Shown piece after piece: positions 1 to 64,000 of a DNA stretch of 64,000 bases. A program made the translations under genes and the position numbers. How positions within the stretch are numbered: position 1 is the stretch's first letter; each line of letters starts with the position of its first letter. Source of the DNA: Mucilaginibacter terrigena. GTDB lineage: Bacteria > Bacteroidota > Bacteroidia > Sphingobacteriales > Sphingobacteriaceae. Location: NCBI RefSeq assembly GCF_004168255.1, contig NZ_SEWG01000003.1, positions 186,001 to 250,000 of the forward strand, written 5' to 3'. The notes beneath the pieces are model-generated. The model did no database searches. It was not told where the DNA came from and saw only the letters and a list, made by a program, of their open reading frames with translations.

Positions 1-130
1 AAACAAAACTGTGGCTGCGGCTTGCCATCCATGATATAGTACGCCTGATGTAAAAATAGTTTTAGGGTCGCACTCTGATAATAACCTGCTCATTTACATT
101 TCGATATGTATATAAGTGGCCAAGCTATTA

Positions 131-529
131 CTATTTTTTATAATAATATCTCGTGAAGTTCGCTTTGTCTATCCAGGTTATCGTAAATTCTTTTTTCGTT
201 ATCTTATTAATTATACCAGTATCGATTTTGCCAGACCGGCTCCAAAGGATCATGTTTTCTTTAAGCTGATACCCCATGAACTCATTTTTATTACTCCGCC
301 TTAGTAAGCTGTCTTTTACTTCAATAATCATTGGTATAAACAAATTCATAGTGTTTTCAGTACCGTCAAATCTAAATTCATCTTTAAATGCTTTCCATAA
401 GCCTTGAATTTGCTTTTGTTCAATAACAGCCTGTTGTTCGCAAGCAGATGAATTTACTTTAGTAGTTAACAATACACACGTAAAAAGTACAATACCAAAA
501 ACAGGTATTTTAAGTTTAGATATTATCAT
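131..529 (-). CDS. Small secreted protein of unknown function
   Basis: I do not recognise this gene. From the start at 529 it gives about 132 residues, beginning with a short basic stretch (MIISKLK) and then a hydrophobic segment of about 16 residues, which fits a Sec signal peptide; the remainder is polar and rich in Lys, Asn and Ile. Two longer starts exist (553 and 592), but the one at 592 lies inside the terminator hairpin behind clpC and is unlikely. The gene follows clpC on the same strand after that terminator, so it probably has its own promoter. Nothing suggests an enzyme. Confidence 0.5.
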   Translation of the reverse strand: MIISKLKIPVFGIVLFTCVLLTTKVNSSACEQQAVIEQKQIQGLWKAFKDEFRFDGTENTMNLFIPMIIEVKDSLLRRSNKNEFMGYQLKENMILWSRSGKIDTGIINKITKKEFTITWIDKANFTRYYYKK

Positions 530-568
530 ACACAAATATATAATAAGTTCCATTGATAAATATTCCAC

Positions 569-598
569 AAAAAAAGCCCGCTTGCAATACAAGCGGGC
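569..598 (-). terminator. Rho-independent terminator of clpC
   Basis: A perfect 9-bp stem (GCCCGCTTG at 576-584 with CAAGCGGGC at 590-598) and a 5-nt loop are followed, in the minus direction, by a run of seven T. It lies 28 bases past the clpC stop codon. Confidence 0.9.
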
Positions 599-625
599 AT
601 TAAATTTATCCTCTATTCCAAAGAA

Positions 626-3157
626 TTATTTTTGTTCCTCTTCTTCGGGTTTGGCTTCGTTCTTTTTGTCGATAACCTTTATTTCGTTGGCTTCTTTGTC
701 GTAGTCAACCATCAGGGTATCGCCTTCGGTCAGTTCGCCTTTAAGTATCTCTTCGGCAATTGGGTCTTCCAGGTATTTCTGGATGGCGCGTTTAAGCGGC
801 CTTGCACCAAATTGCGAATCGTAACCTTTTTCTGCGATGAACTCTTTGGCAGCTTCGGTAAGCTCGATCTTGTAACCCAGGCTGTTTACACGGCCAAACA
901 GGAAGCCCAACTCGATGTCGATGATCTTGAAGATCTCGTCCTTACCTAATGAGTTAAACACGATCACATCATCAATACGGTTCAAAAACTCGGGAGCGAA
1001 AGCGCGCTTTAAAGCGTTCTCTATCACACCACGCGAGTGGGCATCGGCCTGTGTTGTTTTTGCAGCAGTGGTAAAGCCTACACCCTGGCCAAAATCCTTC
1101 AGCTGGCGTGCGCCGATGTTGGATGTCATGATGATGATGGTGTTCCTGAAATCAACCTTACGGCCCAACGAGTCGGTCAGCTGGCCTTCGTCAAGCACCT
1201 GTAGCAATATGTTAAATACATCAGGGTGAGCTTTTTCAATCTCATCCAGCAATACAACAGCGTATGGTTTGCGGCGTACCTTTTCGGTAAGCTGCCCGCC
1301 TTCTTCGTAGCCTACATAGCCCGGGGGGGCGCCCACCAAACGCGATACCGCGAATTTCTCCATGTACTCGCTCATATCAATTTGTATCAGCGCGTCTTCA
1401 GTATCAAACATAAAGCGTGCAAGCTCTTTGGCCAGCTCGGTTTTACCCACGCCGGTAGGGCCCAGGAATATGAACGAGCCGATAGGCTTTTTAGGGTCTT
1501 TCAATCCCGCACGGGTACGTTGTATGGCACGGGTAAGCTTTTTAATAGCATCTTCCTGGCCAATAATTTTGCTTGCAATGGTATCAGACATGGCCAAAAG
1601 TTTGGCGCTATCCGCCTGGCCCACACGCTGTACCGGGATGCCGGTCATCATGCTTACCACTTCGGCAACATTATCTTCGGTTACGGTGTAGCGTTTCGAT
1701 TTTGTTTCGGCTTCCCAAAGCGATTTGGCCTGTTCAAGTTCCTCAAGTAAATGCTTTTCGGTATCGCGCAGTTTGGCCGCTTCTTCGTATTTCTGGCTGC
1801 GCACAACTTTGTTCTTCTCTATTTTGATCAGCTCGATCTTTTGCTCGATATCCAAAATTTCCTGCGGAACGTGGATATTGGTCAAATGCACCCGCGAGCC
1901 AGATTCGTCCAGGGCATCAATAGCCTTGTCCGGTAAAAAGCGGTCGGTAATGTAACGGGTGGTTAAGCTAACGCAAGCGTTGATAGCCTCGTCGGTATAA
2001 GTTACACCGTGGTGCTCTTCGTATTTTTCTTTAATGCGGTTCAGGATCTCAACAGTTTCATCAGGGGTGGCCGGTTCAACCATTACCTTTTGGAAACGGC
2101 GGTCTAAAGCGCCATCTTTTTCGATGTACTGGCGGTACTCGTCAAGGGTAGTTGCGCCAATGCATTGGATCTCGCCGCGCGCCAGGGCCGGTTTAAACAT
2201 ATTCGAGGCATCAAGCGAACCCGATGCGCCACCTGCGCCAACAATAGTATGGATCTCGTCAATAAATAAAATTACATCTGGCGATTTTTCAAGCTCGTTC
2301 ATCACGGCTTTCATACGCTCTTCAAACTGCCCGCGGTATTTGGTACCTGCCACAAGCGAGGCAAGGTCAAGGGTAACCACCCGTTTGTTAAACAACACGC
2401 GCGATACCTTACGCTGCACAATACGCAGGGCCAAGCCCTCGGCAATGGCGCTTTTACCAACACCCGGCTCGCCTATCAGGATAGGGTTGTTCTTTTTACG
2501 GCGCGATAAGATCTGCGATACGCGTTCAATTTCTTTTTCGCGGCCAACTATGGGGTCAAGCTTGCCTTCTTCGGCGGCTTTAGTAAGGTCGCGGCCAAAA
2601 TTGTCAAGTACCGGAGTTTTTGATTTAATGTCAGAAACTTTTTTAGGCTGGGTGAACGAATCGTCTTCTTTAAAGTCGTCGTCGCCCCCGGTTGATGAGC
2701 CCGGCATTTCGTCGGTAACATCATTTTTATTGGCTTCCACTTCGCTTTTAAATACCTCGTAGTTTACGTTAAACTGCATCAGTATCTGCGAAGCGATGTT
2801 ATCTTCGTCGCGCAGGATAGAAAGCAGCAGGTGCTCGGTGCCTATCACATCGCTTTTAAAAATTTTTGCTTCAAGGTAAGTTATCTTCAAAACCTTTTCG
2901 GCCTGCTTGGTTAACGGGATACTGCCTATATGTACATTAGTGCCAATTGTTCCTTTTACAGCATCTTCAACGGCGCGGCGTAGTTTAGCGGTATCAACGG
3001 TTAGCCCTTTTAATAATTTAATTGCCACGCCATCGCCATCGCGAATAAGGCCAAGCAAAAGGTGCTCAGTACCAATATAATCATGCCCAAGGCGTAGCGC
3101 CTCTTCCCTGCTGTACTGTATCACATCCTTAACCCGTGGCGAAAATTTAGCTTCCAT
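626..3157 (-). CDS. clpC: ClpC-type AAA+ ATPase, ATP-dependent Clp protease subunit
   Basis: This is the unfoldase ring that feeds proteins to ClpP in the cytoplasm. The 843 residues follow the ClpC plan: a double Clp_N repeat (about 1-145), first AAA+ module with Walker A GEPGVGKS at 229-236, a UVR segment in the middle domain (about 430-470), and a second AAA+ module with Walker [13 protein letters not shown] tripeptide in the second module (GQGVGFTT) matches the ClpP-docking loop, so it should act with ClpP and is not a ClpB disaggregase. The tail is acidic (KPEEEEQK). It is transcribed alone: a terminator follows and a 440-bp gap lies upstream. Partner gene clpP is not in the window. Confidence 0.97.
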
Positions 3158-3598
3158 ATATACCTTTCTGATTATGATCGTCCTAATCTATAAATTTGTT
3201 TTTATCTGTCAAGACGATTGTTGTAACATTTATCAACAATATTGCCAACTTTTTAGCTTTATCAGAAACAGACAATTTAATGATACAGCGCCTGTTTTAT
3301 TAAAATTTAAATAGGTGGGATTTTGTTTTTAAAACCTACAAAACGCCTGATTATTAGTATTAACGGTTAAAACTTTATTATTTGATATATTAAGTATCAA
3401 ATAGTTTAAACCAATAGCTAAGTATTAAACAAAGCAGGGCAATTAGTCATTGTTTATGACAATACGGCATGCCGGTAAAATAGCCCTGCTGTATATAAAT
3501 ACGTTATTAGCAAACCAAACGATTTACATTGAAAGATACAAATTACAGGATGAATTTGTGGTGAAAATTGCAAACACCCTGTTAATAACACGGCTTTG
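3158..3598. other. Intergenic region between clpC and the FkbM gene, with two structured stretches
   Basis: This AT-rich gap of 441 bases should hold the clpC promoter, though I see no clear TAnnTTTG box. It contains a simple hairpin at 3379-3403 (TATTTGATA with TATCAAATA) and a more complex element at 3433-3490. In the latter, an outer stem AGCAGGGC / GCCCTGCT encloses a hairpin GTCAT-TGTTT-ATGAC and the palindrome CGGCATGCCG. The second could be a structured RNA or a repeat. No gene is supported here. Confidence 0.45.
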
Positions 3599-4471
3599 CT
3601 ATATTGGCCTGCCCTGTACATACACCTTTTTGGCGTTTTTTAAACGGCTATTTACAAAATCAGAATCCCTTATATATAAAGTATTGTGCGTGTTATTGCG
3701 CCCGGCATCCACCAGTTCTCTTTTAAAGGGATGATAGGCCATTACACTAAACCCATGTTGCAGTAACAGCATGTGTATATCATCGTCATTAAAGCCATAT
3801 GCTTTGCCTGCACCGTTCAGTTCTATAATTATCGCTTTTAACCCGGGGGCTGCAAGCGTGTTTATCGCGCCATTCAAAACCTCCGTTTCAAATCCTTCTA
3901 CATCCATTTTTAGCAACAGCGGTATTTTTCCTTCCAGTATATTATCAAGCGTATCAACATTTACTTTAACAACATCAGTATCGATATCGGTTGCTACATG
4001 GTTGCCGGTATCATGCGTCCGGGTGAATTTTAAAATGTCTTTTTTACTGCCAAGGCCGATGTTAAGCGCTGTAACCATATTGCCAATGTTATTTAGTTTG
4101 ACGTTTTGCGTAAGGTGTTCAAACGTTTGTGGAATTGGTTCTACAGCAATTACGCTGGCACCAGCCTCGGCACCTGCCAGCATGGTATAACTGCCAATGT
4201 TGGCGCCTATATCTATAAACAGGTCATCGGGGCGTAATAAGTGCAGTAAAAAAGCCATATCCTCAAACTCGTGCAGGCCGCAATAGATATTACCTGTAGC
4301 GCCGGTTAACCCTTTCCATACCCAAAGCTTGCTGTGCTGCGTAAACTGATGCACAACGGGCTGTTTATTTAAGCGCGACAATAGCTGCCATTTAAAGAGC
4401 CTTATTAAAGCAGGAATAACCCGCCCCTTATTAAAAGGATGGTTTAAAACAAATTGTATTGTGCGTTGCAT
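3599..4471 (-). CDS. FkbM family SAM-dependent methyltransferase
   Basis: The 290-residue protein has a class I methyltransferase fold of the FkbM family. The SAM-binding motif I is FIDIGANIGSYTM in the first third, an acidic loop VEPIPQTFEH follows, and the family signature LLKMDVEGFE is in the second half. Members O-methylate sugars or other small substrates, often in polysaccharide or natural-product loci. Here it stands alone on the minus strand between divergent ettA and downstream clpC, so the substrate cannot be inferred. The ATG at 4471 gives a normal N-terminus for the family. Family assignment is firm; function is open. Confidence 0.85.
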   Translation of the reverse strand: MQRTIQFVLNHPFNKGRVIPALIRLFKWQLLSRLNKQPVVHQFTQHSKLWVWKGLTGATGNIYCGLHEFEDMAFLLHLLRPDDLFIDIGANIGSYTMLAGAEAGASVIAVEPIPQTFEHLTQNVKLNNIGNMVTALNIGLGSKKDILKFTRTHDTGNHVATDIDTDVVKVNVDTLDNILEGKIPLLLKMDVEGFETEVLNGAINTLAAPGLKAIIIELNGAGKAYGFNDDDIHMLLLQHGFSVMAYHPFKRELVDAGRNNTHNTLYIRDSDFVNSRLKNAKKVYVQGRPI

Positions 4472-4593
4472 GGTGCAAAGTAAAAATTAATGCCCTGTTT
4501 ACCCAATAATAATTGCCGGTTAAAATATTTATATAGCGTAGCATTATTTAGGTTTTTAGATGATATTTGTCTCCTCTAAAATTATAACCAACA

Positions 4594-6276
4594 ATGGCAG
4601 ACGAAAAGATCATATTTTCTATGGCAGGGGTAAGCAAAGTTTACCCTCCTCAAAAAACAGTACTTAAAAATATTTACCTGTCGTTTTTTTATGGCGCAAA
4701 AATTGGCGTTATCGGTTTAAACGGTTCAGGTAAATCGTCGTTGCTGAAGATCATTGCCGGTATTGATAAAACCAATATAGGCGAGGTGGTATTTTCGCCG
4801 GGCTATACCGTTGGCTACCTGAGCCAGGAGCCGGAGCTCGACCCCGATAAAACCGTTAAGGAAATTGTGGAGGAAGGTGTTGCCGCAACTACCGCGCTTT
4901 TAAAAGAATACGAAGAAATCAACGAAAAATTCGGCCTGGAAGAATATTACAGCGACGCCGATAAAATGGACAAGCTGATGGCCCGCCAGGGCGAATTGCA
5001 GGATCAGATTGATGCTGTGAACGCCTGGGAACTTGATGTAAAACTGGAACGCGCTATGGATGCCCTGCGCTGCCCCGAGCCGGATACCAAAATTTCGGTA
5101 CTATCGGGTGGTGAGCGCCGCCGTGTGGCCCTGTGCCGCCTGCTTTTACAGGAACCTGATGTTCTATTACTGGATGAGCCTACCAACCACCTGGATGCCG
5201 AATCGATAGACTGGCTGGAACAGCACCTTAAACAATATAAAGGGACCGTTATTGCTGTAACGCACGACAGGTACTTCCTGGATAACGTTGCCGGATGGAT
5301 CCTGGAGCTTGACCGGGGCGAAGGTTTACCCTGGAAAGGAAATTATTCATCATGGCTGGATCAAAAATCGAAACGTTTGGCGCAGGAAGAGAAAAGCGAA
5401 AGCAAACGCCAGAAAACGCTGGAACGCGAGCTGGAATGGGTACGCATGGGTGCCAAAGGCCGCCATGCCAAATCAAAAGCGCGTTTATCAAATTACGACA
5501 AATTAGCATCCGAAGAAACAAAGGAAAGGGAAGAAAAGCTGGAGTTGTTTATCCCGCCCGGCCCGCGTTTGGGTAATATCGTTATCGAAGCAAATGGGGT
5601 TACCAAAGCTTATGGCGATAAGGTATTGTTCGAGAACCTTAACTTCTCGTTGCCGCCTGCCGGCATTGTGGGTATTATAGGACCCAACGGCGCAGGTAAA
5701 ACCACGCTGTTCCGTTTAATTACCGGTCAGGACCAACCGGATGCCGGTACCTTCAGGGTTGGCGATACGGTTGCTTTAGGTTATGTAGACCAGATGCATG
5801 ACGACCTTGACCCCAACAAATCTGTTTGGGAAAACGTTACCGATGGCCTTGATAATATTATGGTAGGTAACCGCCCGCTTAACTCGCGCGCTTACGTATC
5901 CAAGTTCAACTTTAACGGTGCCGATCAGCAGAAGAAGGTTGGTGTACTATCAGGTGGGGAGCGTAACCGTGTGCACCTGGCTATTACACTTAAAAAAGGT
6001 TCGAACGTTTTGCTGTTGGATGAGCCTACGAATGATATCGACGTAAATACTTTGCGCTCATTGGAAGAAGCTTTGGAAAACTTTGGCGGTTGCGCGGTAA
6101 TTATCAGCCACGACCGCTGGTTCCTGGATAGGGTTTGTACCCACATCCTGGCGTTTGAGGGCAACTCGCAGGTGTACTTCTTCGAGGGTAACTACAGCGA
6201 TTACGAAGAGAACCACAAAAAGCGCGTTGGCGATGTAACCCCAAAACGCATCAGGTATAAAAAACTGACGGTGTAA
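4594..6276 (+). CDS. ettA: ABC-F protein EttA (energy-dependent translational throttle)
   Basis: This is a cytosolic ABC-F ATPase without membrane domains; EttA binds the ribosomal E site and gates entry into elongation according to ATP supply. Two ABC cassettes are present. The first has Walker A GLNGSGKS at 41-48, signature [11 protein letters not shown] and Walker B LLLDEPTNHLD; the second has Walker A GPNGAGKT near 360 and signature LSGGERNRVHL. A charged linker between them (KSESKRQKTLERELEWVR) is the P-site tRNA interaction motif expected for this group. Its 560 residues match the usual EttA length. It is monocistronic, with a strong terminator 34 bases after the stop. Confidence 0.95.
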   Translation: MADEKIIFSMAGVSKVYPPQKTVLKNIYLSFFYGAKIGVIGLNGSGKSSLLKIIAGIDKTNIGEVVFSPGYTVGYLSQEPELDPDKTVKEIVEEGVAATTALLKEYEEINEKFGLEEYYSDADKMDKLMARQGELQDQIDAVNAWELDVKLERAMDALRCPEPDTKISVLSGGERRRVALCRLLLQEPDVLLLDEPTNHLDAESIDWLEQHLKQYKGTVIAVTHDRYFLDNVAGWILELDRGEGLPWKGNYSSWLDQKSKRLAQEEKSESKRQKTLERELEWVRMGAKGRHAKSKARLSNYDKLASEETKEREEKLELFIPPGPRLGNIVIEANGVTKAYGDKVLFENLNFSLPPAGIVGIIGPNGAGKTTLFRLITGQDQPDAGTFRVGDTVALGYVDQMHDDLDPNKSVWENVTDGLDNIMVGNRPLNSRAYVSKFNFNGADQQKKVGVLSGGERNRVHLAITLKKGSNVLLLDEPTNDIDVNTLRSLEEALENFGGCAVIISHDRWFLDRVCTHILAFEGNSQVYFFEGNYSDYEENHKKRVGDVTPKRIRYKKLTV

Positions 6277-6310
6277 GTTAGAGTCAAGACGAAAGAATCA
6301 AGATACAAGA

Positions 6311-6342
6311 AAGCCCGGTTGTGCAAGCAACCGGGCTTTTCT
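6311..6342 (+). terminator. Rho-independent terminator of ettA
   Basis: An 11-bp perfect stem (AAGCCCGGTTG at 6311-6321, CAACCGGGCTT at 6328-6338) with a six-base loop is followed by T-rich sequence. It lies between the convergent ettA and hemH genes. Confidence 0.9.
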
Positions 6343-6475
6343 ATTAAACTATGTCATTGCTGTAAGCGATAGAGAGTGGAAGGAGATGCAAGATTGTGAG
6401 ATGCAGGAAGCAAGATAAAACGAAAGTTAATTACGGTGGAGGAAGCAATGCCCTGGTTCTTACTTCTGAAATCTC

Positions 6476-7489
6476 TTAACTCACCATCCCCGCCAGCGCC
6501 TCTATCCATTTCGGCTCGGCATTTAAGCTTTCCACCAATTGTACATGCTCGCCGCCGAGGGCTTTAAATTCGTCGCCATATTCGTGCGTAACTTCAAAAA
6601 CGGTTTCCAGGCAGTCGGATACAAAGGCCGGGCAAAATACCAGCAGGCGTTTCTTGCCATCTTTAGCCAATTGGGCAATTACCTCGCTGGTGTAGGGCTG
6701 CACCCATGGGTCGCTGCCCAGGCGCGATTGAAAACAAACGGTATATTTCTCCCCCGGCAGGTTCATTTTAGCGGCTATCAGCCTTGCCGTATCATGCGAT
6801 TGTGCCGAATAGCACAATTTATTGGTATCATTTAACGCATCGCAGCAGCCATCAGCCTGTAGGCAATAGCTGTGGGTATGGTCGCACTTTTTTAACTGGC
6901 GTTGCGGCAGGCCGTGAAAGCTGAACAGTATGTGGTCATAGCTATCGGGGTTATGTCTTTGCGCGTTATCGGCAAAGGTTTCGATCATCAGCTCGTTATC
7001 GTGGAACGAATTAAGGAACGATATAGTAGGGATAGTTTGCCAGTCCTTTACTAGGTACATTACTTTTTCCTGCACCGATCCCGTACTTGCCGATGCGTAC
7101 TGCGGGAACAAGGGAATCACCTGGATGTCGCTTATCAAAGCATCTTTTAAGCGCTGTAAGGCCGCTTCGATAGATGGGCTTTGGTAACGCATAGCCAGTT
7201 CAACCACATAGCCATCGCCAAGGCGCTGCTGTAACGCGGCTTGCTGTAATAAACTGTAATGTAATAAAGGAGAGCCGGTTTCCTTGTCCCAGATGGCCTG
7301 GTAAAGTTTGGCAGACTTTGGCGCCCTGAACGGGACGATGATCCCTTTTACCAGTACGGTACGCAAGGCGGGGTTAACGTCTATAACGCGCCCATCCATC
7401 AAAAACTCGTTTAGGTATTTGCGTACATCCGCTGTCGACGGACTATCCGGTGTGCCTAAATTTACCAGTAAAACTCCCTTTTTTGCCAT
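6476..7489 (-). CDS. hemH: Ferrochelatase
   Basis: This enzyme inserts Fe2+ into protoporphyrin IX, the last step of classical haem synthesis. The 337 residues start MAKKGVLLVNLGTPDSP, the typical ferrochelatase N-terminus. They contain the catalytic His in LFSFHGLPQR and the conserved acidic segment FVSDCLETVFEV. A cysteine-rich stretch (CDHTHSYCLQADGCC) lies mid-protein. The gene is the last of a minus-strand run that includes isoprenoid and carotenoid genes, but the 83-bp gap upstream holds an inverted repeat, so co-transcription is uncertain. A TATTTTTG box at 7505-7512 may be its own -7 element. Confidence 0.96.
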   Translation of the reverse strand: MAKKGVLLVNLGTPDSPSTADVRKYLNEFLMDGRVIDVNPALRTVLVKGIIVPFRAPKSAKLYQAIWDKETGSPLLHYSLLQQAALQQRLGDGYVVELAMRYQSPSIEAALQRLKDALISDIQVIPLFPQYASASTGSVQEKVMYLVKDWQTIPTISFLNSFHDNELMIETFADNAQRHNPDSYDHILFSFHGLPQRQLKKCDHTHSYCLQADGCCDALNDTNKLCYSAQSHDTARLIAAKMNLPGEKYTVCFQSRLGSDPWVQPYTSEVIAQLAKDGKKRLLVFCPAFVSDCLETVFEVTHEYGDEFKALGGEHVQLVESLNAEPKWIEALAGMVS

Positions 7490-7522
7490 AATTTATAAGA
7501 GGTGCAAAAATAAAATAATTTA

Positions 7523-7606
7523 GGCCCCTAACCCCCTAAAGGGGGAACAATTTACAAATAAATGATTAGGTGCTATTTAGCGCCCCCTTTAGGGGGCTGG
7601 GGGGCT
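7523..7606. repeat. G/C-run inverted repeat (CCCCTAACCCCCTAAAGGGGG family), entering the ketolase gene
   Basis: The left arm is GGCCCCTAACCCCCTAAAGG plus GGGA (7523-7546) and the right arm is its near-complement GCCCCCTTTAGGGGGCTGGG plus GGGC (7582-7605), about 36 bases apart. The right arm is inside the ketolase ORF and encodes its last residues. Related G/C-run arms occur at 41137-41218, 46676-46822, 53960-54053 and 57097-57180. Confidence 0.8.
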
Positions 7607-8268
7607 TGCCATAACTTCCACCAGGGCAGCCAGGGGGCGTCGTGATGTTCGTAGTGGTAGCCGAAAAAATAGCAGCTAAAAAATGCCAAAAAATGGTTGC
7701 GCGGCAAACTGCGCGATTGATGCTTGTTGTCGTGTTCGCCTTTATGGGGAAGGTAGGTGCCGAAATAGAATAATTGCAGCGTACTTAGTAACGATGGCGC
7801 TACCCAAAACAATAAAAGGTTGGGTTGCGGAATCCAGATCTTGAGTACGTTAAAAACAATAGCCATAATCACAATTTGCCAGATAGACAGATAATTACGG
7901 ATAAACTGCACGTACCACCTAAAAAATGTGCCATTGTGGTAATCCGGATCGGCATCTGTATGTACGTGGTTGTGGTGCTGGTGATGTTTGGTGTATAGTT
8001 TTGGATACCAGAACGAGGCGTACAAAAAAGTGCAGATAAACCCGAGACTATTATTTAGAAATTTATTGGGGGCGATGGTGCCGTGCATGGCATCGTGAGC
8101 GGTAATGAACAGACCGGTGTACAGGTGCATTTGTACCAGCATCAGCAGGTAAAGCAGTGGATTTTTAAAATCTACCTGCCATTGCATTAACAACACGGTT
8201 GAGGTTACCCAGCTACCCAGTACCAGCAGGGCAATAAATAAACCGGTATATGGTGGTGTTTTTTGCAA
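7573..8268 (-). CDS. crtW: CrtW-type beta-carotene ketolase (membrane di-iron oxygenase)
   Basis: The protein is a 231-residue membrane desaturase/ketolase family member. Histidine clusters for a di-iron site are at H58-x3-H62 (HDAMH), residues 95-99 (HHQHH) and 205-209 (HYEHH). The context around them (TYLPH, GYHYEHHDAPWLPWW) is that of CrtW 4-ketolases and not of fatty-acyl desaturases or CrtZ hydroxylases. Three to four hydrophobic segments place it in the inner membrane. It is followed by hemH and preceded by ispH on the same strand. The last residues, QAPQPPKGGAK, are encoded by a G/C-run repeat arm and look acquired. The exact carotenoid substrate is inferred. Confidence 0.82.
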   Translation of the reverse strand: MQKTPPYTGLFIALLVLGSWVTSTVLLMQWQVDFKNPLLYLLMLVQMHLYTGLFITAHDAMHGTIAPNKFLNNSLGFICTFLYASFWYPKLYTKHHQHHNHVHTDADPDYHNGTFFRWYVQFIRNYLSIWQIVIMAIVFNVLKIWIPQPNLLLFWVAPSLLSTLQLFYFGTYLPHKGEHDNKHQSRSLPRNHFLAFFSCYFFGYHYEHHDAPWLPWWKLWQAPQPPKGGAK

Positions 8269-8334
8269 GGCGGTAGCTTCTTCTAAATCTCCTCTAAAAC
8301 GGGGCGACTTTATACATGAGCAAATAGCGTGCTG

Positions 8335-9186
8335 TTAATAGCTTTCCAGTTCGGCTTTTACCTGCTGCATCAGCCACATGGGGGTTGATGTTGCCCCGGC
8401 AATGCCAACTTTATCTCCGGGCACAAACATGGTTTTATCCAACTCGCTTATCGATGATACAAAGTAAGTATCCGGGTTATGTTTGCGGCAAACCTCGTAA
8501 AGTACCTTGCCGTTTGATGATTTTTTGCCCGATACAAACACCACCTTGTTAAATTTTGTCACAAAAGCAGGCAGGTCCTTATCGCGGTTACTTACCTGGC
8601 GGCAAATGGTGTCGTTAGCCTTTACCTCGTACCCGCGCGACAGCAGCTGCTCCTTAACGTTGTAAAACTTATCCATACTTTTAGTAGTTTGGCTATACAG
8701 CGTAAAGCTACCGGGCAGTTCGGCGTCGTCAAGCTCGGTAATATCCTGGAAAACCAGGGCATCGCCATTGGTTTGCCCCTGCAGGCCAACAACCTCGGCA
8801 TGGCCATGCTTGCCAAATATCAATATCCGCTCGTTGTTATCGTACGATGTTTTTATACGGTTTTGCAATTTTAACACCACCGGGCACGATGCATCTATCA
8901 GCGTAATATTGTTCTCTAAAGCAATTTTGTAAGTTTCGGGGGCTTCGCCGTGCGCACGTATCAGCACTTTTTCGTTATGCAGGCCGGCCAGTTCGGTATG
9001 GTCAATAATACGGAGGCCCATCGCTTTCAGGCGCTCAACTTCTTCATCGTTATGCACAATATCGCCCAGGCAATACAAGTATCCGTCTTCGGCCAGTATT
9101 TCTTCGGCCATATCAATGGCGTAAACCACCCCAAAGCAAAAGCCCGAGTCCTGGTCTATAGTAACCTGTAGCTGATAATCACCCAT
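8335..9186 (-). CDS. ispH: 4-hydroxy-3-methylbut-2-enyl diphosphate reductase
   Basis: IspH (LytB) makes IPP and DMAPP from HMBPP in the last step of the MEP pathway, using a [4Fe-4S] cluster. The three cluster cysteines are visible as C17 (SGFCFGV), C101 (IDASCPVV) and C195 (NDTICRQ), and the substrate-binding His and Glu motifs (IRAHGEAPE, FGKHGHAEV) are in place. Its 283 residues match the family. The gene sits between the ketolase and cruF genes, which suggests that precursor supply and carotenoid decoration are linked. A TATTTTTG box (9194-9201) lies seven bases before the start codon. Confidence 0.97.
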   Translation of the reverse strand: MGDYQLQVTIDQDSGFCFGVVYAIDMAEEILAEDGYLYCLGDIVHNDEEVERLKAMGLRIIDHTELAGLHNEKVLIRAHGEAPETYKIALENNITLIDASCPVVLKLQNRIKTSYDNNERILIFGKHGHAEVVGLQGQTNGDALVFQDITELDDAELPGSFTLYSQTTKSMDKFYNVKEQLLSRGYEVKANDTICRQVSNRDKDLPAFVTKFNKVVFVSGKKSSNGKVLYEVCRKHNPDTYFVSSISELDKTMFVPGDKVGIAGATSTPMWLMQQVKAELESY

Positions 9187-9292
9187 TGTATTGCAAAAAT
9201 AACTATTTATTAGGTTAAAGGAGAAAGGTTAAGGGCGAAAGGTTATAATTTGAATTTAGTTAGACGAATGGGTTTATGCGGGTTCACGCAGA

Positions 9293-9949
9293 CTATATTA
9301 ATGCCATCAAATTCAGCGCTCCAAAAAACACAAACTCTGTAATCAGCAATACCACGGCTGCCTTGCCCTGTTTTTTAAATTTAAACCACTCAAAAATACC
9401 CAGCATCAAAACACTCAGTAAAAACCAGCAGATGTAATTTTTGAGCGGGATAATGCCATCCAACCATTGCCAGTAATCAAATTTTACCGCAACAGGTTCA
9501 ATAAGCAAGTCGAGCGTTACCAATATGGCGGCACCTGTTATTACCCTAAAGAACGGGCTTTTTAACCGGCTGCGCTGCATGGTTACACCAACCGCGTACA
9601 CCAGCAAGAACCAGTTTACGCCTATCATCAAGGGGATATCAAACAGCTTTAATCCAAGGGTTTTGCCATAGGCATAATTGCCAAACAGCACACCGGTATG
9701 TACACCTACCCACTCCGCAATAAAGCCCAATAAAAAAACACTTAGTATAAATTTGCCAAAACGGTTATCCTGTTTTTCGTGCCCAAGTGTTATCACCACA
9801 AGCATCAGCAGTAAATGAAAGGGGACTATCTGCAGGAACAAAGGCCTTGTTGCCGGTATGGACAGGCCTACCAGGCCCACCACATGGAATAATACAATAA
9901 TTATTATGGCAGCCCGCGGGGTGATGTTTAAATTTTGCGGCCTTTCCAT
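9293..9949 (-). CDS. cruF: Carotenoid 1',2'-hydratase of the CruF family
   Basis: This is a polytopic membrane protein of 218 residues with about seven hydrophobic segments and the CruF/DUF422 signature (GFIAEWVGVHTGVLFG, then a GxNW segment, IGVNWFLL). Family members add water across the terminal psi-end double bond of acyclic or monocyclic carotenoids, giving a 1'-hydroxyl that can be glycosylated. The gene overlaps the upstream glycosyltransferase gene by 22 bases, indicating coupled translation and a shared pathway. Family assignment is strong; the substrate (probably gamma-carotene or a derivative) is inferred. Confidence 0.85.
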   Translation of the reverse strand: MERPQNLNITPRAAIIIIVLFHVVGLVGLSIPATRPLFLQIVPFHLLLMLVVITLGHEKQDNRFGKFILSVFLLGFIAEWVGVHTGVLFGNYAYGKTLGLKLFDIPLMIGVNWFLLVYAVGVTMQRSRLKSPFFRVITGAAILVTLDLLIEPVAVKFDYWQWLDGIIPLKNYICWFLLSVLMLGIFEWFKFKKQGKAAVVLLITEFVFFGALNLMALI

Positions 9950-11016
9950 TCGGTGGTTTTTGTAAGGTGCTTTTGAATTGATGTAAGGCCGATGATAAGC
10001 AGGCTAAACATTTGTATGGGGTGTAATATTAAATTAAGCAAAACATTTTGCCCGGCCGATAACGAGATCATAACCCGGGTAAGCGCAATAAGCCCTGCCA
10101 TCATCAGGATAAAGTTAAGGTTTAAGGTCATAACAATTAGCGCCGGGCCGCCAATCAGCAGCAATAAATAAATTAAAAAGCCGATGATGTTGTAATTGAA
10201 CGCTGCCAGGAAATTCTTCCCGAAACCTTTTACCGCTTCATTGTAGCTGCTGTACATACGGCAGCTTATCATCCCGTTAGCCAGCAAGGCCTCGCCGTTT
10301 AGTTTAGATACCTTTACCAGTTTCATGATCTCTACATCTTCTACCACCTTGTTTTTAGCCAGTTGATGCCATTGATAGTTTTGGTAGCTTTCGGCGTTGA
10401 ACAACATAAACTGACCGCTGGCTGCGGCAACTGCGGCGCTTTTAATCAGGTACACCAGCCTCAGGGGCAGCAGGTTCAGCAAAATGTAGTGCATCAGCGG
10501 CACCACCATTTTTTCGCCTGGGGTGAGCATGGTTTGGTTGGTGAAAAGGCTCAGCAGGCTTAAATCGCGTAAGTTCATACGGTGCACAGCGCTGTTTATC
10601 AATCCTTTTTCCACTTTCTCATCAGCATCTAAAAACAGGTAATAATCACCGGTGGCGTATTGGGCCAGTTGATGGCAGGCGTAGTTTTTACCAAGCCAGC
10701 CATCGGCAAGGGGCTTGCCTTTTATAACTTTAAAATGATTGTGATTACTGGTGAAAGCTTCACAAAGCGTATAAGTATCGTCGGTAGAGTTATCATCCAG
10801 TATAATAACCTCGTAATTCCGGTAATCCTGCGCGTGGATGGACTGCAGCAGGGAGAGGATGTTATCCGCCTCGTTTCGCGCGGGTATTAATATCGATACC
10901 TTATTTTCATAATGCTTACCAATACGCGGCAGTTTAGGGTTCGATAAAAAATTGAACAGTGTAACCGTAAAGCGCAGTATCAGGAATATAAAGGTTACTA
11001 ATAGGGCGATGATCAC
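9928..11016 (-). CDS. Family 2 glycosyltransferase, probably carotenoid glycosyltransferase
   Basis: The protein has an N-terminal membrane helix (about 2-24), a GT-A domain with the nucleotide-sugar motif DDNSTDD at 74-80 and the metal-binding DxD-like DAD at 130-132, and three C-terminal membrane helices. This layout is shared by glycosyltransferases that glycosylate hydroxy- or carboxy-carotenoids (CruC and CrtQ types). The start is GTG at 11016, which overlaps the upstream acyltransferase stop by one base (TAGTG), and its end overlaps cruF. The genetic context points to glycosylation of the 1'-hydroxyl made by CruF; this role is inferred. Confidence 0.8.
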   Translation of the reverse strand: MIIALLVTFIFLILRFTVTLFNFLSNPKLPRIGKHYENKVSILIPARNEADNILSLLQSIHAQDYRNYEVIILDDNSTDDTYTLCEAFTSNHNHFKVIKGKPLADGWLGKNYACHQLAQYATGDYYLFLDADEKVEKGLINSAVHRMNLRDLSLLSLFTNQTMLTPGEKMVVPLMHYILLNLLPLRLVYLIKSAAVAAASGQFMLFNAESYQNYQWHQLAKNKVVEDVEIMKLVKVSKLNGEALLANGMISCRMYSSYNEAVKGFGKNFLAAFNYNIIGFLIYLLLLIGGPALIVMTLNLNFILMMAGLIALTRVMISLSAGQNVLLNLILHPIQMFSLLIIGLTSIQKHLTKTTEWKGRKI

Positions 11017-11624
11017 TATACTACTGTTTTTATTTGCTGCTGTTTGGCGCTGTTATAATGCTGCTGATAGGCACTTTGCACATCTGTTACATCATGCTCA
11101 GATTTTAAATAAACGTTAACCGTAGGCTTTTTATATTGCAGGTTCTCGATAAAAGTTGCGGCCATTACGGTTTGAAATTTCCCCGCGGCTATTTGCATAA
11201 TTTTTGATAACCCCTTTTCAAAATTCACCTCATCAATAAAATTAGAATGCAGTTTCCCTTGCGGGAATATCAGCACCATATTTTCCGGATCATTTAATAA
11301 TTGGGCGGCGTAATTTAACGATGCCAGCATGTCCCTCGAATTTTTAGTTACCGAGAAAGCTCCTAAATATTTAAAAAAACTCACCTTTTGTACGGTTTCC
11401 TGTATCACCATTACATGAAACCGCTTTTTAAAAACTTTATGGTTGATATAATACATCAGGAAACCATCCCACCAGCTTAAATGATTTGCCAGTAATAATA
11501 CCGACCTGCCCTTATCCACTTCCACCTCATTAAACTTCACCTCATGGAAATTCGTTTTCACTATCCGCAGGATATAACTATGAAAGAACCATGATACGAG
11601 TTTATTTTTCTGCGGATAGATCAT
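11016..11624 (-). CDS. PlsC-like acyltransferase, first of a tandem pair
   Basis: The 202-residue protein carries the glycerolipid-acyltransferase signatures: NHLSWWD (His48, Asp53) and FPQGKLHS for acceptor binding. It is translationally coupled to the glycosyltransferase gene. Acylation of the sugar on a carotenoid glycoside (CruD-like role) would fit the position, as would acylation of a lipid intermediate; the sequence alone does not separate these. It is a paralogue of the next gene, with the same motif spacing. Confidence 0.78.
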   Translation of the reverse strand: MIYPQKNKLVSWFFHSYILRIVKTNFHEVKFNEVEVDKGRSVLLLANHLSWWDGFLMYYINHKVFKKRFHVMVIQETVQKVSFFKYLGAFSVTKNSRDMLASLNYAAQLLNDPENMVLIFPQGKLHSNFIDEVNFEKGLSKIMQIAAGKFQTVMAATFIENLQYKKPTVNVYLKSEHDVTDVQSAYQQHYNSAKQQQIKTVV

Positions 11625-11658
11625 TTTGATTTCGGATTGCGGATTTTCGATTTCGGAT

Positions 11659-12282
11659 TTAATGCTCCACGTCTGTTTGCGCTTTTAACGCTTGTTGGTG
11701 AAAGGTATTTATTTTGGCAATAAGTTCATCAAACGGCACCTCGCCGGCTACTCCGCAATCAAACAAATGGAAGAATACCGATGGTTTCAGGCTTTCAAAA
11801 TAATCTATCAGCGCGCAGTTGTAAACGATCTGGCAGGGACCTTTTATGTTCTTGATAAGGCGCTCTATGCCCTTCTCTACTTTAATTTCGGTAGTATGGT
11901 TCGATCTTAGTTCGCCTTGCGGGAAAACAACCACCAGGTTCTCTGGGTCGTTAAGCAAGCCGGCAGCGTACTGCAGCGATTTTACCATCTCGCGCGATGA
12001 CCTGTTGATAGAGAACCCGCCGAAAAGGTTTAGCAGCATGCGTTTTTTCAGATGGTCTTCCTGCATCATAATGTACAGGTGGCGGTTTAAGTGCCAATAG
12101 GCCAGGTAATTGCCCCAAAGGCCATCCCACCAGCTAAAGTGATTGGACAGCAGCAGTACCGAATGCCCCGGTTTGGGTGTAAATGGCATAACCACCAGCC
12201 GGTTGAAAGCCCTGCGCATGCGGTAACGCATATACATGGCAAACCAGTTGCTAAAAAGCTTTACTCTGCGGGCGGGTATCAT
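11659..12282 (-). CDS. PlsC-like acyltransferase, second of a tandem pair
   Basis: This 207-residue paralogue has the same HX4D box (SNHFSWWD; His48 and Asp53) and the same FPQG motif (VVFPQGELRS) as its neighbour. Both also share an N-terminal amphipathic stretch and the sequence YAAxLLNDPEN, so they arose by duplication. The pair is separated by 34 bases holding a TTTCGGATT-type repeat. Its start overlaps the stop of the upstream hydrolase by four bases (ATGA). Likely an inner-membrane-associated enzyme acylating a lipid or carotenoid glycoside. Confidence 0.78.
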   Translation of the reverse strand: MIPARRVKLFSNWFAMYMRYRMRRAFNRLVVMPFTPKPGHSVLLLSNHFSWWDGLWGNYLAYWHLNRHLYIMMQEDHLKKRMLLNLFGGFSINRSSREMVKSLQYAAGLLNDPENLVVVFPQGELRSNHTTEIKVEKGIERLIKNIKGPCQIVYNCALIDYFESLKPSVFFHLFDCGVAGEVPFDELIAKINTFHQQALKAQTDVEH

Positions 12283-13097
12283 TGCTGTAAATTTACTAAA
12301 TACTCATCCAATTGTTTGGTAACCAGCCAGTGGCCCATATCTACCTCATAAACTTGCGGGTTGTTCAATTTTCCGATAAAAGGCAAAGCCGCCTTCATCG
12401 GGAACAAATTATCGTGCTTGCCAAATATCAACCGGCATTTGATATTATGTCTGTTTATCATTTCGGCTACTTTATTGGTATCGGGCTTTAACAAACGGAT
12501 GAGGTTTAAGGTATAATAAACATCCTGCCGTTTTTGTTCGGTATCAATTTCATTATAGGCTATGGTGTATAGGCTATCGTCAATAAACTTCAGCTTTTTT
12601 AAGTTTTTGAGCAGTGTGGGTGCCAGCCATTTGCTTTTTGTTACGCGCTTAAACAGGTATTGGCCCACCTTTTTAAAAGTTAAAAAATGAAAGCCTTTGT
12701 AAACCGATAATCCGTCGGGGGCCATTAATACTACTTCATCTATCAGGTCGGCGTATTCTTCTATCAGCAGCAAGGCTATGTTTGCGCCGATGGAATAACC
12801 CATTACCGAAAAGCGCTGCCTGCCATAGATATTAAACCATTCTTCCAGGTAAGCCTTGACCATTGGTTTTGGCATACCCGCTACTATCTGCTCTTCGGTC
12901 CAGTCGCCCAGTTTACTGTCGCCATGAAAAAAATGATCGAAACCGTAAACATGGTACTCCTGCAATATGGAGTTTTCCAGCACATGGAACTGGCGGCCCG
13001 TCATCCCGTAACCGTGGAAGGCCAGCATGGGTTTAGTCCCCGTGCCATATTCGTGATAGTGTGCCTTTCCCAGGCCGGGAATATCCAAAAAGCCCAT
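12279..13097 (-). CDS. Alpha/beta-hydrolase fold protein
   Basis: The fold is recognisable from the oxyanion-hole motif HGYG, the nucleophile elbow GYSIG (Ser102 with the start used here) and a late KHDNLFP segment followed by MGHW that supplies the acid and histidine of the triad. Residue composition resembles MhpC/YdjP-type esterases. I chose the ATG at 13097; an in-frame ATG at 13133 lies on the edge of a palindromic element (13132-13227), so the longer form is probably repeat-derived. It heads the run of acyltransferase, glycosyltransferase and carotenoid genes, which suggests a role with acylated lipids. Substrate unknown. Confidence 0.75.
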   Translation of the reverse strand: MGFLDIPGLGKAHYHEYGTGTKPMLAFHGYGMTGRQFHVLENSILQEYHVYGFDHFFHGDSKLGDWTEEQIVAGMPKPMVKAYLEEWFNIYGRQRFSVMGYSIGANIALLLIEEYADLIDEVVLMAPDGLSVYKGFHFLTFKKVGQYLFKRVTKSKWLAPTLLKNLKKLKFIDDSLYTIAYNEIDTEQKRQDVYYTLNLIRLLKPDTNKVAEMINRHNIKCRLIFGKHDNLFPMKAALPFIGKLNNPQVYEVDMGHWLVTKQLDEYLVNLQQ

Positions 13098-13131
13098 AGT
13101 GGCAATATTAAGAATTACTCCTTTAATATAC

Positions 13132-13227
13132 ATGTCATTTCGAACGATAGAGAGAAATCTTCTAAAAGCGACTGGCGGATTTGCAGGTTGTAGAAGATTT
13201 CTCCTCGTACCTCGTTCGAAATGACAT
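13132..13227. repeat. 96-bp palindromic element (ATGTCATTTCGAACGA family)
   Basis: The outer arms are a perfect 16-bp inverted repeat (13132-13147 and 13212-13227). Inner arms GAGAAATCTTCTA (13152-13164) and TAGAAGATTTCTC (13191-13203) are also perfect, so the whole element can fold into one long hairpin with a bulge. It lies upstream of the hydrolase gene. Confidence 0.85.
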
Positions 13228-13268
13228 TTGGGAGAGCATTGTTAGATATATTGAACGCTTCAGTATTT

Positions 13269-13333
13269 AACCACAGAGGACACGAAGTTTTTCTTTGTGA
13301 ACTCTGTGGTTTTCTCTTTGTGGTCTCTGGTGG
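13269..13333. repeat. AACCACAGAG inverted repeat downstream of kdtA
   Basis: AACCACAGAG (13269-13278) is perfectly complementary to CTCTGTGGTT (13302-13311), and a further GTGGT copy follows. This is a low-complexity intergenic repeat of another family; it may also act as a terminator for kdtA, though no long T-run follows in the minus direction. Confidence 0.55.
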
Positions 13334-13342
13334 TTAAAACCA

Positions 13343-14572
13343 CTAATGTCTCTCCTTTATATATTTCCTAATAGCCTCTGTCGCGCCAATATTTTGCTCA
13401 ACATAGTTCTTCGCAATAACAGCCGAGGCGTGGCGGGTATCTTCATCATTCATTAATAAACCGGCTACCGCATTTAATTTATCCTGGCTGTCAATACTAA
13501 ATCCTCCCTTTAATTCTACCAAATCGCGGGCCTCTTTAAACTTATCGTACTTAGGGCCAAATATTACCGGCATGCCAAAAGCCGCTGCCTCCAGTGTATT
13601 ATGGATCCCTGCACCAAACCCACCGCCTATATAAGCGATATCGGCATATTGATATAGTGACGAGAGCATGCCGATGTTATCTATTATAAGATGTGAGACG
13701 TGATCCCGATAGCTATCGGGATTAAGATGTGAGATTTGGGAAAACCTTAAGGTGGTTTCCTTTGGTAAGATGTTTACCAATCTGCTTACCTTATCCTCGC
13801 CTATCTCGTGCGGGGCGATGATGAATTTCCAGTCGGGGTGCTGTGTTATCAATCCGGCAATCAGCTTTTCATCGGCGGGCCAGGTGCTGCCGGCTATAAA
13901 AAGTTTTTGTCCGTTTTTAAACGCGGCTATTTCCGGCAATTCTTTTGGCTGCTGCGCATTGGCCCATACCCTGTCAAAACGGGTATCGCCACTAATGGTT
14001 ACGTTGGTTATGCCCACATTGTGCAGCAAATGTTTTGATGGAATATCCTGCACAAAAAACCAGGTAACCAGTTTCAGCATTTTGCGGTGCAGCCCGCCGT
14101 ACCATTTAAAAAACACCTGCCCGGGCCTGAAAATGCCCGATATAATGTACAATGGCACGTGCTGTTTATGCAATTGGTTAAAAAAATGGTACCAGTATTC
14201 ATACTTGGTAAAAATGGCCATAACCGGGTTTATGGCGCTGATAAATTTTTGAGCATTAGCAGCCCTATCAAGGGGCAAATAATACACAGCATTAGCAAGG
14301 GGTGTATTTTTGCGTGCCTCGTATCCCGAAGGAGAAAAAAAAGTTATTACAATCGCGTGTTGAGGGTATTCATGTTTTACGGCTTCTAAAACCGGCCTGC
14401 CTTGTTCAAATTCGCCTAACGAAGCAAAATGAAACCAGATGCTGGATTTTAACGGTTGCACCTGCTGCAGTCTCCGGCCTTTTATCCATAGTTTGGCTTT
14501 GTTTTTATATAGTGATGCTACATATACTAAAACATAGTATAATGTGATGCCGATGTTATATAGTACAAGCAT
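13343..14572 (-). CDS. kdtA: 3-deoxy-D-manno-octulosonic acid transferase
   Basis: KdtA (WaaA) adds Kdo from CMP-Kdo to lipid A precursor at the inner membrane, a required step of LPS core synthesis. The protein has an N-terminal membrane anchor (LYNIGITLYYVLVYVASLY), an acceptor domain with WFHFASLGEFEQGRP, and a GT-B donor domain with the late motif GGGFGAGIHNTLEAAAFG. I place the start at 14572 because the anchor begins there as in other members; an ATG at 14605 is possible. A repeat-derived stretch (13688-13739) is inserted in frame in the donor domain. Divergent from ugd. Confidence 0.93.
   Translation of the reverse strand: MLVLYNIGITLYYVLVYVASLYKNKAKLWIKGRRLQQVQPLKSSIWFHFASLGEFEQGRPVLEAVKHEYPQHAIVITFFSPSGYEARKNTPLANAVYYLPLDRAANAQKFISAINPVMAIFTKYEYWYHFFNQLHKQHVPLYIISGIFRPGQVFFKWYGGLHRKMLKLVTWFFVQDIPSKHLLHNVGITNVTISGDTRFDRVWANAQQPKELPEIAAFKNGQKLFIAGSTWPADEKLIAGLITQHPDWKFIIAPHEIGEDKVSRLVNILPKETTLRFSQISHLNPDSYRDHVSHLIIDNIGMLSSLYQYADIAYIGGGFGAGIHNTLEAAAFGMPVIFGPKYDKFKEARDLVELKGGFSIDSQDKLNAVAGLLMNDEDTRHASAVIAKNYVEQNIGATEAIRKYIKERH
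13688..13739. repeat. GATGTGAGA-family repeat inserted in frame within kdtA
   Basis: The stretch contains two copies of AAGATGTGAGA(C/T) flanking the palindrome CCCGATAGCTATCGGG. The GATGTGAGAT unit is the same as in the intergenic palindrome between rpsC and rplP (61453-61601). Here it lies inside the kdtA reading frame and encodes SQISHLNPDSYRDHVSHL just before the conserved IIDNIGMLSSLY segment, without breaking the frame. Confidence 0.75.
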
Positions 14573-14636
14573 TTTTGGATTTGTATTATTATCTTCGTCG
14601 GGCATAAAAGTAACACATTAACGCAAAAATAAAATT

Positions 14637-15947
14637 ATGAAAATAGCTGTTGTTGGAACGGGTTATGTTGGACTGGTAACCGGCACTTGTTTAGCCGAAA
14701 CCGGTAACCAGGTTACCTGTGTTGATATTAACGAACAAAAAGTAAAAATGATGCAGGAGGGCAAGCTCCCTATTTACGAGCCCGGCCTGGAGTTGCTTTT
14801 CCATCGTAATATAAACCAGAAAAGGTTATTATTTACCAATGACCTTGCCGCCGCCATTGCAGACGCTGAGATCATTTTCCTTGCCCTGCCAACGCCCCCG
14901 GGTGGTGATGGCTCTGCCGACCTGAGCTATGTTTTAGGCGCGGCAAAAGATATTGCCAAATTAGTTACCGACTATAAAGTTATCGTAACAAAATCTACCG
15001 TGCCGGTTGGCACTGCCGATAAAGTTACCGCGGTTATAAAAGCCAACACTAATGTAGAGTGCGCGGTGGTATCAAACCCCGAGTTTTTACGCGAAGGTGT
15101 GGCGGTTGAAGATTTTATGAAGCCCGACCGCGTAGTTGTTGGTACTACCGATGAACGCGCCCGCAAATTAATGGGCGAGCTTTATGCCCCATACGTACGC
15201 CAGGGTAACCCCGTGATATTTATGGACGAGCGCTCATCTGAATTGACCAAGTATGCCGCCAACTCTTTCCTGGCCACAAAAATATCGTTCATGAACGAGG
15301 TTGCCAACCTTTGCGAACTGGTTGGTGCCGATGTTGATATGGTGCGCCGCGGTATTGGTGCCGATAATCGTATTGGTAACCGCTTCCTGTTCTCGGGGAT
15401 TGGTTATGGCGGCAGCTGTTTCCCTAAGGATGTGCAGGCTTTGGCAAAATCGGCCGAAGAGAACAGGTACGACTTTAAGATCCTTAACTCTGTAATGGAA
15501 GTTAACGAGATCCAAAAGAAAGTATTAGTGCAAAAACTGAAGAAATATTATAACGATGACCTTAAAGGCAAAAAATTTGCCATGTGGGGCCTGGCTTTTA
15601 AACCGGAAACCGACGATATCCGCGAAGCGCCTGCTTTATACATTATTGATGAATTATTAGCCGCCGGTGCAGAGATAACCGTTTTTGACCCTGAGGGTAT
15701 GAAAAATGTTAAAGCTTTGCTTGGCGATAAAATAAAATACGGTACCGACCCTTACGAAACCGCTGCTGGCGCTGATGCGCTATTGATCGTAACGGAATGG
15801 TCGCTGTTCAGGACGCCGGATTTTGAGCGCCTGTCTGAACTTTTAAAAAGTAAGGTTATATTTGATGGCAGGAACCTTTACGATCTGCAAAAAATGATAG
15901 ATCTGGGGTACTATTATAACAGCATAGGCAGAAAAGTAATTAACTAA
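14637..15947 (+). CDS. ugd: UDP-glucose 6-dehydrogenase
   Basis: This NAD-dependent enzyme oxidises UDP-glucose twice to UDP-glucuronate. The Rossmann motif [10 protein letters not shown] is at the N-terminus and the catalytic cysteine is C261 in GGSCFPKD; the C-terminal UDP-binding domain is complete at 436 residues. It is the first gene of a plus-strand nucleotide-sugar operon and its stop overlaps the next start by one base (TAATG), so UDP-glucuronate is passed directly to the decarboxylase encoded downstream. Products feed polysaccharide or LPS synthesis. Confidence 0.96.
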
Positions 15948-16933
15948 TGGCAGAACGCAAACGTATCCTTATTACCGGCGCGGCCGGGTTTTTAGGCTCG
16001 CATTTATCCGACAGGTTTATAAAAGAAGGTTACCATGTTATTGGCATGGATAACCTGATAACCGGCGACCTGCGCAACATCGAACATTTGTTTAAGCTCG
16101 AAAATTTTGAGTTTTACAACCACGATGTTTCCAAATTTGTTTACGTGCCGGGCAACCTGGATTACATATTGCATTTTGCATCACCTGCAAGCCCAATCGA
16201 TTATCTTAAGATCCCAATCCAAACCCTAAAGGTTGGCTCGCTGGGTACGCATAACCTGCTGGGTTTGGCGCGCTCCAAAAAAGCCAGGATGCTTATAGCT
16301 TCCACATCAGAAATTTATGGCGACCCTACCGTTAACCCGCAGCCCGAGGAATACTGGGGCAATGTGAATACGGTTGGCCCGCGTGGTGTATATGACGAGG
16401 CTAAACGCTTCCAGGAATCTATCACCATGGCTTATCATACATTTCATGGCTTAGAAACCCGCATTGTGCGCATCTTTAATACCTACGGCCCGCGCATGCG
16501 CCTTAACGACGGGCGCGTTTTACCGGCGTTTATTGGCCAGGCATTACGCGGCGAACCATTGACCATGTTTGGCGATGGCTCACAAACCCGCTCTTTTTGT
16601 TATGTAGACGACCTGATAGAAGGTATTTACCGCCTGCTGCACAGCGATTACGCGCAGCCGATGAATATTGGTAACCCTGATGAGATAACCATCCGAGAAT
16701 TTGGCGAGGAGATCATAAAATTAACAGGTACCGACCAGGAAATGATAAGCCTGCCCCTGCCAACAGATGACCCTAAACAACGCCGCCCTGATATTACCAA
16801 AGCAAGGAATATTTTAGGCTGGGAGCCAAAAGTATCGCGCAGCGAAGGGTTAAAGATCACTTACGAGTATTTTAAATCGCTGCCCGAAAAAGAGATCCTG
16901 CATAAGGATTTTACTTACTATAACAAACAATAA
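15947..16933 (+). CDS. UDP-glucuronate decarboxylase (UDP-xylose synthase)
   Basis: A short-chain dehydrogenase/reductase of 328 residues with the NAD motif GAAGFLGSH and the catalytic pair in YDEAK. The segments [20 protein letters not shown] and [10 protein letters not shown] identify the UDP-xylose synthase group, which oxidises, decarboxylates and reduces UDP-glucuronate to UDP-xylose. Position immediately after ugd with a one-base overlap supports this. Alternative: a related dTDP- or UDP-sugar epimerase, less likely given the neighbour. Confidence 0.9.
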
Positions 16934-16986
16934 CGATACCCACGTTTAATATTAACGCGCGTAACAGCATACTTTAAAAACATCTT

Positions 16987-18006
16987 ATGAAAATTTTAGT
17001 GACCGGGGGCCTGGGCTTTATAGGCTCGCACACCGTTGTAGAACTGGTAAACGCCGGGTACGAACCGGTAATAATTGATGACCTTTCAAATTCAAACATC
17101 AAAATATTAGACCAGATCGCTAAAATTATAGGCTATAAACCTGTATTCCATCAGTTTGACCTTTGCGATGCGCAGGCCGTAAAAAACTTTGCGGGTAATA
17201 ACCCCGATATTGCCGGCATCATTCATTTCGCGGCTTCAAAGGCTGTTGGCGAATCGGTGCAGCTGCCCTTAAAATACTACCGCAACAATTTTTATTCGCT
17301 TATAAATATTTTGGAAGCTTACCAGGGTACTGCGTTAAACTTTGTATTCTCGTCAAGCTGTACCGTTTACGGCCAGCCGGATGTTTTGCCGGTAACCGAA
17401 GACGCGCCTGTTAAGGCTGCCGAATCGCCGTATGGTAATACCAAGCAAATTGCCGAAGAGATGCTGAGGGACCTTGTAGCAGCAGGCACCAAATACAAAG
17501 TGGTTGCATTGCGGTATTTTAACCCGGTAGGGGCACACGAAACCGCTTTAATTGGCGAGCTGCCTATTGGGGTGCCGCAAAACCTGGTGCCTTTTATAAC
17601 ACAAACAGCCAGCGGCAAACGCGAAAAACTAACCGTATTTGGCGATAAATACAACACACCTGATGGCAGCTGCGTACGCGATTATATCCACGTTGTTGAT
17701 CTGGCCAAAGCACACGTAGCGGCGCTTAAATTAATGGAACAGGATACTTTTGAGGGGTACGATGTATTTAACATTGGTACGGGTAATGGCTACACGGTTT
17801 TAGAAGTTATTAATGCTTTTGAACAGGCAACCGGCAAAAAATTAAATTACCAGATTGGCCCCCCACGCAGCGGCGATATTGAAAAGGTATGGGGCGAGGT
17901 ATCAAAATCGACCCGGAAGTTACACTGGAAAGCCGAGCGCGATATCGATACCATGATGTCATCTGCATGGGCCTGGGAAAATTATATTACCCAAAATCCG
18001 TTATAA
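16987..18006 (+). CDS. galE: UDP-glucose 4-epimerase
   Basis: GalE interconverts UDP-glucose and UDP-galactose with tightly bound NAD. The protein has GGLGFIGSH at the N-terminus, the SSSCTVYG serine motif, and the catalytic Tyr149/Lys153 pair in YGNTK. The segment NPVGAHETALIGE and the C-terminal domain are typical. At 339 residues it is full length. It follows the decarboxylase gene after 53 bases and is 15 bases from rfbB, so it belongs to the same operon supplying activated sugars for surface polysaccharide. Confidence 0.94.
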   Translation: MKILVTGGLGFIGSHTVVELVNAGYEPVIIDDLSNSNIKILDQIAKIIGYKPVFHQFDLCDAQAVKNFAGNNPDIAGIIHFAASKAVGESVQLPLKYYRNNFYSLINILEAYQGTALNFVFSSSCTVYGQPDVLPVTEDAPVKAAESPYGNTKQIAEEMLRDLVAAGTKYKVVALRYFNPVGAHETALIGELPIGVPQNLVPFITQTASGKREKLTVFGDKYNTPDGSCVRDYIHVVDLAKAHVAALKLMEQDTFEGYDVFNIGTGNGYTVLEVINAFEQATGKKLNYQIGPPRSGDIEKVWGEVSKSTRKLHWKAERDIDTMMSSAWAWENYITQNPL

Positions 18007-18021
18007 CCCAATAACAGCATC

Positions 18022-19074
18022 ATGAAAAAGATAATTATTACGGGCGGCGCAGGGTTTATCGGGTCGCACGTGGTACGGCGTTTCGTAAAAAATTATCCCG
18101 ATTATACCATCATTAACCTGGATAAGCTTACCTATGCAGGTAACCTGGCTAACCTTAAAGACATCGAGCATTCCCCCAATTATCGTTTTGTGAAGGGGGA
18201 TATTGTGGACCTTGAGTTTATAAATAATTTATTTGAGCAGGAACAGCCCGACGCGGTGATCCACCTTGCCGCCGAATCGCACGTGGACCGCTCTATTACC
18301 AACCCGCTGGAGTTTGTAATGACCAATGTGGTAGGTACAGTGAACCTGTTAAACGCCGCTAAAAATATTTGGAAAGGCCAATACGATAAAAAACGTTTCT
18401 ACCACGTATCAACCGATGAGGTGTATGGCACCCTGGGCGATACGGATATGTTTACAGAACAAACCGCTTATGATCCGCATTCGCCTTATTCGGCATCAAA
18501 AGCAAGTTCAGATCATTTTGTAAGGGCCTATTACGATACCTACGGTTTGGGTACGGTTATATCAAACTGTTCAAACAATTACGGCTCATACCATTTCCCC
18601 GAAAAGCTGATCCCGCTTGCTATCAATAACATTAAACAGGGCAAGGCAGTACCCGTTTATGGCAAAGGCGAGAACGTGCGCGATTGGCTTTGGGTTGAGG
18701 ACCACGCAAGGGCTATCGACGTTATTTTCCATAAAGCAGCAGCAGGTTCCACATATAACATTGGCGGCCACAACGAATGGAAAAACATAGATCTCATCAA
18801 ACTGTTGTGTAGCATATTAGATAAGAAACTGGGGCGCGAGGCCGGCGAATCGGCAAAGTTGATCACTTATGTAACAGACAGGGCCGGGCACGATCTAAGA
18901 TATGCTATTGATGCTGCCAAACTAAAAAATGAACTGGGCTGGGAACCATCTATAACCTTTGAAGAAGGCCTGGAAAAAACAGTTGACTGGTACCTTACTA
19001 ATGAGCAATGGCTTAACGATGTTACATCGGGGCATTACCAGGATTATTATAATGAGCAATATACCAACCGCTAA
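18022..19074 (+). CDS. rfbB: dTDP-glucose 4,6-dehydratase
   Basis: RfbB (RmlB) converts dTDP-glucose to dTDP-4-keto-6-deoxyglucose, precursor of dTDP-rhamnose and other deoxysugars. The sequence shows GGAGFIGSHVV, the dehydratase-specific STDEVYG motif carrying the catalytic Asp-Glu pair, and Tyr156/Lys160 in YSASK. The remaining rhamnose genes (rfbA, rfbC, rfbD) are not in the window. It is followed two bases later by the PHP-domain phosphatase gene. Confidence 0.94.
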   Translation: MKKIIITGGAGFIGSHVVRRFVKNYPDYTIINLDKLTYAGNLANLKDIEHSPNYRFVKGDIVDLEFINNLFEQEQPDAVIHLAAESHVDRSITNPLEFVMTNVVGTVNLLNAAKNIWKGQYDKKRFYHVSTDEVYGTLGDTDMFTEQTAYDPHSPYSASKASSDHFVRAYYDTYGLGTVISNCSNNYGSYHFPEKLIPLAINNIKQGKAVPVYGKGENVRDWLWVEDHARAIDVIFHKAAAGSTYNIGGHNEWKNIDLIKLLCSILDKKLGREAGESAKLITYVTDRAGHDLRYAIDAAKLKNELGWEPSITFEEGLEKTVDWYLTNEQWLNDVTSGHYQDYYNEQYTNR

Positions 19075-19076
19075 AA

Positions 19077-19814
19077 ATGTTCGGATTATTTAAGAAGAAA
19101 GAGGAAAAACGTACTGTAAGTTTTGATTACAGTTCGATAGTGACAGATATGCATTCGCACGTTTTACCGGGTATTGACGATGGGGCGCAAAACGTTGAGG
19201 AATCTATAGTCCTGATCAAAAAAATGATGGAGTTGGGGATCAAAAAAATAATTGCTACCCCGCACATTATGATAGATTATTACCGTAACGATGCCGAAAG
19301 TGTTGGGAACGCGCTTGCCATCCTGAAAGCGGAACTGAAAAATCAAAACATCGATATAGATATATCTGCAGCGGCTGAGCATTACTTTGACGAAACTTTT
19401 GAAAAGCGCCTGGAAGACCGCAAGGTTTTAACCATGGGAGATAACCATGTATTGTTCGAGCTTTCGTTTATTAACCAGCCTCCGAATATTATCCAGATCA
19501 TTCAAAAAATGAAGGATTTGGGGTATAAGCCTATATTGGCCCACCCCGAAAGGTACGGCTATATGACCATTGAACAATTAAAAACCATCCGTAACTGGGG
19601 CTGCGATCTGCAACTGAACACGATATCGTTAGCCGGGTATTATGGCAAGCACACTAAAAAATTAGCCGAAGAACTGGTAGATAACCAAATGGTTGATTTT
19701 ATATCGAGCGATATGCACCACCCCCGCCACGCAGCAGCGTTCGAAACCGCGCTGACCATGCCATACCTGGAAAAACTACTGTTTGATTATCCGCTGAAGA
19801 ATGTAATGCTGTAG
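19077..19814 (+). CDS. CpsB/CapC-type tyrosine-protein phosphatase (PHP domain)
   Basis: The 245-residue protein is a metal-dependent PHP-fold phosphatase. Metal ligands are in DMHSHVLPGIDDGAQ, TPHI, the LAHPERY motif and SSDMHHP. This family dephosphorylates the tyrosine-rich tail of Wzc/BY-kinase proteins that control capsule and exopolysaccharide export, and its place at the end of a nucleotide-sugar operon fits that role. No BY-kinase gene is present here. The gene ends before a bidirectional terminator. Confidence 0.88.
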   Translation: MFGLFKKKEEKRTVSFDYSSIVTDMHSHVLPGIDDGAQNVEESIVLIKKMMELGIKKIIATPHIMIDYYRNDAESVGNALAILKAELKNQNIDIDISAAAEHYFDETFEKRLEDRKVLTMGDNHVLFELSFINQPPNIIQIIQKMKDLGYKPILAHPERYGYMTIEQLKTIRNWGCDLQLNTISLAGYYGKHTKKLAEELVDNQMVDFISSDMHHPRHAAAFETALTMPYLEKLLFDYPLKNVML

Positions 19815-19862
19815 TTAGGGGATCAAGATGTAAGAGTCAAGTACCAAGACAAAAATATAATT

Positions 19863-19901
19863 ATAACAAAGGGCTTAGATATTATCTAAGCCCTTTGTTA
19901 T
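19863..19901. terminator. Bidirectional terminator nested in a longer palindrome
   Basis: An 18-bp perfect stem (19863-19880 with 19884-19901) and a 3-base loop lie between two convergent genes, with T-rich flanks on both sides. Outside it, AAGATGTAAGAGTCAAG (19825-19841) pairs with CTTGACTTCTTACATCTT (19911-19928), another repeat family. Confidence 0.88.
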
Positions 19902-19933
19902 TTCTTGATTCTTGACTTCTTACATCTTAATTT

Positions 19934-21172
19934 CTACTCGTATCTCAACGCCTCTACAGGGTCGAGCTTGGATGCTTTTTTCGCGGGGTAAAAACCCGAC
20001 GATAAACCAATAAATGTACACAAGGCTACTGCCGAAAACAACCATACCCACGGTACAATAAATGTCCCGCTGATTTGTACGGCTATGAGGTTACCCGCGC
20101 CCATGCCCAATATTATACCGGCAAAGCCGCCTATAAGGCAAATTACAATAGCCTCGATCAAAAACTGTTTGCGTATCACCGCCGGCGTGGCGCCAATAGC
20201 CTTACGCAATCCAATTTCGCGGGTACGCTCGGTTACCGATACCAGCATAATATTCATCAGGCCAATGGCAGCACCTATTAAGGTGATTGCGCCAATAGCA
20301 AAACCGGCTACCGTGATACCCGTAAGTTGCCCTGATAGCTCTTGCTGGATCGAATCGCTCCTTGATATTTCAAAGTTTTCGGCCTGTCCAATACGGATGC
20401 CACGGATATTCCGCATCAGCGAAGTAGCTTCACCAATACTGGCATCAAGCACATCAGGGCTGTTAACGTTTACTGTTACCCCAAACGATGGTTTTGATGT
20501 GGCCGCAATTTGCCTGGCCTTTTGCACCGGGATGATGCAAAATTTATCGCCCCCAAAACTGTTGCTTCCTTTGGGTGCAACTACACCAATTATCCTGAAT
20601 TTGCTGCTGCCCAGCAGTATCGATTTGTTTATCGGGTCTTCGTTCTTAAATAATTTTACTTTCAGCTCATCGCCTATGATAACCACGTTAGCGCCGTGCT
20701 CCAATTCGGATGATGAAAAATTACGGCCTAAGGCCAGCTTATGCCCTTTTATAAAAAGGTAATTATCGTTACTGCCTGTTACCGATATATTGGGGTTGGT
20801 TTTAATGCTGTTATACTTGGCAATAGCGGTGCCGGTAACGCTCAGGTCGATACTGATGCGTGCCGGTAATTTATAAAGTTTTGAAAAGCGCTCGGCCTGG
20901 TCATAATTGATAGCCGGGTATATTTTACGGTGCCCGCCGTTACCAAAATTAATACCGCTTCCACGGTTCTGGATGGTAAAAGAGTTTGCCCCCAGGCCGG
21001 CAAAAGCATCGTTTGTAAATTGCTTAATGCCCTCAATAGCCGTTAATATCCCCACTAATGCCATAATACCTATGGCAATAATTAACGCGGTAAGCGATGT
21101 ACGCAGCCTGTTACCGGCTATAGATTGTAACGCTATGGATATATTTTCTCTGAAGGTTGTTTTTACCGGCAT
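19934..21172 (-). CDS. ABC transporter permease, MacB/FtsX family
   Basis: The 412-residue protein shows the MacB permease layout: a first membrane helix after a basic N-terminus (LTALIIAIGIMALVGILTAI), a periplasmic MacB_PCD domain of about 230 residues, and three C-terminal helices with the FtsX-type TEREIGLRKAIGA motif between them (here TERTREIGLRKAIGA). Such permeases work with a separate ATPase and often an HlyD-like adaptor to move lipoproteins, peptides or drugs across the envelope. No partner gene is adjacent, so the cargo is unknown. Transcribed alone, convergent with the nucleotide-sugar operon. Confidence 0.88.
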   Translation of the reverse strand: MPVKTTFRENISIALQSIAGNRLRTSLTALIIAIGIMALVGILTAIEGIKQFTNDAFAGLGANSFTIQNRGSGINFGNGGHRKIYPAINYDQAERFSKLYKLPARISIDLSVTGTAIAKYNSIKTNPNISVTGSNDNYLFIKGHKLALGRNFSSSELEHGANVVIIGDELKVKLFKNEDPINKSILLGSSKFRIIGVVAPKGSNSFGGDKFCIIPVQKARQIAATSKPSFGVTVNVNSPDVLDASIGEATSLMRNIRGIRIGQAENFEISRSDSIQQELSGQLTGITVAGFAIGAITLIGAAIGLMNIMLVSVTERTREIGLRKAIGATPAVIRKQFLIEAIVICLIGGFAGIILGMGAGNLIAVQISGTFIVPWVWLFSAVALCTFIGLSSGFYPAKKASKLDPVEALRYE

Positions 21173-21312
21173 GCCCTAAATATAAAAAAACTTGACGGTA
21201 TGACTATAATAAGGTATGGTTTGTTACAGCCACAGCAGATTATTATATTATTTAAAAGCCTGTTGACCGGGTAAAAAACTTGTGCTACTTTTATTTTATT
21301 CTCTATTTAAAC

Positions 21313-22116
21313 ATGAAGCAAATAATACTGCTGCTATTGGCCATAAGTTTTGTTACCGTTTGCCGGTCGCAAACAACAACTATGATGAAGCCAAAAATGC
21401 TTACTGAGCACACCGTTGTAAAAGATACTGCCGGTAACGTGGTGCCTTATGCGATTTGGTCCTCTTTGATGCAGTCGCAAGGGTACTCAATAAAAGTATT
21501 ACCCAGCGGGGATACCAGCATATATACCCTGAATAAATTATCCGGACAGAAACGGGCTTTAATTAAATCGTTACGTGTAAATAAACCGGCAGATACAACT
21601 GCAAGTGCCGCACCTGTAATTGAACCAGTAACCATTGTTCAAAAACCTGCGGTATATGTTCCTGATTATTTGCCACGACAATCAGAATCGTTCCGTAATG
21701 GTGATGCCTTTAAATTCTTTAAAGATAAAGACATCAATGGTGAAAAGATAGATATCAATGCGCTGAAAGGTAAAATAGTAGTACTTAATTTTTGGTTTAT
21801 CAATTGCCCTGCCTGTCGTTCGGAAATGCCCGAACTAAATAAAGTTGTTGCAGATTATGCTAATGATCCCGATGTGATATTCGTAGGTTTATGCCTTGAT
21901 CAAAAACAAAAAATAAAGGATTTTATTGCAATGGTGCCTTTTAACTTTAAACATATTGCTGATGCAGCTTACTACGGTAATAAATATAGCATAAATCTAT
22001 ATCCTACTACGCTGGTTCTGGATAAGCAGGGTATTATCCGCTTTAACGCTGTCGGTGCCGACAATACCGGTTATTGGGTTAAAAAAACTATCGAGGATTT
22101 CAAAAGCGCAAATTGA
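21313..22116 (+). CDS. Secreted TlpA-like thioredoxin-fold disulfide reductase
   Basis: From the ATG at 21313 the protein has 267 residues with a clear signal peptide (MKQIILLLLAISFVTVCRSQ); the in-frame start at 21280 only adds residues in front of it. The first 120 mature residues resemble nothing I can name. A thioredoxin fold of the TlpA/AhpC type follows, with the active-site CPAC at C165-C168. It probably acts in the periplasm as a reductase of disulfides, for example in cytochrome maturation or stress response. No partner genes are adjacent. Confidence 0.85.
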   Translation: MKQIILLLLAISFVTVCRSQTTTMMKPKMLTEHTVVKDTAGNVVPYAIWSSLMQSQGYSIKVLPSGDTSIYTLNKLSGQKRALIKSLRVNKPADTTASAAPVIEPVTIVQKPAVYVPDYLPRQSESFRNGDAFKFFKDKDINGEKIDINALKGKIVVLNFWFINCPACRSEMPELNKVVADYANDPDVIFVGLCLDQKQKIKDFIAMVPFNFKHIADAAYYGNKYSINLYPTTLVLDKQGIIRFNAVGADNTGYWVKKTIEDFKSAN

Positions 22117-22126
22117 TTGCAACAAA

Positions 22127-22155
22127 AAAGGCCCTCGTAACTAACGCGGACCTTT
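22127..22155. terminator. Possible imperfect terminator between convergent genes
   Basis: AAAGGCCCTCG (22127-22137) and CGCGGACCTTT (22145-22155) form a stem with two or three mismatches, between the TlpA-like gene and the minus-strand IscA-type gene. A-run before and T-less tail make it weak. Confidence 0.4.
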
Positions 22156-22173
22156 AAAATATCTATGTAATAT

Positions 22174-22527
22174 TTATACCGAGAACGAAGTACCGCAGCC
22201 GCAGGTGCTGGCGGCATTAGGATTATTAAAAGTAAAGCCACGTGCGTTCAATCCATCCTGAAAATCTATCTGCATACCGGCAAGGTACAGGCCATGCGCT
22301 TTGTGCATGTAAACCTTAATACCTTCAATTAAAAACTCCTGGTCGCCGTCTTTCTTCTGGTCGAAGCCTAAAACATAGTTCATGCCCGAACAGCCGCCGC
22401 CTTCAACACCAACACGCAGGCCAAAATCGTCGTTCAGTTCTTGCTGGTCTTTCAACTTAAAAAGTTCTTTAACGGCACCCTGGGTAAAAGTTACAGGGGC
22501 AGTAAGGGTTTCAACGATCGCGCTCAT
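22174..22527 (-). CDS. A-type iron-sulfur carrier protein (IscA/ErpA/SufA family)
   Basis: This 117-residue HesB-like protein has the three conserved cysteines of A-type carriers: C46 in GGGCSGMNY, and C109 and C111 in the C-terminal CGCG. Such proteins receive Fe-S clusters from the SUF or ISC scaffold and pass them to apo-enzymes; IspH, also encoded in this window, is a known client type. A TATATTTG box (22548-22555) upstream may be its -7 promoter element. Which of the three subtypes it is cannot be told from sequence alone. Confidence 0.93.
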   Translation of the reverse strand: MSAIVETLTAPVTFTQGAVKELFKLKDQQELNDDFGLRVGVEGGGCSGMNYVLGFDQKKDGDQEFLIEGIKVYMHKAHGLYLAGMQIDFQDGLNARGFTFNNPNAASTCGCGTSFSV

Positions 22528-22618
22528 CTTATTTTTAATTAACTACACAAATATAAGGTAAAATGCGGATTTTTGCAGCGACCGATTTATTTATGACCTC
22601 CGTTTAACATTCGTAAAA

Positions 22619-23149
22619 ATGAACCTTTACAATTACCTGTTAGAGATATTAAAGTACACCATTGCCGGTATTGGTATTATATATATAGCGTTTTACCTGT
22701 TTAAACCCTACCTGGATAAAACCACCGCCCTGCAAACGCTGGAGTTTAAAAAAGCGATAGCCAACCAAACCCTGCCCCTGCGCTTACAGGCTTACGAACG
22801 TTTGGTGTTATTTATCGACAGGATAAACCCGGCCAACTTATTGATCCGTTTAAACGGCAATGGTTACACCGCTGCCGAGCTGCACAGCATTATATTGAAC
22901 GAGGTGCGTACCGAATATCAGCATAACGTTACCCAGCAAATTTATGTAAGCACACAGGCCTGGGCCGTAGTAAAGCGCGTAAAAACGGATACCCTTAGCC
23001 TCATCAGCAACGCTGTACAAACTATGCCGGATAGCGCTACCGGGCTCGACCTGGGTAAAGTGATACTTACGCATTTGAGCAAACTGGAAGACGACCCTTA
23101 CGAAACGGCAACTAACCTGGTGCGTAAGGATTTGGATAATATATTTTAA
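22619..23149 (+). CDS. Membrane-anchored protein of unknown function, next to the mutase gene
   Basis: I do not recognise the family. The 176 residues begin with an N-terminal membrane helix (about 12-28, [13 protein letters not shown]) and continue as a soluble, mostly helical cytoplasmic domain containing the conserved-looking stretch [18 protein letters not shown]. It ends five bases before the methylmalonyl-CoA mutase gene, so the two are probably co-transcribed. Whether it acts with the mutase is not shown by the sequence. Confidence 0.7.
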
Positions 23150-23154
23150 ACACT

Positions 23155-24702
23155 ATGGCCGATAAAAAATTTAAAACCATTTCGGGCATCGAGCTTAAGG
23201 AAGTTTATACCGAGCCTTCGGGCATGACAGAGTTGCCGGGGCAGTACCCTTACACCCGCGGCATCCAGAAAGATATGTACCGGGGAAAACCCTGGACCAT
23301 GCGCCAGTACGCGGGCTTTTCAACCGCCGAAGAAAGCAATAAGCGTTACCACTATTTATTAAGCCAGGGCACCATGGGCCTGTCGGTAGCTTTCGACCTG
23401 CCTACCCAAATAGGTTACGATAGCGACCACGAGCTCTCCGAAGGTGAAGTGGGCAAAGTTGGCGTAGCGATAGACTCGTTGAAGGATATCGAGATATTGT
23501 TTGATGGCATCCAGTTGAAGGATATCACCACCAGCATGACCATCAACGCTACAGCCAGTATCCTGCTGGCCATGTATATCGCGTTAGCAAAAAAACAGGG
23601 CGCCGATCTGAAACAGATCTCGGGCACCATCCAAAACGATATATTAAAGGAATACGCGGCAAGAGGTACTTATATTTATCCGCCTACTCCGTCCATGCGC
23701 TTGATCACTGATATTTTTGAATATTGCAGTAAGGAGGTACCCAAATGGAATACCATATCCATATCGGGCTACCACATCCGCGAGGCAGGCTCAACCGCCG
23801 TGCAGGAACTGGCCTTTACACTGGCCAACGGCAAAACCTATTTAAGGGCCGCGTTAGAAAAAGGGCTGGATATTAATGTGTTCGCTAAACGCCTTTCGTT
23901 CTTCTTTAACTGCCATAATAACTTTTTCGAGGAGATTGCAAAATTCAGGGCTGCGCGGCGCATGTGGGCGCATATTACCAAAGAGCTTGGGGCCACAGAT
24001 GCCGGCGCGCAAAAATTACGTTTCCATACCCAAACAGGGGGCTCTACTTTAACCGCACAGCAGCCCATGAATAACATAGTGCGCGTAAGTATGCAGGCTT
24101 TAGCCGCGGTATTGGGTGGTACACAATCCTTACATACAAATGGTTACGACGAGGCTTTGTCGTTACCAACCGAGGCCGCTGCCAAAATAGCCCTGCGTAC
24201 CCAGCAGATCATCGCTTTTGAAAGCGGCGTAACCGATACGGTTGACCCGTTGGCAGGCTCATATTTTATAGAAGCTTTAACCGATGAACTGGAAGCAGCC
24301 GCCCAATTATATATAGATAAGATTGATGCGATGGGTGGCTCGGTAAAAGCGATTGAGCAGGATTACATCCAGCAGGAGATTGCCGCGGCCGCCTACCAAT
24401 ATCAAAACGATATAGAAAGCGGCGACCAGGTACTGGTTGGCGTTAACAAGTTTACCCAGGCCGAAGAAGTGAACCCAAATGTTTTTAGGGTTGATGATGC
24501 CATCCGCAGGCAACAAATTGATAAGCTTACGCGTTTAAAAGAGGAAAGAAACAATGACGAGGTAGAAAGAGCGCTGCAAAATTTGGCAGACGCGGCCCGT
24601 GGAAAAGATAACCTTATGCCGTATATTTTAACAGCCGTTGAGTGCTACGCAACACTTGGCGAGATAGCCGATACACTACGGAATATATTTGGAGAATATT
24701 GA
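23155..24702 (+). CDS. Methylmalonyl-CoA mutase catalytic subunit without B12-binding domain
   Basis: The 515 residues cover only the TIM-barrel substrate domain of acyl-CoA mutases. Tyr52 (RQYAGFST), Arg170 (ARGTYIYPP) and His207 (SGYHIREAG) match Tyr89, Arg207 and His244 of the Propionibacterium enzyme; Tyr and Arg at these places favour methylmalonyl-CoA over isobutyryl-CoA. The C-terminal cobalamin domain (DxHxxG) is absent, so a separate small subunit is needed, as in archaeal-type enzymes; it is not in the window. The reaction interconverts succinyl-CoA and methylmalonyl-CoA in propionate metabolism. Confidence 0.92.
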
Positions 24703-25011
24703 CAAGTTTTATCGTTCTAATTAAGAATTTTCGCAAACATTTCACGGGAAACTAATCCACATTTTTGACGGTACCAATGTTTAAACTTTTAAAACCGCAT
24801 TCCCGTAAAACTGGCGCATAAAACGCCTTTATACATGCGAAATATAATGTTAATAACTTTAATATTCGCAATACAAACAGATAATTTTTATAAATATATT
24901 TCTCAAAATTTATTTTTTTATCCGCTTTTTTTTAGAATATTCGATGTTCCGAAACGGCACAAAAACTTACCGCTTCGGAGGCTGTAAATCAAGATATTAC
25001 TTAATACTTAT
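24703..25011. other. dnaA upstream region with hairpin and one DnaA-box-like site
   Basis: This AT-rich gap of 309 bases has no gene. TAATCCACA (24753-24761) differs from the DnaA box TTATCCACA at one base. ACGGGAA (24744-24750) and TTCCCGT (24801-24807) form an inverted repeat. A hairpin close to dnaA pairs TCCGAAACGG (24948-24957) with CCGCTTCGGA (24970-24979), one mismatch. A single near-match box is too little to call an origin, but dnaA autoregulation or a 5'-leader structure is plausible. Confidence 0.4.
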
Positions 25012-26436
25012 ATGGAAAAAACTTGTACTAACGTTTGGAATAGCTGCCTTCAGATAATAAAAGACAACATACCGGCACAAAGCTTTAAAACCTGGTTCGA
25101 ACCAATAAAAGCTTTGCGTATGGAGGGTAGCGTTTTAACGATACAAGTACCAAGTTTATTCTTTTACGAGTGGTTGGAAGAGCATTATGTAGGCTTGCTG
25201 CGCAAAACAATAAAAAAGCAATTAGGCGACGAAGGTCGTTTAGAGTACAACATTGTTGTTGAGCAGTCATCAAGCAAGCCGTATACTACCAACATGCCCT
25301 CGAATGGAAATGGTGCTGAATCAAAAAATCAGTCTATGCCGATACCTATTTCTATAAATAAGGATATTAAGAACCCGTTTGTAATACCGGGCCTTAAAAA
25401 GCTGAACGTAGATCCGCAGCTAAACCGTAACTACACCTTCGAAAATTTTGTTGAAGGCGATTGCAACCGTTTGGCGCGCTCTGCAGGCTATGCTGTTGCT
25501 GCCAAACCGGGCGGCACATCATTTAATCCGTTGATGATATACGGCGGCGTAGGCCTTGGCAAAACGCACCTGGCCCAGGCCATTGGTAACGAAATTAAAC
25601 GCACCCTGCCCGATAAGCTCGTACTATATGTAAGCTGCGAAAAATTTACCCAGCAATTTGTTGACGCGCTTAAACACAACAACATAAACGATTTTGTGAA
25701 TTTTTACCAGGCGATAGATGTACTGATCATGGATGATGTGCACAACTTTGCCGGTAAAGAAAAAACACAGGATTTCTTCTTCCACATTTTTAACCACCTG
25801 CACCAAAGCGGCAAGCAGTTGATCATCACATCAGATAAAGCGCCAAAGGACCTGGCCGGTTTAGAAGAACGTTTGCTATCGCGTTTCAAATGGGGCCTTT
25901 CTGCCGATCTGCAGATCCCTGACCTGGAAACGCGCATGGCTATCCTGAAAAACAAAATTTACCAGGACGGCATCGAACTATCGAACGATGTGGTTGAATA
26001 CGTTGCCCATAACATTGATAACAACGTGCGCGAACTGGAAGGCGCGATGGTATCCTTACTGGCGCAAAGCACCCTTAACCGTAAAGAGATTGACCTGAAC
26101 CTGGCCAAGCAAATGCTTAAGAATTTTGTAAAAAATTCGGCCAAGGAAATTTCGATGGAATACATCCAAAGCCTGGTTTGCGAGTACTTTGAAGTGCCTA
26201 TCGAAATGGTAAAATCACAAACTCGCAAACGCGAAATTGTACAGGCCCGCCAGATATCGATGTACCTGGCAAAAGCGCACACCAAAAGCTCGTTAAAATC
26301 AATCGGTAATTTCTTTGGCGGCCGCGACCACTCTACCGTTATCTATGCCTGCCAAACCGTTGAAGACCTTATTGATACCGATAAAAAATTCAAAGGCTAT
26401 GTAGCCGATATCCAAAAGAAACTAAAAATGTCGTAG
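25012..26436 (+). CDS. dnaA: Chromosomal replication initiator protein DnaA
   Basis: DnaA binds oriC as an ATP-bound oligomer, melts the duplex and loads the helicase. All four domains are visible in 474 residues: N-terminal domain I (about 1-75), a Ser/Asn-rich linker, AAA+ domain III with Walker A GGVGLGKT at 178-185 and Walker B LIMDDVHNF, and the C-terminal DNA-binding domain IV with GGRDHSTVIYA. The gene is alone, with a good terminator just behind it; dnaN and other classical neighbours are absent, as is common in Bacteroidota. Confidence 0.98.
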   Translation: MEKTCTNVWNSCLQIIKDNIPAQSFKTWFEPIKALRMEGSVLTIQVPSLFFYEWLEEHYVGLLRKTIKKQLGDEGRLEYNIVVEQSSSKPYTTNMPSNGNGAESKNQSMPIPISINKDIKNPFVIPGLKKLNVDPQLNRNYTFENFVEGDCNRLARSAGYAVAAKPGGTSFNPLMIYGGVGLGKTHLAQAIGNEIKRTLPDKLVLYVSCEKFTQQFVDALKHNNINDFVNFYQAIDVLIMDDVHNFAGKEKTQDFFFHIFNHLHQSGKQLIITSDKAPKDLAGLEERLLSRFKWGLSADLQIPDLETRMAILKNKIYQDGIELSNDVVEYVAHNIDNNVRELEGAMVSLLAQSTLNRKEIDLNLAKQMLKNFVKNSAKEISMEYIQSLVCEYFEVPIEMVKSQTRKREIVQARQISMYLAKAHTKSSLKSIGNFFGGRDHSTVIYACQTVEDLIDTDKKFKGYVADIQKKLKMS

Positions 26437-26455
26437 TTGACATGTTAGATATTAG

Positions 26456-26488
26456 AAAGCCCTGCAGAGATGCGGGGCTTTTTTGGTT
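26456..26488 (+). terminator. Rho-independent terminator of dnaA
   Basis: AAAGCCCTGCA (26456-26466) pairs with TGCGGGGCTTT (26471-26481), one G-T wobble, followed by a T-rich run. It starts 20 bases after the dnaA stop. Confidence 0.85.
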
Positions 26489-26510
26489 TTTAGATTTATC
26501 CTTACCGGGC

Positions 26511-26598
26511 ATGTCATTGCGAGGAGCGATAGCGACGTGGCAATCTCAGCATATCCGATTGTCCTATGAGATTGCCACGCTATCGCTCGCAATGACAT
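26511..26598. repeat. Intact 88-bp ATGTCATTGCGAG hairpin element (short form)
   Basis: Long imperfect palindrome: outer arms ATGTCATTGCGAG (26511-26523) and CTCGCAATGACAT (26586-26598) are perfect, and most of the interior pairs too, leaving an apex around 26540-26552. The same element occurs at 28760-28845; its two halves flank the GIY-YIG gene at 34141-34557 and a solo half is at 48638-48676. It lies between the dnaA terminator and the next gene. Confidence 0.9.
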
Positions 26599-26651
26599 GG
26601 TGTTTAATATTGTTTTTTATCCTTAAATTGCCTCAACAAATCAGCTCAATT

Positions 26652-27107
26652 ATGAAAAAACTAATCCTTACAATCGTAATGCTGGCATTAGCCGCACCGG
26701 CCTTTTGCCAAACGGATAAAGACGATATCAAAAAAACCATTACCACCATGTTTGATGGCATGCGCAAAGGTGATAGCGCCATGCTGCACTCTACCTTTCA
26801 TAAAGACATGGTATTGCAAAGTGTGGTAAATAAAAAGGATGGCTCAACCATACTTGCTTCAGAAAAGGCAGACGACTTTGTAAAGCAAGTTGGCACCCCA
26901 CACAAAGATGTTTACGACGAGCGTATTACCTGGGGCGATATTAAAATAGACGGCGACCTGGCCAGCGTTTGGACACCCTACAAATTTTATGTTGGTGATA
27001 AATTCAGCCACTGCGGTGTCAACTTTTTTCAGCTGATGAAAGCAAAAGACGGCTGGAAAGTGATATATATTGTTGACACCCGCCGCAAGGATAATTGCCC
27101 TGAGTAG
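26652..27107 (+). CDS. Secreted NTF2-like (SnoaL/DUF4440-type) protein
   Basis: Starting at 26652 the 151-residue product has a signal peptide (MKKLILTIVMLALAAPAFCQ) and an NTF2-like cone fold domain with the pattern DDIKKTITTMFDGMRKGD at its start and GWKVIYIVDTRR at its end. The reading frame is open further upstream to 26442, but that part runs through the dnaA terminator and a palindromic element and is not genuine. Such small periplasmic domains bind small molecules or act as isomerases; the function is unknown. Confidence 0.82.
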   Translation: MKKLILTIVMLALAAPAFCQTDKDDIKKTITTMFDGMRKGDSAMLHSTFHKDMVLQSVVNKKDGSTILASEKADDFVKQVGTPHKDVYDERITWGDIKIDGDLASVWTPYKFYVGDKFSHCGVNFFQLMKAKDGWKVIYIVDTRRKDNCPE

Positions 27108-27145
27108 GGCCCTCACTCAATCCTCTCCAAAGGAGGGGGCTTTAA
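27108..27145. repeat. G/C-run repeat remnant behind the NTF2-like gene
   Basis: The sequence CCCTCACTCAATCCTCTCC followed by AAAGGAGGGGGC belongs to the same class of C-run/G-run palindromes as 7523-7606, in a shorter form. Confidence 0.45.
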
Positions 27146-27151
27146 ACATCG

Positions 27152-27243
27152 CGTCATTTAGGTACGACGCAATCTCCCGATAGGCAACGACGGAAATATG
27201 GCGTTTATGCAAGTGTTGAGATTGCTTCGTGCCTCGTAATAAC
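27152..27243. repeat. Degenerate GTCATT...GCAATCTC palindrome
   Basis: Arms GTCATTTAGGTACGACGC plus AATCTC and GAGATTGCTTCGTGCCTCG plus TAATAAC are complementary with several mismatches, around a loop of about 40 bases. It is a diverged relative of the ATGTCATTGCGAG element and fills the gap between convergent genes, touching the end of the desaturase gene. Confidence 0.65.
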
Positions 27244-27244
27244 G

Positions 27245-28717
27245 TTAGCTAATTATATCCGCTGTTATCTTCGCCGATAACAAACAAAGCGGGATGCCGC
27301 CGCCGGGGTGTACGCTCCCCCCGCAAAAATACAATCCCTTAACTTTTGATGACTTGTTGGCATGCCTCAAAAATGCCGCGAACCGGTTATTGGAGCTGGT
27401 GCCATAGATAGAGCCTTTATACGATGAGGTTTTACTTTCGATACTGCGCGGATCAAGGATGCTTTCGCATACGATGAGTGGCGCGATATCCTCTCCAAGT
27501 ATTTTAGAAAGCTTAGCAATAATATGCTGCCGTGCATCTGCGATAAGCTTGTCCCAATCCTGCCCGTTGTTGGCGGGTACGTTGATCATCACAAACCAAT
27601 TTTCGCAGCCTTCCGGCGCGTCATCTGTTTTATATTTCGAACTGATGTTGAGGTAAACCGTGGGATCATTATAAATATCCTGTTGCTTCCAGATGTGCCC
27701 GAACTCGGCCCTATAATCGGCACTAAAAAATATGTTGTGCAGATCAAGCTCCGGGAAATGCTTTTTTATTCCCCAGTAAAATATCAATGCCGAGCTGCTG
27801 CGTTCCTGGTTTAAAATTTTCTGCGGATGTAGCTTTGGATATTTGCCAAGCAGGCGGTTGTAGGTAAACCAAACGTCCATATTAGAAACTACCACGTCGG
27901 CCAAAATATTTTCGCCTTTTGCGCGGATACCTTTTGCCTTATTGTTGATTACTACGATCTCATCCACCTTATAATTATAATGGAACTTTACACCTAACTC
28001 TTCTGCCAGCTTAACGAGGCTTTGGGGGATGCTGTACATGCCACCATAGGGAAAATATGCGCCGAAGTGGTGCTCAAGGTGCGGAATAACATTCAGGGTA
28101 GCGGGCGCCTGGTAGGGATCAGATCCATTATAGGTCGCATACCTGTCAAAAAACTGTACGATTCTCTTATCTTTAAAGTTAGATTGGTTAGCCTTATGCA
28201 TGGCCCTCAATGGATCAATTTTCGGAAATCTCAATATCGACCTAACCGTATCCCACCTCAAATAAGTTTTTAGCTTATGCAGCGATCGCTCTAAAAATAC
28301 GTGATTAGTTATGCTGTAAATATCGCTGCTATTGGCAAGGTGTTTTATTACGGATGCAGCAGGTTCACCGGTTTTGCTTTCAATCTCTTGAGCGAATTGT
28401 TGGGTATCGGCATAGGCGCTTAAGCGAGTGCTATCTTCGTAAAAGTATTTGCAAACTACATCCAGCTTTTGGTAGGTGAAGTGATCAGCAGGGTTTTTAC
28501 CGGCGAGTTTAAAAAGTTCATCCACATATTGCGGCATGGTAAACAGGCTTGGCCCGGCATCAAAACGGTAACCATCTTGCTCAAACTGCGATAACTTACC
28601 ACCCGGGTAACTGTTAGCCTCGTAAACCTCAACCGTGTAACCCTTAACCGCCAAACGGATAGCCGTTGCTATCCCCGCTATACCGGCACCAATAATTACA
28701 GCTTTTTGTTGAGGCAT
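27245..28717 (-). CDS. crtD: Phytoene desaturase family FAD enzyme, probably 1-hydroxycarotenoid 3,4-desaturase
   Basis: The protein is an FAD-dependent carotenoid desaturase: dinucleotide motif GAGIAGIATAIRL at the N-terminus, EANSYPGGK, and the C-terminal family signature GGSVHPGGGIPLCLLSAK. With the start at 28717 (MPQQKAV) it has 490 residues; an upstream ATG at 28753 only adds a non-conserved stretch. Among subfamilies the CrtD type, acting on 1-hydroxylated ends, fits the presence of cruF 18 kb away and is the likely call, but CrtI or CrtN activity cannot be excluded by eye. It is separated from the main carotenoid cluster. Confidence 0.78.
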   Translation of the reverse strand: MPQQKAVIIGAGIAGIATAIRLAVKGYTVEVYEANSYPGGKLSQFEQDGYRFDAGPSLFTMPQYVDELFKLAGKNPADHFTYQKLDVVCKYFYEDSTRLSAYADTQQFAQEIESKTGEPAASVIKHLANSSDIYSITNHVFLERSLHKLKTYLRWDTVRSILRFPKIDPLRAMHKANQSNFKDKRIVQFFDRYATYNGSDPYQAPATLNVIPHLEHHFGAYFPYGGMYSIPQSLVKLAEELGVKFHYNYKVDEIVVINNKAKGIRAKGENILADVVVSNMDVWFTYNRLLGKYPKLHPQKILNQERSSSALIFYWGIKKHFPELDLHNIFFSADYRAEFGHIWKQQDIYNDPTVYLNISSKYKTDDAPEGCENWFVMINVPANNGQDWDKLIADARQHIIAKLSKILGEDIAPLIVCESILDPRSIESKTSSYKGSIYGTSSNNRFAAFLRHANKSSKVKGLYFCGGSVHPGGGIPLCLLSAKITADIIS

Positions 28718-28759
28718 GGGGGTAAAGATAAGGGAAAGCCTCTTAACAGCCATAAAAAC

Positions 28760-28845
28760 ATGTCATTGCGAGCGATAGCGTGGCAATCTTAGCATATCCG
28801 CATGTCCTCTGAGATTGCCACGTCGCTACGCTCCTCGCAATGACA
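28760..28845. repeat. Intact 86-bp ATGTCATTGCGAG hairpin element (short form)
   Basis: Second complete copy. It shares with 26511-26598 the arms and the apex sequence AGCATATCCG-(C/A)(A/T)TGTCCTnTGAG. It sits just upstream of the crtD start and downstream of the asd terminator. Confidence 0.9.
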
Positions 28846-28865
28846 ATTTTTAAAGGTTTTCAAAT

Positions 28866-28898
28866 AAAAATAGGGATAATCATCAGATTATCCCTATT
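28866..28898 (-). terminator. Rho-independent terminator of asd
   Basis: A perfect 12-bp stem (AATAGGGATAAT at 28869-28880, ATTATCCCTATT at 28887-28898) has a T-rich tail in the minus direction, 43 bases beyond the asd stop. Confidence 0.88.
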
Positions 28899-28940
28899 AA
28901 ATATGCAGAGAAACTAATCTCTAATCACAATTCTCAATCT

Positions 28941-29948
28941 CTAAACCTCAACCGCCTGCCCAATCAAATGGTTGGCAGCCAGGTATTCCGCAATCTGCAC
29001 AGCGTTAGTAGCTGCTCCTTTGCGTAGGTTATCAGATACTATCCAGCAGTTAAGGGTATTATCCTGGCTTTCGTCACGGCGAAGGCGGCCAACAAATACT
29101 TCGTCCTTGTCGTGCGCGTCAAGCGGCATTGGGTATTTTAGGTTTGCGGTATCATCCACTACTACAATACCCGGCGATTTTGCCAGCAGCTCGCGTACTT
29201 CGCTCAAATCAAAATCGTGCAAAAACTCAATGTTTACCGACTCCGAGTGGCCACCCATAACCGGGATGCGCACAGTGGTAGCGGTAACCTTAATGCTATC
29301 GTCACCCATGATCTTTTTGGTCTCCAATATCATTTTCATTTCCTCTTTGGTGTAACCATTCTCGGTAAATACATCAATCTGGGGGATCACGTTCAGGTCG
29401 ATGGTGTAAGGGTAAACCTTTGGCCCGTCGATACCTTTACGCTCGTTAAAAAGCTGGTCAACTGCCTTAACGCCGGTACCGGTTACCGATTGGTAGGTGG
29501 ATACCACAACGCGTTTAATTTTATAAGCATCGTGCAGGGGTTTTAAGGCCACCACCATTTGTATGGTTGAGCAATTTGGGTTCGCGATGATCTTGTCATC
29601 AGCGGTCAACACATCTGCGTTCACTTCGGGCACAACCAATTTTTTGGTTGGGTCCATACGCCATGCTGATGAATTATCGATAACGGTAATACCTGCAGCC
29701 GCGAATAACGGCGCCTGCTCTAACGAAGTACTGCCGCCGGCACTGAAAAGCGCAACGTCCGGTTTCTGCTTTATCGCATCCTCAACAGAAACCACCTTAA
29801 ACTGCTTACCCTTAAAAGTGATTTCTTTACCAATACTTTTAGCGGAAGCTACGGGAATTAATTCTGTAACGGGGAAGTTGCGTTCGGCCAAAACCTGCAA
29901 CATTTTAGTGCCTACCAATCCTGTGGCACCAATAACTGCGACTTTCAT
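28941..29948 (-). CDS. asd: Aspartate-semialdehyde dehydrogenase
   Basis: Asd reduces aspartyl phosphate to aspartate semialdehyde, the branch point to lysine/diaminopimelate, threonine and methionine. The 335-residue protein has GATGLVGTKM at the N-terminus for NADP binding and the catalytic Cys126 in NPNCSTIQ. The later segments YQSVTGTGVKAVDQL and RIPVMGGHSESVNIE carry the substrate-binding arginine and catalytic histidine. It is transcribed alone and ends in a clear terminator. Confidence 0.96.
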   Translation of the reverse strand: MKVAVIGATGLVGTKMLQVLAERNFPVTELIPVASAKSIGKEITFKGKQFKVVSVEDAIKQKPDVALFSAGGSTSLEQAPLFAAAGITVIDNSSAWRMDPTKKLVVPEVNADVLTADDKIIANPNCSTIQMVVALKPLHDAYKIKRVVVSTYQSVTGTGVKAVDQLFNERKGIDGPKVYPYTIDLNVIPQIDVFTENGYTKEEMKMILETKKIMGDDSIKVTATTVRIPVMGGHSESVNIEFLHDFDLSEVRELLAKSPGIVVVDDTANLKYPMPLDAHDKDEVFVGRLRRDESQDNTLNCWIVSDNLRKGAATNAVQIAEYLAANHLIGQAVEV

Positions 29949-30080
29949 TTTGTTAATTTATGTGTGTATATGTTAAATTGCAAATATGCGATTTTTTTCG
30001 CTTTTATTCACCAGTTTGTCTACCAATTTAGTATATAAACCTTTGTTTTTGTAAAAATTAAAGGTTTTGATGCAATTTTT

Positions 30081-30088
30081 TACCTTTG
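30081..30088 (+). promoter_or_regulatory. TAnnTTTG -7 box before the epimerase gene
   Basis: TACCTTTG matches the Bacteroidota -7 element and lies 19 bases before the ATG at 30108. No TTG at the right distance upstream was found, so the call is moderate. Confidence 0.5.
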
Positions 30089-30107
30089 TACCTAAACCTG
30101 CGATTGC

Positions 30108-31058
30108 ATGAGCGAAAAGATTTTAGTGATTGGCGCCAATGGGCAAATTGGTACCGAACTGGTAACTGCTTTAAGAGGCATCCACGGTGCCGAAAACGTT
30201 ATAGCATCTGATATAAACAGCCCTAACTATGCCATTCGCAATAGCGGGCCGTTCGAGTTTGCGAACGTGCTGGATAAGGATAACCTGCACCATTTATTTG
30301 ATAAGCACCGCCCCACACAAGTGTACCTGCTGGCGGCCATCCTATCTGCCGTAGGCGAACAAAAACCAAAAATGGCCTGGGACCTGAACATGACCGGCCT
30401 GTTGCACGTGCTTGATTTTGCCGTGGAGTTTAAAACCTCAAAAATATTCTGGCCAAGCTCGATAGCGGTTTTCGGGCCGCACTCGCCACAGTACAATACC
30501 CCGCAATATTGCGTAATGGACCCCAACACGGTTTACGGCTTTAGCAAGCTGGCCGGCGAACGCTGGTGCGAATACTATTACGTTAAATATGGTGTGGATG
30601 TGCGTAGCTTACGTTACCCCGGCCTTATTGGCTGGCGCGCAAACCCCGGAGGCGGTACAACAGACTACGCGGTGCATATCTTCCATGAAGCATTGAAAAA
30701 AGGTAAATACCAGGGCTTCCTGTCGGCACAAACAGCTTTGCCCATGATGTATATGGACGATGCTATCCGCGCTACCATTAATTTGATGGATGCCCCGGCC
30801 GAAAACCTGAGCATCCGGTCGAGCTATAACCTGGCAGGCATCAGCTTTACACCCGAGCAACTGGCCGAAGAAATTAAAAAGCATATCCCCGATTTTGAGA
30901 TGAGCTACGCAGATAGCGACCCCCGCCAGGCCATTGCCGATAGCTGGCCAAAATCGATAGACGATACCCAGGCACAACAAGATTGGGGCTGGCAGTTAGA
31001 TTACGACCTCGCCAAGATCACCGGGGATATGCTAACTAACCTGAAAAAGATTATTTAA
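30108..31058 (+). CDS. NAD-dependent epimerase/dehydrogenase, L-threonine 3-dehydrogenase-like
   Basis: This 316-residue extended SDR has the NAD motif GANGQIGTEL (9-18), the Tyr/Lys pair in VYGFSK, and the stretch RYPGLIGWRANPGGGTTDYA, which is characteristic of SDR-type threonine dehydrogenases that oxidise L-threonine to 2-amino-3-ketobutyrate. The partner gene kbl is not adjacent. A sugar-epimerase activity cannot be ruled out, but the glycine-rich GGGTTDYA loop favours threonine dehydrogenase. Confidence 0.8.
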   Translation: MSEKILVIGANGQIGTELVTALRGIHGAENVIASDINSPNYAIRNSGPFEFANVLDKDNLHHLFDKHRPTQVYLLAAILSAVGEQKPKMAWDLNMTGLLHVLDFAVEFKTSKIFWPSSIAVFGPHSPQYNTPQYCVMDPNTVYGFSKLAGERWCEYYYVKYGVDVRSLRYPGLIGWRANPGGGTTDYAVHIFHEALKKGKYQGFLSAQTALPMMYMDDAIRATINLMDAPAENLSIRSSYNLAGISFTPEQLAEEIKKHIPDFEMSYADSDPRQAIADSWPKSIDDTQAQQDWGWQLDYDLAKITGDMLTNLKKII

Positions 31059-31081
31059 GAAAACAATATTATATTCGCTGT

Positions 31082-31112
31082 GTCCATGGTCTATAGTCCA
31101 TGGACCATGGAC
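31082..31112. repeat. CCATGG palindrome upstream of yebC
   Basis: GTCCATGGTC (31082-31091) and GACCATGGAC (31103-31112) are perfect inverted arms around an 11-base loop that has a further CCATG. It creates spurious in-frame start codons before yebC. Confidence 0.75.
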
Positions 31113-31124
31113 AAACCAATTAAT

Positions 31125-31850
31125 ATGGGAAGAGCATTCGAATTCCGTAAAGAAAGAAAATTTAAGCGTTGGGCCAAGATGGCCGTGCAGTTTACCCGTT
31201 TGGGTAAGGAAATTGTAATGGCTGTTAAAGCAGGCGGTGGCGACCCAACCACAAACTCGCGCCTGCGTACGGCTATCCAAAACTCTAAGGCGGTAAATAT
31301 GCCTAAGGATAGGGTAGAGGCTGCCATTAAAAGGGCAACCAGTCGTGATGAAAAAGATTACGAAGAAATTGTTTACGAAGGATACGCGCAGCATGGCGTA
31401 GCTATATTGGTAGAAACCGCTACAGATAACCTGAACCGTACTGTTGCCAACGTGCGCAGCTATTTTACAAAATATGGCGGTACACTGGGTAAAACCGGCT
31501 CGTTGGATTTTATTTTCAGCCGTAAATCGGTATTTACATTTGATCCGGGCGACCGCGACCTGGAAGAACTGGAATTTGAACTGATAGATGCCGGTTTGGA
31601 AGACCTTTTTGTGGAGGCCGACGAGGAAGGAAACGATATAGCAGTTTTGCATACCGCTTTTGAAGACTTTGGTAAAATGCAAAAAGCATTGGAAGAGATA
31701 GGTATCGAAACAAAATCGGCCAAGTTGGAACGTGTTGCACAGTCAACCACATCGGTAACCGAAGAGCAAGCCGTTGATGTTTTCAAGATTATCGACCGTT
31801 TGGAAGAAGACGACGACGTGCAGGCGGTGTACCATAATATGGCGGAGTAA
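31125..31850 (+). CDS. YebC/PmpR-family protein (TACO1 homologue)
   Basis: YebC proteins act as transcription regulators or as translation factors that relieve ribosome stalling on proline tracts. I start at 31125, giving MGRAFEFRKERKFKRWAKMA, the invariant family N-terminus; the frame stays open to 31080 but those residues come from a CCATGG repeat. The 241-residue product has the three-domain length of the family, with NSRLRTAIQNSKAVNMPKD in the first domain and VLVETATDNLNRTVANVRS-type sequence in the second. Confidence 0.95.
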   Translation: MGRAFEFRKERKFKRWAKMAVQFTRLGKEIVMAVKAGGGDPTTNSRLRTAIQNSKAVNMPKDRVEAAIKRATSRDEKDYEEIVYEGYAQHGVAILVETATDNLNRTVANVRSYFTKYGGTLGKTGSLDFIFSRKSVFTFDPGDRDLEELEFELIDAGLEDLFVEADEEGNDIAVLHTAFEDFGKMQKALEEIGIETKSAKLERVAQSTTSVTEEQAVDVFKIIDRLEEDDDVQAVYHNMAE

Positions 31851-31929
31851 GACAATTTCGGATTTCGGATTTTCGATTTCGGATTTATTAGAACGATAAG
31901 TTTAACTTTAAACTTTTGACTTAATACAA

Positions 31930-32145
31930 ATGCCACTATTTTCATCAAGCAAGCAGGAAAAAAAAGTTAAGGTGACCTTTGCCAATGGTTTGCTTTTTGT
32001 AGAAAAAGCAGATGGCAAGCAGCAGGCGTTCCCGCTGGAGTGGTTCCCGGGTCTGATGAACGCTACTGAAGAGGAGCGCGAAGATTGGAAACAAACCCCA
32101 ACCGGCATCCACTTTAACGCGCTGGATGTGGATGTAGCACTTTAA
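31930..32145 (+). CDS. Small DUF2442-type protein
   Basis: The 71-residue protein has the DUF2442 pattern FPLEWFPGLMNATEEERE followed by a short GIHFNALDVDV end. This fold is small, cytoplasmic and of unknown function; some members lie near toxin-antitoxin genes. Here the upstream gap carries a TTTCGGATT-type repeat (31857-31885), shared with 11640-11660, and the next genes downstream are uncharacterised. Confidence 0.7.
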   Translation: MPLFSSSKQEKKVKVTFANGLLFVEKADGKQQAFPLEWFPGLMNATEEEREDWKQTPTGIHFNALDVDVAL

Positions 32146-32226
32146 TTACTCAATTTGAAGATGTGGCAATTTGAAAATGAATATCAATTTTCAAATTTTC
32201 AATCAACAGATTTTCAAATTATACAA

Positions 32227-33096
32227 ATGACTTTTGAAGAGTTTTTTAATAAGAAGCGTATAGACCTGGCTGCTTTACAAGCAGCAGAGCCGGGCCTGTT
32301 TGCCGAATTTGAAAAGCACTTTAACCAAATGGGTGAGAAAAGTTTCGACCATACCAAAAAATACTGGTTCAATAAGCTGAGATTGTTATATCACCTTGCA
32401 CCCGAGCTTAAGCCGGAGAAAATGCACCAGGAAAACCAATTGGCCGAACAGACAATTGTAGAAACACTTACCGATACCATCCCTGCATCAACTACCGGCT
32501 TTAAGCCAAGATTTAAACCAGGCATGGGTAGCAAACCTGTTGAGGAAAAGCAGGAAACCCCGGCGGAAACTGACGTGAAAGTTGAAATTTCCGCAGCAGA
32601 AAACACCGCTCCCAAACCCGCTTTCAAACCCCGTTTCAACGCGAAAATGGTTGCAGCTAAACCTGCTGAAGACGAAGCTAAACCGCAAGCAGAACCTGTT
32701 AAGGATGAGGCAGGGACAACGCCATCGGCAAATACCACCGCGCCTAAGCCGGCCTTTAAGCCACACTTTAATATGAAGATGGCCGCACCGAAGCCTGCTG
32801 AAACGGAAGAGGTAAAGTCCGAAGCAGAACCTGCGAAAGAAATTACGGAAACAGCCCCGGCAGAAGAAGCCACTACGCCAAAACCGGCAGGCTTTAAACC
32901 GCGTTTCAACATGAAAACGATGGCACCAAAACCTGCTGGGACGGAGGAGATAAAGACAGAGCAACCACCTGCAGAAACTAAAACTGCGGAAGAAGAAAAG
33001 CCTGTGACAGAACTAACACCTGCCGCACCAAAAATTGGTTTCAAACCAAGGTTTAATGCAAAAACCACCAAACCGCAAACCCCACCCGAAGAATAA
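32227..33096 (+). CDS. Protein with five KPxFKPRFN repeats, unknown function
   Basis: The start at 32227 (MTFEEFFNKKRID) is preferred; the open frame to 32155 lies in an AT-rich ATTTTCAAATT repeat. Residues 1-80 form a compact-looking helical domain. Residues about 90-285 are low-complexity, built from five copies of a unit with core (G/A)FKP(R/H)FN and a following KPAE/KPAG segment, linked by Pro-, Ala-, Thr- and Glu-rich spacers. No signal peptide or membrane helix is seen. I do not recognise the family; a scaffold or nucleic-acid/protein docking role is a guess. Confidence 0.72.
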   Translation: MTFEEFFNKKRIDLAALQAAEPGLFAEFEKHFNQMGEKSFDHTKKYWFNKLRLLYHLAPELKPEKMHQENQLAEQTIVETLTDTIPASTTGFKPRFKPGMGSKPVEEKQETPAETDVKVEISAAENTAPKPAFKPRFNAKMVAAKPAEDEAKPQAEPVKDEAGTTPSANTTAPKPAFKPHFNMKMAAPKPAETEEVKSEAEPAKEITETAPAEEATTPKPAGFKPRFNMKTMAPKPAGTEEIKTEQPPAETKTAEEEKPVTELTPAAPKIGFKPRFNAKTTKPQTPPEE

Positions 33097-33113
33097 TTTT
33101 ATACAACAGAAAT

Positions 33114-33515
33114 ATGGAAGCTAAAGAACTTTTTAACGAGAAACGAGGGGCAGAACAGCAGCCAAAAAAGGACAGTCCGCTGGTAAGTTTAGAGCGCGAT
33201 CTTAAATTCTTTAACGAATCTATCCGCGAGGTAGCTATAGAAATTATGGTTGAAGGACTTTCACTACACCCGATATTCATCGCCCATCAGCATGAAATTA
33301 AACTCGGTGAACTGATATTGGACAGGATAGAACTGAACACCGAATGGAGCATCCACGCCTCAACTATAGAAGAATTTGTAGAGCGCGGCATCATCAAAAC
33401 TGAATTGAAGGAACGTTTCCTGAACACCTATAAAAACCCCAACGATTTTATGTGCCTGTTTGTGGTAGTACCAGAAGGGGCTAATTTTGTGTATTATCCG
33501 TATGTAAAAAGTTGA
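33114..33515 (+). CDS. Conserved-looking hypothetical protein
   Basis: The 133-residue product begins with a Lys/Glu-rich stretch (MEAKELFNEKRG) and continues with a predicted alpha/beta domain (SIREVAIEIMVEGLSLHPIF, then FMCLFVVVPEGANFVYYPY). No signal peptide or membrane segment is present. It starts 17 bases after the repeat-protein gene and is likely co-transcribed with it. I do not recognise it. Confidence 0.62.
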   Translation: MEAKELFNEKRGAEQQPKKDSPLVSLERDLKFFNESIREVAIEIMVEGLSLHPIFIAHQHEIKLGELILDRIELNTEWSIHASTIEEFVERGIIKTELKERFLNTYKNPNDFMCLFVVVPEGANFVYYPYVKS

Positions 33516-33600
33516 AATGTTATAAGGTTGAAATGTTGTAAAGTTATTTTTACCTTTAAACCGTATCAAACATTCCAACATTTAACTTCCAACGTTACAA
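33511..33600. repeat. GTTGAAATGTT palindromic repeat, copy 1
   Basis: The left arm GTTGAAATGTTATAAGGTTG plus AAATGTTGTAAAGTT and the right arm AAACATTCCAACATTTAACT plus TCCAACGTTACAA are imperfect inverted copies. It begins over the stop codon of the preceding gene. The same family occurs at 36765-36876 and 62043-62135. Confidence 0.7.
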
Positions 33601-33610
33601 AAAACTCCCC

Positions 33611-34120
33611 ATGTCTGATAAAAAGATCCTGATATTAAACCAGCAGCAAATACAGCAGAAGATAGACCGTATTGCTTACCAGATATTGGAAGATAATTTT
33701 GACGAGAAGGAGATCCTTATAGCCGGGATCCTGCCCCGCGGTAACCACGTAGCCGGGCGTTTAAAAACCGTTTTAGATAAAATTGCACCGTTTACCAGCA
33801 GGTTGTTAACTATTGAACTGGATAAACAAAGCAGCCAGCTGCAGGCCAAAACCAATTTTGACGTACAGGACTGCAGTAATAAAGTTATTGTTTTGGTTGA
33901 TGATGTGCTGAACAGCGGCAAAACCCTCGCTTACGGTTTCGGCGTATTCCTTGATGTCCCCCTAAAAAAGCTGCGCACGGTAGTACTTATAGACCGTAAC
34001 CACAAAAACTTCCCGGTAACTACAGATTATGCCGGTATTGCCCTCTCAACTGTTATTAAAGAGCATGTAGACGTGGTGCTGGACGAAGAAGGACAGGAGG
34101 ATGCTGTTTATTTGAGGTAG
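33611..34120 (+). CDS. PyrR-like phosphoribosyltransferase-domain protein
   Basis: The 169 residues form a type I PRTase fold with the PRPP-binding loop VIVLVDDVLNSGKTLAYG in the centre and a flexible hood region before it. Length and order resemble PyrR (uracil PRTase and pyr regulator), but the gene is isolated from pyrimidine genes, and substrate residues cannot be judged by eye. It may be a nucleobase PRTase or a regulator using PRPP as ligand. Confidence 0.75.
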   Translation: MSDKKILILNQQQIQQKIDRIAYQILEDNFDEKEILIAGILPRGNHVAGRLKTVLDKIAPFTSRLLTIELDKQSSQLQAKTNFDVQDCSNKVIVLVDDVLNSGKTLAYGFGVFLDVPLKKLRTVVLIDRNHKNFPVTTDYAGIALSTVIKEHVDVVLDEEGQEDAVYLR

Positions 34121-34140
34121 AATGTTACGCGCTTACCACC

Positions 34141-34557
34141 ATGTCATTGTGAGCGATAGCGTGGCAATCTCATAGGACAAGTAAACGGCTTTTCTAATAA
34201 AGGGATAAATGAAAATCCACCAGTACTACGTTTATATAATTACTAATGCTTCTAATAACGTGCTTTATACCGGCGTTACCAATGATTTAGCGGATCGTGT
34301 ACTTCAGCATAAGGATAAAATGAATAAAGGTTTCTCGGCGCAATATCAATGTGGCAAACTTGTTTATTACGAAGAATTTCAATGGATACAAGATGCTATA
34401 GCGCGTGAAAAACAAATAAAGGCCGGTTCGCGGAAAAAGAAGATAGCTTTAATAGTTAACGAAAATCCCGATTGCAATGACTTAAGCATCGGGTGGTATG
34501 ATTAGCTTATTTACGCTTGGATATGCTGAGATTGCCACGCTACGCTCGCAATGACAT
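34141..34557. mobile_element. Long form of the ATGTCATTGCGAG hairpin element, carrying a GIY-YIG nuclease gene
   Basis: The left half (34141-34179) and right half (34519-34557) are the two arms of the element seen intact at 26511-26598, nearly identical in sequence. In the intact element the halves are separated only by three apex bases (GAT); here a 339-bp segment (34180-34518) with one gene sits exactly there. The segment ends weakly mirror one another (AAGTAAA and TTTACGCTT). I read this as a compound element in which the nuclease is encoded in the loop of its own palindrome. Direction of evolution (gain or loss of insert) is unknown. Confidence 0.75.
34209..34505 (+). CDS. Single-domain GIY-YIG nuclease
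   Basis: The 98-residue protein is a complete stand-alone GIY-YIG domain. The first strand carries YVYIITN and the second LYTGVTND, the two halves of the family motif. The catalytic arginine is Arg30 (DLADRVLQHK) and the metal-binding glutamate is Glu67 (AREKQIK). There is no DNA-binding extension, as in the many small UvrC-N-like nucleases of bacteria. The gene starts 67 bases inside the left half of a palindromic element and ends 14 bases before the right half, so it is likely part of that element and may cut at its hairpin. Confidence 0.9.
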   Translation: MKIHQYYVYIITNASNNVLYTGVTNDLADRVLQHKDKMNKGFSAQYQCGKLVYYEEFQWIQDAIAREKQIKAGSRKKKIALIVNENPDCNDLSIGWYD

Positions 34558-34564
34558 AGCTGAG

Positions 34565-35074
34565 TCAATGCAACCCCACCACCACTCCCGCCAACTTCTC
34601 CACACTCATATCTATACCATCAACCACGTGAGTAGCTTTTAAATAAAAGCCTTCGCGTTCGGCCAGTTTGTGTTCGATAAATGCCACCAGTTCATCGCCT
34701 TTTTTGCCTTGCAGAACGGGGCGCGGGGTTTTGGCGTTTTCTAAACGGTTAGCCAGTGCCTTGGGCGATAATTGTATATAAAGTGTTTGTCCGTGGCTGT
34801 TCATCCAGTCCATGTTATCAAAAAAGCAGGGCAGGCCACCGCCGGTTGATACTACCGTGTTTTGTGGATAAGCAGTTGTTTTTAATATTTCGCTTTCCAG
34901 GTTACGGAACGCTTCTTCGCCATGCGATGCAAAATATTCGGCAACGGTTGAACCCACTTTGGCTTCAAGGGTATGGTCAAGGTCAATAAATTCGTAACCT
35001 AATCCTGCTGCCAGTTTGCGGCCCCATGATGTTTTACCGCAGCCCATAAATCCAACTAAAAATATCAGGCCCAT
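34565..35074 (-). CDS. aroK: Shikimate kinase
   Basis: This kinase phosphorylates shikimate at the 3-hydroxyl in aromatic amino acid synthesis. The P-loop is GFMGCGKT (8-15), the shikimate-binding Asp is in DLDHTLE, the central motif is STGGGLPCF, and the lid carries KTPRPVLQG. At 169 residues it is complete. Its ATG overlaps the stop of the upstream DoxX-type gene by one base, so the two are translated together from the operon DUF1599-DoxX-aroK. Confidence 0.95.
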   Translation of the reverse strand: MGLIFLVGFMGCGKTSWGRKLAAGLGYEFIDLDHTLEAKVGSTVAEYFASHGEEAFRNLESEILKTTAYPQNTVVSTGGGLPCFFDNMDWMNSHGQTLYIQLSPKALANRLENAKTPRPVLQGKKGDELVAFIEHKLAEREGFYLKATHVVDGIDMSVEKLAGVVVGLH

Positions 35075-36225
35075 TATTGTTTGCTCAGGTAGTTTTTAAT
35101 AAGGTCTTCGTACTTAGGCATATTATGAAAATGCCATTTGTTTATCACTACGCCATTTTTTAACAGTATAATACCCGGATTGGATCGCACCATCGTTTTT
35201 AACGGTACACCATCGGCGTAAAATAATTCGCTTACCAGTTTATGGTCTTTAGAAAATTTTTGCGCGCTTTCGGGGGCATTTGATGTTAAGAATACAACAC
35301 GGGTGTTGTAGTTCTGGATAAGGTTGGCGGCTAAAGCGTTGATACGGTTAACGGCTTCAGAGTTAGTGTCATCAAGGTTATAAGCTACAACCCAAAGGCT
35401 ATAAAACGGGCTCGACAACAATTCCTGGTTGTAATTATTCCCCTGTGCATCCTGGATGTTGAGGTCGCGTATTTTGGGTTCAAAACCTTTTTTAACCAGC
35501 CGGCTTTCTGGGTTGCCTTGTATTTCCCAACTGGCATCTTTCCAAATGCCCGATTTAAGGTACTCCTTGTCGGTCATGGTTTTGGTTTCTTTGGATTTTT
35601 TGTTGGCAAGCTTGTAGGTGATCTCAAACTCATCAGGCACAGCACCCGATGGGGTCTTCATTTCTTCCAGGATGTTCGCGCCAATTTTATAGGGTAGAAA
35701 ATCTACCACCGGCAAAAAATTATAAGTGTACAAGCCAAAACCGATGGACACAATTGCCGCGCCGATCAGCAGGTTATCACCAGTCTTGGCATTGGCCAAC
35801 GGTTTGATTCTTTTACGGTTCACAAACAACACTAACACCAATAGCAGTAACATCAAGTCTTTAATAAACGACTGCCATGGCGTAAGCGGAATAGCATCAC
35901 CAAAACAGCCGCAGCTTTGCACCACTTTAAAGTAAGCCGAATAGAACGTAAGGAACGCAAAAAATATGATAAGCAATAACAAACCCCAAACTACCTTTAT
36001 CGCCCGCGCACCAACCAGCAGGGCAAATCCAAGTATCATTTCTAACGCGCAAAGTATAATGGCCATACTTAAGGCAAAGCCGTTTAGCCAGGTGATGTGA
36101 AACACCTCGAAGTATTCTTCCAGTTTGTACGAGAAGCCAAGCGGGTCGTTAGCCTTTATCAATCCTGAGAAAATGAATAAAAGCCCAACGGCTATCCTGC
36201 AAAACCACACCAATCCGTTCTTCAT
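35074..36225 (-). CDS. DoxX/MauE-type membrane protein with C-terminal extracytoplasmic domain (BT_3928-like)
   Basis: The N-terminal 150 residues hold four to five membrane helices of the DoxX/MauE kind, including the entry sequence RIAVGLLFIFSGLIKANDP and a CGCFG motif that resembles the disulfide-linked site of MauE. A further helix near residue 155 precedes a soluble domain of about 200 residues that resembles a thioredoxin-like fold but lacks a CxxC. It is coupled to DUF1599 upstream (4-base overlap) and aroK downstream. A role in redox or quinone-linked envelope chemistry is an inference from the family. Confidence 0.8.
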   Translation of the reverse strand: MKNGLVWFCRIAVGLLFIFSGLIKANDPLGFSYKLEEYFEVFHITWLNGFALSMAIILCALEMILGFALLVGARAIKVVWGLLLLIIFFAFLTFYSAYFKVVQSCGCFGDAIPLTPWQSFIKDLMLLLLVLVLFVNRKRIKPLANAKTGDNLLIGAAIVSIGFGLYTYNFLPVVDFLPYKIGANILEEMKTPSGAVPDEFEITYKLANKKSKETKTMTDKEYLKSGIWKDASWEIQGNPESRLVKKGFEPKIRDLNIQDAQGNNYNQELLSSPFYSLWVVAYNLDDTNSEAVNRINALAANLIQNYNTRVVFLTSNAPESAQKFSKDHKLVSELFYADGVPLKTMVRSNPGIILLKNGVVINKWHFHNMPKYEDLIKNYLSKQ

Positions 36226-36761
36226 TTTACACCAAGTTTTATCAGTGCGAACACCGCGTAGTTCAGCATATCCTGGTAGTTAGCTTTTACACCTTCGGAT
36301 GCCAGGGTTTGGCCTTTGTTATCTTCTATTTGTTTTACGCGCAGTAGTTTCATCAGAATCAGGTCGGTTAACGAGCTGATGCGCATATCGCGCCAGGCCT
36401 CGCCATAATCATGGTTTTTGGCAAACATCAATTCCTTGGTCTCGTTCACCTTGCCATCAAATATCATTTCTACCTCGGCAGCATCCAGTTCGGTAGGGGT
36501 TTCGGGGGCGCAATCCAGCTGCATCATGGCAATAACACAATAGTTTACAATGCCAATGTACTCGCCGGTGATGTCCTCGTTAACTTTCGAAACCTTTTTT
36601 TCTTCGAGGGTACGGATGCGCTGCGCTTTGATAAAGATCTGATCTGTGATGGATCCGATCCGTAAAATGCGCCAGGCGGTGCCGTAGTCGCGAGTTTTTT
36701 TGATGAAAAGGCCCCTGCAAATATTTATTACCGCTTCGTATTCTGCTGCTGTGTTGCTCAC
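36222..36761 (-). CDS. DUF1599 protein with internal duplication
   Basis: The 179 residues contain two copies of one unit: KTRDYGTAWRILRIGSITDQ near residue 23 and KNHDYGEAWRDMRISSLTDL near residue 115, each followed by a Leu/Arg-rich helix. This is the DUF1599 nucleotide-modifying-like fold, doubled in one chain. The function is not established. It is divergent from folP across a palindromic repeat and heads the operon with the DoxX-type gene and aroK. Confidence 0.85.
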   Translation of the reverse strand: MSNTAAEYEAVINICRGLFIKKTRDYGTAWRILRIGSITDQIFIKAQRIRTLEEKKVSKVNEDITGEYIGIVNYCVIAMMQLDCAPETPTELDAAEVEMIFDGKVNETKELMFAKNHDYGEAWRDMRISSLTDLILMKLLRVKQIEDNKGQTLASEGVKANYQDMLNYAVFALIKLGVK

Positions 36762-36764
36762 TTA

Positions 36765-36876
36765 GTTGTTGTAAAGTTGTAATGTTTGAAGGTTGAAATG
36801 TTATCAGCAAATAGGGTGAAAGGATTTATGTAAAGTACTTTAACTTTACAACGTTTCAACCTTACAACGTTTCAAC
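36765..36876. repeat. GTTGTAAAGTTGTAATG palindromic repeat, copy 2
   Basis: Left arm at 36765-36802 and right arm at 36842-36876 are imperfect inverted copies (GTTGAAATGTT against AACGTTTCAAC units) around a 39-base centre. It occupies the whole gap between the divergent DUF1599 and folP genes, so their promoters must lie in it. Confidence 0.72.
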
Positions 36877-36882
36877 CATCAG

Positions 36883-37740
36883 ATGGCTAAAGATACATTT
36901 TTTCAGAAAAAGGCAACCATAAATGCAGATGGTAAATTGATAGGTCTGTCTACTCCAAAAGTGATGGGCATCATCAATATTACGCCTGATTCTTTCTATG
37001 CCGAAAGCCGTAAAATAAATGCCGAAGATATACTTTTGCAAGCCGAAAAAATGCTAACCGAGGGTGCCACTTTCCTTGATTTAGGCGCCTATTCATCCCG
37101 CCCCGGCGCAACTGATATTTCTGTACAGGAAGAAACTGACCGCCTGTTGCCTGCGGTTGAAACTATCGTATCAACCTTTCCGGATGCTGTTATTTCTGTC
37201 GATACCTTTCGCGCTAAGGTTGCAGAGGCTGGTGTAAAGGCGGGTGCGCAGATCATTAATGATATCTCGGGCGGCGAACTGGACGAGGATATGTTTGCCA
37301 CCGTTGCCCGTTTGCAGGTGCCTTATATTTTAATGCACATGAAGGGCAACCCCCAAACCATGCAGCAATTGGCCAATTATGAAGACGTGTTTGCTGAGGT
37401 GTACGATTATTTCGTAAAGAAGATCTGTCAATTAAAGCAATTAGGCGTGCACGATATCATTTTAGACCCCGGCTTCGGCTTTGCCAAAAAACAACAGCAC
37501 AGCTACGCGCTGATGAGTAGGTTGCAGGAATTTAATACATTGCAATTGCCTGTGCTTGCAGGTATATCCCGCAAAAAAATGATCTATAATTTATTAGGCA
37601 CCACCGCCAACGAAGCTTTGAACGGTACAACGGCGCTCAATACCATCGCCCTGATGAAAGGGGCAAATATATTGCGCGTGCACGATGTAAAGGAAGCTGT
37701 TGAAGCGGTGAAAATTTACAGTGCCTGCACCTCATCCTGA
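36883..37740 (+). CDS. folP: Dihydropteroate synthase
   Basis: FolP condenses p-aminobenzoate with dihydropterin pyrophosphate in folate synthesis and is the sulfonamide target. Loop 1 MGIINITPDSFY and loop 2 SSRPGATDIS are intact, followed by the barrel motifs INDISGG, LMHMKGNP and LDPGFGFAKK. At 285 residues it is full length. The gene is divergent from DUF1599-DoxX-aroK, an arrangement I know from other Bacteroidota. It ends four bases from the convergent lipoprotein gene. Confidence 0.96.
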   Translation: MAKDTFFQKKATINADGKLIGLSTPKVMGIINITPDSFYAESRKINAEDILLQAEKMLTEGATFLDLGAYSSRPGATDISVQEETDRLLPAVETIVSTFPDAVISVDTFRAKVAEAGVKAGAQIINDISGGELDEDMFATVARLQVPYILMHMKGNPQTMQQLANYEDVFAEVYDYFVKKICQLKQLGVHDIILDPGFGFAKKQQHSYALMSRLQEFNTLQLPVLAGISRKKMIYNLLGTTANEALNGTTALNTIALMKGANILRVHDVKEAVEAVKIYSACTSS

Positions 37741-37744
37741 GGGA

Positions 37745-38149
37745 TTATTTTACCCGCTGGTAATCAACCGCAATATTATCAGTAATGGTTGTGCCGATGG
37801 TAAGCGTATCTCCGTGAAGGCGGATCTCTGTACCGTATTGCGTATCATCGTCGAAATAGATCCGGTTGTAAACCACGCCATCCAATGTATCTGTGTTTAA
37901 CCTGATGCTGTAACCGCCTTGCTTATTCAAAGCACCCTTTTCAAGTAGTTTATAAGTACTATCGATATTTAATTGGAGCAGGTTCATGTTACCGGGTGCA
38001 TAATGTTCGTTGATGCCTATAAGGCCTCCATAACGTCCGCGCAATTCCCAGTTGCCGGTAAACTCATTTGAAGTAACCGGGGTAGTATTATCTTTTTGGC
38101 ACGACGCAAAGGCTGTTACAATTACGATAAGTAAAATGATCTTTTTCAT
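37745..38149 (-). CDS. Small lipoprotein, tandem paralogue
   Basis: The signal peptide MKKIILLIVIVTAFASC ends in a lipobox with Cys17, so it is a lipoprotein of about 118 mature residues. The body is beta-rich with the pattern GNWELRGRYGG near its start, resembling small lipocalin-like domains. It is 13 bases from a paralogue upstream. Function unknown. Confidence 0.75.
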   Translation of the reverse strand: MKKIILLIVIVTAFASCQKDNTTPVTSNEFTGNWELRGRYGGLIGINEHYAPGNMNLLQLNIDSTYKLLEKGALNKQGGYSIRLNTDTLDGVVYNRIYFDDDTQYGTEIRLHGDTLTIGTTITDNIAVDYQRVK

Positions 38150-38162
38150 TTGCTAACAGTTT

Positions 38163-38552
38163 TTACTTAATTTTTATGTATTGATAAGTAGGCCCGTCGG
38201 CTATAGAAGTGCCGATGTAAATGGTATCGGGTTTATAGCTAAACGCGTCGCGGTAATCGGGGTTGGTAAATGTTATGGTACCATATTTAAATCCCCGCTC
38301 TTCGCCCGTAAAATTTATGCTGAACTTACCTTTAGCCGTTTCTTTGCCGTCTGAGGATTTAGTATAAGTGCTGTTGGTGTTAAACTGGTACTTGTCCCCT
38401 TTGCCCGGAGCTATCGAAACACCCGGACTAAACCCACCTGATATCGATCTTAATTCCCATGTGCCGTTAACAGATGGGATCTTTGGGTTATCGTCCTTTT
38501 TGCAGGATGCAAAACAGGCAACTACAAGCACAAACAGTAAAGTTTTTTTCAT
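38163..38552 (-). CDS. Small lipoprotein, tandem paralogue
   Basis: This 129-residue protein has the same organisation as its neighbour: signal peptide MKKTLLFVLVVACFASC with lipobox Cys17, the NGTWELRSISGG segment, and a beta-rich body ending in a short hydrophilic tail. The pair came from duplication. Both are likely anchored in the periplasm or on the cell surface. Function unknown. Confidence 0.75.
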   Translation of the reverse strand: MKKTLLFVLVVACFASCKKDDNPKIPSVNGTWELRSISGGFSPGVSIAPGKGDKYQFNTNSTYTKSSDGKETAKGKFSINFTGEERGFKYGTITFTNPDYRDAFSYKPDTIYIGTSIADGPTYQYIKIK

Positions 38553-38631
38553 TTCGACCAGTTTATAACACTATTACGCAAGTGGTTACGCGAATGCTAC
38601 AAGGATAAGTGAATATTTTGATTTGAGGCGA

Positions 38632-38746
38632 CCGGAGGCCTTATAATATTGCTCACCCGGCTGGAGCCGGGCGAGTGCAAATTGGTAACTTTATTCCACG
38701 CAGTCGCTCGCGTCTTCGCGAGTGACGACTATTATGAGGCCTCCGG
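38632..38746. repeat. Nested palindromic element with two inner hairpins
   Basis: Outer arms CCGGAGGCCTTATAAT (38632-38647) and ATTATGAGGCCTCCGG (38731-38746) match at 15 of 16 bases. Between them are two further hairpins: one CACCCGGC-type stem at 38652-38677 and one GTCGCTCGCG/CGCGAGTGAC stem at 38703-38726. It lies between the lipoprotein and GH3 genes. The fold resembles a three-way junction. Confidence 0.8.
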
Positions 38747-38757
38747 CCGCAGTAAAA

Positions 38758-40281
38758 CTAATTCACTATAAACTGCGTCATTTTTAATATCGAATCTACG
38801 TACTCGCGGTTATTGGCAAGGCGAGGTACTTTATGCTGACCGCCAATTTTTCCCTTTTCCTTCATCCAGTTAAAAAAAGTGTTTTGGGCTACCGCTTTTA
38901 CCTGCGGGCGGCGAAGCGCCATATCTTTAAAGCGCTTGGCATCGTAATCAGAGTTTACACGGCGCAGGGTTTCGTCCAGCAGGTCAACAAAGCGTTCAAA
39001 CTCGGCGGGGCGTTTTTCAAATTCAATAAGCCATTCGTGTGCGCCGCATTCGTTATCGTTAAAATAAACGGGAGCAGCAGTATAATCGCGAATAATAGCG
39101 CCGGTTTGCGAGCATGCTTCGGCAAGGGCGCGTTCGGCATTGTCTATGATCAGTTCTTCGCCAAAGGCATTAATAAAGTGCTTGGTACGGCCGGTTATCT
39201 GGATGCGATAAGGCACCAACGAAGTAAAACGAACGGTATCACCTATCATATATCGCCATAAGCCGGCGTTGGTGGTAATGATGAGCGCGTAATTTTTATC
39301 AAGCTCAACCTCGTATAGCGTAAGTGTTTTCGGGTTTTCCTCGTGCAGGTTCTCTATCGGTAAAAACTCGTAGAAGATGCCATAATCAAGCATTAACAAC
39401 AATTCGCCGGGGTTTTCTACATCCTGTATCCCAAAAAAACCTTCGGATGCATTGTAGGTTTCCAGGTAATACATATCATCATTAGGGATCAGTTTCCTGA
39501 ACTGCTCGCGATAGGGAGTGAAGTTAACCGCCCCATGAAAATACAATTCCAGGTTTGGCCAAACTTCCAGCAGGTTTTTTTTACCTGTGATTTCCAGGAT
39601 ACGCTTAAACAGCAGAATATTCCAGGTGGGCACACCGCTGATGCTGGTTACATTTACATCCTTGGTGGCATAGGCCATCTTTTCAATTTTCTCCTCAAAG
39701 TTTTCGAGCAGGGCAATGTCCAGGTGCGGGGTACGGTAAAACTCAGCCCAAACAGGCAGGTTTTTCATGATCACCGCGGATAGGTCGCCAAAAAAAGTAT
39801 CGGCATTTAACTGCCCAACCTGGTGGCTGCCGCCAAGTGTTAAACTTTTCCCGGTAAAAATGCGCGCGTTGGGCCTGTTATTAAAGTACAAGGTAAGCAT
39901 ATCCTTACCGCCCTTAAAGTGGCATTCTTCTAACGACTCCTCGCTTACGGGGATAAACTTGCTGCGGTCGCTGGTTGTGCCAGATGATTTGGCAAACCAG
40001 CGGATCTCTGACGGCCAAAGCACGTTTTGCTCGCCTTTGAGCATCCGCTCGATGTAAGGTTTTAGTGTATCGTAATTTTGGATGGGAACACGATCTTTAA
40101 ACTGTGCCAGGTTCTCGATGCTTTTATAACCGTATTGCTTGCCCCATTCGGTGTTTTCGGCACCGGCTATCAATTGCTCAAACCACTCCTCCTGTACCTC
40201 ATTCGGGTATTTCTTGAAAAGCTCTATCTGGTGGATACGCTTTTTCATGAACCAGGTAAATACGGAGTTGATTATGGTCAT
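38758..40281 (-). CDS. GH3 auxin-responsive-promoter family protein
   Basis: The 507-residue protein belongs to the GH3 acyl-acid-amido synthetase-like family, first known from plants and found in many Bacteroidota. It has the ATP/AMP-binding motif AKSSGTTSDRSKFIPVS in the first third, YNASEGFFGIQ in the middle, and a conserved C-terminal region with ITGRTKHFINAFGEELI. Enzymes of this type adenylate a carboxylate and couple it to an amine. The substrates of bacterial members are unknown. It is a single gene here. Confidence 0.88.
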   Translation of the reverse strand: MTIINSVFTWFMKKRIHQIELFKKYPNEVQEEWFEQLIAGAENTEWGKQYGYKSIENLAQFKDRVPIQNYDTLKPYIERMLKGEQNVLWPSEIRWFAKSSGTTSDRSKFIPVSEESLEECHFKGGKDMLTLYFNNRPNARIFTGKSLTLGGSHQVGQLNADTFFGDLSAVIMKNLPVWAEFYRTPHLDIALLENFEEKIEKMAYATKDVNVTSISGVPTWNILLFKRILEITGKKNLLEVWPNLELYFHGAVNFTPYREQFRKLIPNDDMYYLETYNASEGFFGIQDVENPGELLLMLDYGIFYEFLPIENLHEENPKTLTLYEVELDKNYALIITTNAGLWRYMIGDTVRFTSLVPYRIQITGRTKHFINAFGEELIIDNAERALAEACSQTGAIIRDYTAAPVYFNDNECGAHEWLIEFEKRPAEFERFVDLLDETLRRVNSDYDAKRFKDMALRRPQVKAVAQNTFFNWMKEKGKIGGQHKVPRLANNREYVDSILKMTQFIVN

Positions 40282-40286
40282 AAGTT

Positions 40287-40374
40287 AGTTGATAGTTCGT
40301 AGTTGATGGTTCATAGTTGATAGTTCGTATCTTTGGGGCTTTCTATGAACCATGAACTATCATCTATGAACAAC
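40287..40374. repeat. GTTGATAGTTCGTAG palindromic repeat
   Basis: Left arm 40287-40328 consists of units such as AGTTGATAGTTCGTAGTTG; right arm 40343-40374 of units such as CTATGAACCATGAACTATC. The two are imperfect inverted copies, and the loop carries TATCTTTG. It fills the gap between the GH3 gene and lptB. Confidence 0.72.
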
Positions 40375-40392
40375 CTACAGCCAAATATAAAG

Positions 40393-41133
40393 TTATTGCG
40401 GGAACGTTTTTCTTTTCAATACAAAGTTTGCGCCAAGGTAAACCTTACGTACCATTTCGTTTTCGGCCAGTACCTCGGGCACGCCCGATTCCAGGATCTT
40501 CCCTTCAAAAAGCAGGTAGGCACGGTCAGTAATGGATAGGGTTTCCTGTACGTTGTGGTCGGTTATCAGGATGCCGATATTGCGGTGCCTTAATTTGGCA
40601 ACCATCGCCTGGATCTCTTCAACCGCTATCGGGTCAACCCCGGCAAAAGGCTCATCCAGCAGGATAAAGTTTGGTTCGGCAGCAAGGGCGCGGGCAATTT
40701 CGGTACGGCGGCGCTCGCCACCCGATAATAAATCGCCCCGGTTACGGCGCACTTTGTGCAGGCTAAACTCATCTATCAGCTCTTCCAGCTTATCGCGCTG
40801 CTTGTCCTTGCTCATTTTGCCCATTTCCAGCACAGCCTTAATGTTATCCTCTACCGAAAGCTTACGAAAAACAGATGCTTCCTGCGCCAGGTAACCGATA
40901 CCTTTCTGTGCGCGGCGGTACATGGGGTCGCCGGTTATATCTTCATCTTCTAAAAATATTTTGCCTTCGTTGGGTTTTATCAAACCTACAATCATGTAAA
41001 ACGAGGTTGTTTTACCGGCACCATTTGGCCCAAGCAAACCCACAATTTCGCCTTGCGATACGTTGAACGTTACATCGTTTACAACGGTGCGCTGTTTATA
41101 TTTCTTTACTAAATTTTCTGCCCGTAAAATCAT
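40393..41133 (-). CDS. lptB: LPS export ABC transporter ATPase LptB
   Basis: LptB is the ATPase that powers LPS extraction from the inner membrane through LptFG and the Lpt bridge. The 246 residues show Walker A GPNGAGKT at 35-42, Q-loop [10 protein letters not shown], signature [15 protein letters not shown] and Walker [14 protein letters not shown], with LptB-specific [14 protein letters not shown]. The start at 41133 gives the family N-terminus [12 protein letters not shown]. recJ lies upstream on the same strand. Confidence 0.96.
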
Positions 41134-41136
41134 ATA

Positions 41137-41218
41137 GCCCCCTCTAAATCTCCCCCGATAGAGGAGAATTTTAAAATTCCTATTAAAGCCCTCCCTCTCG
41201 GGGAGGGTTTGGGTGGGG
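41137..41218. repeat. G/C-run inverted repeat, entering the end of recJ
   Basis: Left arm AGCCCCCTCTAAATCTCCCC plus CGATAGAGGA and right arm CCCTCCCTCTCGGGGAGGG plus TTTGGGTGGGGCT are imperfect inverted copies. The right arm lies inside the 3' end of recJ and encodes its final residues; the left arm abuts the lptB start. Confidence 0.75.
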
Positions 41219-42910
41219 CTTTATCCCCTTTATATTTAACTGTATGCTGCGTTGTTCGCGCCATACGTTTTCCTCAATGGTATAGCAAATATCAAAGGGC
41301 ACGCCCGGTTTTAATAAATGCAGCAGCTCGCCCTGGTTAAAGGCTATGCTGCTAAACGCTGCCGAGCCAGGCTGCATCACCAGCATTTTTACATGGTTAC
41401 TGCCCACCAAACCCGCGTTACCGCTAACATACACATTTTTGCTGAGGAAAACCGGCGACATGTTCTCGGGCCCGAAAGGTGCAAATTGAGCCAGGATCCT
41501 GAAAAATTTAGCGTCGATATCCTTCAGTTCTATCTCCGCGTCGATGCTTACTTGTTGTACCAGTTGTTCATCAGTAATGGTTGAACTCACTACTTCCTCG
41601 AATTTTTGAATAAAAGCCGGAACGTTTTCGGGATGCATGGTTAAGCCGGCCGCGTACCTGTGCCCGCCAAATTGTATCAACAGATCACTACAGCCACATA
41701 ATGCTTCGTACAGATCGTATCCTAAAACCGAGCGGGCCGAACCAGCAACATGCCCGTTCGATTGGGTAAGCACCACGGTTGGCCGGTAATATTTTTCGGT
41801 TAAGCGCGATGCCACAATACCAATAACCCCTTTATGCCAGTTCTTATTAAATACCACGGTAGATTTACGGGCTATCATCACCTCGTCGTTATCTATCATT
41901 CCCAAAGCCTCGTCGGTAATTTGCTGATCGTGGCCCTTCCGTTCGGTATTACGGATGTTGATCATGTCGCCCTTTTCTTTGGCGGCATCCTCGTGGCAGG
42001 CTATCAAAAGCTCAACAGCATGTTTGGCATCATCAATACGCCCGGCAGCATTAATGCGGGGGCCCAATAAAAACACCACATCACTTATGGTATAAGTACC
42101 TGTGCGCCCGGCAACCTGCATCAGCATTTTTACGCCTATGCATGGGTTTTCGTTTATTTTTTGCAGGCCTAAATGGGCCAGTACGCGGTTTTCGCCGGTG
42201 ATATGTACGATATCGCAGGCGATACTAATCGCTACGAGGTCAAAGTATTCGGCAACACCTTCAAACGGCAGGCCGTGTTTATCAGACCATGCCTGTATCA
42301 GCTTTAAACCGATACCGGCACCCGAAAGTTCTTTAAAAGGATAAGCGCAATCGGCGCGTTTTGGGTCGAGTACGGCTATGGCTTCAGGCAATTCCGGGCC
42401 GGGAAGGTGGTGATCGCAGATAATAAAATCTACATTGAGCGTATTGGCGTAAGCAATTTTATCAACTGATTTTATCCCGCAATCTAAGGCGATAATTAAA
42501 CTGAAGCCATTGGCCGCTGCATAATCAATGCCGGCGGTGGATATGCCGTAACCTTCTTTGTACCTGTCGGGAATGTAGTATTCTATATTTTGGTGGATCT
42601 TTTGAAAAAAGCTGTAAACCAGGGCCACGGCTGTGGTGCCATCTACATCATAATCGCCGTAAACCAAAATTTTTTCGTTTTTGGCAATGGCCTGCTCGAT
42701 GCGGTCTATGGCTTTTTCCATATCCTGCATCAGGAAAGGATCGTGCAGGTGCAAGGTAGAGGGGCGAAAGAAGTATTTGGCTTCATCAAAGGTTTTAACA
42801 CCGCGCCGCACCAACAATGCAGAAAGGACGGGATCAATGTTAAGGCCGGCAGCGAGTTCCTGTACAGTACTTGCATCTGCCGCATCTTTTAACACCCACC
42901 GTTTAATCAT
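41183..42910 (-). CDS. recJ: Single-stranded-DNA-specific exonuclease RecJ
   Basis: RecJ degrades single-stranded DNA 5' to 3' in recombination and mismatch repair. Its DHH phosphoesterase motifs are visible: [12 protein letters not shown] (motif I), DCGIKS, CDHHLP (the DHH motif), and the later GGHRYAAGL of the DHHA1 domain. At 575 residues it has the core and OB-fold length of the family. The last residues [11 protein letters not shown] are encoded by a G/C-run repeat and are probably an acquired tail. It is divergent from the tetR gene. Confidence 0.95.
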
Positions 42911-43065
42911 AAATCTATTGCTTTTAAAAGAGTAAAGATAGCAATTCGCCTGAACCCGAATTTTCAGAATTAAGGAATTTTAAGAATTGTTTATCGCTAA
43001 ACGCAGAAGTTGGGAAATTCTTTTAATTAAAGTTCATTCATCGTAAAATAAATTTGGAAGCTGCT

Positions 43066-43083
43066 AAACTAACCAGTACGTTT
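43066..43083. promoter_or_regulatory. Putative TetR operator, upstream copy 1
   Basis: AAACTAACCAGTACGTTT fits the pattern xxACTAAyyrGTAyGTTT shared with the two sites below. It is the least symmetric of the three. Confidence 0.45.
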
Positions 43084-43087
43084 GTGT

Positions 43088-43104
43088 ACATACTAATCAG
43101 TATA
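43088..43104. promoter_or_regulatory. Putative TetR operator, upstream copy 2
   Basis: ACATACTAATCAGTATA contains the palindrome ATACT-AATC-AGTAT. It ends four bases before the tetR start, a position suited to autorepression. Confidence 0.6.
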
Positions 43105-43108
43105 AAAA

Positions 43109-43696
43109 ATGTCTAAAGCGGCCACTACCCGTACCATGATCCTGACCAAATCCTTCGAGCTTATTTATAAGCAGGGGTACCAGACTACGAGTATAGATAA
43201 TATTTTGGCTACCACCCAGGTTACCAAAGGCGCTTTCTTCTATCATTTTAAGAACAAGGATGAAATGGGACTGGCCATGATCAACGAGGTCATTTTCCCC
43301 GGGATGTACGCCAGTTTGGTAAAACCATTGTTAGACGCCAAAAGCCCGATAAACGATATCTACGAAATGATGCGGAACGTGTTATTGAAAGTGCCGTTCC
43401 TGAGGGCAAAATATGGCTGCCCTGCGGTAAATTTAATAGAGGAGATGTCGCCGCTGAATGAGGATTTTAAACAAGCATTAGTAAAACTTACCGACCAATG
43501 GCAGGCTGCTATCAAAGAAAGCATTAACCAGGGGAAAGCCACAAAAGAGATCCGCGGGGATGTTAACGCCGAATACGTGGCCTGTTTTGTGGTTGCCGGC
43601 TACAGTGGCATCCGTAATATGGGTAAGGCAATGGGCTCATCATGCTATCCAATCTATTTGCAGGAACTAAAAAACTATTTAAAGCAACTCGGGTAA
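43109..43696 (+). CDS. TetR/AcrR family transcriptional regulator
   Basis: The 195-residue protein has an N-terminal helix-turn-helix typical of TetR proteins (TTSIDNILATTQVTKGAFFYHF, residues about 25-46), followed by a variable ligand-binding helical domain. In the TetR_N region YHFKNKDEMGLAMI is the usual end. Palindromic sites of the form ACATACTAATnnGTATGT lie on both sides of the gene, so it probably represses itself and the two membrane-protein genes downstream. The ligand is unknown. Confidence 0.9.
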   Translation: MSKAATTRTMILTKSFELIYKQGYQTTSIDNILATTQVTKGAFFYHFKNKDEMGLAMINEVIFPGMYASLVKPLLDAKSPINDIYEMMRNVLLKVPFLRAKYGCPAVNLIEEMSPLNEDFKQALVKLTDQWQAAIKESINQGKATKEIRGDVNAEYVACFVVAGYSGIRNMGKAMGSSCYPIYLQELKNYLKQLG

Positions 43697-43712
43697 CAAT
43701 TTTTTTTCAGTT

Positions 43713-43736
43713 AAAACATACTAATTGGTATGTTTT
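43713..43736. promoter_or_regulatory. Putative TetR operator before the downstream membrane genes
   Basis: The 24-base site AAAACATAC-TAATTG-GTATGTTTT is a near-perfect palindrome; its core ACATACTAATTGGTATGT matches the site at 43088. It lies between tetR and the next gene. Confidence 0.65.
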
Positions 43737-43764
43737 AATTATGTTTGTTGCTGATATTATAATC

Positions 43765-44235
43765 ATGTTAAATACGCTGTTATTTTTTCATTCGATGGTT
43801 AGGTGGGCCGTACTGGGTACATTACTTTATGCCATTTACAGATCTTATAAAGGTTGTAGCGGTAAACTAACTTTTACCAAAAGCGACGATTTTGTGAGGC
43901 ACTGGACAGCCACTATCGCGCATATCCAATTAATGCTTGGTATTGTACTGTACACGCAAAGCCCTAATGCTAAGTTCACTTTACACGCCATTGGCACTGA
44001 TGGACAAATAACCCAACCATTCTTTTTCGGTGTGCTGCATTTATTGCTGATGGTATCGGCAATTGTTATCATTACTATAGGCTCGGCTATGGCCAAGCGT
44101 AAACCAACAGATAGCGGGAAGTTTAAAACGATACTGATATGGTTTGGCCTGGCGCTGTTTATTATATTTATAGCTATACCCTGGCCGTTTTCGCCACTGG
44201 CGCAAAGGCCATATTTACATTCTTTTAATTTATGA
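43765..44235 (+). CDS. Four-helix membrane protein of the tetR locus
   Basis: The preferred start at 43765 gives 156 residues (MLNTLLFFHSMVRWAVLGTL) with four membrane helices and histidines near the first and third helices, a little like small cytochrome b561-type or DUF proteins. An alternative ATG is 43741, right after the operator; the frame open to 43642 overlaps tetR and is not real. It overlaps the next gene by four bases. I do not recognise the function. Confidence 0.65.
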   Translation: MLNTLLFFHSMVRWAVLGTLLYAIYRSYKGCSGKLTFTKSDDFVRHWTATIAHIQLMLGIVLYTQSPNAKFTLHAIGTDGQITQPFFFGVLHLLLMVSAIVIITIGSAMAKRKPTDSGKFKTILIWFGLALFIIFIAIPWPFSPLAQRPYLHSFNL

Positions 44236-44540
44236 AACAATTACTCTCCACAAACATTGGCCGCCTGCGCATCATCGGCTTTTTAGAAGGCATCTCACTA
44301 TTGGTGTTAATATTTATAGCGATACCGCTTAAGTACTTAGGGCACAATCCGGTGATGGTAAAAGCGATGGGGCCTGTACACGGCGCCTTATTCCTGTTGT
44401 TTATTGTGAATACGGTAAGCGTAGGGGTAGAACAGAAATGGCAATTTAAAACCACAGGCAAAGTGTTGCTGGCATGCATCATCCCCTTCGGTACCTTTTA
44501 TATCGACAGAAAGATACTGAGGACAGCAAAAACTATTTAA
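44232..44540 (+). CDS. DUF3817 membrane protein
   Basis: This 102-residue protein has three membrane helices and the DUF3817 pattern LRIIGFLEGISLLVLIFIA followed by GPVHGALFLLFI. Members are small inner-membrane proteins of unknown role, at times linked to transporters. Its ATG overlaps the stop of the preceding gene (ATGA), so both belong to one operon, probably under the TetR protein encoded upstream. Confidence 0.8.
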   Translation: MKQLLSTNIGRLRIIGFLEGISLLVLIFIAIPLKYLGHNPVMVKAMGPVHGALFLLFIVNTVSVGVEQKWQFKTTGKVLLACIIPFGTFYIDRKILRTAKTI

Positions 44541-44579
44541 GATCAGAACTTAGACTTTAGCGTTTGGAATTTCCCCTAA

Positions 44580-45476
44580 CTATTTCCCTTTAAGCGATTG
44601 GTATTTACCCCCGTTAGCCGGGTCGGCTGCCGAGAGGGTGTTCATAGCCTGCATCCTGTCCTGCGGCGAAGCATTGCTGAAGATGGAAACAAACTCGGCA
44701 TTTTTAGCTGTAAAAAAAGCAAGCGGAAAATATGAGCCCAGCCGTTTACGATCTACCTGGCTCAATACAGGTAGTATGCTGCTGATATACTTGCGGCCTT
44801 TTGAAGGGTTATCAGCCATTATATCCAAGCCATTGCGGTGGTAGTTATAAATAAACTCGCGCAGGTTGTTGTAAAGCTTGTTATTTAAATTCTCTACCAG
44901 CCAGTAGCGGTTGGTGTTACTGTCAAAAGCCTTCCAGCCTTTAAACGAGGTGGTTTGCGCGTTGATGGAAATGGTTTGCGCATTCAGAAAATACTGGGTG
45001 CCACCATATTTCGAGAACGAATCGTAATCCATCCCCACAATAATATAGGCGTAAAATGCCATTACCGAGCTTAGGTTACTTTGAAAATTCTGGTCGCTGT
45101 AGTCGATGGTTTGGCCCTCGGTATAGGTAAAATCAAAATCCTTATCGTTGATATTTAGCAGGGTGGTGCCGTAGGTTGAGTTAAACACCGGCCTTGACGA
45201 TTGTACCTGCAATTCGCCGCTAAAGTTACTGCTGCCATCCCAGGAGGTAATGTTCAACACAAAATTACAATCGATACGTTCCTGCGGGGCGATGTCATCG
45301 GCGCTCCATTTGCGCCCGTTTAAAAAGTCTTTCATCGCGGTTTCCAAAGTTTGCAGGGCGCGCTTATTGGTAACCTGTATTTTTGGGGCAACAACCTTTA
45401 CACGTGCATTCAGGTCCTGGGCCTGCACGGCGCAGCAGGTAAAAAACAACACGGAAAAAGTTATATATCTTTTCAT
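44580..45476 (-). CDS. Secreted DUF4835 protein (PorD-type)
   Basis: The signal peptide MKRYITFSVLFFTCCAVQAQ is followed by a 278-residue periplasmic domain with the segments DCNFVLNITSWDGSSNFSGE and YAYIIVGMDYDSFSKYGG, the pattern of DUF4835. In Bacteroidota this family is called PorD and is linked to the type IX secretion system, but it also sits near bamD-coaBC in species without a full T9SS. It overlaps coaBC by four bases. No other T9SS gene is in the window. Confidence 0.85.
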   Translation of the reverse strand: MKRYITFSVLFFTCCAVQAQDLNARVKVVAPKIQVTNKRALQTLETAMKDFLNGRKWSADDIAPQERIDCNFVLNITSWDGSSNFSGELQVQSSRPVFNSTYGTTLLNINDKDFDFTYTEGQTIDYSDQNFQSNLSSVMAFYAYIIVGMDYDSFSKYGGTQYFLNAQTISINAQTTSFKGWKAFDSNTNRYWLVENLNNKLYNNLREFIYNYHRNGLDIMADNPSKGRKYISSILPVLSQVDRKRLGSYFPLAFFTAKNAEFVSIFSNASPQDRMQAMNTLSAADPANGGKYQSLKGK

Positions 45477-46675
45477 TTTTTTAGCAGTTCAATCAGCTTA
45501 ATACAAATATCGTGCGCTACCTCGGCTTTGTTTTTAAGGTCGAAGGTAGTTTTATGCAATTGGCGATCAATGAGTGTTATCTTATTTGTATCACCCTTAA
45601 ACCCCGCACCCGCATCGTTCAACGAATTTAGCACAATTAAATCCAAATTTTTCTTTTCCAGTTTTTCTATCGCGTATTGCTCCTCGTTCTGGGTTTCCAG
45701 GGCAAAACCAACCAATACCTGGCCATCGCGTTTTTGCCCGCCGAGGGTTTTTAATATGTCGGTAGTTTTCTTCAGCTCGATATTAAGGCCGTCGTCGTGC
45801 TTTTTTATTTTTTGTGCCGATACGGTAGCCGGGGTATAGTCGGCAACAGCCGCGCACATTACACAGGCGTTGGCAGCGGGGAAGTAAGTTAAACACTCCT
45901 GCAGCATATCTGCCGCGCTGGTAACATTTATCCGTTTTATGCTTTTATATTTACTAATCTGCGCCGTTGGCCCTGCTATCAGTGTAACATCCGCGCCCAG
46001 CGAAGCCAGTTCATCCGCCAAGGCAAATCCCATTTTGCCTGATGAATGATTACCTATAAAACGTACCGGGTCAATAGCCTCGTAGGTTGGCCCCGCAGTA
46101 ACTAATAGCTGTTTGCCAAACAAAGGCAGTTTCTTTTTGATGTCATCGGTAAGAAAAGCTACTATCTCTTCTGGTTCGGCCATGCGGCCTTCGCCATGCA
46201 GGCCGCTTGCAAGTTCGCCGCTGCCCGGCGGCATCAGTATATTTCCGAAGCTTTGAAGATCAGTAATGTTTTGCTGGGTGGTTTCGTGTTTCCACATATC
46301 AAGGTCCATTGCAGGCGCAAAATACACCGGGCACTTGGCCGACAGGTACACAGCAGTAAGCAGGTTATCAACCAAACCTGTGGCCATTTTGGCCATAGTG
46401 TTAGCGCTTGCCGGCGCTATGATCATGGCATCGCCCCAAAGGCCAAGCTCTACATGGTTGTTCCATTCGCCGGTTTCGGGCTTAAAATAGTCGGAATATA
46501 CAGGACGCTTAGATAGGGTGGATAAGGTAAGCGGGGTAATAAAGTTGGTAGCATCGGGTGTCATTACTACCTGCACCTGGGCACCGGCTTTAACCAATAG
46601 CCTCACCAGCGTTGCCGATTTATAAGCCGCAATACTGCCGCAAACCCCTAAAATTATCTTTTTACCCTCAAGCAT
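45473..46675 (-). CDS. coaBC: Bifunctional phosphopantothenoylcysteine decarboxylase/phosphopantothenate-cysteine ligase
   Basis: CoaBC joins cysteine to 4'-phosphopantothenate and then decarboxylates the product, two steps of coenzyme A synthesis. The N-terminal flavoprotein CoaC domain shows GVCGSIAAYKSATLVRLL and the PASANTMAKMATGL motif. The C-terminal CoaB domain shows TAGPTYEAIDPVRFIGNHSS and late LVGFALETQNE. At 400 residues it is complete. The start MLEGKKIILG is preceded by a G/C-run repeat, so rpoZ and bamD upstream are transcribed separately. Confidence 0.96.
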   Translation of the reverse strand: MLEGKKIILGVCGSIAAYKSATLVRLLVKAGAQVQVVMTPDATNFITPLTLSTLSKRPVYSDYFKPETGEWNNHVELGLWGDAMIIAPASANTMAKMATGLVDNLLTAVYLSAKCPVYFAPAMDLDMWKHETTQQNITDLQSFGNILMPPGSGELASGLHGEGRMAEPEEIVAFLTDDIKKKLPLFGKQLLVTAGPTYEAIDPVRFIGNHSSGKMGFALADELASLGADVTLIAGPTAQISKYKSIKRINVTSAADMLQECLTYFPAANACVMCAAVADYTPATVSAQKIKKHDDGLNIELKKTTDILKTLGGQKRDGQVLVGFALETQNEEQYAIEKLEKKNLDLIVLNSLNDAGAGFKGDTNKITLIDRQLHKTTFDLKNKAEVAHDICIKLIELLKK

Positions 46676-46822
46676 ATAACCCCCTAACCCCCTGAAGGGG
46701 TGAACGATGATCCAAATATATAAATAACCTAACGTTATTAAACAAACAAAGCCCTTCTCGGTACAGAGAAGGGCTATATCTTTCCAGCTCCTCCGTTAGC
46801 TAACGGAGGCCGGGGGGCTACT
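46676..46822. repeat. G/C-run and CTCCGTTAGCTAACGGAG repeats around a terminator
   Basis: The gap before coaBC holds ACCCCCTAACCCCCTGAAGG plus GG (46679-46700), then the rpoZ terminator, then the perfect palindrome CTCCGTTAGCTAACGGAG (46791-46808) followed by GCCGGGGGGCT. It touches the 3' end of rpoZ. Similar CCGTTGGCTAACGGA sequence is at 57119-57180. Confidence 0.65.
46738..46775 (-). terminator. Rho-independent terminator of bamD-rpoZ
   Basis: AGCCCTTCTC (46750-46759) pairs with GAGAAGGGCT (46766-46775), and in the minus direction the stem is followed by TTGTTTGTTT. It separates rpoZ from coaBC. Confidence 0.85.
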
Positions 46823-47165
46823 ACAGTTCCCTTGCTTCTTTAGCCGGGTTGCGGTAGTAAATTTTGTTATCTAAAAATTCCTGAACGGCTACCAAAGTAG
46901 GTTTAGGTAATTTTTCGTAGTATTTTGATATCTCTATCTGCTCGCGGTTTTCAAATACCTCTTCCAGGTTATCATTAGCCGATGCAAATTCAGAAAGCTT
47001 TTGGTGTAACTCTTCTTTTATATTGTTCGAGATCTGGTTTGCCCTTTTTGACATAATTACCAACGACTCGTATATATTGTCGGTTTTCACATCCAGTTCA
47101 CGCAGGTCACGGGTAACTGTGCTGCTGGCAATAGCCGGTTTGTTAGTTGGGTTGTTAACGTTCAT
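46821..47165 (-). CDS. rpoZ: RNA polymerase omega subunit (Bacteroidota RpoZ type)
   Basis: The 114-residue protein matches the divergent omega subunits of Bacteroidota, with TRDLRELDVKTDNIYESLVI followed by MSKRANQISNNIKEEL, the segment aligned with the RpoZ core (identifiable by the RANQI motif). Omega stabilises the beta' subunit during assembly. Its place 14 bases after bamD and before coaBC is the usual order in this phylum. The C-terminal part with LPKPTLVAVQEFLDNKIYYR is phylum-specific. Confidence 0.88.
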   Translation of the reverse strand: MNVNNPTNKPAIASSTVTRDLRELDVKTDNIYESLVIMSKRANQISNNIKEELHQKLSEFASANDNLEEVFENREQIEISKYYEKLPKPTLVAVQEFLDNKIYYRNPAKEAREL

Positions 47166-47179
47166 GTCTTTATTTATTA

Positions 47180-48109
47180 TTAATATGGTATTTTCTGATT
47201 ATCCCTGTCCTTAATTGAGGGTGGCTGCGAAGTTACAGTATCTTTCTTAGCAATTTTCTCGGCCAGTTTTGGATTGGCATTTAATTCGGCCATAAATTTT
47301 TTAGCCTTAATGATGCCTTCCTGGCTGTCTTTTTTATAGTCGGCGGCCTCTTTTAAGAATTTACTTGAAGGGTATTTCTCGGTAAACTCATCAGCATAAG
47401 CTATGGTTTGGTTAAAACGATCTTCCTGCCTGTTTTCGCGGCTAACCCTTGAGTATTCGTATTGTGCACGTATGGTTAAAAACTCCAGTTCTTCGGCATA
47501 TTTAGTATCGGGGTAATCGCGCAGGGTGTTGCCAAACGCAATAACTGCCGATTGATAATCGCCTATGGTTAAATATAGCTTAGAGTTAGCGTAGGATTTT
47601 TGCTCCAGCTTATCGCGCAGGTTCTGTATCAGTTTGCTTGCCTCGGTAACGCGGTCGCTTTTTGGGTAAAGGTTAATAAACAACTGTAACGATTCGATAG
47701 CCTTGGTGGTGTTTTCCTGATCTAAAGAGTAAATAGGCGAATCCAGGTAATAGCAATATGCAGCAATAAAACGGCACTCCTCGGCACGCGGGCTCGAAGG
47801 GTAGGTATCTGCAAATGTTTTAAAATGGAACCTTGCTGATGTATAATCCTTAAGCTTATAGTTTGTGTAAGCGTAATAGTAAAATAAGTCTTCAGCTTCG
47901 GCACGGCCGCGGTAACGGGTTACCAGGTCTTCAAATAAACCAAGGGCTTTCGAGTAATCTTTTTTGTTATAAAACTTTACCGCTTCCTGGTATTTTTTAG
48001 CGTTATCGTTACTTGCTTTTAACTTTTCGTATTTGCTTTTACAACTGCCAAGCGTAACAATAAGCAGGAACATTACGCCCGAAAATATGAGTAGTTGTTT
48101 TTTAAACAT
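47180..48109 (-). CDS. bamD: Outer membrane protein assembly factor BamD
   Basis: BamD is a periplasmic lipoprotein of the BAM complex that inserts beta-barrel proteins into the outer membrane. The signal peptide ends in lipobox LGSC with Cys23, and TPR-like repeats follow (KKYQEAVKFYNKKDYSKALG, and later YPSSPRAEECRFIAAYCYY, with a similar unit at FINLYPKSDRVTEAS). Its 309 residues are somewhat longer than in proteobacteria because of a Lys-rich C-terminus. It forms an operon with rpoZ, and its own promoter box lies four bases before the ATG. Confidence 0.94.
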   Translation of the reverse strand: MFKKQLLIFSGVMFLLIVTLGSCKSKYEKLKASNDNAKKYQEAVKFYNKKDYSKALGLFEDLVTRYRGRAEAEDLFYYYAYTNYKLKDYTSARFHFKTFADTYPSSPRAEECRFIAAYCYYLDSPIYSLDQENTTKAIESLQLFINLYPKSDRVTEASKLIQNLRDKLEQKSYANSKLYLTIGDYQSAVIAFGNTLRDYPDTKYAEELEFLTIRAQYEYSRVSRENRQEDRFNQTIAYADEFTEKYPSSKFLKEAADYKKDSQEGIIKAKKFMAELNANPKLAEKIAKKDTVTSQPPSIKDRDNQKIPY

Positions 48110-48113
48110 TTTG

Positions 48114-48144
48114 CAAAGATAGTTGAATATTATAAATCAGTCAA
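48114..48144 (-). promoter_or_regulatory. bamD promoter, TTG-N20-TATCTTTG
   Basis: On the minus strand TTG (48144-48142) is followed after 20 bases by TATCTTTG (48121-48114), a perfect TAnnTTTG box. Only CAAA separates the box from the bamD ATG, so transcription should start at or near the AUG. Confidence 0.7.
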
Positions 48145-48765
48145 TTATTTATTTAGTAGACGAATATATAACGGTAAAACCGCACCTTATATATATAGGT
48201 ATAGTATTTAACATCTTTTAACGTATGGATAGAGGGTAAATGTGCAGCTTATCAGGATTTACAACTTTTTAAAAGTTGTAAATTTTTTCCTTCGTAAGTA
48301 CAGATATGTTCACGTTCACGATACACATACAACGTGAACAAAACATGAACATCTTATAATCAGGCATTTATAAATATATTACTGACAAAATAACGTCACC
48401 ATATGTTTTGGAATAATTGCTATGCAGATACTTGGTGAATATATTTAATTAAAGGACGGGTTTTTTTGTTACTTTAAATTTCTACAGAGAGGCAGGTCTG
48501 ATAGGCCACAGGCCTTGCCAACTAAACCCGATTGCAGCGGATACCGGCCCTGCGCCTAAAGCCTGTGCAGTATTAGCGTAAAGCGGGGCTGGCGGGAGAT
48601 AGAAGCCCTATATTTGCTTTTCAAAAATTTAGCCTAACGTCCTACGAGATTGCCGCGCTATCGCTCGCAATGACATGATTTATAAATATTAAGTTAAATT
48701 TTGCCCATCCTGCCCAGTTCTTCCACTCAATCAATCCATTACAAAAATCTTTTTCTCCCAAGCCC
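48145..48765. other. Gene-free region between bamD and rpsL with three distinct structures
   Basis: No gene is supported in these 620 bases. Three things stand out. First, GTTCACGTT (48308-48316) and AACGTGAAC (48331-48339) are perfect inverted 9-mers, with another ACATGAACAT copy right after, suggesting a regulator site. Second, a GC-rich stretch at 48481-48602, quite unlike the AT-rich flanks, with several short complementary segments. Third, a solo half of the ATGTCATTGCGAG element at 48638-48676. The rpsL promoter follows. Confidence 0.5.
48638..48676. repeat. Solo half of the ATGTCATTGCGAG element
   Basis: The 39 bases match the right half of the intact element (26560-26598) at all but three positions: CGTCCTACGAGATTGC at its start and CTCGCAATGACAT at its end. 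No left half is present. Its start coincides with the apex position where the nuclease-bearing segment is placed in the 34141-34557 copy. Confidence 0.85.
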
Positions 48766-48795
48766 TTGAAAATCAAAAAATAGTGCCTACCTTTG
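48766..48795 (+). promoter_or_regulatory. rpsL promoter (str operon), TTG-N19-TACCTTTG
   Basis: TTG at 48766-48768 and TACCTTTG at 48788-48795 are spaced by 19 bases, matching the Bacteroidota sigma consensus. The box is followed by CAGTCC, which is nearly the same as the sequence after the rplC promoter box. The rpsL start is 45 bases downstream. Confidence 0.88.
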
Positions 48796-48840
48796 CAGTC
48801 CTTAAAATAAGGATAAAACTGTAAATACAAAAAAGGAAAA

Positions 48841-49254
48841 ATGCCTACTATTCAGCAATTAGTTAGAAAAGGTAGAGTAGCTCTGGTTGACAAGAGTAAG
48901 TCGCCAGCGTTGGACAGCTGTCCACAGCGAAGAGGCGTGTGCACCCGTGTGTACACCACTACCCCTAAAAAACCAAACTCAGCAATGCGTAAAGTTGCAC
49001 GTGTGCGCCTTACAAATGGTAAAGAAGTTAACGCCTACATCCCTGGTGAAGGCCACAACTTACAGGAACACTCTATTGTGTTGATCCGCGGTGGTCGTGT
49101 TAAAGACTTACCCGGTGTACGTTACCACATCATCCGTGGTGCGTTAGATACTTCGGGCGTAGCCGGTCGTAACCAACGTCGTTCAAAATATGGAACCAAG
49201 CGCCCTAAACCAGGACAAGCAGCAGCGGCTCCAGCAAAAGGTAAAAAGAAATAA
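48841..49254 (+). CDS. rpsL: 30S ribosomal protein S12
   Basis: S12 sits at the decoding centre and is the site of streptomycin-resistance mutations. The 137-residue sequence has [12 protein letters not shown] at the N-terminus, the conserved [17 protein letters not shown], and [16 protein letters not shown] with the usual Lys and Pro near the decoding site. The C-terminus has an Ala/Lys-rich tail ([13 protein letters not shown]). It is the first gene of the str operon and has a strong phylum-type promoter. Confidence 0.98.
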
Positions 49255-49256
49255 TT

Positions 49257-49264
49257 AAAGGAGG
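49257..49264 (+). promoter_or_regulatory. rpsG: Strong Shine-Dalgarno sequence before rpsG
   Basis: AAAGGAGG lies nine bases before the rpsG ATG and is complementary to the 3' end of 16S rRNA. It stands out because most genes in this window, as in Bacteroidota in general, have no such motif. Confidence 0.75.
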
Positions 49265-49273
49265 ATAGTAATA

Positions 49274-49741
49274 ATGAGAAAATCAAAACCAAAAAAAAGA
49301 ATCCTTCTTCCTGATCCAAAATTCAACGAAGTATTGGTAACCAGGTTTGTAAATAACATGATGTTTGACGGTAAAAAATCTACTGCTTACACCATATTCT
49401 ACAATGCAATTGATATTGTTGAAAAGAAAACAAGCGAAAACGGCTTAGATAGCTGGAAAAAAGCTTTGAACAACGTAATGCCTGCTGTTGAAGTAAAAAG
49501 CCGCCGTGTTGGTGGTGCAAACTTCCAGGTGCCTACAGAAGTTCGTCCCGAGCGTAAAATTGCTTTGGGTATGAAATGGCTGATCAGCTATGCCCGTCGT
49601 CGTGGTGAAAAAACCATGATGGAGAAATTAGCAGGCGAGATCATATCTGCCGCTAAAGGTGAAGGTGCTGCTGTTAAGAAGAAAGAAGATACGCACAAAA
49701 TGGCTGAAGCTAACAAGGCGTTCTCTCACTTTAGATTCTAA
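49274..49741 (+). CDS. rpsG: 30S ribosomal protein S7
   Basis: S7 is the primary assembly protein of the 30S head, contacting the E site. The 155 residues begin [17 protein letters not shown] and contain the [18 protein letters not shown] and PEVRPERK-type ([15 protein letters not shown]) segments. The start is fixed by the Shine-Dalgarno sequence. A 20-base gap separates it from rpsL, and a repeat-filled 83-base gap from fusA. Confidence 0.98.
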
Positions 49742-49752
49742 AAATAATTAGT

Positions 49753-49812
49753 GCAGGGAGCGAGGCGCGGGGAACGGGTTTTACCGGTCTTCACACCCCG
49801 CTCTCCGCTCTC
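49753..49812. repeat. Palindromic repeat between rpsG and fusA
   Basis: GCAGGGAGCGAGGCGCGGGG at the left and CACCCCGCTCTCCGCTCTC at the right are imperfect inverted copies around ACGGGTTTTACCGGT. This lies inside the str operon. Confidence 0.6.
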
Positions 49813-49824
49813 AATAAAAAGAAA

Positions 49825-51936
49825 ATGTCAAGAGATCTAAGATATACAAGAAATATAGGTATTGCCGCTCACATTGATGCCGGTAAAACCACTACTACAG
49901 AGCGTATCCTGTATTACTCGGGTGTGAGCCATAAAATAGGCGAAGTACACGAGGGTGCAGCTACAATGGACTGGATGGCACAAGAGCAGGAGCGTGGTAT
50001 TACCATTACTTCGGCAGCTACTACAGTTGGTTGGAAATACAGGGGTAAAGATTACCATATTAACATTATTGATACACCGGGGCACGTGGATTTTACTGTA
50101 GAGGTAAACCGCAGCTTACGTGTACTGGATGGTTTGGTGTTCCTTTTTAGTGCGGTTGATGGTGTTGAGCCACAATCTGAAACTAACTGGAGACTGGCTA
50201 ATAACTACAACGTTGCCCGTATAGGTTTCGTAAATAAAATGGACCGTAGCGGCGCCGACTTTTTAAATGTTGTAAAACAGGTAAAAAGCATGCTGGGCAG
50301 TAACGCAGTACCATTGCAGTTACCAATTGGTGCAGAAGAGAACTTTAAAGGTGTGATCGATCTGATCAACTGGAGAGGTATTGTTTGGAATGAGCATGAT
50401 AAAGGTATGACCTTTACCGAAGTGCCTATCCCTGAGGATATGATCGAAGAAGCTACCGAGTGGAGAGAGAAATTGCTTGAATCTGTAGCTGATTATGATG
50501 AGACTTTGATGGAGAAATTCTTCGAAGACCCTGCTTCAATTACCGAGCGCGAAATTTTAGATGCATTGCGTAAAGCAGTGTTAGATGCTAAGATCGTACC
50601 TATGGTTTGCGGTTCATCATTCAAAAACAAAGGTGTACAAACCATGCTTGATTATGTGATGGAATTGCTTCCTTCACCTATGGATGTTGAAGGTATTATT
50701 GGTACTAACCCAGACACCGGCGAAGAGATCTTACGTAAACCATCAGAAAAAGAGCCTTTTGCAGCTTTAGCATTTAAAATTGCAACGGATCCTTTCGTAG
50801 GTCGTTTATGCTTTATCCGTGTTTACTCGGGTAACCTGGAAGCAGGATCATACATACACAATATGCGTTCTGACAATAAAGAGCGTATCTCCCGTATCTT
50901 CCAGATGCACGCTAACAAGCAAAACCCGATACCTAATGTAGGTGCCGGTGATATTGCTGCGGTAGTAGGCTTTAAGGATATTAAAACAGGTGATACCCTT
51001 TGCGACGAGAAACACCCGATCATATTGGAGTCAATGAACTTTCCTGACCCGGTTATCGGTTTAGCTATCGAGCCTAAAACACAGGCTGATGTTGATAAAT
51101 TAGGTATCGCTTTAGGTAAATTATCTGAAGAGGATCCTACGTTCCACGTAAAATCTGACGAAGAAACCGGCCAAACCGTAATTAGCGGTATGGGCGAGCT
51201 TCACCTGGATATTATCATGGACCGTCTTAAACGCGAGTTTAAGGTTGAAGTTAATCAAGGTGCGCCACAGGTAGCTTTCAAAGAAGCTATTACAGGTTCG
51301 GTACAACACCGCGAAACATACAAGAAACAAACTGGTGGCCGTGGTAAATTTGCTGATATACAAGTTGTATTATCGCCAAATGATGATGGCAAAGAAGGTT
51401 TAACCTTTATCAACGAAATTTCTGGTGGTTCAATCCCCCGTGAGTTTATCCCATCTGTACAAAAAGGCTTTGAGGCTTCTTTGGCAAATGGTGTGTTGGC
51501 AGGTTATCCGCTTACCGGCTTAAAAGTACGTTTGATCGATGGTTCGTTCCACGCGGTCGATTCAGATGCGCTATCTTTCGAGTTAGCTGCTAAGATGGCT
51601 TACCGCGAGGCTTTGCCACGTTGTAAACCAGTATTGTTGGAGCCGATCATGAAAATCGAGATCTTAACCCCTGAAGAAAACATGGGTGACGTTATCGGTG
51701 ACATGAACCGTCGTCGTGGCCAGCTTTTGGGTATGGACTCTCGTGCCGGTGCACAGGTAATTAAAGCTACTGTACCACTTTCAGAAATGTTTGGTTATGT
51801 AACCCAGTTACGTACCATTACATCGGGCCGTGCTACTTCAACCATGGAGTTTGATCACTATGCTGAAGCGCCACGTAACGTACAGGACGAAATTGTTGCT
51901 AAAGCCAAAGGCAGAAGAGCTGCTGGAAATAATTAA
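49825..51936 (+). CDS. fusA: Elongation factor G
   Basis: EF-G catalyses translocation with GTP hydrolysis. The five-domain protein of 703 residues shows the P-loop [15 protein letters not shown], the switch region with [22 protein letters not shown] (G3), and NKMDRSGAD (G4), then domain [12 protein letters not shown], domain IV with GSFHAVDSD and domain V near the end. It is the third gene of the str operon. Confidence 0.98.
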
Positions 51937-51949
51937 GAATTAGTGATTA

Positions 51950-51984
51950 GTTGATTGGTGATTAGAGATTAGTTACCAATCAAC
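51950..51984. repeat. Hairpin repeat between fusA and rpsJ
   Basis: GTTGATTGGT (51950-51959) and ACCAATCAAC (51975-51984) are perfect inverted arms around a loop built of GATTAG repeats. A related ATTAG-type sequence lies near 28915. Confidence 0.7.
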
Positions 51985-52051
51985 TTTTAAATAAATAAAC
52001 ACGGTTAAGCCTAATAAATAGCTCTTAGGATTAGCCATTAAAACAAGCAAA

Positions 52052-52357
52052 ATGAGCCAAAGAATCAGGATCAAATTAAAATCGTACGATTACAACCTGG
52101 TAGATAAATCTGCCGAGAAGATCGTAAAAACAGTAAAGCCAACAGGCGCTGTAGTTAGCGGACCACTTCCGTTACCAACCGAAAAGAAAATTTTTACTGT
52201 TTTACGTTCACCACACGTTAACAAAAAAGCACGTGAGCAATTCCAATTATGCTCTTACAAGCGTTTATTGGATATCTACAGCTCAAACTCAAAAACTGTA
52301 GATGCGCTGATGAAGCTTGAATTGCCAAGCGGTGTTGAAGTTGAGATCAAAGTGTAA
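52052..52357 (+). CDS. rpsJ: 30S ribosomal protein S10
   Basis: S10 is a 30S head protein and, as NusE, also an antitermination factor with NusB. The 101 residues start [20 protein letters not shown] and include [20 protein letters not shown] and the C-terminal [20 protein letters not shown]. In most Bacteroidota it leads directly into rplC; here it is followed by a terminator and about 5 kb of other genes. Confidence 0.98.
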
Positions 52358-52378
52358 CTGTACCGGAAGATCTATAAT

Positions 52379-52411
52379 AAAAAGCCATTCTTGAAAAAGG
52401 ATGGCTTTTTT
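52379..52411 (+). terminator. Rho-independent terminator ending the str operon
   Basis: AAAAAGCCAT (52379-52388) pairs with ATGGCTTTTT (52401-52410), followed by T and TTG. It isolates rpsJ from the genes behind it. Confidence 0.88.
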
Positions 52412-52439
52412 GTTGCTGATACTTTTTTAAGTAAATTTG
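52409..52439 (+). promoter_or_regulatory. Promoter of the toxin-antitoxin pair, TTTG-N19-TAAATTTG
   Basis: TTTG (52409-52412) overlaps the end of the rpsJ terminator, and after 19 bases TAAATTTG (52432-52439) is a perfect -7 box. The antitoxin ATG is only three bases downstream, so the transcript is likely to start at or next to the start codon. Confidence 0.65.
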
Positions 52440-52442
52440 TTT

Positions 52443-52652
52443 ATGAGCACATACATAGTAACTCCTACTCCCGACCAGGAAAAGTTAATAGCTGATTTTT
52501 TGGAAGAACAGCATATTTCTTTTATTAAAGATGAGAGTATAAATGATCTGCCTCAACATGTATTAGACGGAATAGCAAGAGGACGGGCAGAAATTGCAGC
52601 AGGAAATTTCATCACACATGAAGAATTTAAAAAAAGAATAGGTGTAGTTTAA
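52443..52652 (+). CDS. Type II antitoxin
   Basis: The 69-residue protein has a helical C-terminal part with LPQHVLDGIARGRAEIAAG and FITHEEFKKRI, like antitoxins paired with RelE/ParE toxins. I start at the ATG at 52443; the upstream TTG is less likely. No classic ribbon-helix-helix motif is certain. Its stop overlaps the toxin start by one base (TAATG), the usual arrangement for a two-gene toxin-antitoxin operon. It should bind the toxin and repress the promoter. Confidence 0.78.
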   Translation: MSTYIVTPTPDQEKLIADFLEEQHISFIKDESINDLPQHVLDGIARGRAEIAAGNFITHEEFKKRIGVV

Positions 52653-52939
52653 TGGTGTACACACTAAAATATTCTCCTGTAGCTTTAGAAACATTTGATG
52701 AAATATCAAGGCAGTTGGCGGACAGGTGGGGAGATAAATATGTTGCTGATTTTAAACAACGGACAGTAAAACTTATTGAGACTATCAAAGTATCACCATT
52801 TATTTATCAAGCGATGGAATCAAATTTAAATATGCGGAAAGGTTTTATTCATAAGAACTGTTCGGTCTTTTATGAGGTGGGAGAAAATACTGTAGAGATA
52901 TTATTCTTTTGGGATAACAGGCAAGATCCAATAATATAA
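52652..52939 (+). CDS. RelE/ParE superfamily toxin
   Basis: The 95-residue protein has the compact RelE/ParE fold: YSPVALETFDEISRQLADRW at the N-terminus, then KTxxxxF-like helix, and the C-terminal strand with VEILFFWDNRQDP. These toxins are mRNA interferases or gyrase poisons; which one cannot be told. Translation is coupled to the antitoxin, and the operon ends in a terminator that begins over the stop codon. It lies in the accessory block between rpsJ and rplC. Confidence 0.85.
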   Translation: MVYTLKYSPVALETFDEISRQLADRWGDKYVADFKQRTVKLIETIKVSPFIYQAMESNLNMRKGFIHKNCSVFYEVGENTVEILFFWDNRQDPII

Positions 52940-52967
52940 AAGCCAACCGTTAATGGTTGGCTTTTAT
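52936..52967. terminator. Terminator of the toxin-antitoxin operon
   Basis: ATAAAAGCCAACC (52936-52948) and GGTTGGCTTTTAT (52955-52967) form a perfect 13-bp stem with a 6-base loop. It overlaps the toxin stop codon and can also serve the convergent gene at 52998. Confidence 0.88.
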
Positions 52968-52997
52968 AGTTTTTGCTTGATGTAGGTCTATAGATAA

Positions 52998-53408
52998 TTA
53001 CTGATGCTGTGGCATACCGTTTGGGTCCATCCAGGCAAATTCCCAGTGGTGGCCGTCAAGGTCTTCGTAGCTGTGCTGGTACATAAAGCCGTAGTCGGTT
53101 GCCGGTTTAGGGATCCTGGCGCCCGCCGCTTCGGCTTTGTCAACTATTTCATTTACAGCATCCTTGCTTTCGGCAGACAGGCATATGGTACATTCCTGCG
53201 CTTTGCTGGTGTCTACAATATCCTTGTTAGTAAAGCTTTGGAAGAAAGGCTCAACCAATAGCATCACATAAATGGTATCGCTGATGATCATGCAGGTTGC
53301 ATTCTCGTCGGTAAATTGCGGATTAAAGGTATATCCTAATTTGGTAAAGAACGCCACTGATTTATCAAGGTCTTTAACCGGGAGGTTTACAAAAATTTGA
53401 GTTGTCAT
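52998..53408 (-). CDS. VOC-family (glyoxalase-fold) protein
   Basis: The 136-residue product has the paired beta-alpha-beta-beta-beta units of the vicinal oxygen chelate fold: FVNLPVKDLDKSVAFFTKLG at the start and YEDLDGHHWEFAWMDP at the end, the latter with the conserved His and Glu. Members are lactoylglutathione lyases, dioxygenases or antibiotic-binding proteins; the residues seen do not fix the activity. It stands alone on the minus strand. Confidence 0.83.
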   Translation of the reverse strand: MTTQIFVNLPVKDLDKSVAFFTKLGYTFNPQFTDENATCMIISDTIYVMLLVEPFFQSFTNKDIVDTSKAQECTICLSAESKDAVNEIVDKAEAAGARIPKPATDYGFMYQHSYEDLDGHHWEFAWMDPNGMPQHQ

Positions 53409-53515
53409 AGTTTTTTGTTGTTTTGTTTATTCAAAGGTACAGTCGCTAAATGGTATCGCAAATGTGTATAAACGACAATTTAAGGGGGTATTAGCGACAC
53501 GGAAGGAGAATAAAG

Positions 53516-54016
53516 TTATAATTCGCCATAATAGGTATTACTCAAAAAATCCAGCCAAACACCCTCCACCTCATCAATTAGGTGCGGCCTTATGGATATA
53601 CCCGATGCCTGCGGCGACCAGTTCTGTTCGGCAAGGTTACCGGTTTTCAGAATATCGAAAGTGAGGATTTGCTCCGTATTGGGGTTTAGCAATACATCAA
53701 AGCCGATATTAATACGGTGGTAGATGCGCCCTCTACGGGATGCCAGGTAAGGCTCGGATGTGATAAACCCCGATGCGAAGATCCCTTTTGGTTCGGTACC
53801 AAGGCGTACAACATAGGCCCTGTCGCCGGGCTTGATGGTTTTATGGCTGGCAACACTCCAGTTCTCTTCAAACTTCCCGGTTGTTTTCAGCGTTTCTATA
53901 TCGTCGACAATATCGGCCCACGCAAACTTAGTGGGGTTCCATCCAAATAAAAAAGCTTTGTCCCCTAACCCCCGTTGGTTAACGGGGGAACTATTTTTGG
54001 GTATAACTTGTGCCAT
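53516..54016 (-). CDS. EVE/PUA-like domain protein with repeat-derived N-terminus
   Basis: Residues about 20-110 resemble an EVE-type PUA-fold domain: KAFLFGWNPTKFAWADI at the start, NWSVASHKTIKPGDRAYVVR and GTEPKGIFASGFI in the middle. Such domains bind modified bases and are found in restriction enzymes and in single-domain proteins. The rest (GISIRPHLIDEVEGVWLDFL) is unfamiliar. Residues 6-20 (PKNSSPVNQRGLGDK) are encoded by a G/C-run repeat arm, and the ATG itself lies in the loop of that repeat. No endonuclease domain is present, so it may be a truncated or solitary reader. Confidence 0.6.
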   Translation of the reverse strand: MAQVIPKNSSPVNQRGLGDKAFLFGWNPTKFAWADIVDDIETLKTTGKFEENWSVASHKTIKPGDRAYVVRLGTEPKGIFASGFITSEPYLASRRGRIYHRINIGFDVLLNPNTEQILTFDILKTGNLAEQNWSPQASGISIRPHLIDEVEGVWLDFLSNTYYGEL

Positions 54017-54053
54017 ATTTTTTTTAACTCCCGCTTTAGGGGGCTGAGGGGCT
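53960..54053. repeat. G/C-run inverted repeat carrying the start codon of the EVE-like gene
   Basis: Left arm GTCCCCTAACCCCCGTTGG plus TTAACGGGGGAAC (53960-53991) and right arm AACTCCCGCTTTAGGGGGCT plus GAGGGGCT (54026-54053) are inverted copies of the family at 7523-7606. The EVE-like gene starts at 54016 in its loop. The right arm ends at the stop codon of the next gene upstream. Confidence 0.75.
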
Positions 54054-54808
54054 TATCCTTTACCCATTAACTCATCGTTCTTGTTACGTTCGGTTTGCAG
54101 TTCGCGGGCCAGTTTCTTTTCTTTTTCGTTGGCTTTGCTTTTGTAGATTTTGTATTCCTCTTCCAGCTCGTTATAGAGCTTAATGCGGTAATTAGCCTCG
54201 CGGCTGTGGCTGCCCGAGCGGGCTATAACAATAACAGCAATAGCGCCAAAGCCAATTACCAGTCCCCACATAATCAAATTATAGGTAGATTTTGATAGCG
54301 GTATGCCCAGCAGACTCACCTCGTCAACCTTTGCCTTTGACTCGGCCAGGGTTTGGTCTTTTGTGATTGAGGCAGCTTTTAGTGTGTCAATAGTTTTGGT
54401 TTGCGCCGCAAGCGTGGCCTGCGCAGCTTTTAACTGTTTGCGGGTTTGGCTTAAGGTATCGCTGTAGTTTTTAAATAACGCCGCTACCAGGGGCTGTTGA
54501 TAATTATAAACTTTGGTTAACAAATACTGATACTGCCCGCGAAGGCTTTTATCAACAGGGGTGGCAGGTTGTACCGGGGCATGTAAGGGGGGCGTAGTAG
54601 CACCTGGTGTTTGTACAGCAGCAGTTACAGGTTTTTTATATGGAACATATTTTTTAGCAGCATACGGGTTTGGCTTTACGGCAACAGATTTTACTGTTAC
54701 CTGCTTCACTGCTGCTTTTTTTGTTGAATCTTGTGCATAGCTAAAACCGGCTATGCTTAAAATAAGTAAAGTGATGGTAAATGTTCGTAATTTGAAAAGC
54801 TTCATCAT
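54053..54808 (-). CDS. Secreted or membrane-attached protein with coiled coil, unknown function
   Basis: The N-terminus has a signal peptide (MMKLFKLRTFTITLLILSIA, then GFSYAQD), followed by a Pro/Ala/Val-rich linker of about 60 residues. A helical region follows (SLRGQYQYLLTKVYNYQQPL, then a coiled-coil stretch), and a membrane helix at about 178-198 (MWGLVIGFGAIAVIVIA). The C-terminal 50 residues are charged and helical (ELEEEYKIYKSKANEKEKKL). I do not recognise it. Confidence 0.65.
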   Translation of the reverse strand: MMKLFKLRTFTITLLILSIAGFSYAQDSTKKAAVKQVTVKSVAVKPNPYAAKKYVPYKKPVTAAVQTPGATTPPLHAPVQPATPVDKSLRGQYQYLLTKVYNYQQPLVAALFKNYSDTLSQTRKQLKAAQATLAAQTKTIDTLKAASITKDQTLAESKAKVDEVSLLGIPLSKSTYNLIMWGLVIGFGAIAVIVIARSGSHSREANYRIKLYNELEEEYKIYKSKANEKEKKLARELQTERNKNDELMGKG

Positions 54809-54853
54809 ATCAATATAGGTTCGGGGGATTATAGGATCGGTACGCTTTATTGC

Positions 54854-55621
54854 TTAAACGTAAAAATTTAATTTAAAGTTTGTATTAAAAGTTTGTATTA
54901 ATTGTGTGGCATAAAAAATTTGATGAACAACTCCATCGCTGCGCGCGATATGGCAAAAACAGATAACAGACGATAACAGCGTGCGCAGTATCACCGATGC
55001 CCTGCCTTCGTCATTGAATAAATTAAGATAGGTAAGTACATTATATAATAACACAATCACTATCTCGATATACCCCGTTTCAAAAGCACCGAATATCAGT
55101 TTAAAAAAGTTTGCAATACATATAAACATAAACAGCATAGATGTATTGTAAAGCAATATCACCAGGTACTCGGCAAAATTGTAGCGTTTACTAAATACCA
55201 GGTAAGCCACAAACGAATAAGCCGGTACCAGGCACATTTGCAGTAAAACAAAATAATGCTGGTAGTAATGGCCCTCTGCCTCATCGCCCGACGCATGTAT
55301 CGCCAGCACCCCTCTGTTTATCCAGTACAAAGCCAGCGCGGTAATGGTGCCGCATAAAAAAAACATCGAGAAGGGTTTTTGGTACAAGCTGCGCCGGCCG
55401 GCAATGTATTCTTCCTGCATGTAACCCGGCTTTAGCATCAGCTGCTTTAAAGTATAGCCAAAGCCCTTGTCAAAATGGGTAAACAGGTGCCATACTTCGT
55501 GCAGCATGTGCTTAAGCGTAATGCGGTGCGTGTGGTATAGTTCGCCGCAGGCGTGGCAATAATTACCGCTTCCTTCTGCGCCGCAGGCTTTACAAGTAGT
55601 AAGGTTTGCAGTTATATCCAT
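54854..55621 (-). CDS. DUF3667 membrane protein with zinc ribbon
   Basis: Residues 10-25 form a zinc ribbon (C10-x2-C13 ... C22-x2-C25, in CKACGAEGSGNYCHACG). A conserved block with LFTHFDKGFGYTLKQLMLKPG follows, and then five or so membrane helices to the end. This is the DUF3667 organisation, found widely in Bacteroidota and of unknown role. It is separated from its neighbours by short gaps and has no coupled partner. Confidence 0.78.
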   Translation of the reverse strand: MDITANLTTCKACGAEGSGNYCHACGELYHTHRITLKHMLHEVWHLFTHFDKGFGYTLKQLMLKPGYMQEEYIAGRRSLYQKPFSMFFLCGTITALALYWINRGVLAIHASGDEAEGHYYQHYFVLLQMCLVPAYSFVAYLVFSKRYNFAEYLVILLYNTSMLFMFICIANFFKLIFGAFETGYIEIVIVLLYNVLTYLNLFNDEGRASVILRTLLSSVICFCHIARSDGVVHQIFYATQLIQTFNTNFKLNFYV

Positions 55622-55719
55622 TCAAATGCTTTTCTTTTTTAAATGTATAAAAAAGTTGTTAAGCACATATAATAAGGTGTAATTATCAAAAGCATATATT
55701 AGCCTTTTTAATTTATACT

Positions 55720-56979
55720 ATGCGGATAGGTATTATAGGTTTGGGCGATATGGGTAAATTGTATGCCAAAGCTTTTTCAAAGGCGGGTTATACTGTTTGC
55801 GGCTGCGATATGCCTGATAACCGGGAGAAACTGGAGAACGAGCTTAACCCTTTAGGCATAACCCTGATGGACGATGGCAAAGATGTAGCCCGCGTAAGCG
55901 ACCTTATTATATACTCTGTTGAAGCCGATAAGCTGGAGCAGGTGGTTGCCCAGTACGGCCCCGCCACCAAGTACGGCGCCATTGTGGCCGGACAAACATC
56001 AGTTAAGCACCCCGAGATAGCCATTTTTGAAAAGTACCTGCCTGCCGATGCGCAGATCATCACCTTCCACGCTATGCACGGGCCGGGCTTTGAGCCTAAA
56101 GGGCAAAAGCTGATACTCATTAACCATCGCAGCGAGCCGGGTGCCTACAAGCGCATGTACGACCTGTTTACTGCCCTGCAAACCGACATTGTTGAGATAA
56201 AGGATTACCACGAGCACGATAAAATTGTGGCCGATACACAAGCCGTAACCCACGTAGGTTTCGAGAGCATGGGCACGGCCTGGAAATCGGCCGGGTTTTT
56301 TCCCTGGGAGAACGCCTCTTATATTGGCGGGATAGATAATGTAAAGATCCTGACCACCCTGCGTATCTTCAGCTATAAGGCACACGTTTATGCCGGGCTG
56401 GCTATCCTGAACCCTTATGCCCGCCAGCAGGTAAAACGCTATGCCGAATCGGAGTCGGAGTTGTTTAAGCTGATGATAAAGGAAGAAGAGCAGGAGTTTA
56501 GGAACCGCCTTTACCGCGCCCGCGATTTTGTTTTCCACGAAAGCCGTAAGCCTATTATGTTTAACGATGCCGTAATGCGCGAGTTTTCGCTGGCGCGCGA
56601 TGCCGGGCACCAAAAACCAAACTCGCACCTGAGCATATTAAGCATGGTTGATGCCTGGTACCACCTTGGCGTAAACCCTTACGATAACCTCATCTGCCAA
56701 ACCCCGCCGTTCCGCCTGCGTTTGGGGATAGCCGAATACCTGTTCAAGAACGAGGAGTTATTGGAGGAATCTATCGAAACCGCCCTTTATGATAAAACCA
56801 TCCGTGGCGACGATCTGGAATTTCACTCAGCCGTACGGGAGTGGAGCGCCATCATAGGCTACGGCGATATGGAAGGCTACAAGAAGCACTTTAACGAGGT
56901 ACAGGCCTTCTTTCAAGGGCGGTTGGAAGAAGGTAACAAGCAAAGCGCCGAGTTGATACGGCGGCTGATGATGGGGTAG
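55720..56979 (+). CDS. Prephenate dehydrogenase of the fungal (TYR1) type
   Basis: The 419-residue protein starts with the dinucleotide-binding motif IGLGDMGKLYA (Gly7-x-Gly9-x2-Gly12). Its later blocks ADTQAVTHVGFESMGTAW and NSHLSILSMVDAWYHLG, followed by PYDNLICQTPPFRLRLG, resemble from memory yeast Tyr1 (NADP-dependent prephenate dehydrogenase) more than bacterial TyrA. The protein is far longer than bacterial TyrA cores of about 280 residues. The reaction would be prephenate to 4-hydroxyphenylpyruvate in tyrosine synthesis. No aromatic-pathway gene is next to it (aroK is 20 kb away). It stands between the DUF3667 gene and the S10 operon. Confidence 0.8.
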   Translation: MRIGIIGLGDMGKLYAKAFSKAGYTVCGCDMPDNREKLENELNPLGITLMDDGKDVARVSDLIIYSVEADKLEQVVAQYGPATKYGAIVAGQTSVKHPEIAIFEKYLPADAQIITFHAMHGPGFEPKGQKLILINHRSEPGAYKRMYDLFTALQTDIVEIKDYHEHDKIVADTQAVTHVGFESMGTAWKSAGFFPWENASYIGGIDNVKILTTLRIFSYKAHVYAGLAILNPYARQQVKRYAESESELFKLMIKEEEQEFRNRLYRARDFVFHESRKPIMFNDAVMREFSLARDAGHQKPNSHLSILSMVDAWYHLGVNPYDNLICQTPPFRLRLGIAEYLFKNEELLEESIETALYDKTIRGDDLEFHSAVREWSAIIGYGDMEGYKKHFNEVQAFFQGRLEEGNKQSAELIRRLMMG

Positions 56980-56980
56980 G

Positions 56981-57090
56981 TCCGTTGTTTGTCATTCTGA
57001 GCATCGCGAAGGATCTACTGGCGAACTTGCATGTTCGATTTGCATGTCGGCGATTAGATGCTTCACTATCGTTCAGCATGACAAACGGAT
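56981..57090. repeat. TTTGTCATTCTGAGC palindromic element
   Basis: Left arm TCCGTTGTTTGTCATTCTGA plus GCATCGCGAAGGATCT and right arm AGATGCTTCACTATCG plus TTCAGCATGACAAACGGA are imperfect inverted copies around a 45-base centre with TTCGATTTGCATG. It follows the dehydrogenase gene directly. Confidence 0.75.
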
Positions 57091-57096
57091 TATTTG

Positions 57097-57180
57097 CGTT
57101 AAGGATTGAAGGGGGGATACCCTCCGTTGGCTAACAGATAAGGCCTTACGCAGTATGATCTGTTGGCTAACGGACCGGCT
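57097..57180. repeat. CCGTTGGCTAACGGA-type repeat
   Basis: CCCTCCGTTGGCTAACAGAT (57119-57138) and ATCTGTTGGCTAACGGACC (57159-57177) are inverted relatives. The same CCGTTAGCTAACGGA core is at 46791-46808. From 57181 to 57365 I see nothing. Confidence 0.6.
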
Positions 57181-57365
57181 GCAGGCAACTCCCATAAATC
57201 ATAAGTAACAATCAGAAAAAGCTCCCGGCGCATATGTATAAATCTTATATGTGCTAAATTACTTAAAACACATCTGTAAATCATCTTTCTTCTCCCTGTC
57301 CATCCCGCACAAAACCAACCATTTTCCTTTACCAAACATTTATTTAAAAATAACTGACTAACTAT

Positions 57366-57395
57366 TTGAAAATTAATGTAAAGTTTCTATCTTTG
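57366..57395 (+). promoter_or_regulatory. S10 operon promoter, TTG-N19-TATCTTTG
   Basis: TTG at 57366-57368 and TATCTTTG at 57388-57395 are spaced by 19 bases exactly as for rpsL. The box is followed by CCGTCCCTTAA, close to CAGTCCTTAA after the rpsL box. The S10 operon is therefore transcribed on its own. Confidence 0.88.
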
Positions 57396-57428
57396 CCGTC
57401 CCTTAAGGGGGAAATAATATGCCTTGAA

Positions 57429-57446
57429 CGAAGCCCTACTGCTTCG
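57429..57446 (+). other. Leader hairpin upstream of rplC
   Basis: CGAAGC (57429-57434) and GCTTCG (57441-57446) form a hairpin with a six-base loop; alternatively GCCC (57433-57436) can pair with GGGC (57449-57452). It lies in the about 70-nt leader before rplC and may be an r-protein feedback site. Confidence 0.4.
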
Positions 57447-57470
57447 ATGGGCACAAATAAAATAAAGAAA

Positions 57471-58088
57471 ATGTCAGGAATTATTGGTAAAAAAGTAGGA
57501 ATGACCAGCATTTTCGATGAAGCAGGGAAAAACATTCCTTGTACTGTAATCGAAGCTGGCCCTTGCGTAGTAACCCAGATCAGGTCTGTAGAAACAGACG
57601 GATATGCAGCTGTACAGTTAGCATATGGCGAGAAGAAGGAAAAAAACACCTCTGGCCCGTTAAAAGGCCATTTCCAAAAAGCCGGTACCACTCCAAAACG
57701 TAAATTAGTTGAATTTAAAACTTTCGAAGACGAAAAAGCTCTTGGTGACACTGTTACCGTTGAGATTTTTGCCGCCGGCGATTACGTTGATGTAGTAGGT
57801 ACTTCAAAAGGTAAAGGATTTCAGGGTGTTGTAAAGCGTCACGGTTTTGGTGGTGTGGGTATGCAAACTCACGGTCAGCACAATCGTTTACGTGCCCCAG
57901 GTTCATTAGGAGCCTCGTCATGGCCTTCGCGTGTATTCAAAGGTATGCGTATGGCCGGTCAAATGGGTAACGTTCGTGTTAAAGTGCAAAACCTTGAAGT
58001 GGTTAAAGTATTTGCCGAGCAAAACTTAATCGTAGTTAAAGGTTCAATCCCCGGAGCTAAGGGTTCATTCGTAATAGTGGATAAATAA
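57471..58088 (+). CDS. rplC: 50S ribosomal protein L3
   Basis: L3 is an early-assembly 50S protein next to the peptidyl-transferase centre. The start at 57471 gives [17 protein letters not shown], the family N-terminus, and 205 residues; the frame is open to 57366 but that is leader. Conserved segments include [19 protein letters not shown] and [20 protein letters not shown]. It is the first gene of this operon; rpsJ, its usual upstream partner, is 5 kb away. Confidence 0.97.
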
Positions 58089-58089
58089 G

Positions 58090-58722
58090 ATGGAAATCAA
58101 CGTATTAAATCTATCAGGTAAAGAAACAGGTGCCAAGGTGCAGCTGCCTGAGTCCGTATTCGGAGTAGAGCCTAACGATCATGCTATTTACTTAGATGTA
58201 AAGCAGTTCTTAGCTAACCAACGCCAGGGTACGCACAAATCAAAACAACGTAATGAAATTGCAGGTAGTACCCGCAAATTACATAAACAAAAAGGTACAG
58301 GCGGCGCCCGTGCAGGTAGCATCAAATCGCCATTGTTTAATGGTGGTGGCCGTGTGTTTGGCCCGCAGCCGCGCGATTACAGCTTTAAATTAAACAAAAA
58401 GCTAAAATCACTGGCCCGTGCATCTGCTTTATCATACAAAGCAAAAGATAACAACATTTTGGTATTGGAAGATTTTAGCTTTGATGCTATTAAAACCAAA
58501 ACCTACATCCAAATGGAAGCCGACCTTAATGTTACTAACGATAAAACGTTATTGGTATTAGCCGGTGTTGAAAATAACAATGTTTATTTATCAAGCAGGA
58601 ACCTGAAGAAAACCAAGGTTATTACCGTTGAGCAGTTAAACACTTATGATGTGTTAAACGCAGGTAAACTGATCTTAACTACAGGCGCTGTTAAAACTTT
58701 GGAGGGAGCATTAGCTAAGTAA
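58090..58722 (+). CDS. rplD: 50S ribosomal protein L4
   Basis: L4 lines the nascent-peptide exit tunnel and in Enterobacteria regulates the S10 operon by binding its leader. The 210-residue protein has the extended loop with [20 protein letters not shown] and [19 protein letters not shown], and a C-terminal globular part with VLEDFSFD. It starts one base after the rplC stop. The leader hairpin before rplC could be its target, an inference. Confidence 0.97.
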
Positions 58723-58723
58723 T

Positions 58724-59014
58724 ATGGAAATTTTAAAGAAACCCTTACTTACTGAAAAAGTAGCTCAACTAACTGAGAAACTTAACCGCTACGCGTTTAA
58801 AGTTGACCACAGGGCTAACAAAATTCAGATAAAAGGCGCTATTGAGGCTATGTATGGTGTTAACGTAACAGCAGTTAACACAATGAAATACGTAGGTAAA
58901 CTTAAAACCCGCAATACAAAAGCAGGTGCAGTATCTGGCCGTGCCGCTACGTATAAGAAAGCCATCATCACGCTGAAGGATGGTGAAACAATTGATTTTT
59001 ACAGCAATATATAA
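58724..59014 (+). CDS. rplW: 50S ribosomal protein L23
   Basis: L23 sits at the exit tunnel opening and docks trigger factor and SRP. The 96 residues have KKPLLTEKVAQLTEKLNRYA at the start and the segment FKVDHRANKIQIKGAIEAMY in the middle, the L23 core. It follows rplD by one base. Confidence 0.97.
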   Translation: MEILKKPLLTEKVAQLTEKLNRYAFKVDHRANKIQIKGAIEAMYGVNVTAVNTMKYVGKLKTRNTKAGAVSGRAATYKKAIITLKDGETIDFYSNI

Positions 59015-59022
59015 TATAAGAC

Positions 59023-59850
59023 ATGGCAGTAAAGAGATTTAAACCGGTTACACCGGGTACCCGTTTCAGAATTGACGTATCCAATTCGGATATTACAACA
59101 AACGTTCCTGAAAAGTCGTTGGTTGTAGCAGCCAATACACGTTCGGGTGGTCGTAACCACAGCGGTAAAATGACTATGCGCTACCTGGGTGGTGGCCATA
59201 AACAAGCATACAGGTTAATTGATTTTAAACGTAATAAGTTTGATATCCCGGCAAGAGTTGCAACTATTGAGTACGATCCAAACAGATCTGCACGTATAGC
59301 CCTGTTACATTTTGTTGATGGTGAAAAACGATATATGATAGCTCCGGAAGGCTTAACAGTTGGAACGGTAGTTGTATCTGGCGAGAGCGCAGCACCAGAG
59401 GTTGGTAACACCATGCCTTTGAAAAACATCCCGTTAGGTTCTATCATTCACAACATTGAGTTAAACCCTGGCCAGGGTGGTATTATTGCCCGCAGCGCCG
59501 GTACTTACGCTCAGTTATCAGCACGCGATGGTAAATATGCCATCATCAAATTGCCTTCGGGCGAAACACGTATGATACTGTCAACTTGTTTGGCAACTAT
59601 CGGTACCGTTTCAAACGGCGAAAAAGCAAACGCAGTGTTAGGTAAAGCCGGCCGCAAGCGCTGGTTAGGTCGCCGTCCGAGAGTACGTGGTGTAGCCATG
59701 AACCCGGTAGATCACCCTATGGGTGGTGGTGAGGGTAGAGCCTCAGGTGGTCATCCACGTTCACGTAAAGGTTTATTAGCTAAAGGCTACAAAACCCGTG
59801 ACAAGAAAAAAGGATCAGATCGTTACATCATTGAAAGAAGGAAGAAATAA
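59023..59850 (+). CDS. rplB: 50S ribosomal protein L2
   Basis: L2 is a large-subunit protein needed for peptidyl transfer and subunit joining. The 275 residues have the N-terminal [11 protein letters not shown], the central [11 protein letters not shown], and the near-C-terminal [20 protein letters not shown] with the conserved His that lies near the peptidyl-transferase centre. A short Lys/Arg-rich tail follows. Confidence 0.98.
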
Positions 59851-59852
59851 TA

Positions 59853-60119
59853 ATGGCACGTTCAATTAAAAAAGGACCTTACATAGATCATAACCTGGAA
59901 AGAAAAGTTCTGACCTTGAATGATGCAAGTAAAAAATCAGTTGTAAAAACATGGTCACGTCGTTCCATGATCTCTCCTGATTTCGTTGGTCATACATTCG
60001 CAGTACACAACGGTAATAAATTTATCCCTGTGTACGTAACAGAAAACATGGTTGGTCACAAGTTGGGAGAATTTGCACCAACCCGCACATTCCGCGGTCA
60101 CGCAGAAAAGAAAAAATAA
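59853..60119 (+). CDS. rpsS: 30S ribosomal protein S19
   Basis: S19 is a head protein of the 30S subunit that contacts S13 and helix 42. The 88-residue sequence is [19 protein letters not shown] at the start, [20 protein letters not shown] in the middle and [19 protein letters not shown] at the end, all diagnostic. It begins two bases after rplB. Confidence 0.98.
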
Positions 60120-60122
60120 GGC

Positions 60123-60551
60123 ATGGAAGCAACAACTAAAATCAAAAAGTCTGTACTGATCAGGCAACAAAAGGAAGCGGCTAAACTCGTAGTGGGTGGC
60201 TCTTCGGTTGCTAAACTACAGAACTGTCCAACTTCACCACGCAAAATGCGTTTGGTGGTTGATCTGATCCGTGGTGAAAACGTTGAGAAAGCGTTATACA
60301 TCTTAAAATTTACAAACAAGGAAGCTGCAATACGTGTAGAGAAACTTTTGTTATCAGCCATTAAAAACTGGGAAGCAAAAAATGAAGGCAAACGTGTTGA
60401 GGATAGCGCTTTATTTGTAAAAGAAGTATCAGTAGGTGGTGGCCGCCAGTTAAAAAGGTTACGCCCTGCACCACAAGGTAGAGGTTTCCGTATCCGCAAA
60501 CGTTCTAACCATGTAACTCTTATTGTGGATAGTAAAAACGATAACAACTAA
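60123..60551 (+). CDS. rplV: 50S ribosomal protein L22
   Basis: L22 shapes the exit tunnel with a long beta-hairpin. The 142 residues include [20 protein letters not shown] and, at the hairpin, [20 protein letters not shown]. An N-terminal extension of about 28 residues precedes the usual start of the core. It starts three bases after rpsS. Confidence 0.97.
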
Positions 60552-60557
60552 TTTGAA

Positions 60558-61445
60558 ATGGGACAAAAAGCACATCCAATAGGTAACAGGTTAGGGATCA
60601 TCCGCGGTTGGGATTCTAATTGGTTCGGTGGAAATCACTATGCCGACAAATTAGTTGAAGACGAAAAGATCCGTAAATACTTATCAGCACGTATTAACAA
60701 AGGTGGTGTATCTAAAGTAGTTATAGAACGTACTTTAAAACGCATTACTGTAACCATACACACTGCCCGTCCGGGTATTGTAATTGGTAAAGGCGGCGCC
60801 GAGGTTGATAAGATCAAGGAAGAGTTAAAAAAATTAACAAAAAAGGATGTTCAGATCAACATCTTCGAGATAAAACGCCCTGAGCTTGATGCCCAGTTAG
60901 TTGCCGAAGGTATTGCTAAACAACTTGAAGCACGTATCTCTTTCCGTCGTGCCATGAAAACTACAATTGCTTCGACCATGAGAATGGGTGCCGAAGGGAT
61001 TAAAGTGATGACATCAGGCCGTTTAGGTGGCGCTGAGATGGCACGTACCGAGCAATATAAAGAAGGAAGAATTCCATTGCACACTTTCCGTGCCGATATT
61101 GACTATGCTTTGGCAGAAGCCTTAACTACTTATGGTAAAATAGGTGTTAAAGTATGGATCTGTAAAGGTGAGGTTTACGGCAAACGCGACTTATCGCCAA
61201 ACATTGGTGGTACAAGCAGCGCAAGCGGTAAAGGTGGGCGCCCAGAAGGTTCTGCAGGTTTCGGCGGCCGTGATAATGCACGTGGCGGCGAAAGAGGCGG
61301 CGAGCGCAGAGGCGACCGTAAACCAGGTGGTAACGACCGCAGAGGCGGTGGTGCACCAGGCGCGGGTAACCGCCCGGGTGGCCAGGGTAACCGCCCCGGT
61401 GGACAAGGTGGTGGTAACCGCCCAGGTGGCCCGGGAAGAAGATAA
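60558..61445 (+). CDS. rpsC: 30S ribosomal protein S3 with long Gly/Arg-rich C-terminal tail
   Basis: S3 lies at the mRNA entry channel and has a KH domain. The core is normal: [40 protein letters not shown] (KH domain) and [20 protein letters not shown]. Residues about 213-295 form an extension made almost only of Gly, Arg, Asn, Pro, Ser and Asp, with units such as [12 protein letters not shown] and [12 protein letters not shown], an RGG-box-like low-complexity tail. Its length (295 against about 230) is thus due to the tail. A palindromic repeat lies behind it. Confidence 0.97.
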
Positions 61446-61452
61446 TAATAAC

Positions 61453-61601
61453 AGATGTGAGATTTGAGATGTGAGATGTGAGAAATTCATCTGTTATCAT
61501 CCCCGGTCCGCAGCATATAGATAACAATTAAATAAGATAAAAGATATCTTGATAAGAGACACCGAAAGGTATAAATCTCACATCTCATATCTCGTATCTC
61601 A
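61453..61601. repeat. GATGTGAGATTTGAG palindromic repeat between rpsC and rplP
   Basis: Left arm AGATGTGAGATTTGAGATG plus TGAGATGTGAG (61453-61482) and right arm AAATCTCACATCTCATATC plus TCGTATCTCA (61573-61601) are inverted copies about 90 bases apart. The GATGTGAGAT unit is also found inside kdtA (13688-13739). It is inside the S10 operon. Confidence 0.75.
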
Positions 61602-61613
61602 ATACTTAAGAAA

Positions 61614-62036
61614 ATGCTACAGCCAAAAAGAACGAAGTTCAGAAAGATGCAAAAAGGCAGGATGAAAGGTTTAGCCAGTCGTGGTACTGAGCTTTCATTC
61701 GGATCTTTCGGTATAAAATCACTCGAAGCCGCCTGGATAACCAGCCGCCAGATCGAGGCTGCACGTATTGCTGTAACACGTTTTATGAAACGTGAAGGCC
61801 AGGTGTGGATCAGGATATTTCCTGACAAGCCTGTAACCAAAAAACCAGCAGAGGTACGTATGGGTAAAGGTAAAGGTGCCCCAGAATACTGGGTAGCAGT
61901 TGTACGCCCGGGCAGGATGATATTTGAAGCAGAAGGTGTGCCTTTAGATGTTGCAAAAGAGGCGTTACGCCTTGCAGCACAAAAGCTACCGGTGCAAACC
62001 AGATTTGTAACACGTAGGGATTACGTAGAAGCATAA
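61614..62036 (+). CDS. rplP: 50S ribosomal protein L16
   Basis: L16 contacts the A-site tRNA and helps in factor-dependent GTPase steps. The 140 residues begin [20 protein letters not shown] and include [20 protein letters not shown] and the tip segment [20 protein letters not shown]. It lies after a 168-base gap from rpsC. Confidence 0.98.
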
Positions 62037-62042
62037 ATAAAT

Positions 62043-62135
62043 GGTTGAAAAGTTGTAAATGTTGAAAGGTTGTAAAGTTATTGCAGCCGCCATTAGGTAA
62101 CATTAAAACATTTAAACTTTCCAACATTACAACAA
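62043..62135. repeat. GTTGAAAAGTTGTAAATG palindromic repeat, copy 3
   Basis: GGTTGAAAAGTTGTAAATGT plus TGAAAGGTTGTAAAG and ACATTTAAACTTTCCAACAT plus TACAACAAC are imperfect inverted copies filling the gap between rplP and rpmC. Same family as 33511-33600 and 36765-36876. Confidence 0.72.
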
Positions 62136-62145
62136 CAATAAGAAC

Positions 62146-62355
62146 ATGAAGAACTCAGAAATTTTAGAGCTTTCAACCGAAGAAGTGTCAGCAAGACTGA
62201 GCGAGGAAAAATCAACTCTTACAAAACTGAAATTTGCACACGCGGTTTCGGCTATTGAGAACCCAACCCGCATTACAAAAGTGCGCAAGGATATTGCTCG
62301 TTTGAATACTGAACTAACAAAACGCAAGGCGGCGTCAGCTTCTGAACAGAATTAA
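62146..62355 (+). CDS. rpmC: 50S ribosomal protein L29
   Basis: L29 is a small two-helix protein near the exit tunnel that helps dock trigger factor. The 69 residues start [20 protein letters not shown], and the second helix contains [20 protein letters not shown], the L29 signature. It follows rplP after a gap of 109 bases holding a repeat. Confidence 0.96.
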
Positions 62356-62375
62356 TTTTTAAGCGTCGGAAAACA

Positions 62376-62630
62376 ATGGAAAGAAATTTAAGAAAAACAC
62401 GTACCGGCCTGGTAGTAAGCAATAAGATGGAAAAATCTATTGTTGTTGCTGTAGAGCGGAAGGTGAAGCACCCCATCTATGGTAAATTCGTAAAGAAGAC
62501 TACCAAATTTATGGCTCATGACGAAGCAAACACCTGTGGTGTTGGCGATACCGTATTGATTATGGAAACCCGCCCGTTGAGCAAAAACAAAAACTGGAGA
62601 TTAGTTCAAATTTTAGAGAGGGCTAAATAA
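62376..62630 (+). CDS. rpsQ: 30S ribosomal protein S17
   Basis: S17 is an OB-fold 30S protein that binds helix 11. The 84 residues have [20 protein letters not shown] at the start, then [20 protein letters not shown] and [20 protein letters not shown] at the end, the S17 core. A 20-base gap separates it from rpmC. Confidence 0.98.
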
Positions 62631-62631
62631 C

Positions 62632-63000
62632 ATGGTACAACAGGAATCAAGATTAAATGTAGCCGATAACAGCGGTGCTAAAGAAGTTTTAGTAATACGC
62701 GTATTAGGTGGTACCGGTAAAAGATATGCTTCTATTGGCGATAAGATAGTAGTTACCGTAAAAAGCGCATTACCATCAGGTAACGTGAAAAAAGGTACAG
62801 TATCTAAAGCCGTAGTGGTTAGGACCAAGAAAGAGATCCGCAGGAAAGATGGTTCATATATCCGCTTTGACGATAACGCAGCCGTTTTGTTAAACAACCA
62901 GGATGAGCCAAGGGGCACACGTATCTTTGGCCCTGTTGCCAGAGAGTTACGTGAAAAACAATTTATGAAAATTGTATCATTAGCACCGGAGGTATTGTAA
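62632..63000 (+). CDS. rplN: 50S ribosomal protein L14
   Basis: L14 lies at the subunit interface and takes part in bridges B5 and B8. The 122-residue sequence has [20 protein letters not shown] at the start, [20 protein letters not shown] in the middle and [20 protein letters not shown] at the end. The start is one base after rpsQ. Confidence 0.98.
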
Positions 63001-63001
63001 T

Positions 63002-63343
63002 ATGGAAAAGAAAAACACAAAACCAGCTAAATTAAAGATCCGCAAGGGCGATTTAGTTAAGGTAATAGCCGGTGATTCAAAAGGATCACAAGGTAAAATA
63101 GTTGAAATTATCATTGATAAAAACAGGGCTGTTGTTGAAGGTGCCAATATGGTATCTAAACACACCAAGCCTAATGCAGCCAACCCTAACGGCGGAATTG
63201 TAAAGCAGGAAGCTGCTATACACATTTCTAACCTGGCACTGGTTGAACCTTCAACAGGTAAAACAACCCGCGTTGGCCGTAAATTAAACGATGCCGGCAA
63301 ATTGGTTAGAGTATCAAAAAAATCAGGGGAGGAAATTAAGTAA
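63002..63343 (+). CDS. rplX: 50S ribosomal protein L24
   Basis: L24 starts 50S assembly and lies near the tunnel exit. The 113 residues show the KOW motif [19 protein letters not shown] and then [20 protein letters not shown] and the C-terminal region with [20 protein letters not shown]. Its TAA overlaps the rplE start by one base. Confidence 0.97.
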
Positions 63344-63912
63344 TGACTTACGTACCAAGATTAAAATCAAAATATAAGGAAGAAATCCGCACGGCGCTTA
63401 AAGATAAGTTTGCTTATAAAAGTGTAATGCAGGTTCCTAAATTGCAGAAAATAGCTATCAACCAGGGTGTTGGCGGTGCTACTACCGATAAAAAACTTAT
63501 CGAGAACACCATCAGCGAGTTAACAACCATCACTGGGCAGCAAGCGGTTTCTTCAAAATCTAAAAAGGATATCTCTAACTTCAAATTGCGTAAAGGTATG
63601 CCAATTGGCGTGCGTGTTACATTACGCGATAATACAATGTATGAGTTTTTAGACCGTTTAATTGCTGTTGCCCTGCCACGTATCCGTGACTTTAAAGGCA
63701 TTAACGATAAAGGTTTTGACGGACGCGGAAACTATACCTTAGGTATATCAGAGCAGATCATATTCCCCGAGATCAATATTGACAAGATCAACAAGATCCA
63801 GGGTATGGACATTACCTTTGTAACCTCGGCAACAAACGATGTTGAAGCATTGGAGTTACTGAAACAATTTGGTTTACCATTTAAAAATCAAACACCAACT
63901 AACAATGGCTAA
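63343..63912 (+). CDS. rplE: 50S ribosomal protein L5
   Basis: L5 binds 5S rRNA and the P-site tRNA in the central protuberance. The 189-residue protein has [20 protein letters not shown] at the start, then [20 protein letters not shown] and [20 protein letters not shown], both diagnostic. The stop codon overlaps the rpsN start (ATGGCTAA). Confidence 0.98.
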
Positions 63913-64000
63913 AGAAGGCGTAAAGGCTCGTGAAGTAAAACGTGCCAAATTAGTAGCAAAATTTGCTGAAAAAAGAGCAGCGTTAAAAGCAGCCGGCGAT
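63905..64000 (+). CDS. rpsN: 30S ribosomal protein S14, truncated by the window end
   Basis: Only the first 32 residues are in the window ([19 protein letters not shown], then [13 protein letters not shown]). They match the zinc-independent S14 type with AKxxxKAREVKR at the start; no CxxC is seen so far. Its ATG lies eight bases before the rplE stop, indicating coupled translation. Partial at the 3' end. Confidence 0.9.

Follow-up and report, generated by a model that had tools for sequence, protein, structure and literature searches.

The GIY-YIG gene and its repeats in the window genome

The window, a 64,000-nucleotide stretch of a Mucilaginibacter terrigena contig, contains a complete ORF on the forward strand (34209..34505) that encodes a 98-aa predicted nuclease of the GIY-YIG family. 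The gene is bracketed by two inverted REP units whose TGTC tags face outward, and the whole element, 418 bp long and holding this one 98-aa gene, sits between a phosphoribosyltransferase gene (33611..34120, forward strand) and a shikimate-kinase-like gene (34565..35074, reverse strand); both neighbors, named by reading their proteins without a family search, serve as anchors of an orthologous site. The left unit (34140..34170, forward strand) carries its tag at the outer end (34142-34145), followed by an outer stem ATTGT/GCAAT and a CT tail, and matches the halves of gene-less dimers at 97-98%; the right unit (34529..34557, reverse strand) is inverted and also has TGTC at its outer end. Two forward-strand segments, TCATAGGACAA (34171..34180) and GGATATGCTG (34519..34528), represent the halves of a dimer apex: the former has the same bases as the loop of a gene-less dimer at 26510..26599, the latter is placed by comparison with the apex of that dimer, and both fit its loop, which reads ...CTCATAGGACAA-TC-GGATATGCTGAG... 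on one strand. The gene segment (34181-34518, 338 bp) is placed between ACAA and GGATATG; in this copy it does lie, as the original prediction held, exactly in the apex of the palindrome. The 39-bp halves had also been described as near-identical to those of intact hairpins: this is true of the left half (34137-34180), which has 98% complementarity to 26559-26602 over 44 nt, but the fit of the right half (34519-34557) to the second arm of the 26510-26599 dimer is looser, with three small gaps totaling 7 nt within the inner stem.

The window protein matches PF01541 (GIY-YIG) at 62.3 bits (cut-off 22.6) over residues 5-78; this is its sole Pfam match, and Pfam finds no separate DNA-binding domain in the 98 residues. 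The catalytic Tyr, Arg, and Glu of the GIY-YIG domain are present. Arg30 and Glu67, pointed out at the outset, are both invariant in a 20-row alignment. Across the alignments, conservation is complete for Y20, H34, E67, and N86, and complete or at least 90% for Y9 and R30. In 9 of 14 hand-chosen pairs, those with finite dS, dN/dS is 0.04-0.13 (the other 5 are saturated), and the enzymes of close relatives are under purifying selection. The predicted model (pLDDT 93.7) best matches the UPF0213 structure 1zg2 (Foldseek E 3.8e-4), with Slx1, a branched-DNA nuclease, next (E 8.2e-3 at best); among solved structures, profile searches return 1zg2 (E 1.5e-12) and 1ywl (E 4.2e-8). These small GIY-YIG proteins of UPF0213/COG2827, nearest among solved structures in sequence and in fold, are without assigned function. 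At least 7997 relatives were scored. An anti-phage defense gene was considered and rejected (PADLOC match in 0 of 4 proteins tried), as was a phage gene (PHROG gave three weak matches for the window protein and 0 for the other 3 proteins tried); six viral contigs hold a relative, several of them flanked by tagged units by eye.

The REP unit is built from a TGTC tag, an outer stem ATTGC/GCAAT, a variable inner part, and a short tail. Besides the gene-bearing element, the window has two gene-less dimers of the same family, at 26510..26599 and 28759..28845, and an unpaired half-site recognized by sequence match (48647..48681, reverse strand). Folded as single strands (26513-26600 and 28759-28847), the intact dimers give z scores of -9.0 and -7.3, and 0 of 200 shuffles are equally stable. 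A search of the genome (4.28 Mb, 17 contigs) with a 24-nt half-site, allowing up to 3 mismatches, returns 37 matches vs 0 for the reversed pattern, and exact TGTCATTGCGAG occurs at 62 sites, again vs 0 for its reverse; 23 pairs of exact sites lie within 150 bp of each other, and all 23 are tag-outward. A script sorted thirty loci fetched from the 37 half-site matches into 19 dimers, 1 copy with the gene, and 10 sites that are single, at a contig edge, or degenerate; of these 10, two (L029 and L032) resemble degenerate dimers by eye. The expectation that copies without the gene would be commoner is borne out for this repeat type in this genome: 23 exact tag-outward pairs vs one gene-bearing copy. 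At three other loci (L038, L040, and L045), type-A half-sites run into longer shared sequence instead of a second arm, TTAGTTCTTCGTTAGGAATGGCAG... in two of them and a variant in the third. The window also has two dispersed short repeats of other types, AAAGTTGTAATGTT (33508-33545, 36773-36802, and 62050-62079) and ATTTCGGATTTCGG (11629-11661 and 31855-31887).

The genome has 15 PF01541 matches in all. One gene (L003), interrupted by an internal stop, is enclosed by a second hairpin family (TGTCATTTCGAACGAGG...); another (L011) has units of a third family (TTTGTCATGCTGAACG...) on either side. Others (L002, L004-L010, L012, and L013) adjoin tRNA genes and, with L140, form a tRNA-adjacent clade whose neighbors are tRNA Met, Val, Leu, and Ser. 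At several of these loci degenerate tRNA copies stand alongside, the anticodon arm replaced by a palindrome such as CCCGATTTAAATCGGG; tagged REPs are found at 0 of 6 such loci. Tandem arrays with a 350-bp period, each repeat a tRNA-Val-like piece plus a GIY-YIG gene (L004-L009), run into two contig ends (G000:C6:225612-226524 and G000:C8:156709-157621), with three copies visible at each; three CCCGATCCAAATCGGG palindromes with 116-bp spacing at another contig end (G000:C2:794173-794420) are probably another such array.

Bracketing by tagged REPs in relatives and across phyla

Does the arrangement recur outside this genome? A protein search of 60 relatives gave matches in 54 (match list to ~6e-8). 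Loci were fetched down to ~4e-10, together with 12 chosen paralogue loci, and the resulting set of 117 comprises 109 loci from relatives (L047-L155) and eight from the window genome. Inverted repeats scoring >14, the maximum for shuffled flanks being 14.0, flank 74 of the 97 testable mobile-type loci (98 mobile-type loci in all) vs none of the 13 vertical GIY paralogue loci and none of the 6 tRNA-adjacent ones. Under a stricter definition (YGTCAT with a perfect stem of 5 or more), a unit is found on either side of the gene at 62/97 loci and on both sides at 42/97; the controls give 0/28 for distal windows, and 13/970 (either side) and 0/970 (both) for shuffles. The units are polar: sides with exactly one unit are tag-outward in 58 cases and inward in 10, and loci with one unit per side are outward-outward in 19, mixed in 1, and inward-inward in 2.

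The association does not extend to all GIY-YIG genes: the vertical paralogue (13 loci) and the tRNA-adjacent clade (6 loci) lack such REPs. The paralogue, a GIY-YIG-like protein of ~118 aa (L144-L155 and L136), is present in many genomes of the genus, has flanking REPs at 0 of 13 loci, and looks vertically inherited. A side observation concerns one relative, in which five type-B REPs with 147-bp spacing lie beside L115, next to a truncated GIY-YIG copy (G030:C1:970237-970857).

A scan of species genomes confirmed at least 579 loci, from which the best 80 were taken, a non-random set ranked by closeness to the window protein; distal controls are available for 66 of the 80 loci, the other 14 lying on contigs too short. 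In this best 80 of at least 579, inverted repeats scoring at least 14 flank 45 loci, vs 1/66 distal windows and 0/1600 shuffles. Within 250 bp of the gene, 69 of the same 80 loci have a YGTCAT-tagged REP on either side and 45 have one on both (distal 4/66 either side and 1/66 both; shuffles 12/800 and 0/800); 24 of the 69 have it on one side only, and the remaining 11 loci on neither. The original prediction had staked much on GIY-YIG genes elsewhere being flanked by such repeats, and they are: at 74 of 97 loci in relatives and, on either side, at 69 of the best 80 of at least 579 across phyla. The loci fall into 24 taxonomic groups (19 phylum-level names and 5 unranked record titles), and for the best 80 of at least 579 at least one locus is flanked on either side in 23/24 groups and on both sides in 22/24. 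Among the same best 80, sides with exactly one unit are tag-outward in 59 cases and inward in 8, and loci with one unit per side are outward-outward in 16, mixed in 1, and inward-inward in 0.

Twelve loci, picked from 32 matches in a plasmid collection to spread organisms, were read by eye, and 10 are bracketed, among them a Neisseria locus with units of mixed orientation; a Photobacterium locus has REP unit(s) on one side only, and a Rhizobium tumorigenes locus on neither side. GIY-YIG genes stand beside tagged units in Azospirillum lipoferum, Sinorhizobium meliloti, Novosphingobium aromaticivorans, and Neisseria gonorrhoeae. A copy on a Planktothrix agardhii plasmid (L162) is found between an MmeI-type restriction gene and the DISARM gene drmA.

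The junction between gene and repeat differs among copies. Within the 250 bp examined, the distance from REP tail to start codon is 5-208 nt and from stop codon to REP tail 0-188 nt; the insert boundary, predicted to be constant, varies freely, and a fixed insertion point common to all copies is contradicted. Because the gene-REP distance varies and some genes, as in Azospirillum, have whole REP dimers on either side, the class is described as a gene bracketed by outward-tagged REPs; placement exactly in the apex fits the window copy but not the class.

Enzyme clades, REP types, and orthologous sites

The flanks were sorted by hand into five types, A-E, which were defined after viewing them, and the regular expressions were revised once, when the type C pattern also matched type B. 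On a tree of 104 proteins (100 columns, many unresolved forks), 90 rows are typed and 8 of 98 mobile-type rows untyped; REP type changes 6 times over the 90 typed rows, the minimum for five types being 4, and every type is more clustered than in 500/500 shuffles. Two loci break the clade-type match: L074 falls in an A-type clade but has a type B flank, and L064, beside the C group, has a type E flank.

Copy numbers follow the enzymes for some types. Type A sites have a median of 62 in genomes with the window's clade vs 4 in those without (p 4e-5), clade A being taken as the window's own clade only, though a second A-flanked clade exists; type D sites number 10 with the D clade vs 2 without (p 0.003) and also track clade A (p 0.0125), whereas the difference for type B by its own clade, 23 vs 6, is not significant (p 0.135). 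Clade presence was compiled by hand for these comparisons, which miss genes below the cut of the match list. G017, the REP-richest of the 60 relatives with 337 type-A half-sites, has no A-clade gene among the matches listed. In 198 Bacteroidota genomes, with presence defined as a match at E 1e-12 or better, the enzyme is found in 26 of the 29 genomes with at least 3 TGTCATTGCGAG sites, such a match being absent in the other 3, vs 82/169 of the remaining genomes (p 2.8e-5); at a threshold of at least 5 sites the association is weaker (14/17 vs 94/181, p 0.02).

Empty sites at orthologous positions had been suggested as a check; such sites exist, as do sites with REPs only. The window element occupies the hpt-aroK interval, where the gap is 444 bp; both neighbors are kept at 18 of 30 loci, and two of these (G017, 157 bp; G013, 118 bp) have a REP dimer only. 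The other 15 of the 18 comprise 7 gaps of 0-54 bp and 8 with other sequence, 3 of which contain bare YGTCAT hexamers. In Sphingobium, the interval between fnrL and a regulator gene holds the element in 7 records (one with a frameshift) and lacks it in 4. Two element-less records, L285 (TomTYG64) and L286 (TomTYG74), have a single hairpin tagged at both ends, a possible excision scar whose sequence looks like the left portion of one REP joined to the right portion of its partner; the other two have no REP at the fnrL site. In Azospirillum lipoferum 4B, sufB and sufC are split by the gene and by the REP dimers that stand on either side of it; in four relatives (90.6-97.3% identity) the two suf genes are 55-129 bp apart with no such unit by eye. 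No target-site duplication, as a DDE-type insertion sequence or MITE would leave, is seen by eye at the three sites, where the flanking spacers have diverged.

A probable nuclease partner for tagged REPs

What moves these repeats? The units share with CGTC-tagged REPs a YGTC tag (TGTC or CGTC) that ends a short palindrome, a stem starting with AT, an arrangement in dimers, and dispersed intergenic copies. The available part of the survey that defined CGTC-tagged REPs, which covers A. lipoferum, N. aromaticivorans, S. meliloti, and the neisserial dRS3, describes a stem of 8-9 bp that starts with AT, a loop of 4-5, and a tail near CCA, with TGTC tag variants allowed; tyrosine and other transposase genes were checked, and the authors conclude that these REPs apparently have no transposase of their own and leave the mover open (Di Nocera et al., 2013; PMC3733652). 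The dimers of that survey are mostly of one polarity, as are the pairs in the window genome (23/23 tag-outward, which may correspond to the HH arrangement of the survey). The window unit differs in its 5-bp uninterrupted outer stem, ATTGC/GCAAT, and CTC tail; types such as GTCATGCCGAACTTGTTTCGGCATC and CGTCATCCCGGCGAAGGCCGGGATCCAC have the stem, loop, and tail of the survey. Unlike in the survey, the units are linked here to a GIY-YIG gene. In the open-licence literature, no paper was found that connects GIY-YIG proteins with REPs: in the single paper to contain “GIY-YIG” as well as “repetitive extragenic palindrom” the two appear, in the part available, as separate genes, and a term search of the text of RepRanger 2025 finds no mention of a nuclease.

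A close parallel is offered by REPtrons, in which a small enzyme gene also stands between inverted REPs, gene-less dimers are in excess, and an enzyme clade is specific for its REP family. Unlike the GIY-YIG protein, RAYT (TnpA-REP) is an HUH Y1 tyrosine transposase (IS200-like), and its REPs carry a GTAG tag rather than TGTC/CGTC. The analogy with REP/RAYT pairs, proposed at the outset with the proviso of an unrelated enzyme, fits: inverted REPs bracket the gene, and GIY-YIG is the only Pfam match. Other elements resemble this one in part. GIY-YIG homing endonucleases (of the I-TevI kind, and HEG-like free-standing genes) share the catalytic domain and the selfish-gene reading, whereas here there is no separate DNA-binding domain and no intron, the junction varies, the ends are palindromic, and gene-less copies exist. 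Penelope-like retroelements, in which a GIY-YIG domain likewise serves an element, carry a reverse transcriptase, for which a 418-bp element has no room.

The best reading is that the elements are REPtron-like, with a GIY-YIG nuclease unrelated to RAYT as the partner. On balance, we consider it probable that the bracketed 98-residue gene represents the autonomous form of a mobile family of repeats; the gene-less dimers would be internal-deletion copies that its nicking enzyme is predicted to mobilize in trans. We infer cleavage, movement, and the direction of derivation as follows. The REP would be the substrate of the enzyme, which would recognize it in folded form (single-stranded or cruciform DNA) and nick it by the YGTC tag; host repair or replication would then insert the freed REP-bounded piece at another place. 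Gene-less dimers would arise from gene-bearing copies by internal deletion, not the reverse, and would still be mobilized in trans by nicking of the folded REP beside the tag. The GIY-YIG enzyme would take the part that RAYT plays in GTAG-REP REPtrons; no GIY-YIG enzyme is known to form the covalent intermediate used by HUH transposases.

Could the nuclease instead be a guest of repeats spread by something else? The main rival is homing: the enzyme would recognize REP dimers already in place, cut them at the apex, and insert a copy of its own gene during break repair, in the manner of free-standing GIY-YIG homing endonucleases. The window gene does sit in the apex of a dimer type common in the genome, at the hpt-aroK site two other species have a dimer without the gene that the window copy contains, the order of events at orthologous sites is compatible, and the match of clade to REP type would be expected from target specificity too. 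However, homing predicts a constant junction, and gene-REP distances are 5-208 and 0-188 nt; the protein is a nuclease domain only, and the spread of the REPs themselves is left unexplained, all of which makes this account unlikely. A role in host repair, or hitch-hiking, is also unlikely: the gene would be a useful or neutral passenger of REP-rich intergenic DNA, e.g., a UvrC-like hairpin-processing nuclease, and the REPs would move otherwise. Purifying selection fits such a role, Slx1 is among the best structural matches of the predicted model, and small COG2827 genes of Caulobacter, one with an SOS box, are discussed as repair genes in the available part of one paper (PMC1839093). The patchy, multi-copy distribution speaks against it, as do the outward polarity, the clade-to-family match, presence and absence at orthologous sites, and insertion within the sufB-sufC pair.

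It is highly improbable that REPs and GIY-YIG genes just favor the same intergenic locations and are functionally unrelated. Both are intergenic, and the tRNA-adjacent clade lacks such REPs (0/6), but distal windows of the same loci have a tagged REP on either side at only 4/66 and on both at 1/66, the vertical paralogue has none (0/13), and neither outward polarity nor the clade-to-family match is expected by chance; distal, shuffled, and paralogue controls all disfavor a chance pairing.

Because related genes are bracketed in 22 of 24 groups, in the best 80 of at least 579 loci, the REPtron-like reading makes the enzyme likely to be the missing partner that spreads a large repeat class. A broader proposal, that small GIY-YIG nucleases mobilize the entire CGTC/TGTC REP superfamily, whose range runs from Bacteroidota and Chloroflexota to alphaproteobacteria and the neisserial dRS3, is put forward tentatively, at a little under even confidence. 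Position, polarity, and co-phylogeny tie a 98-residue enzyme to the REPs, and the question of what moves CGTC REPs becomes testable at the bench. If the mobilizing role is confirmed, a second, chemically different class of enzyme would be added to the REP/RAYT idea, thousands of small genes annotated only as “GIY-YIG nuclease family protein” would gain a biological reading, and, on the broader proposal, bacteria at large would harbor a class of mobile elements that spreads hairpins by means of a hairpin-specific nicking nuclease, with no transposase.
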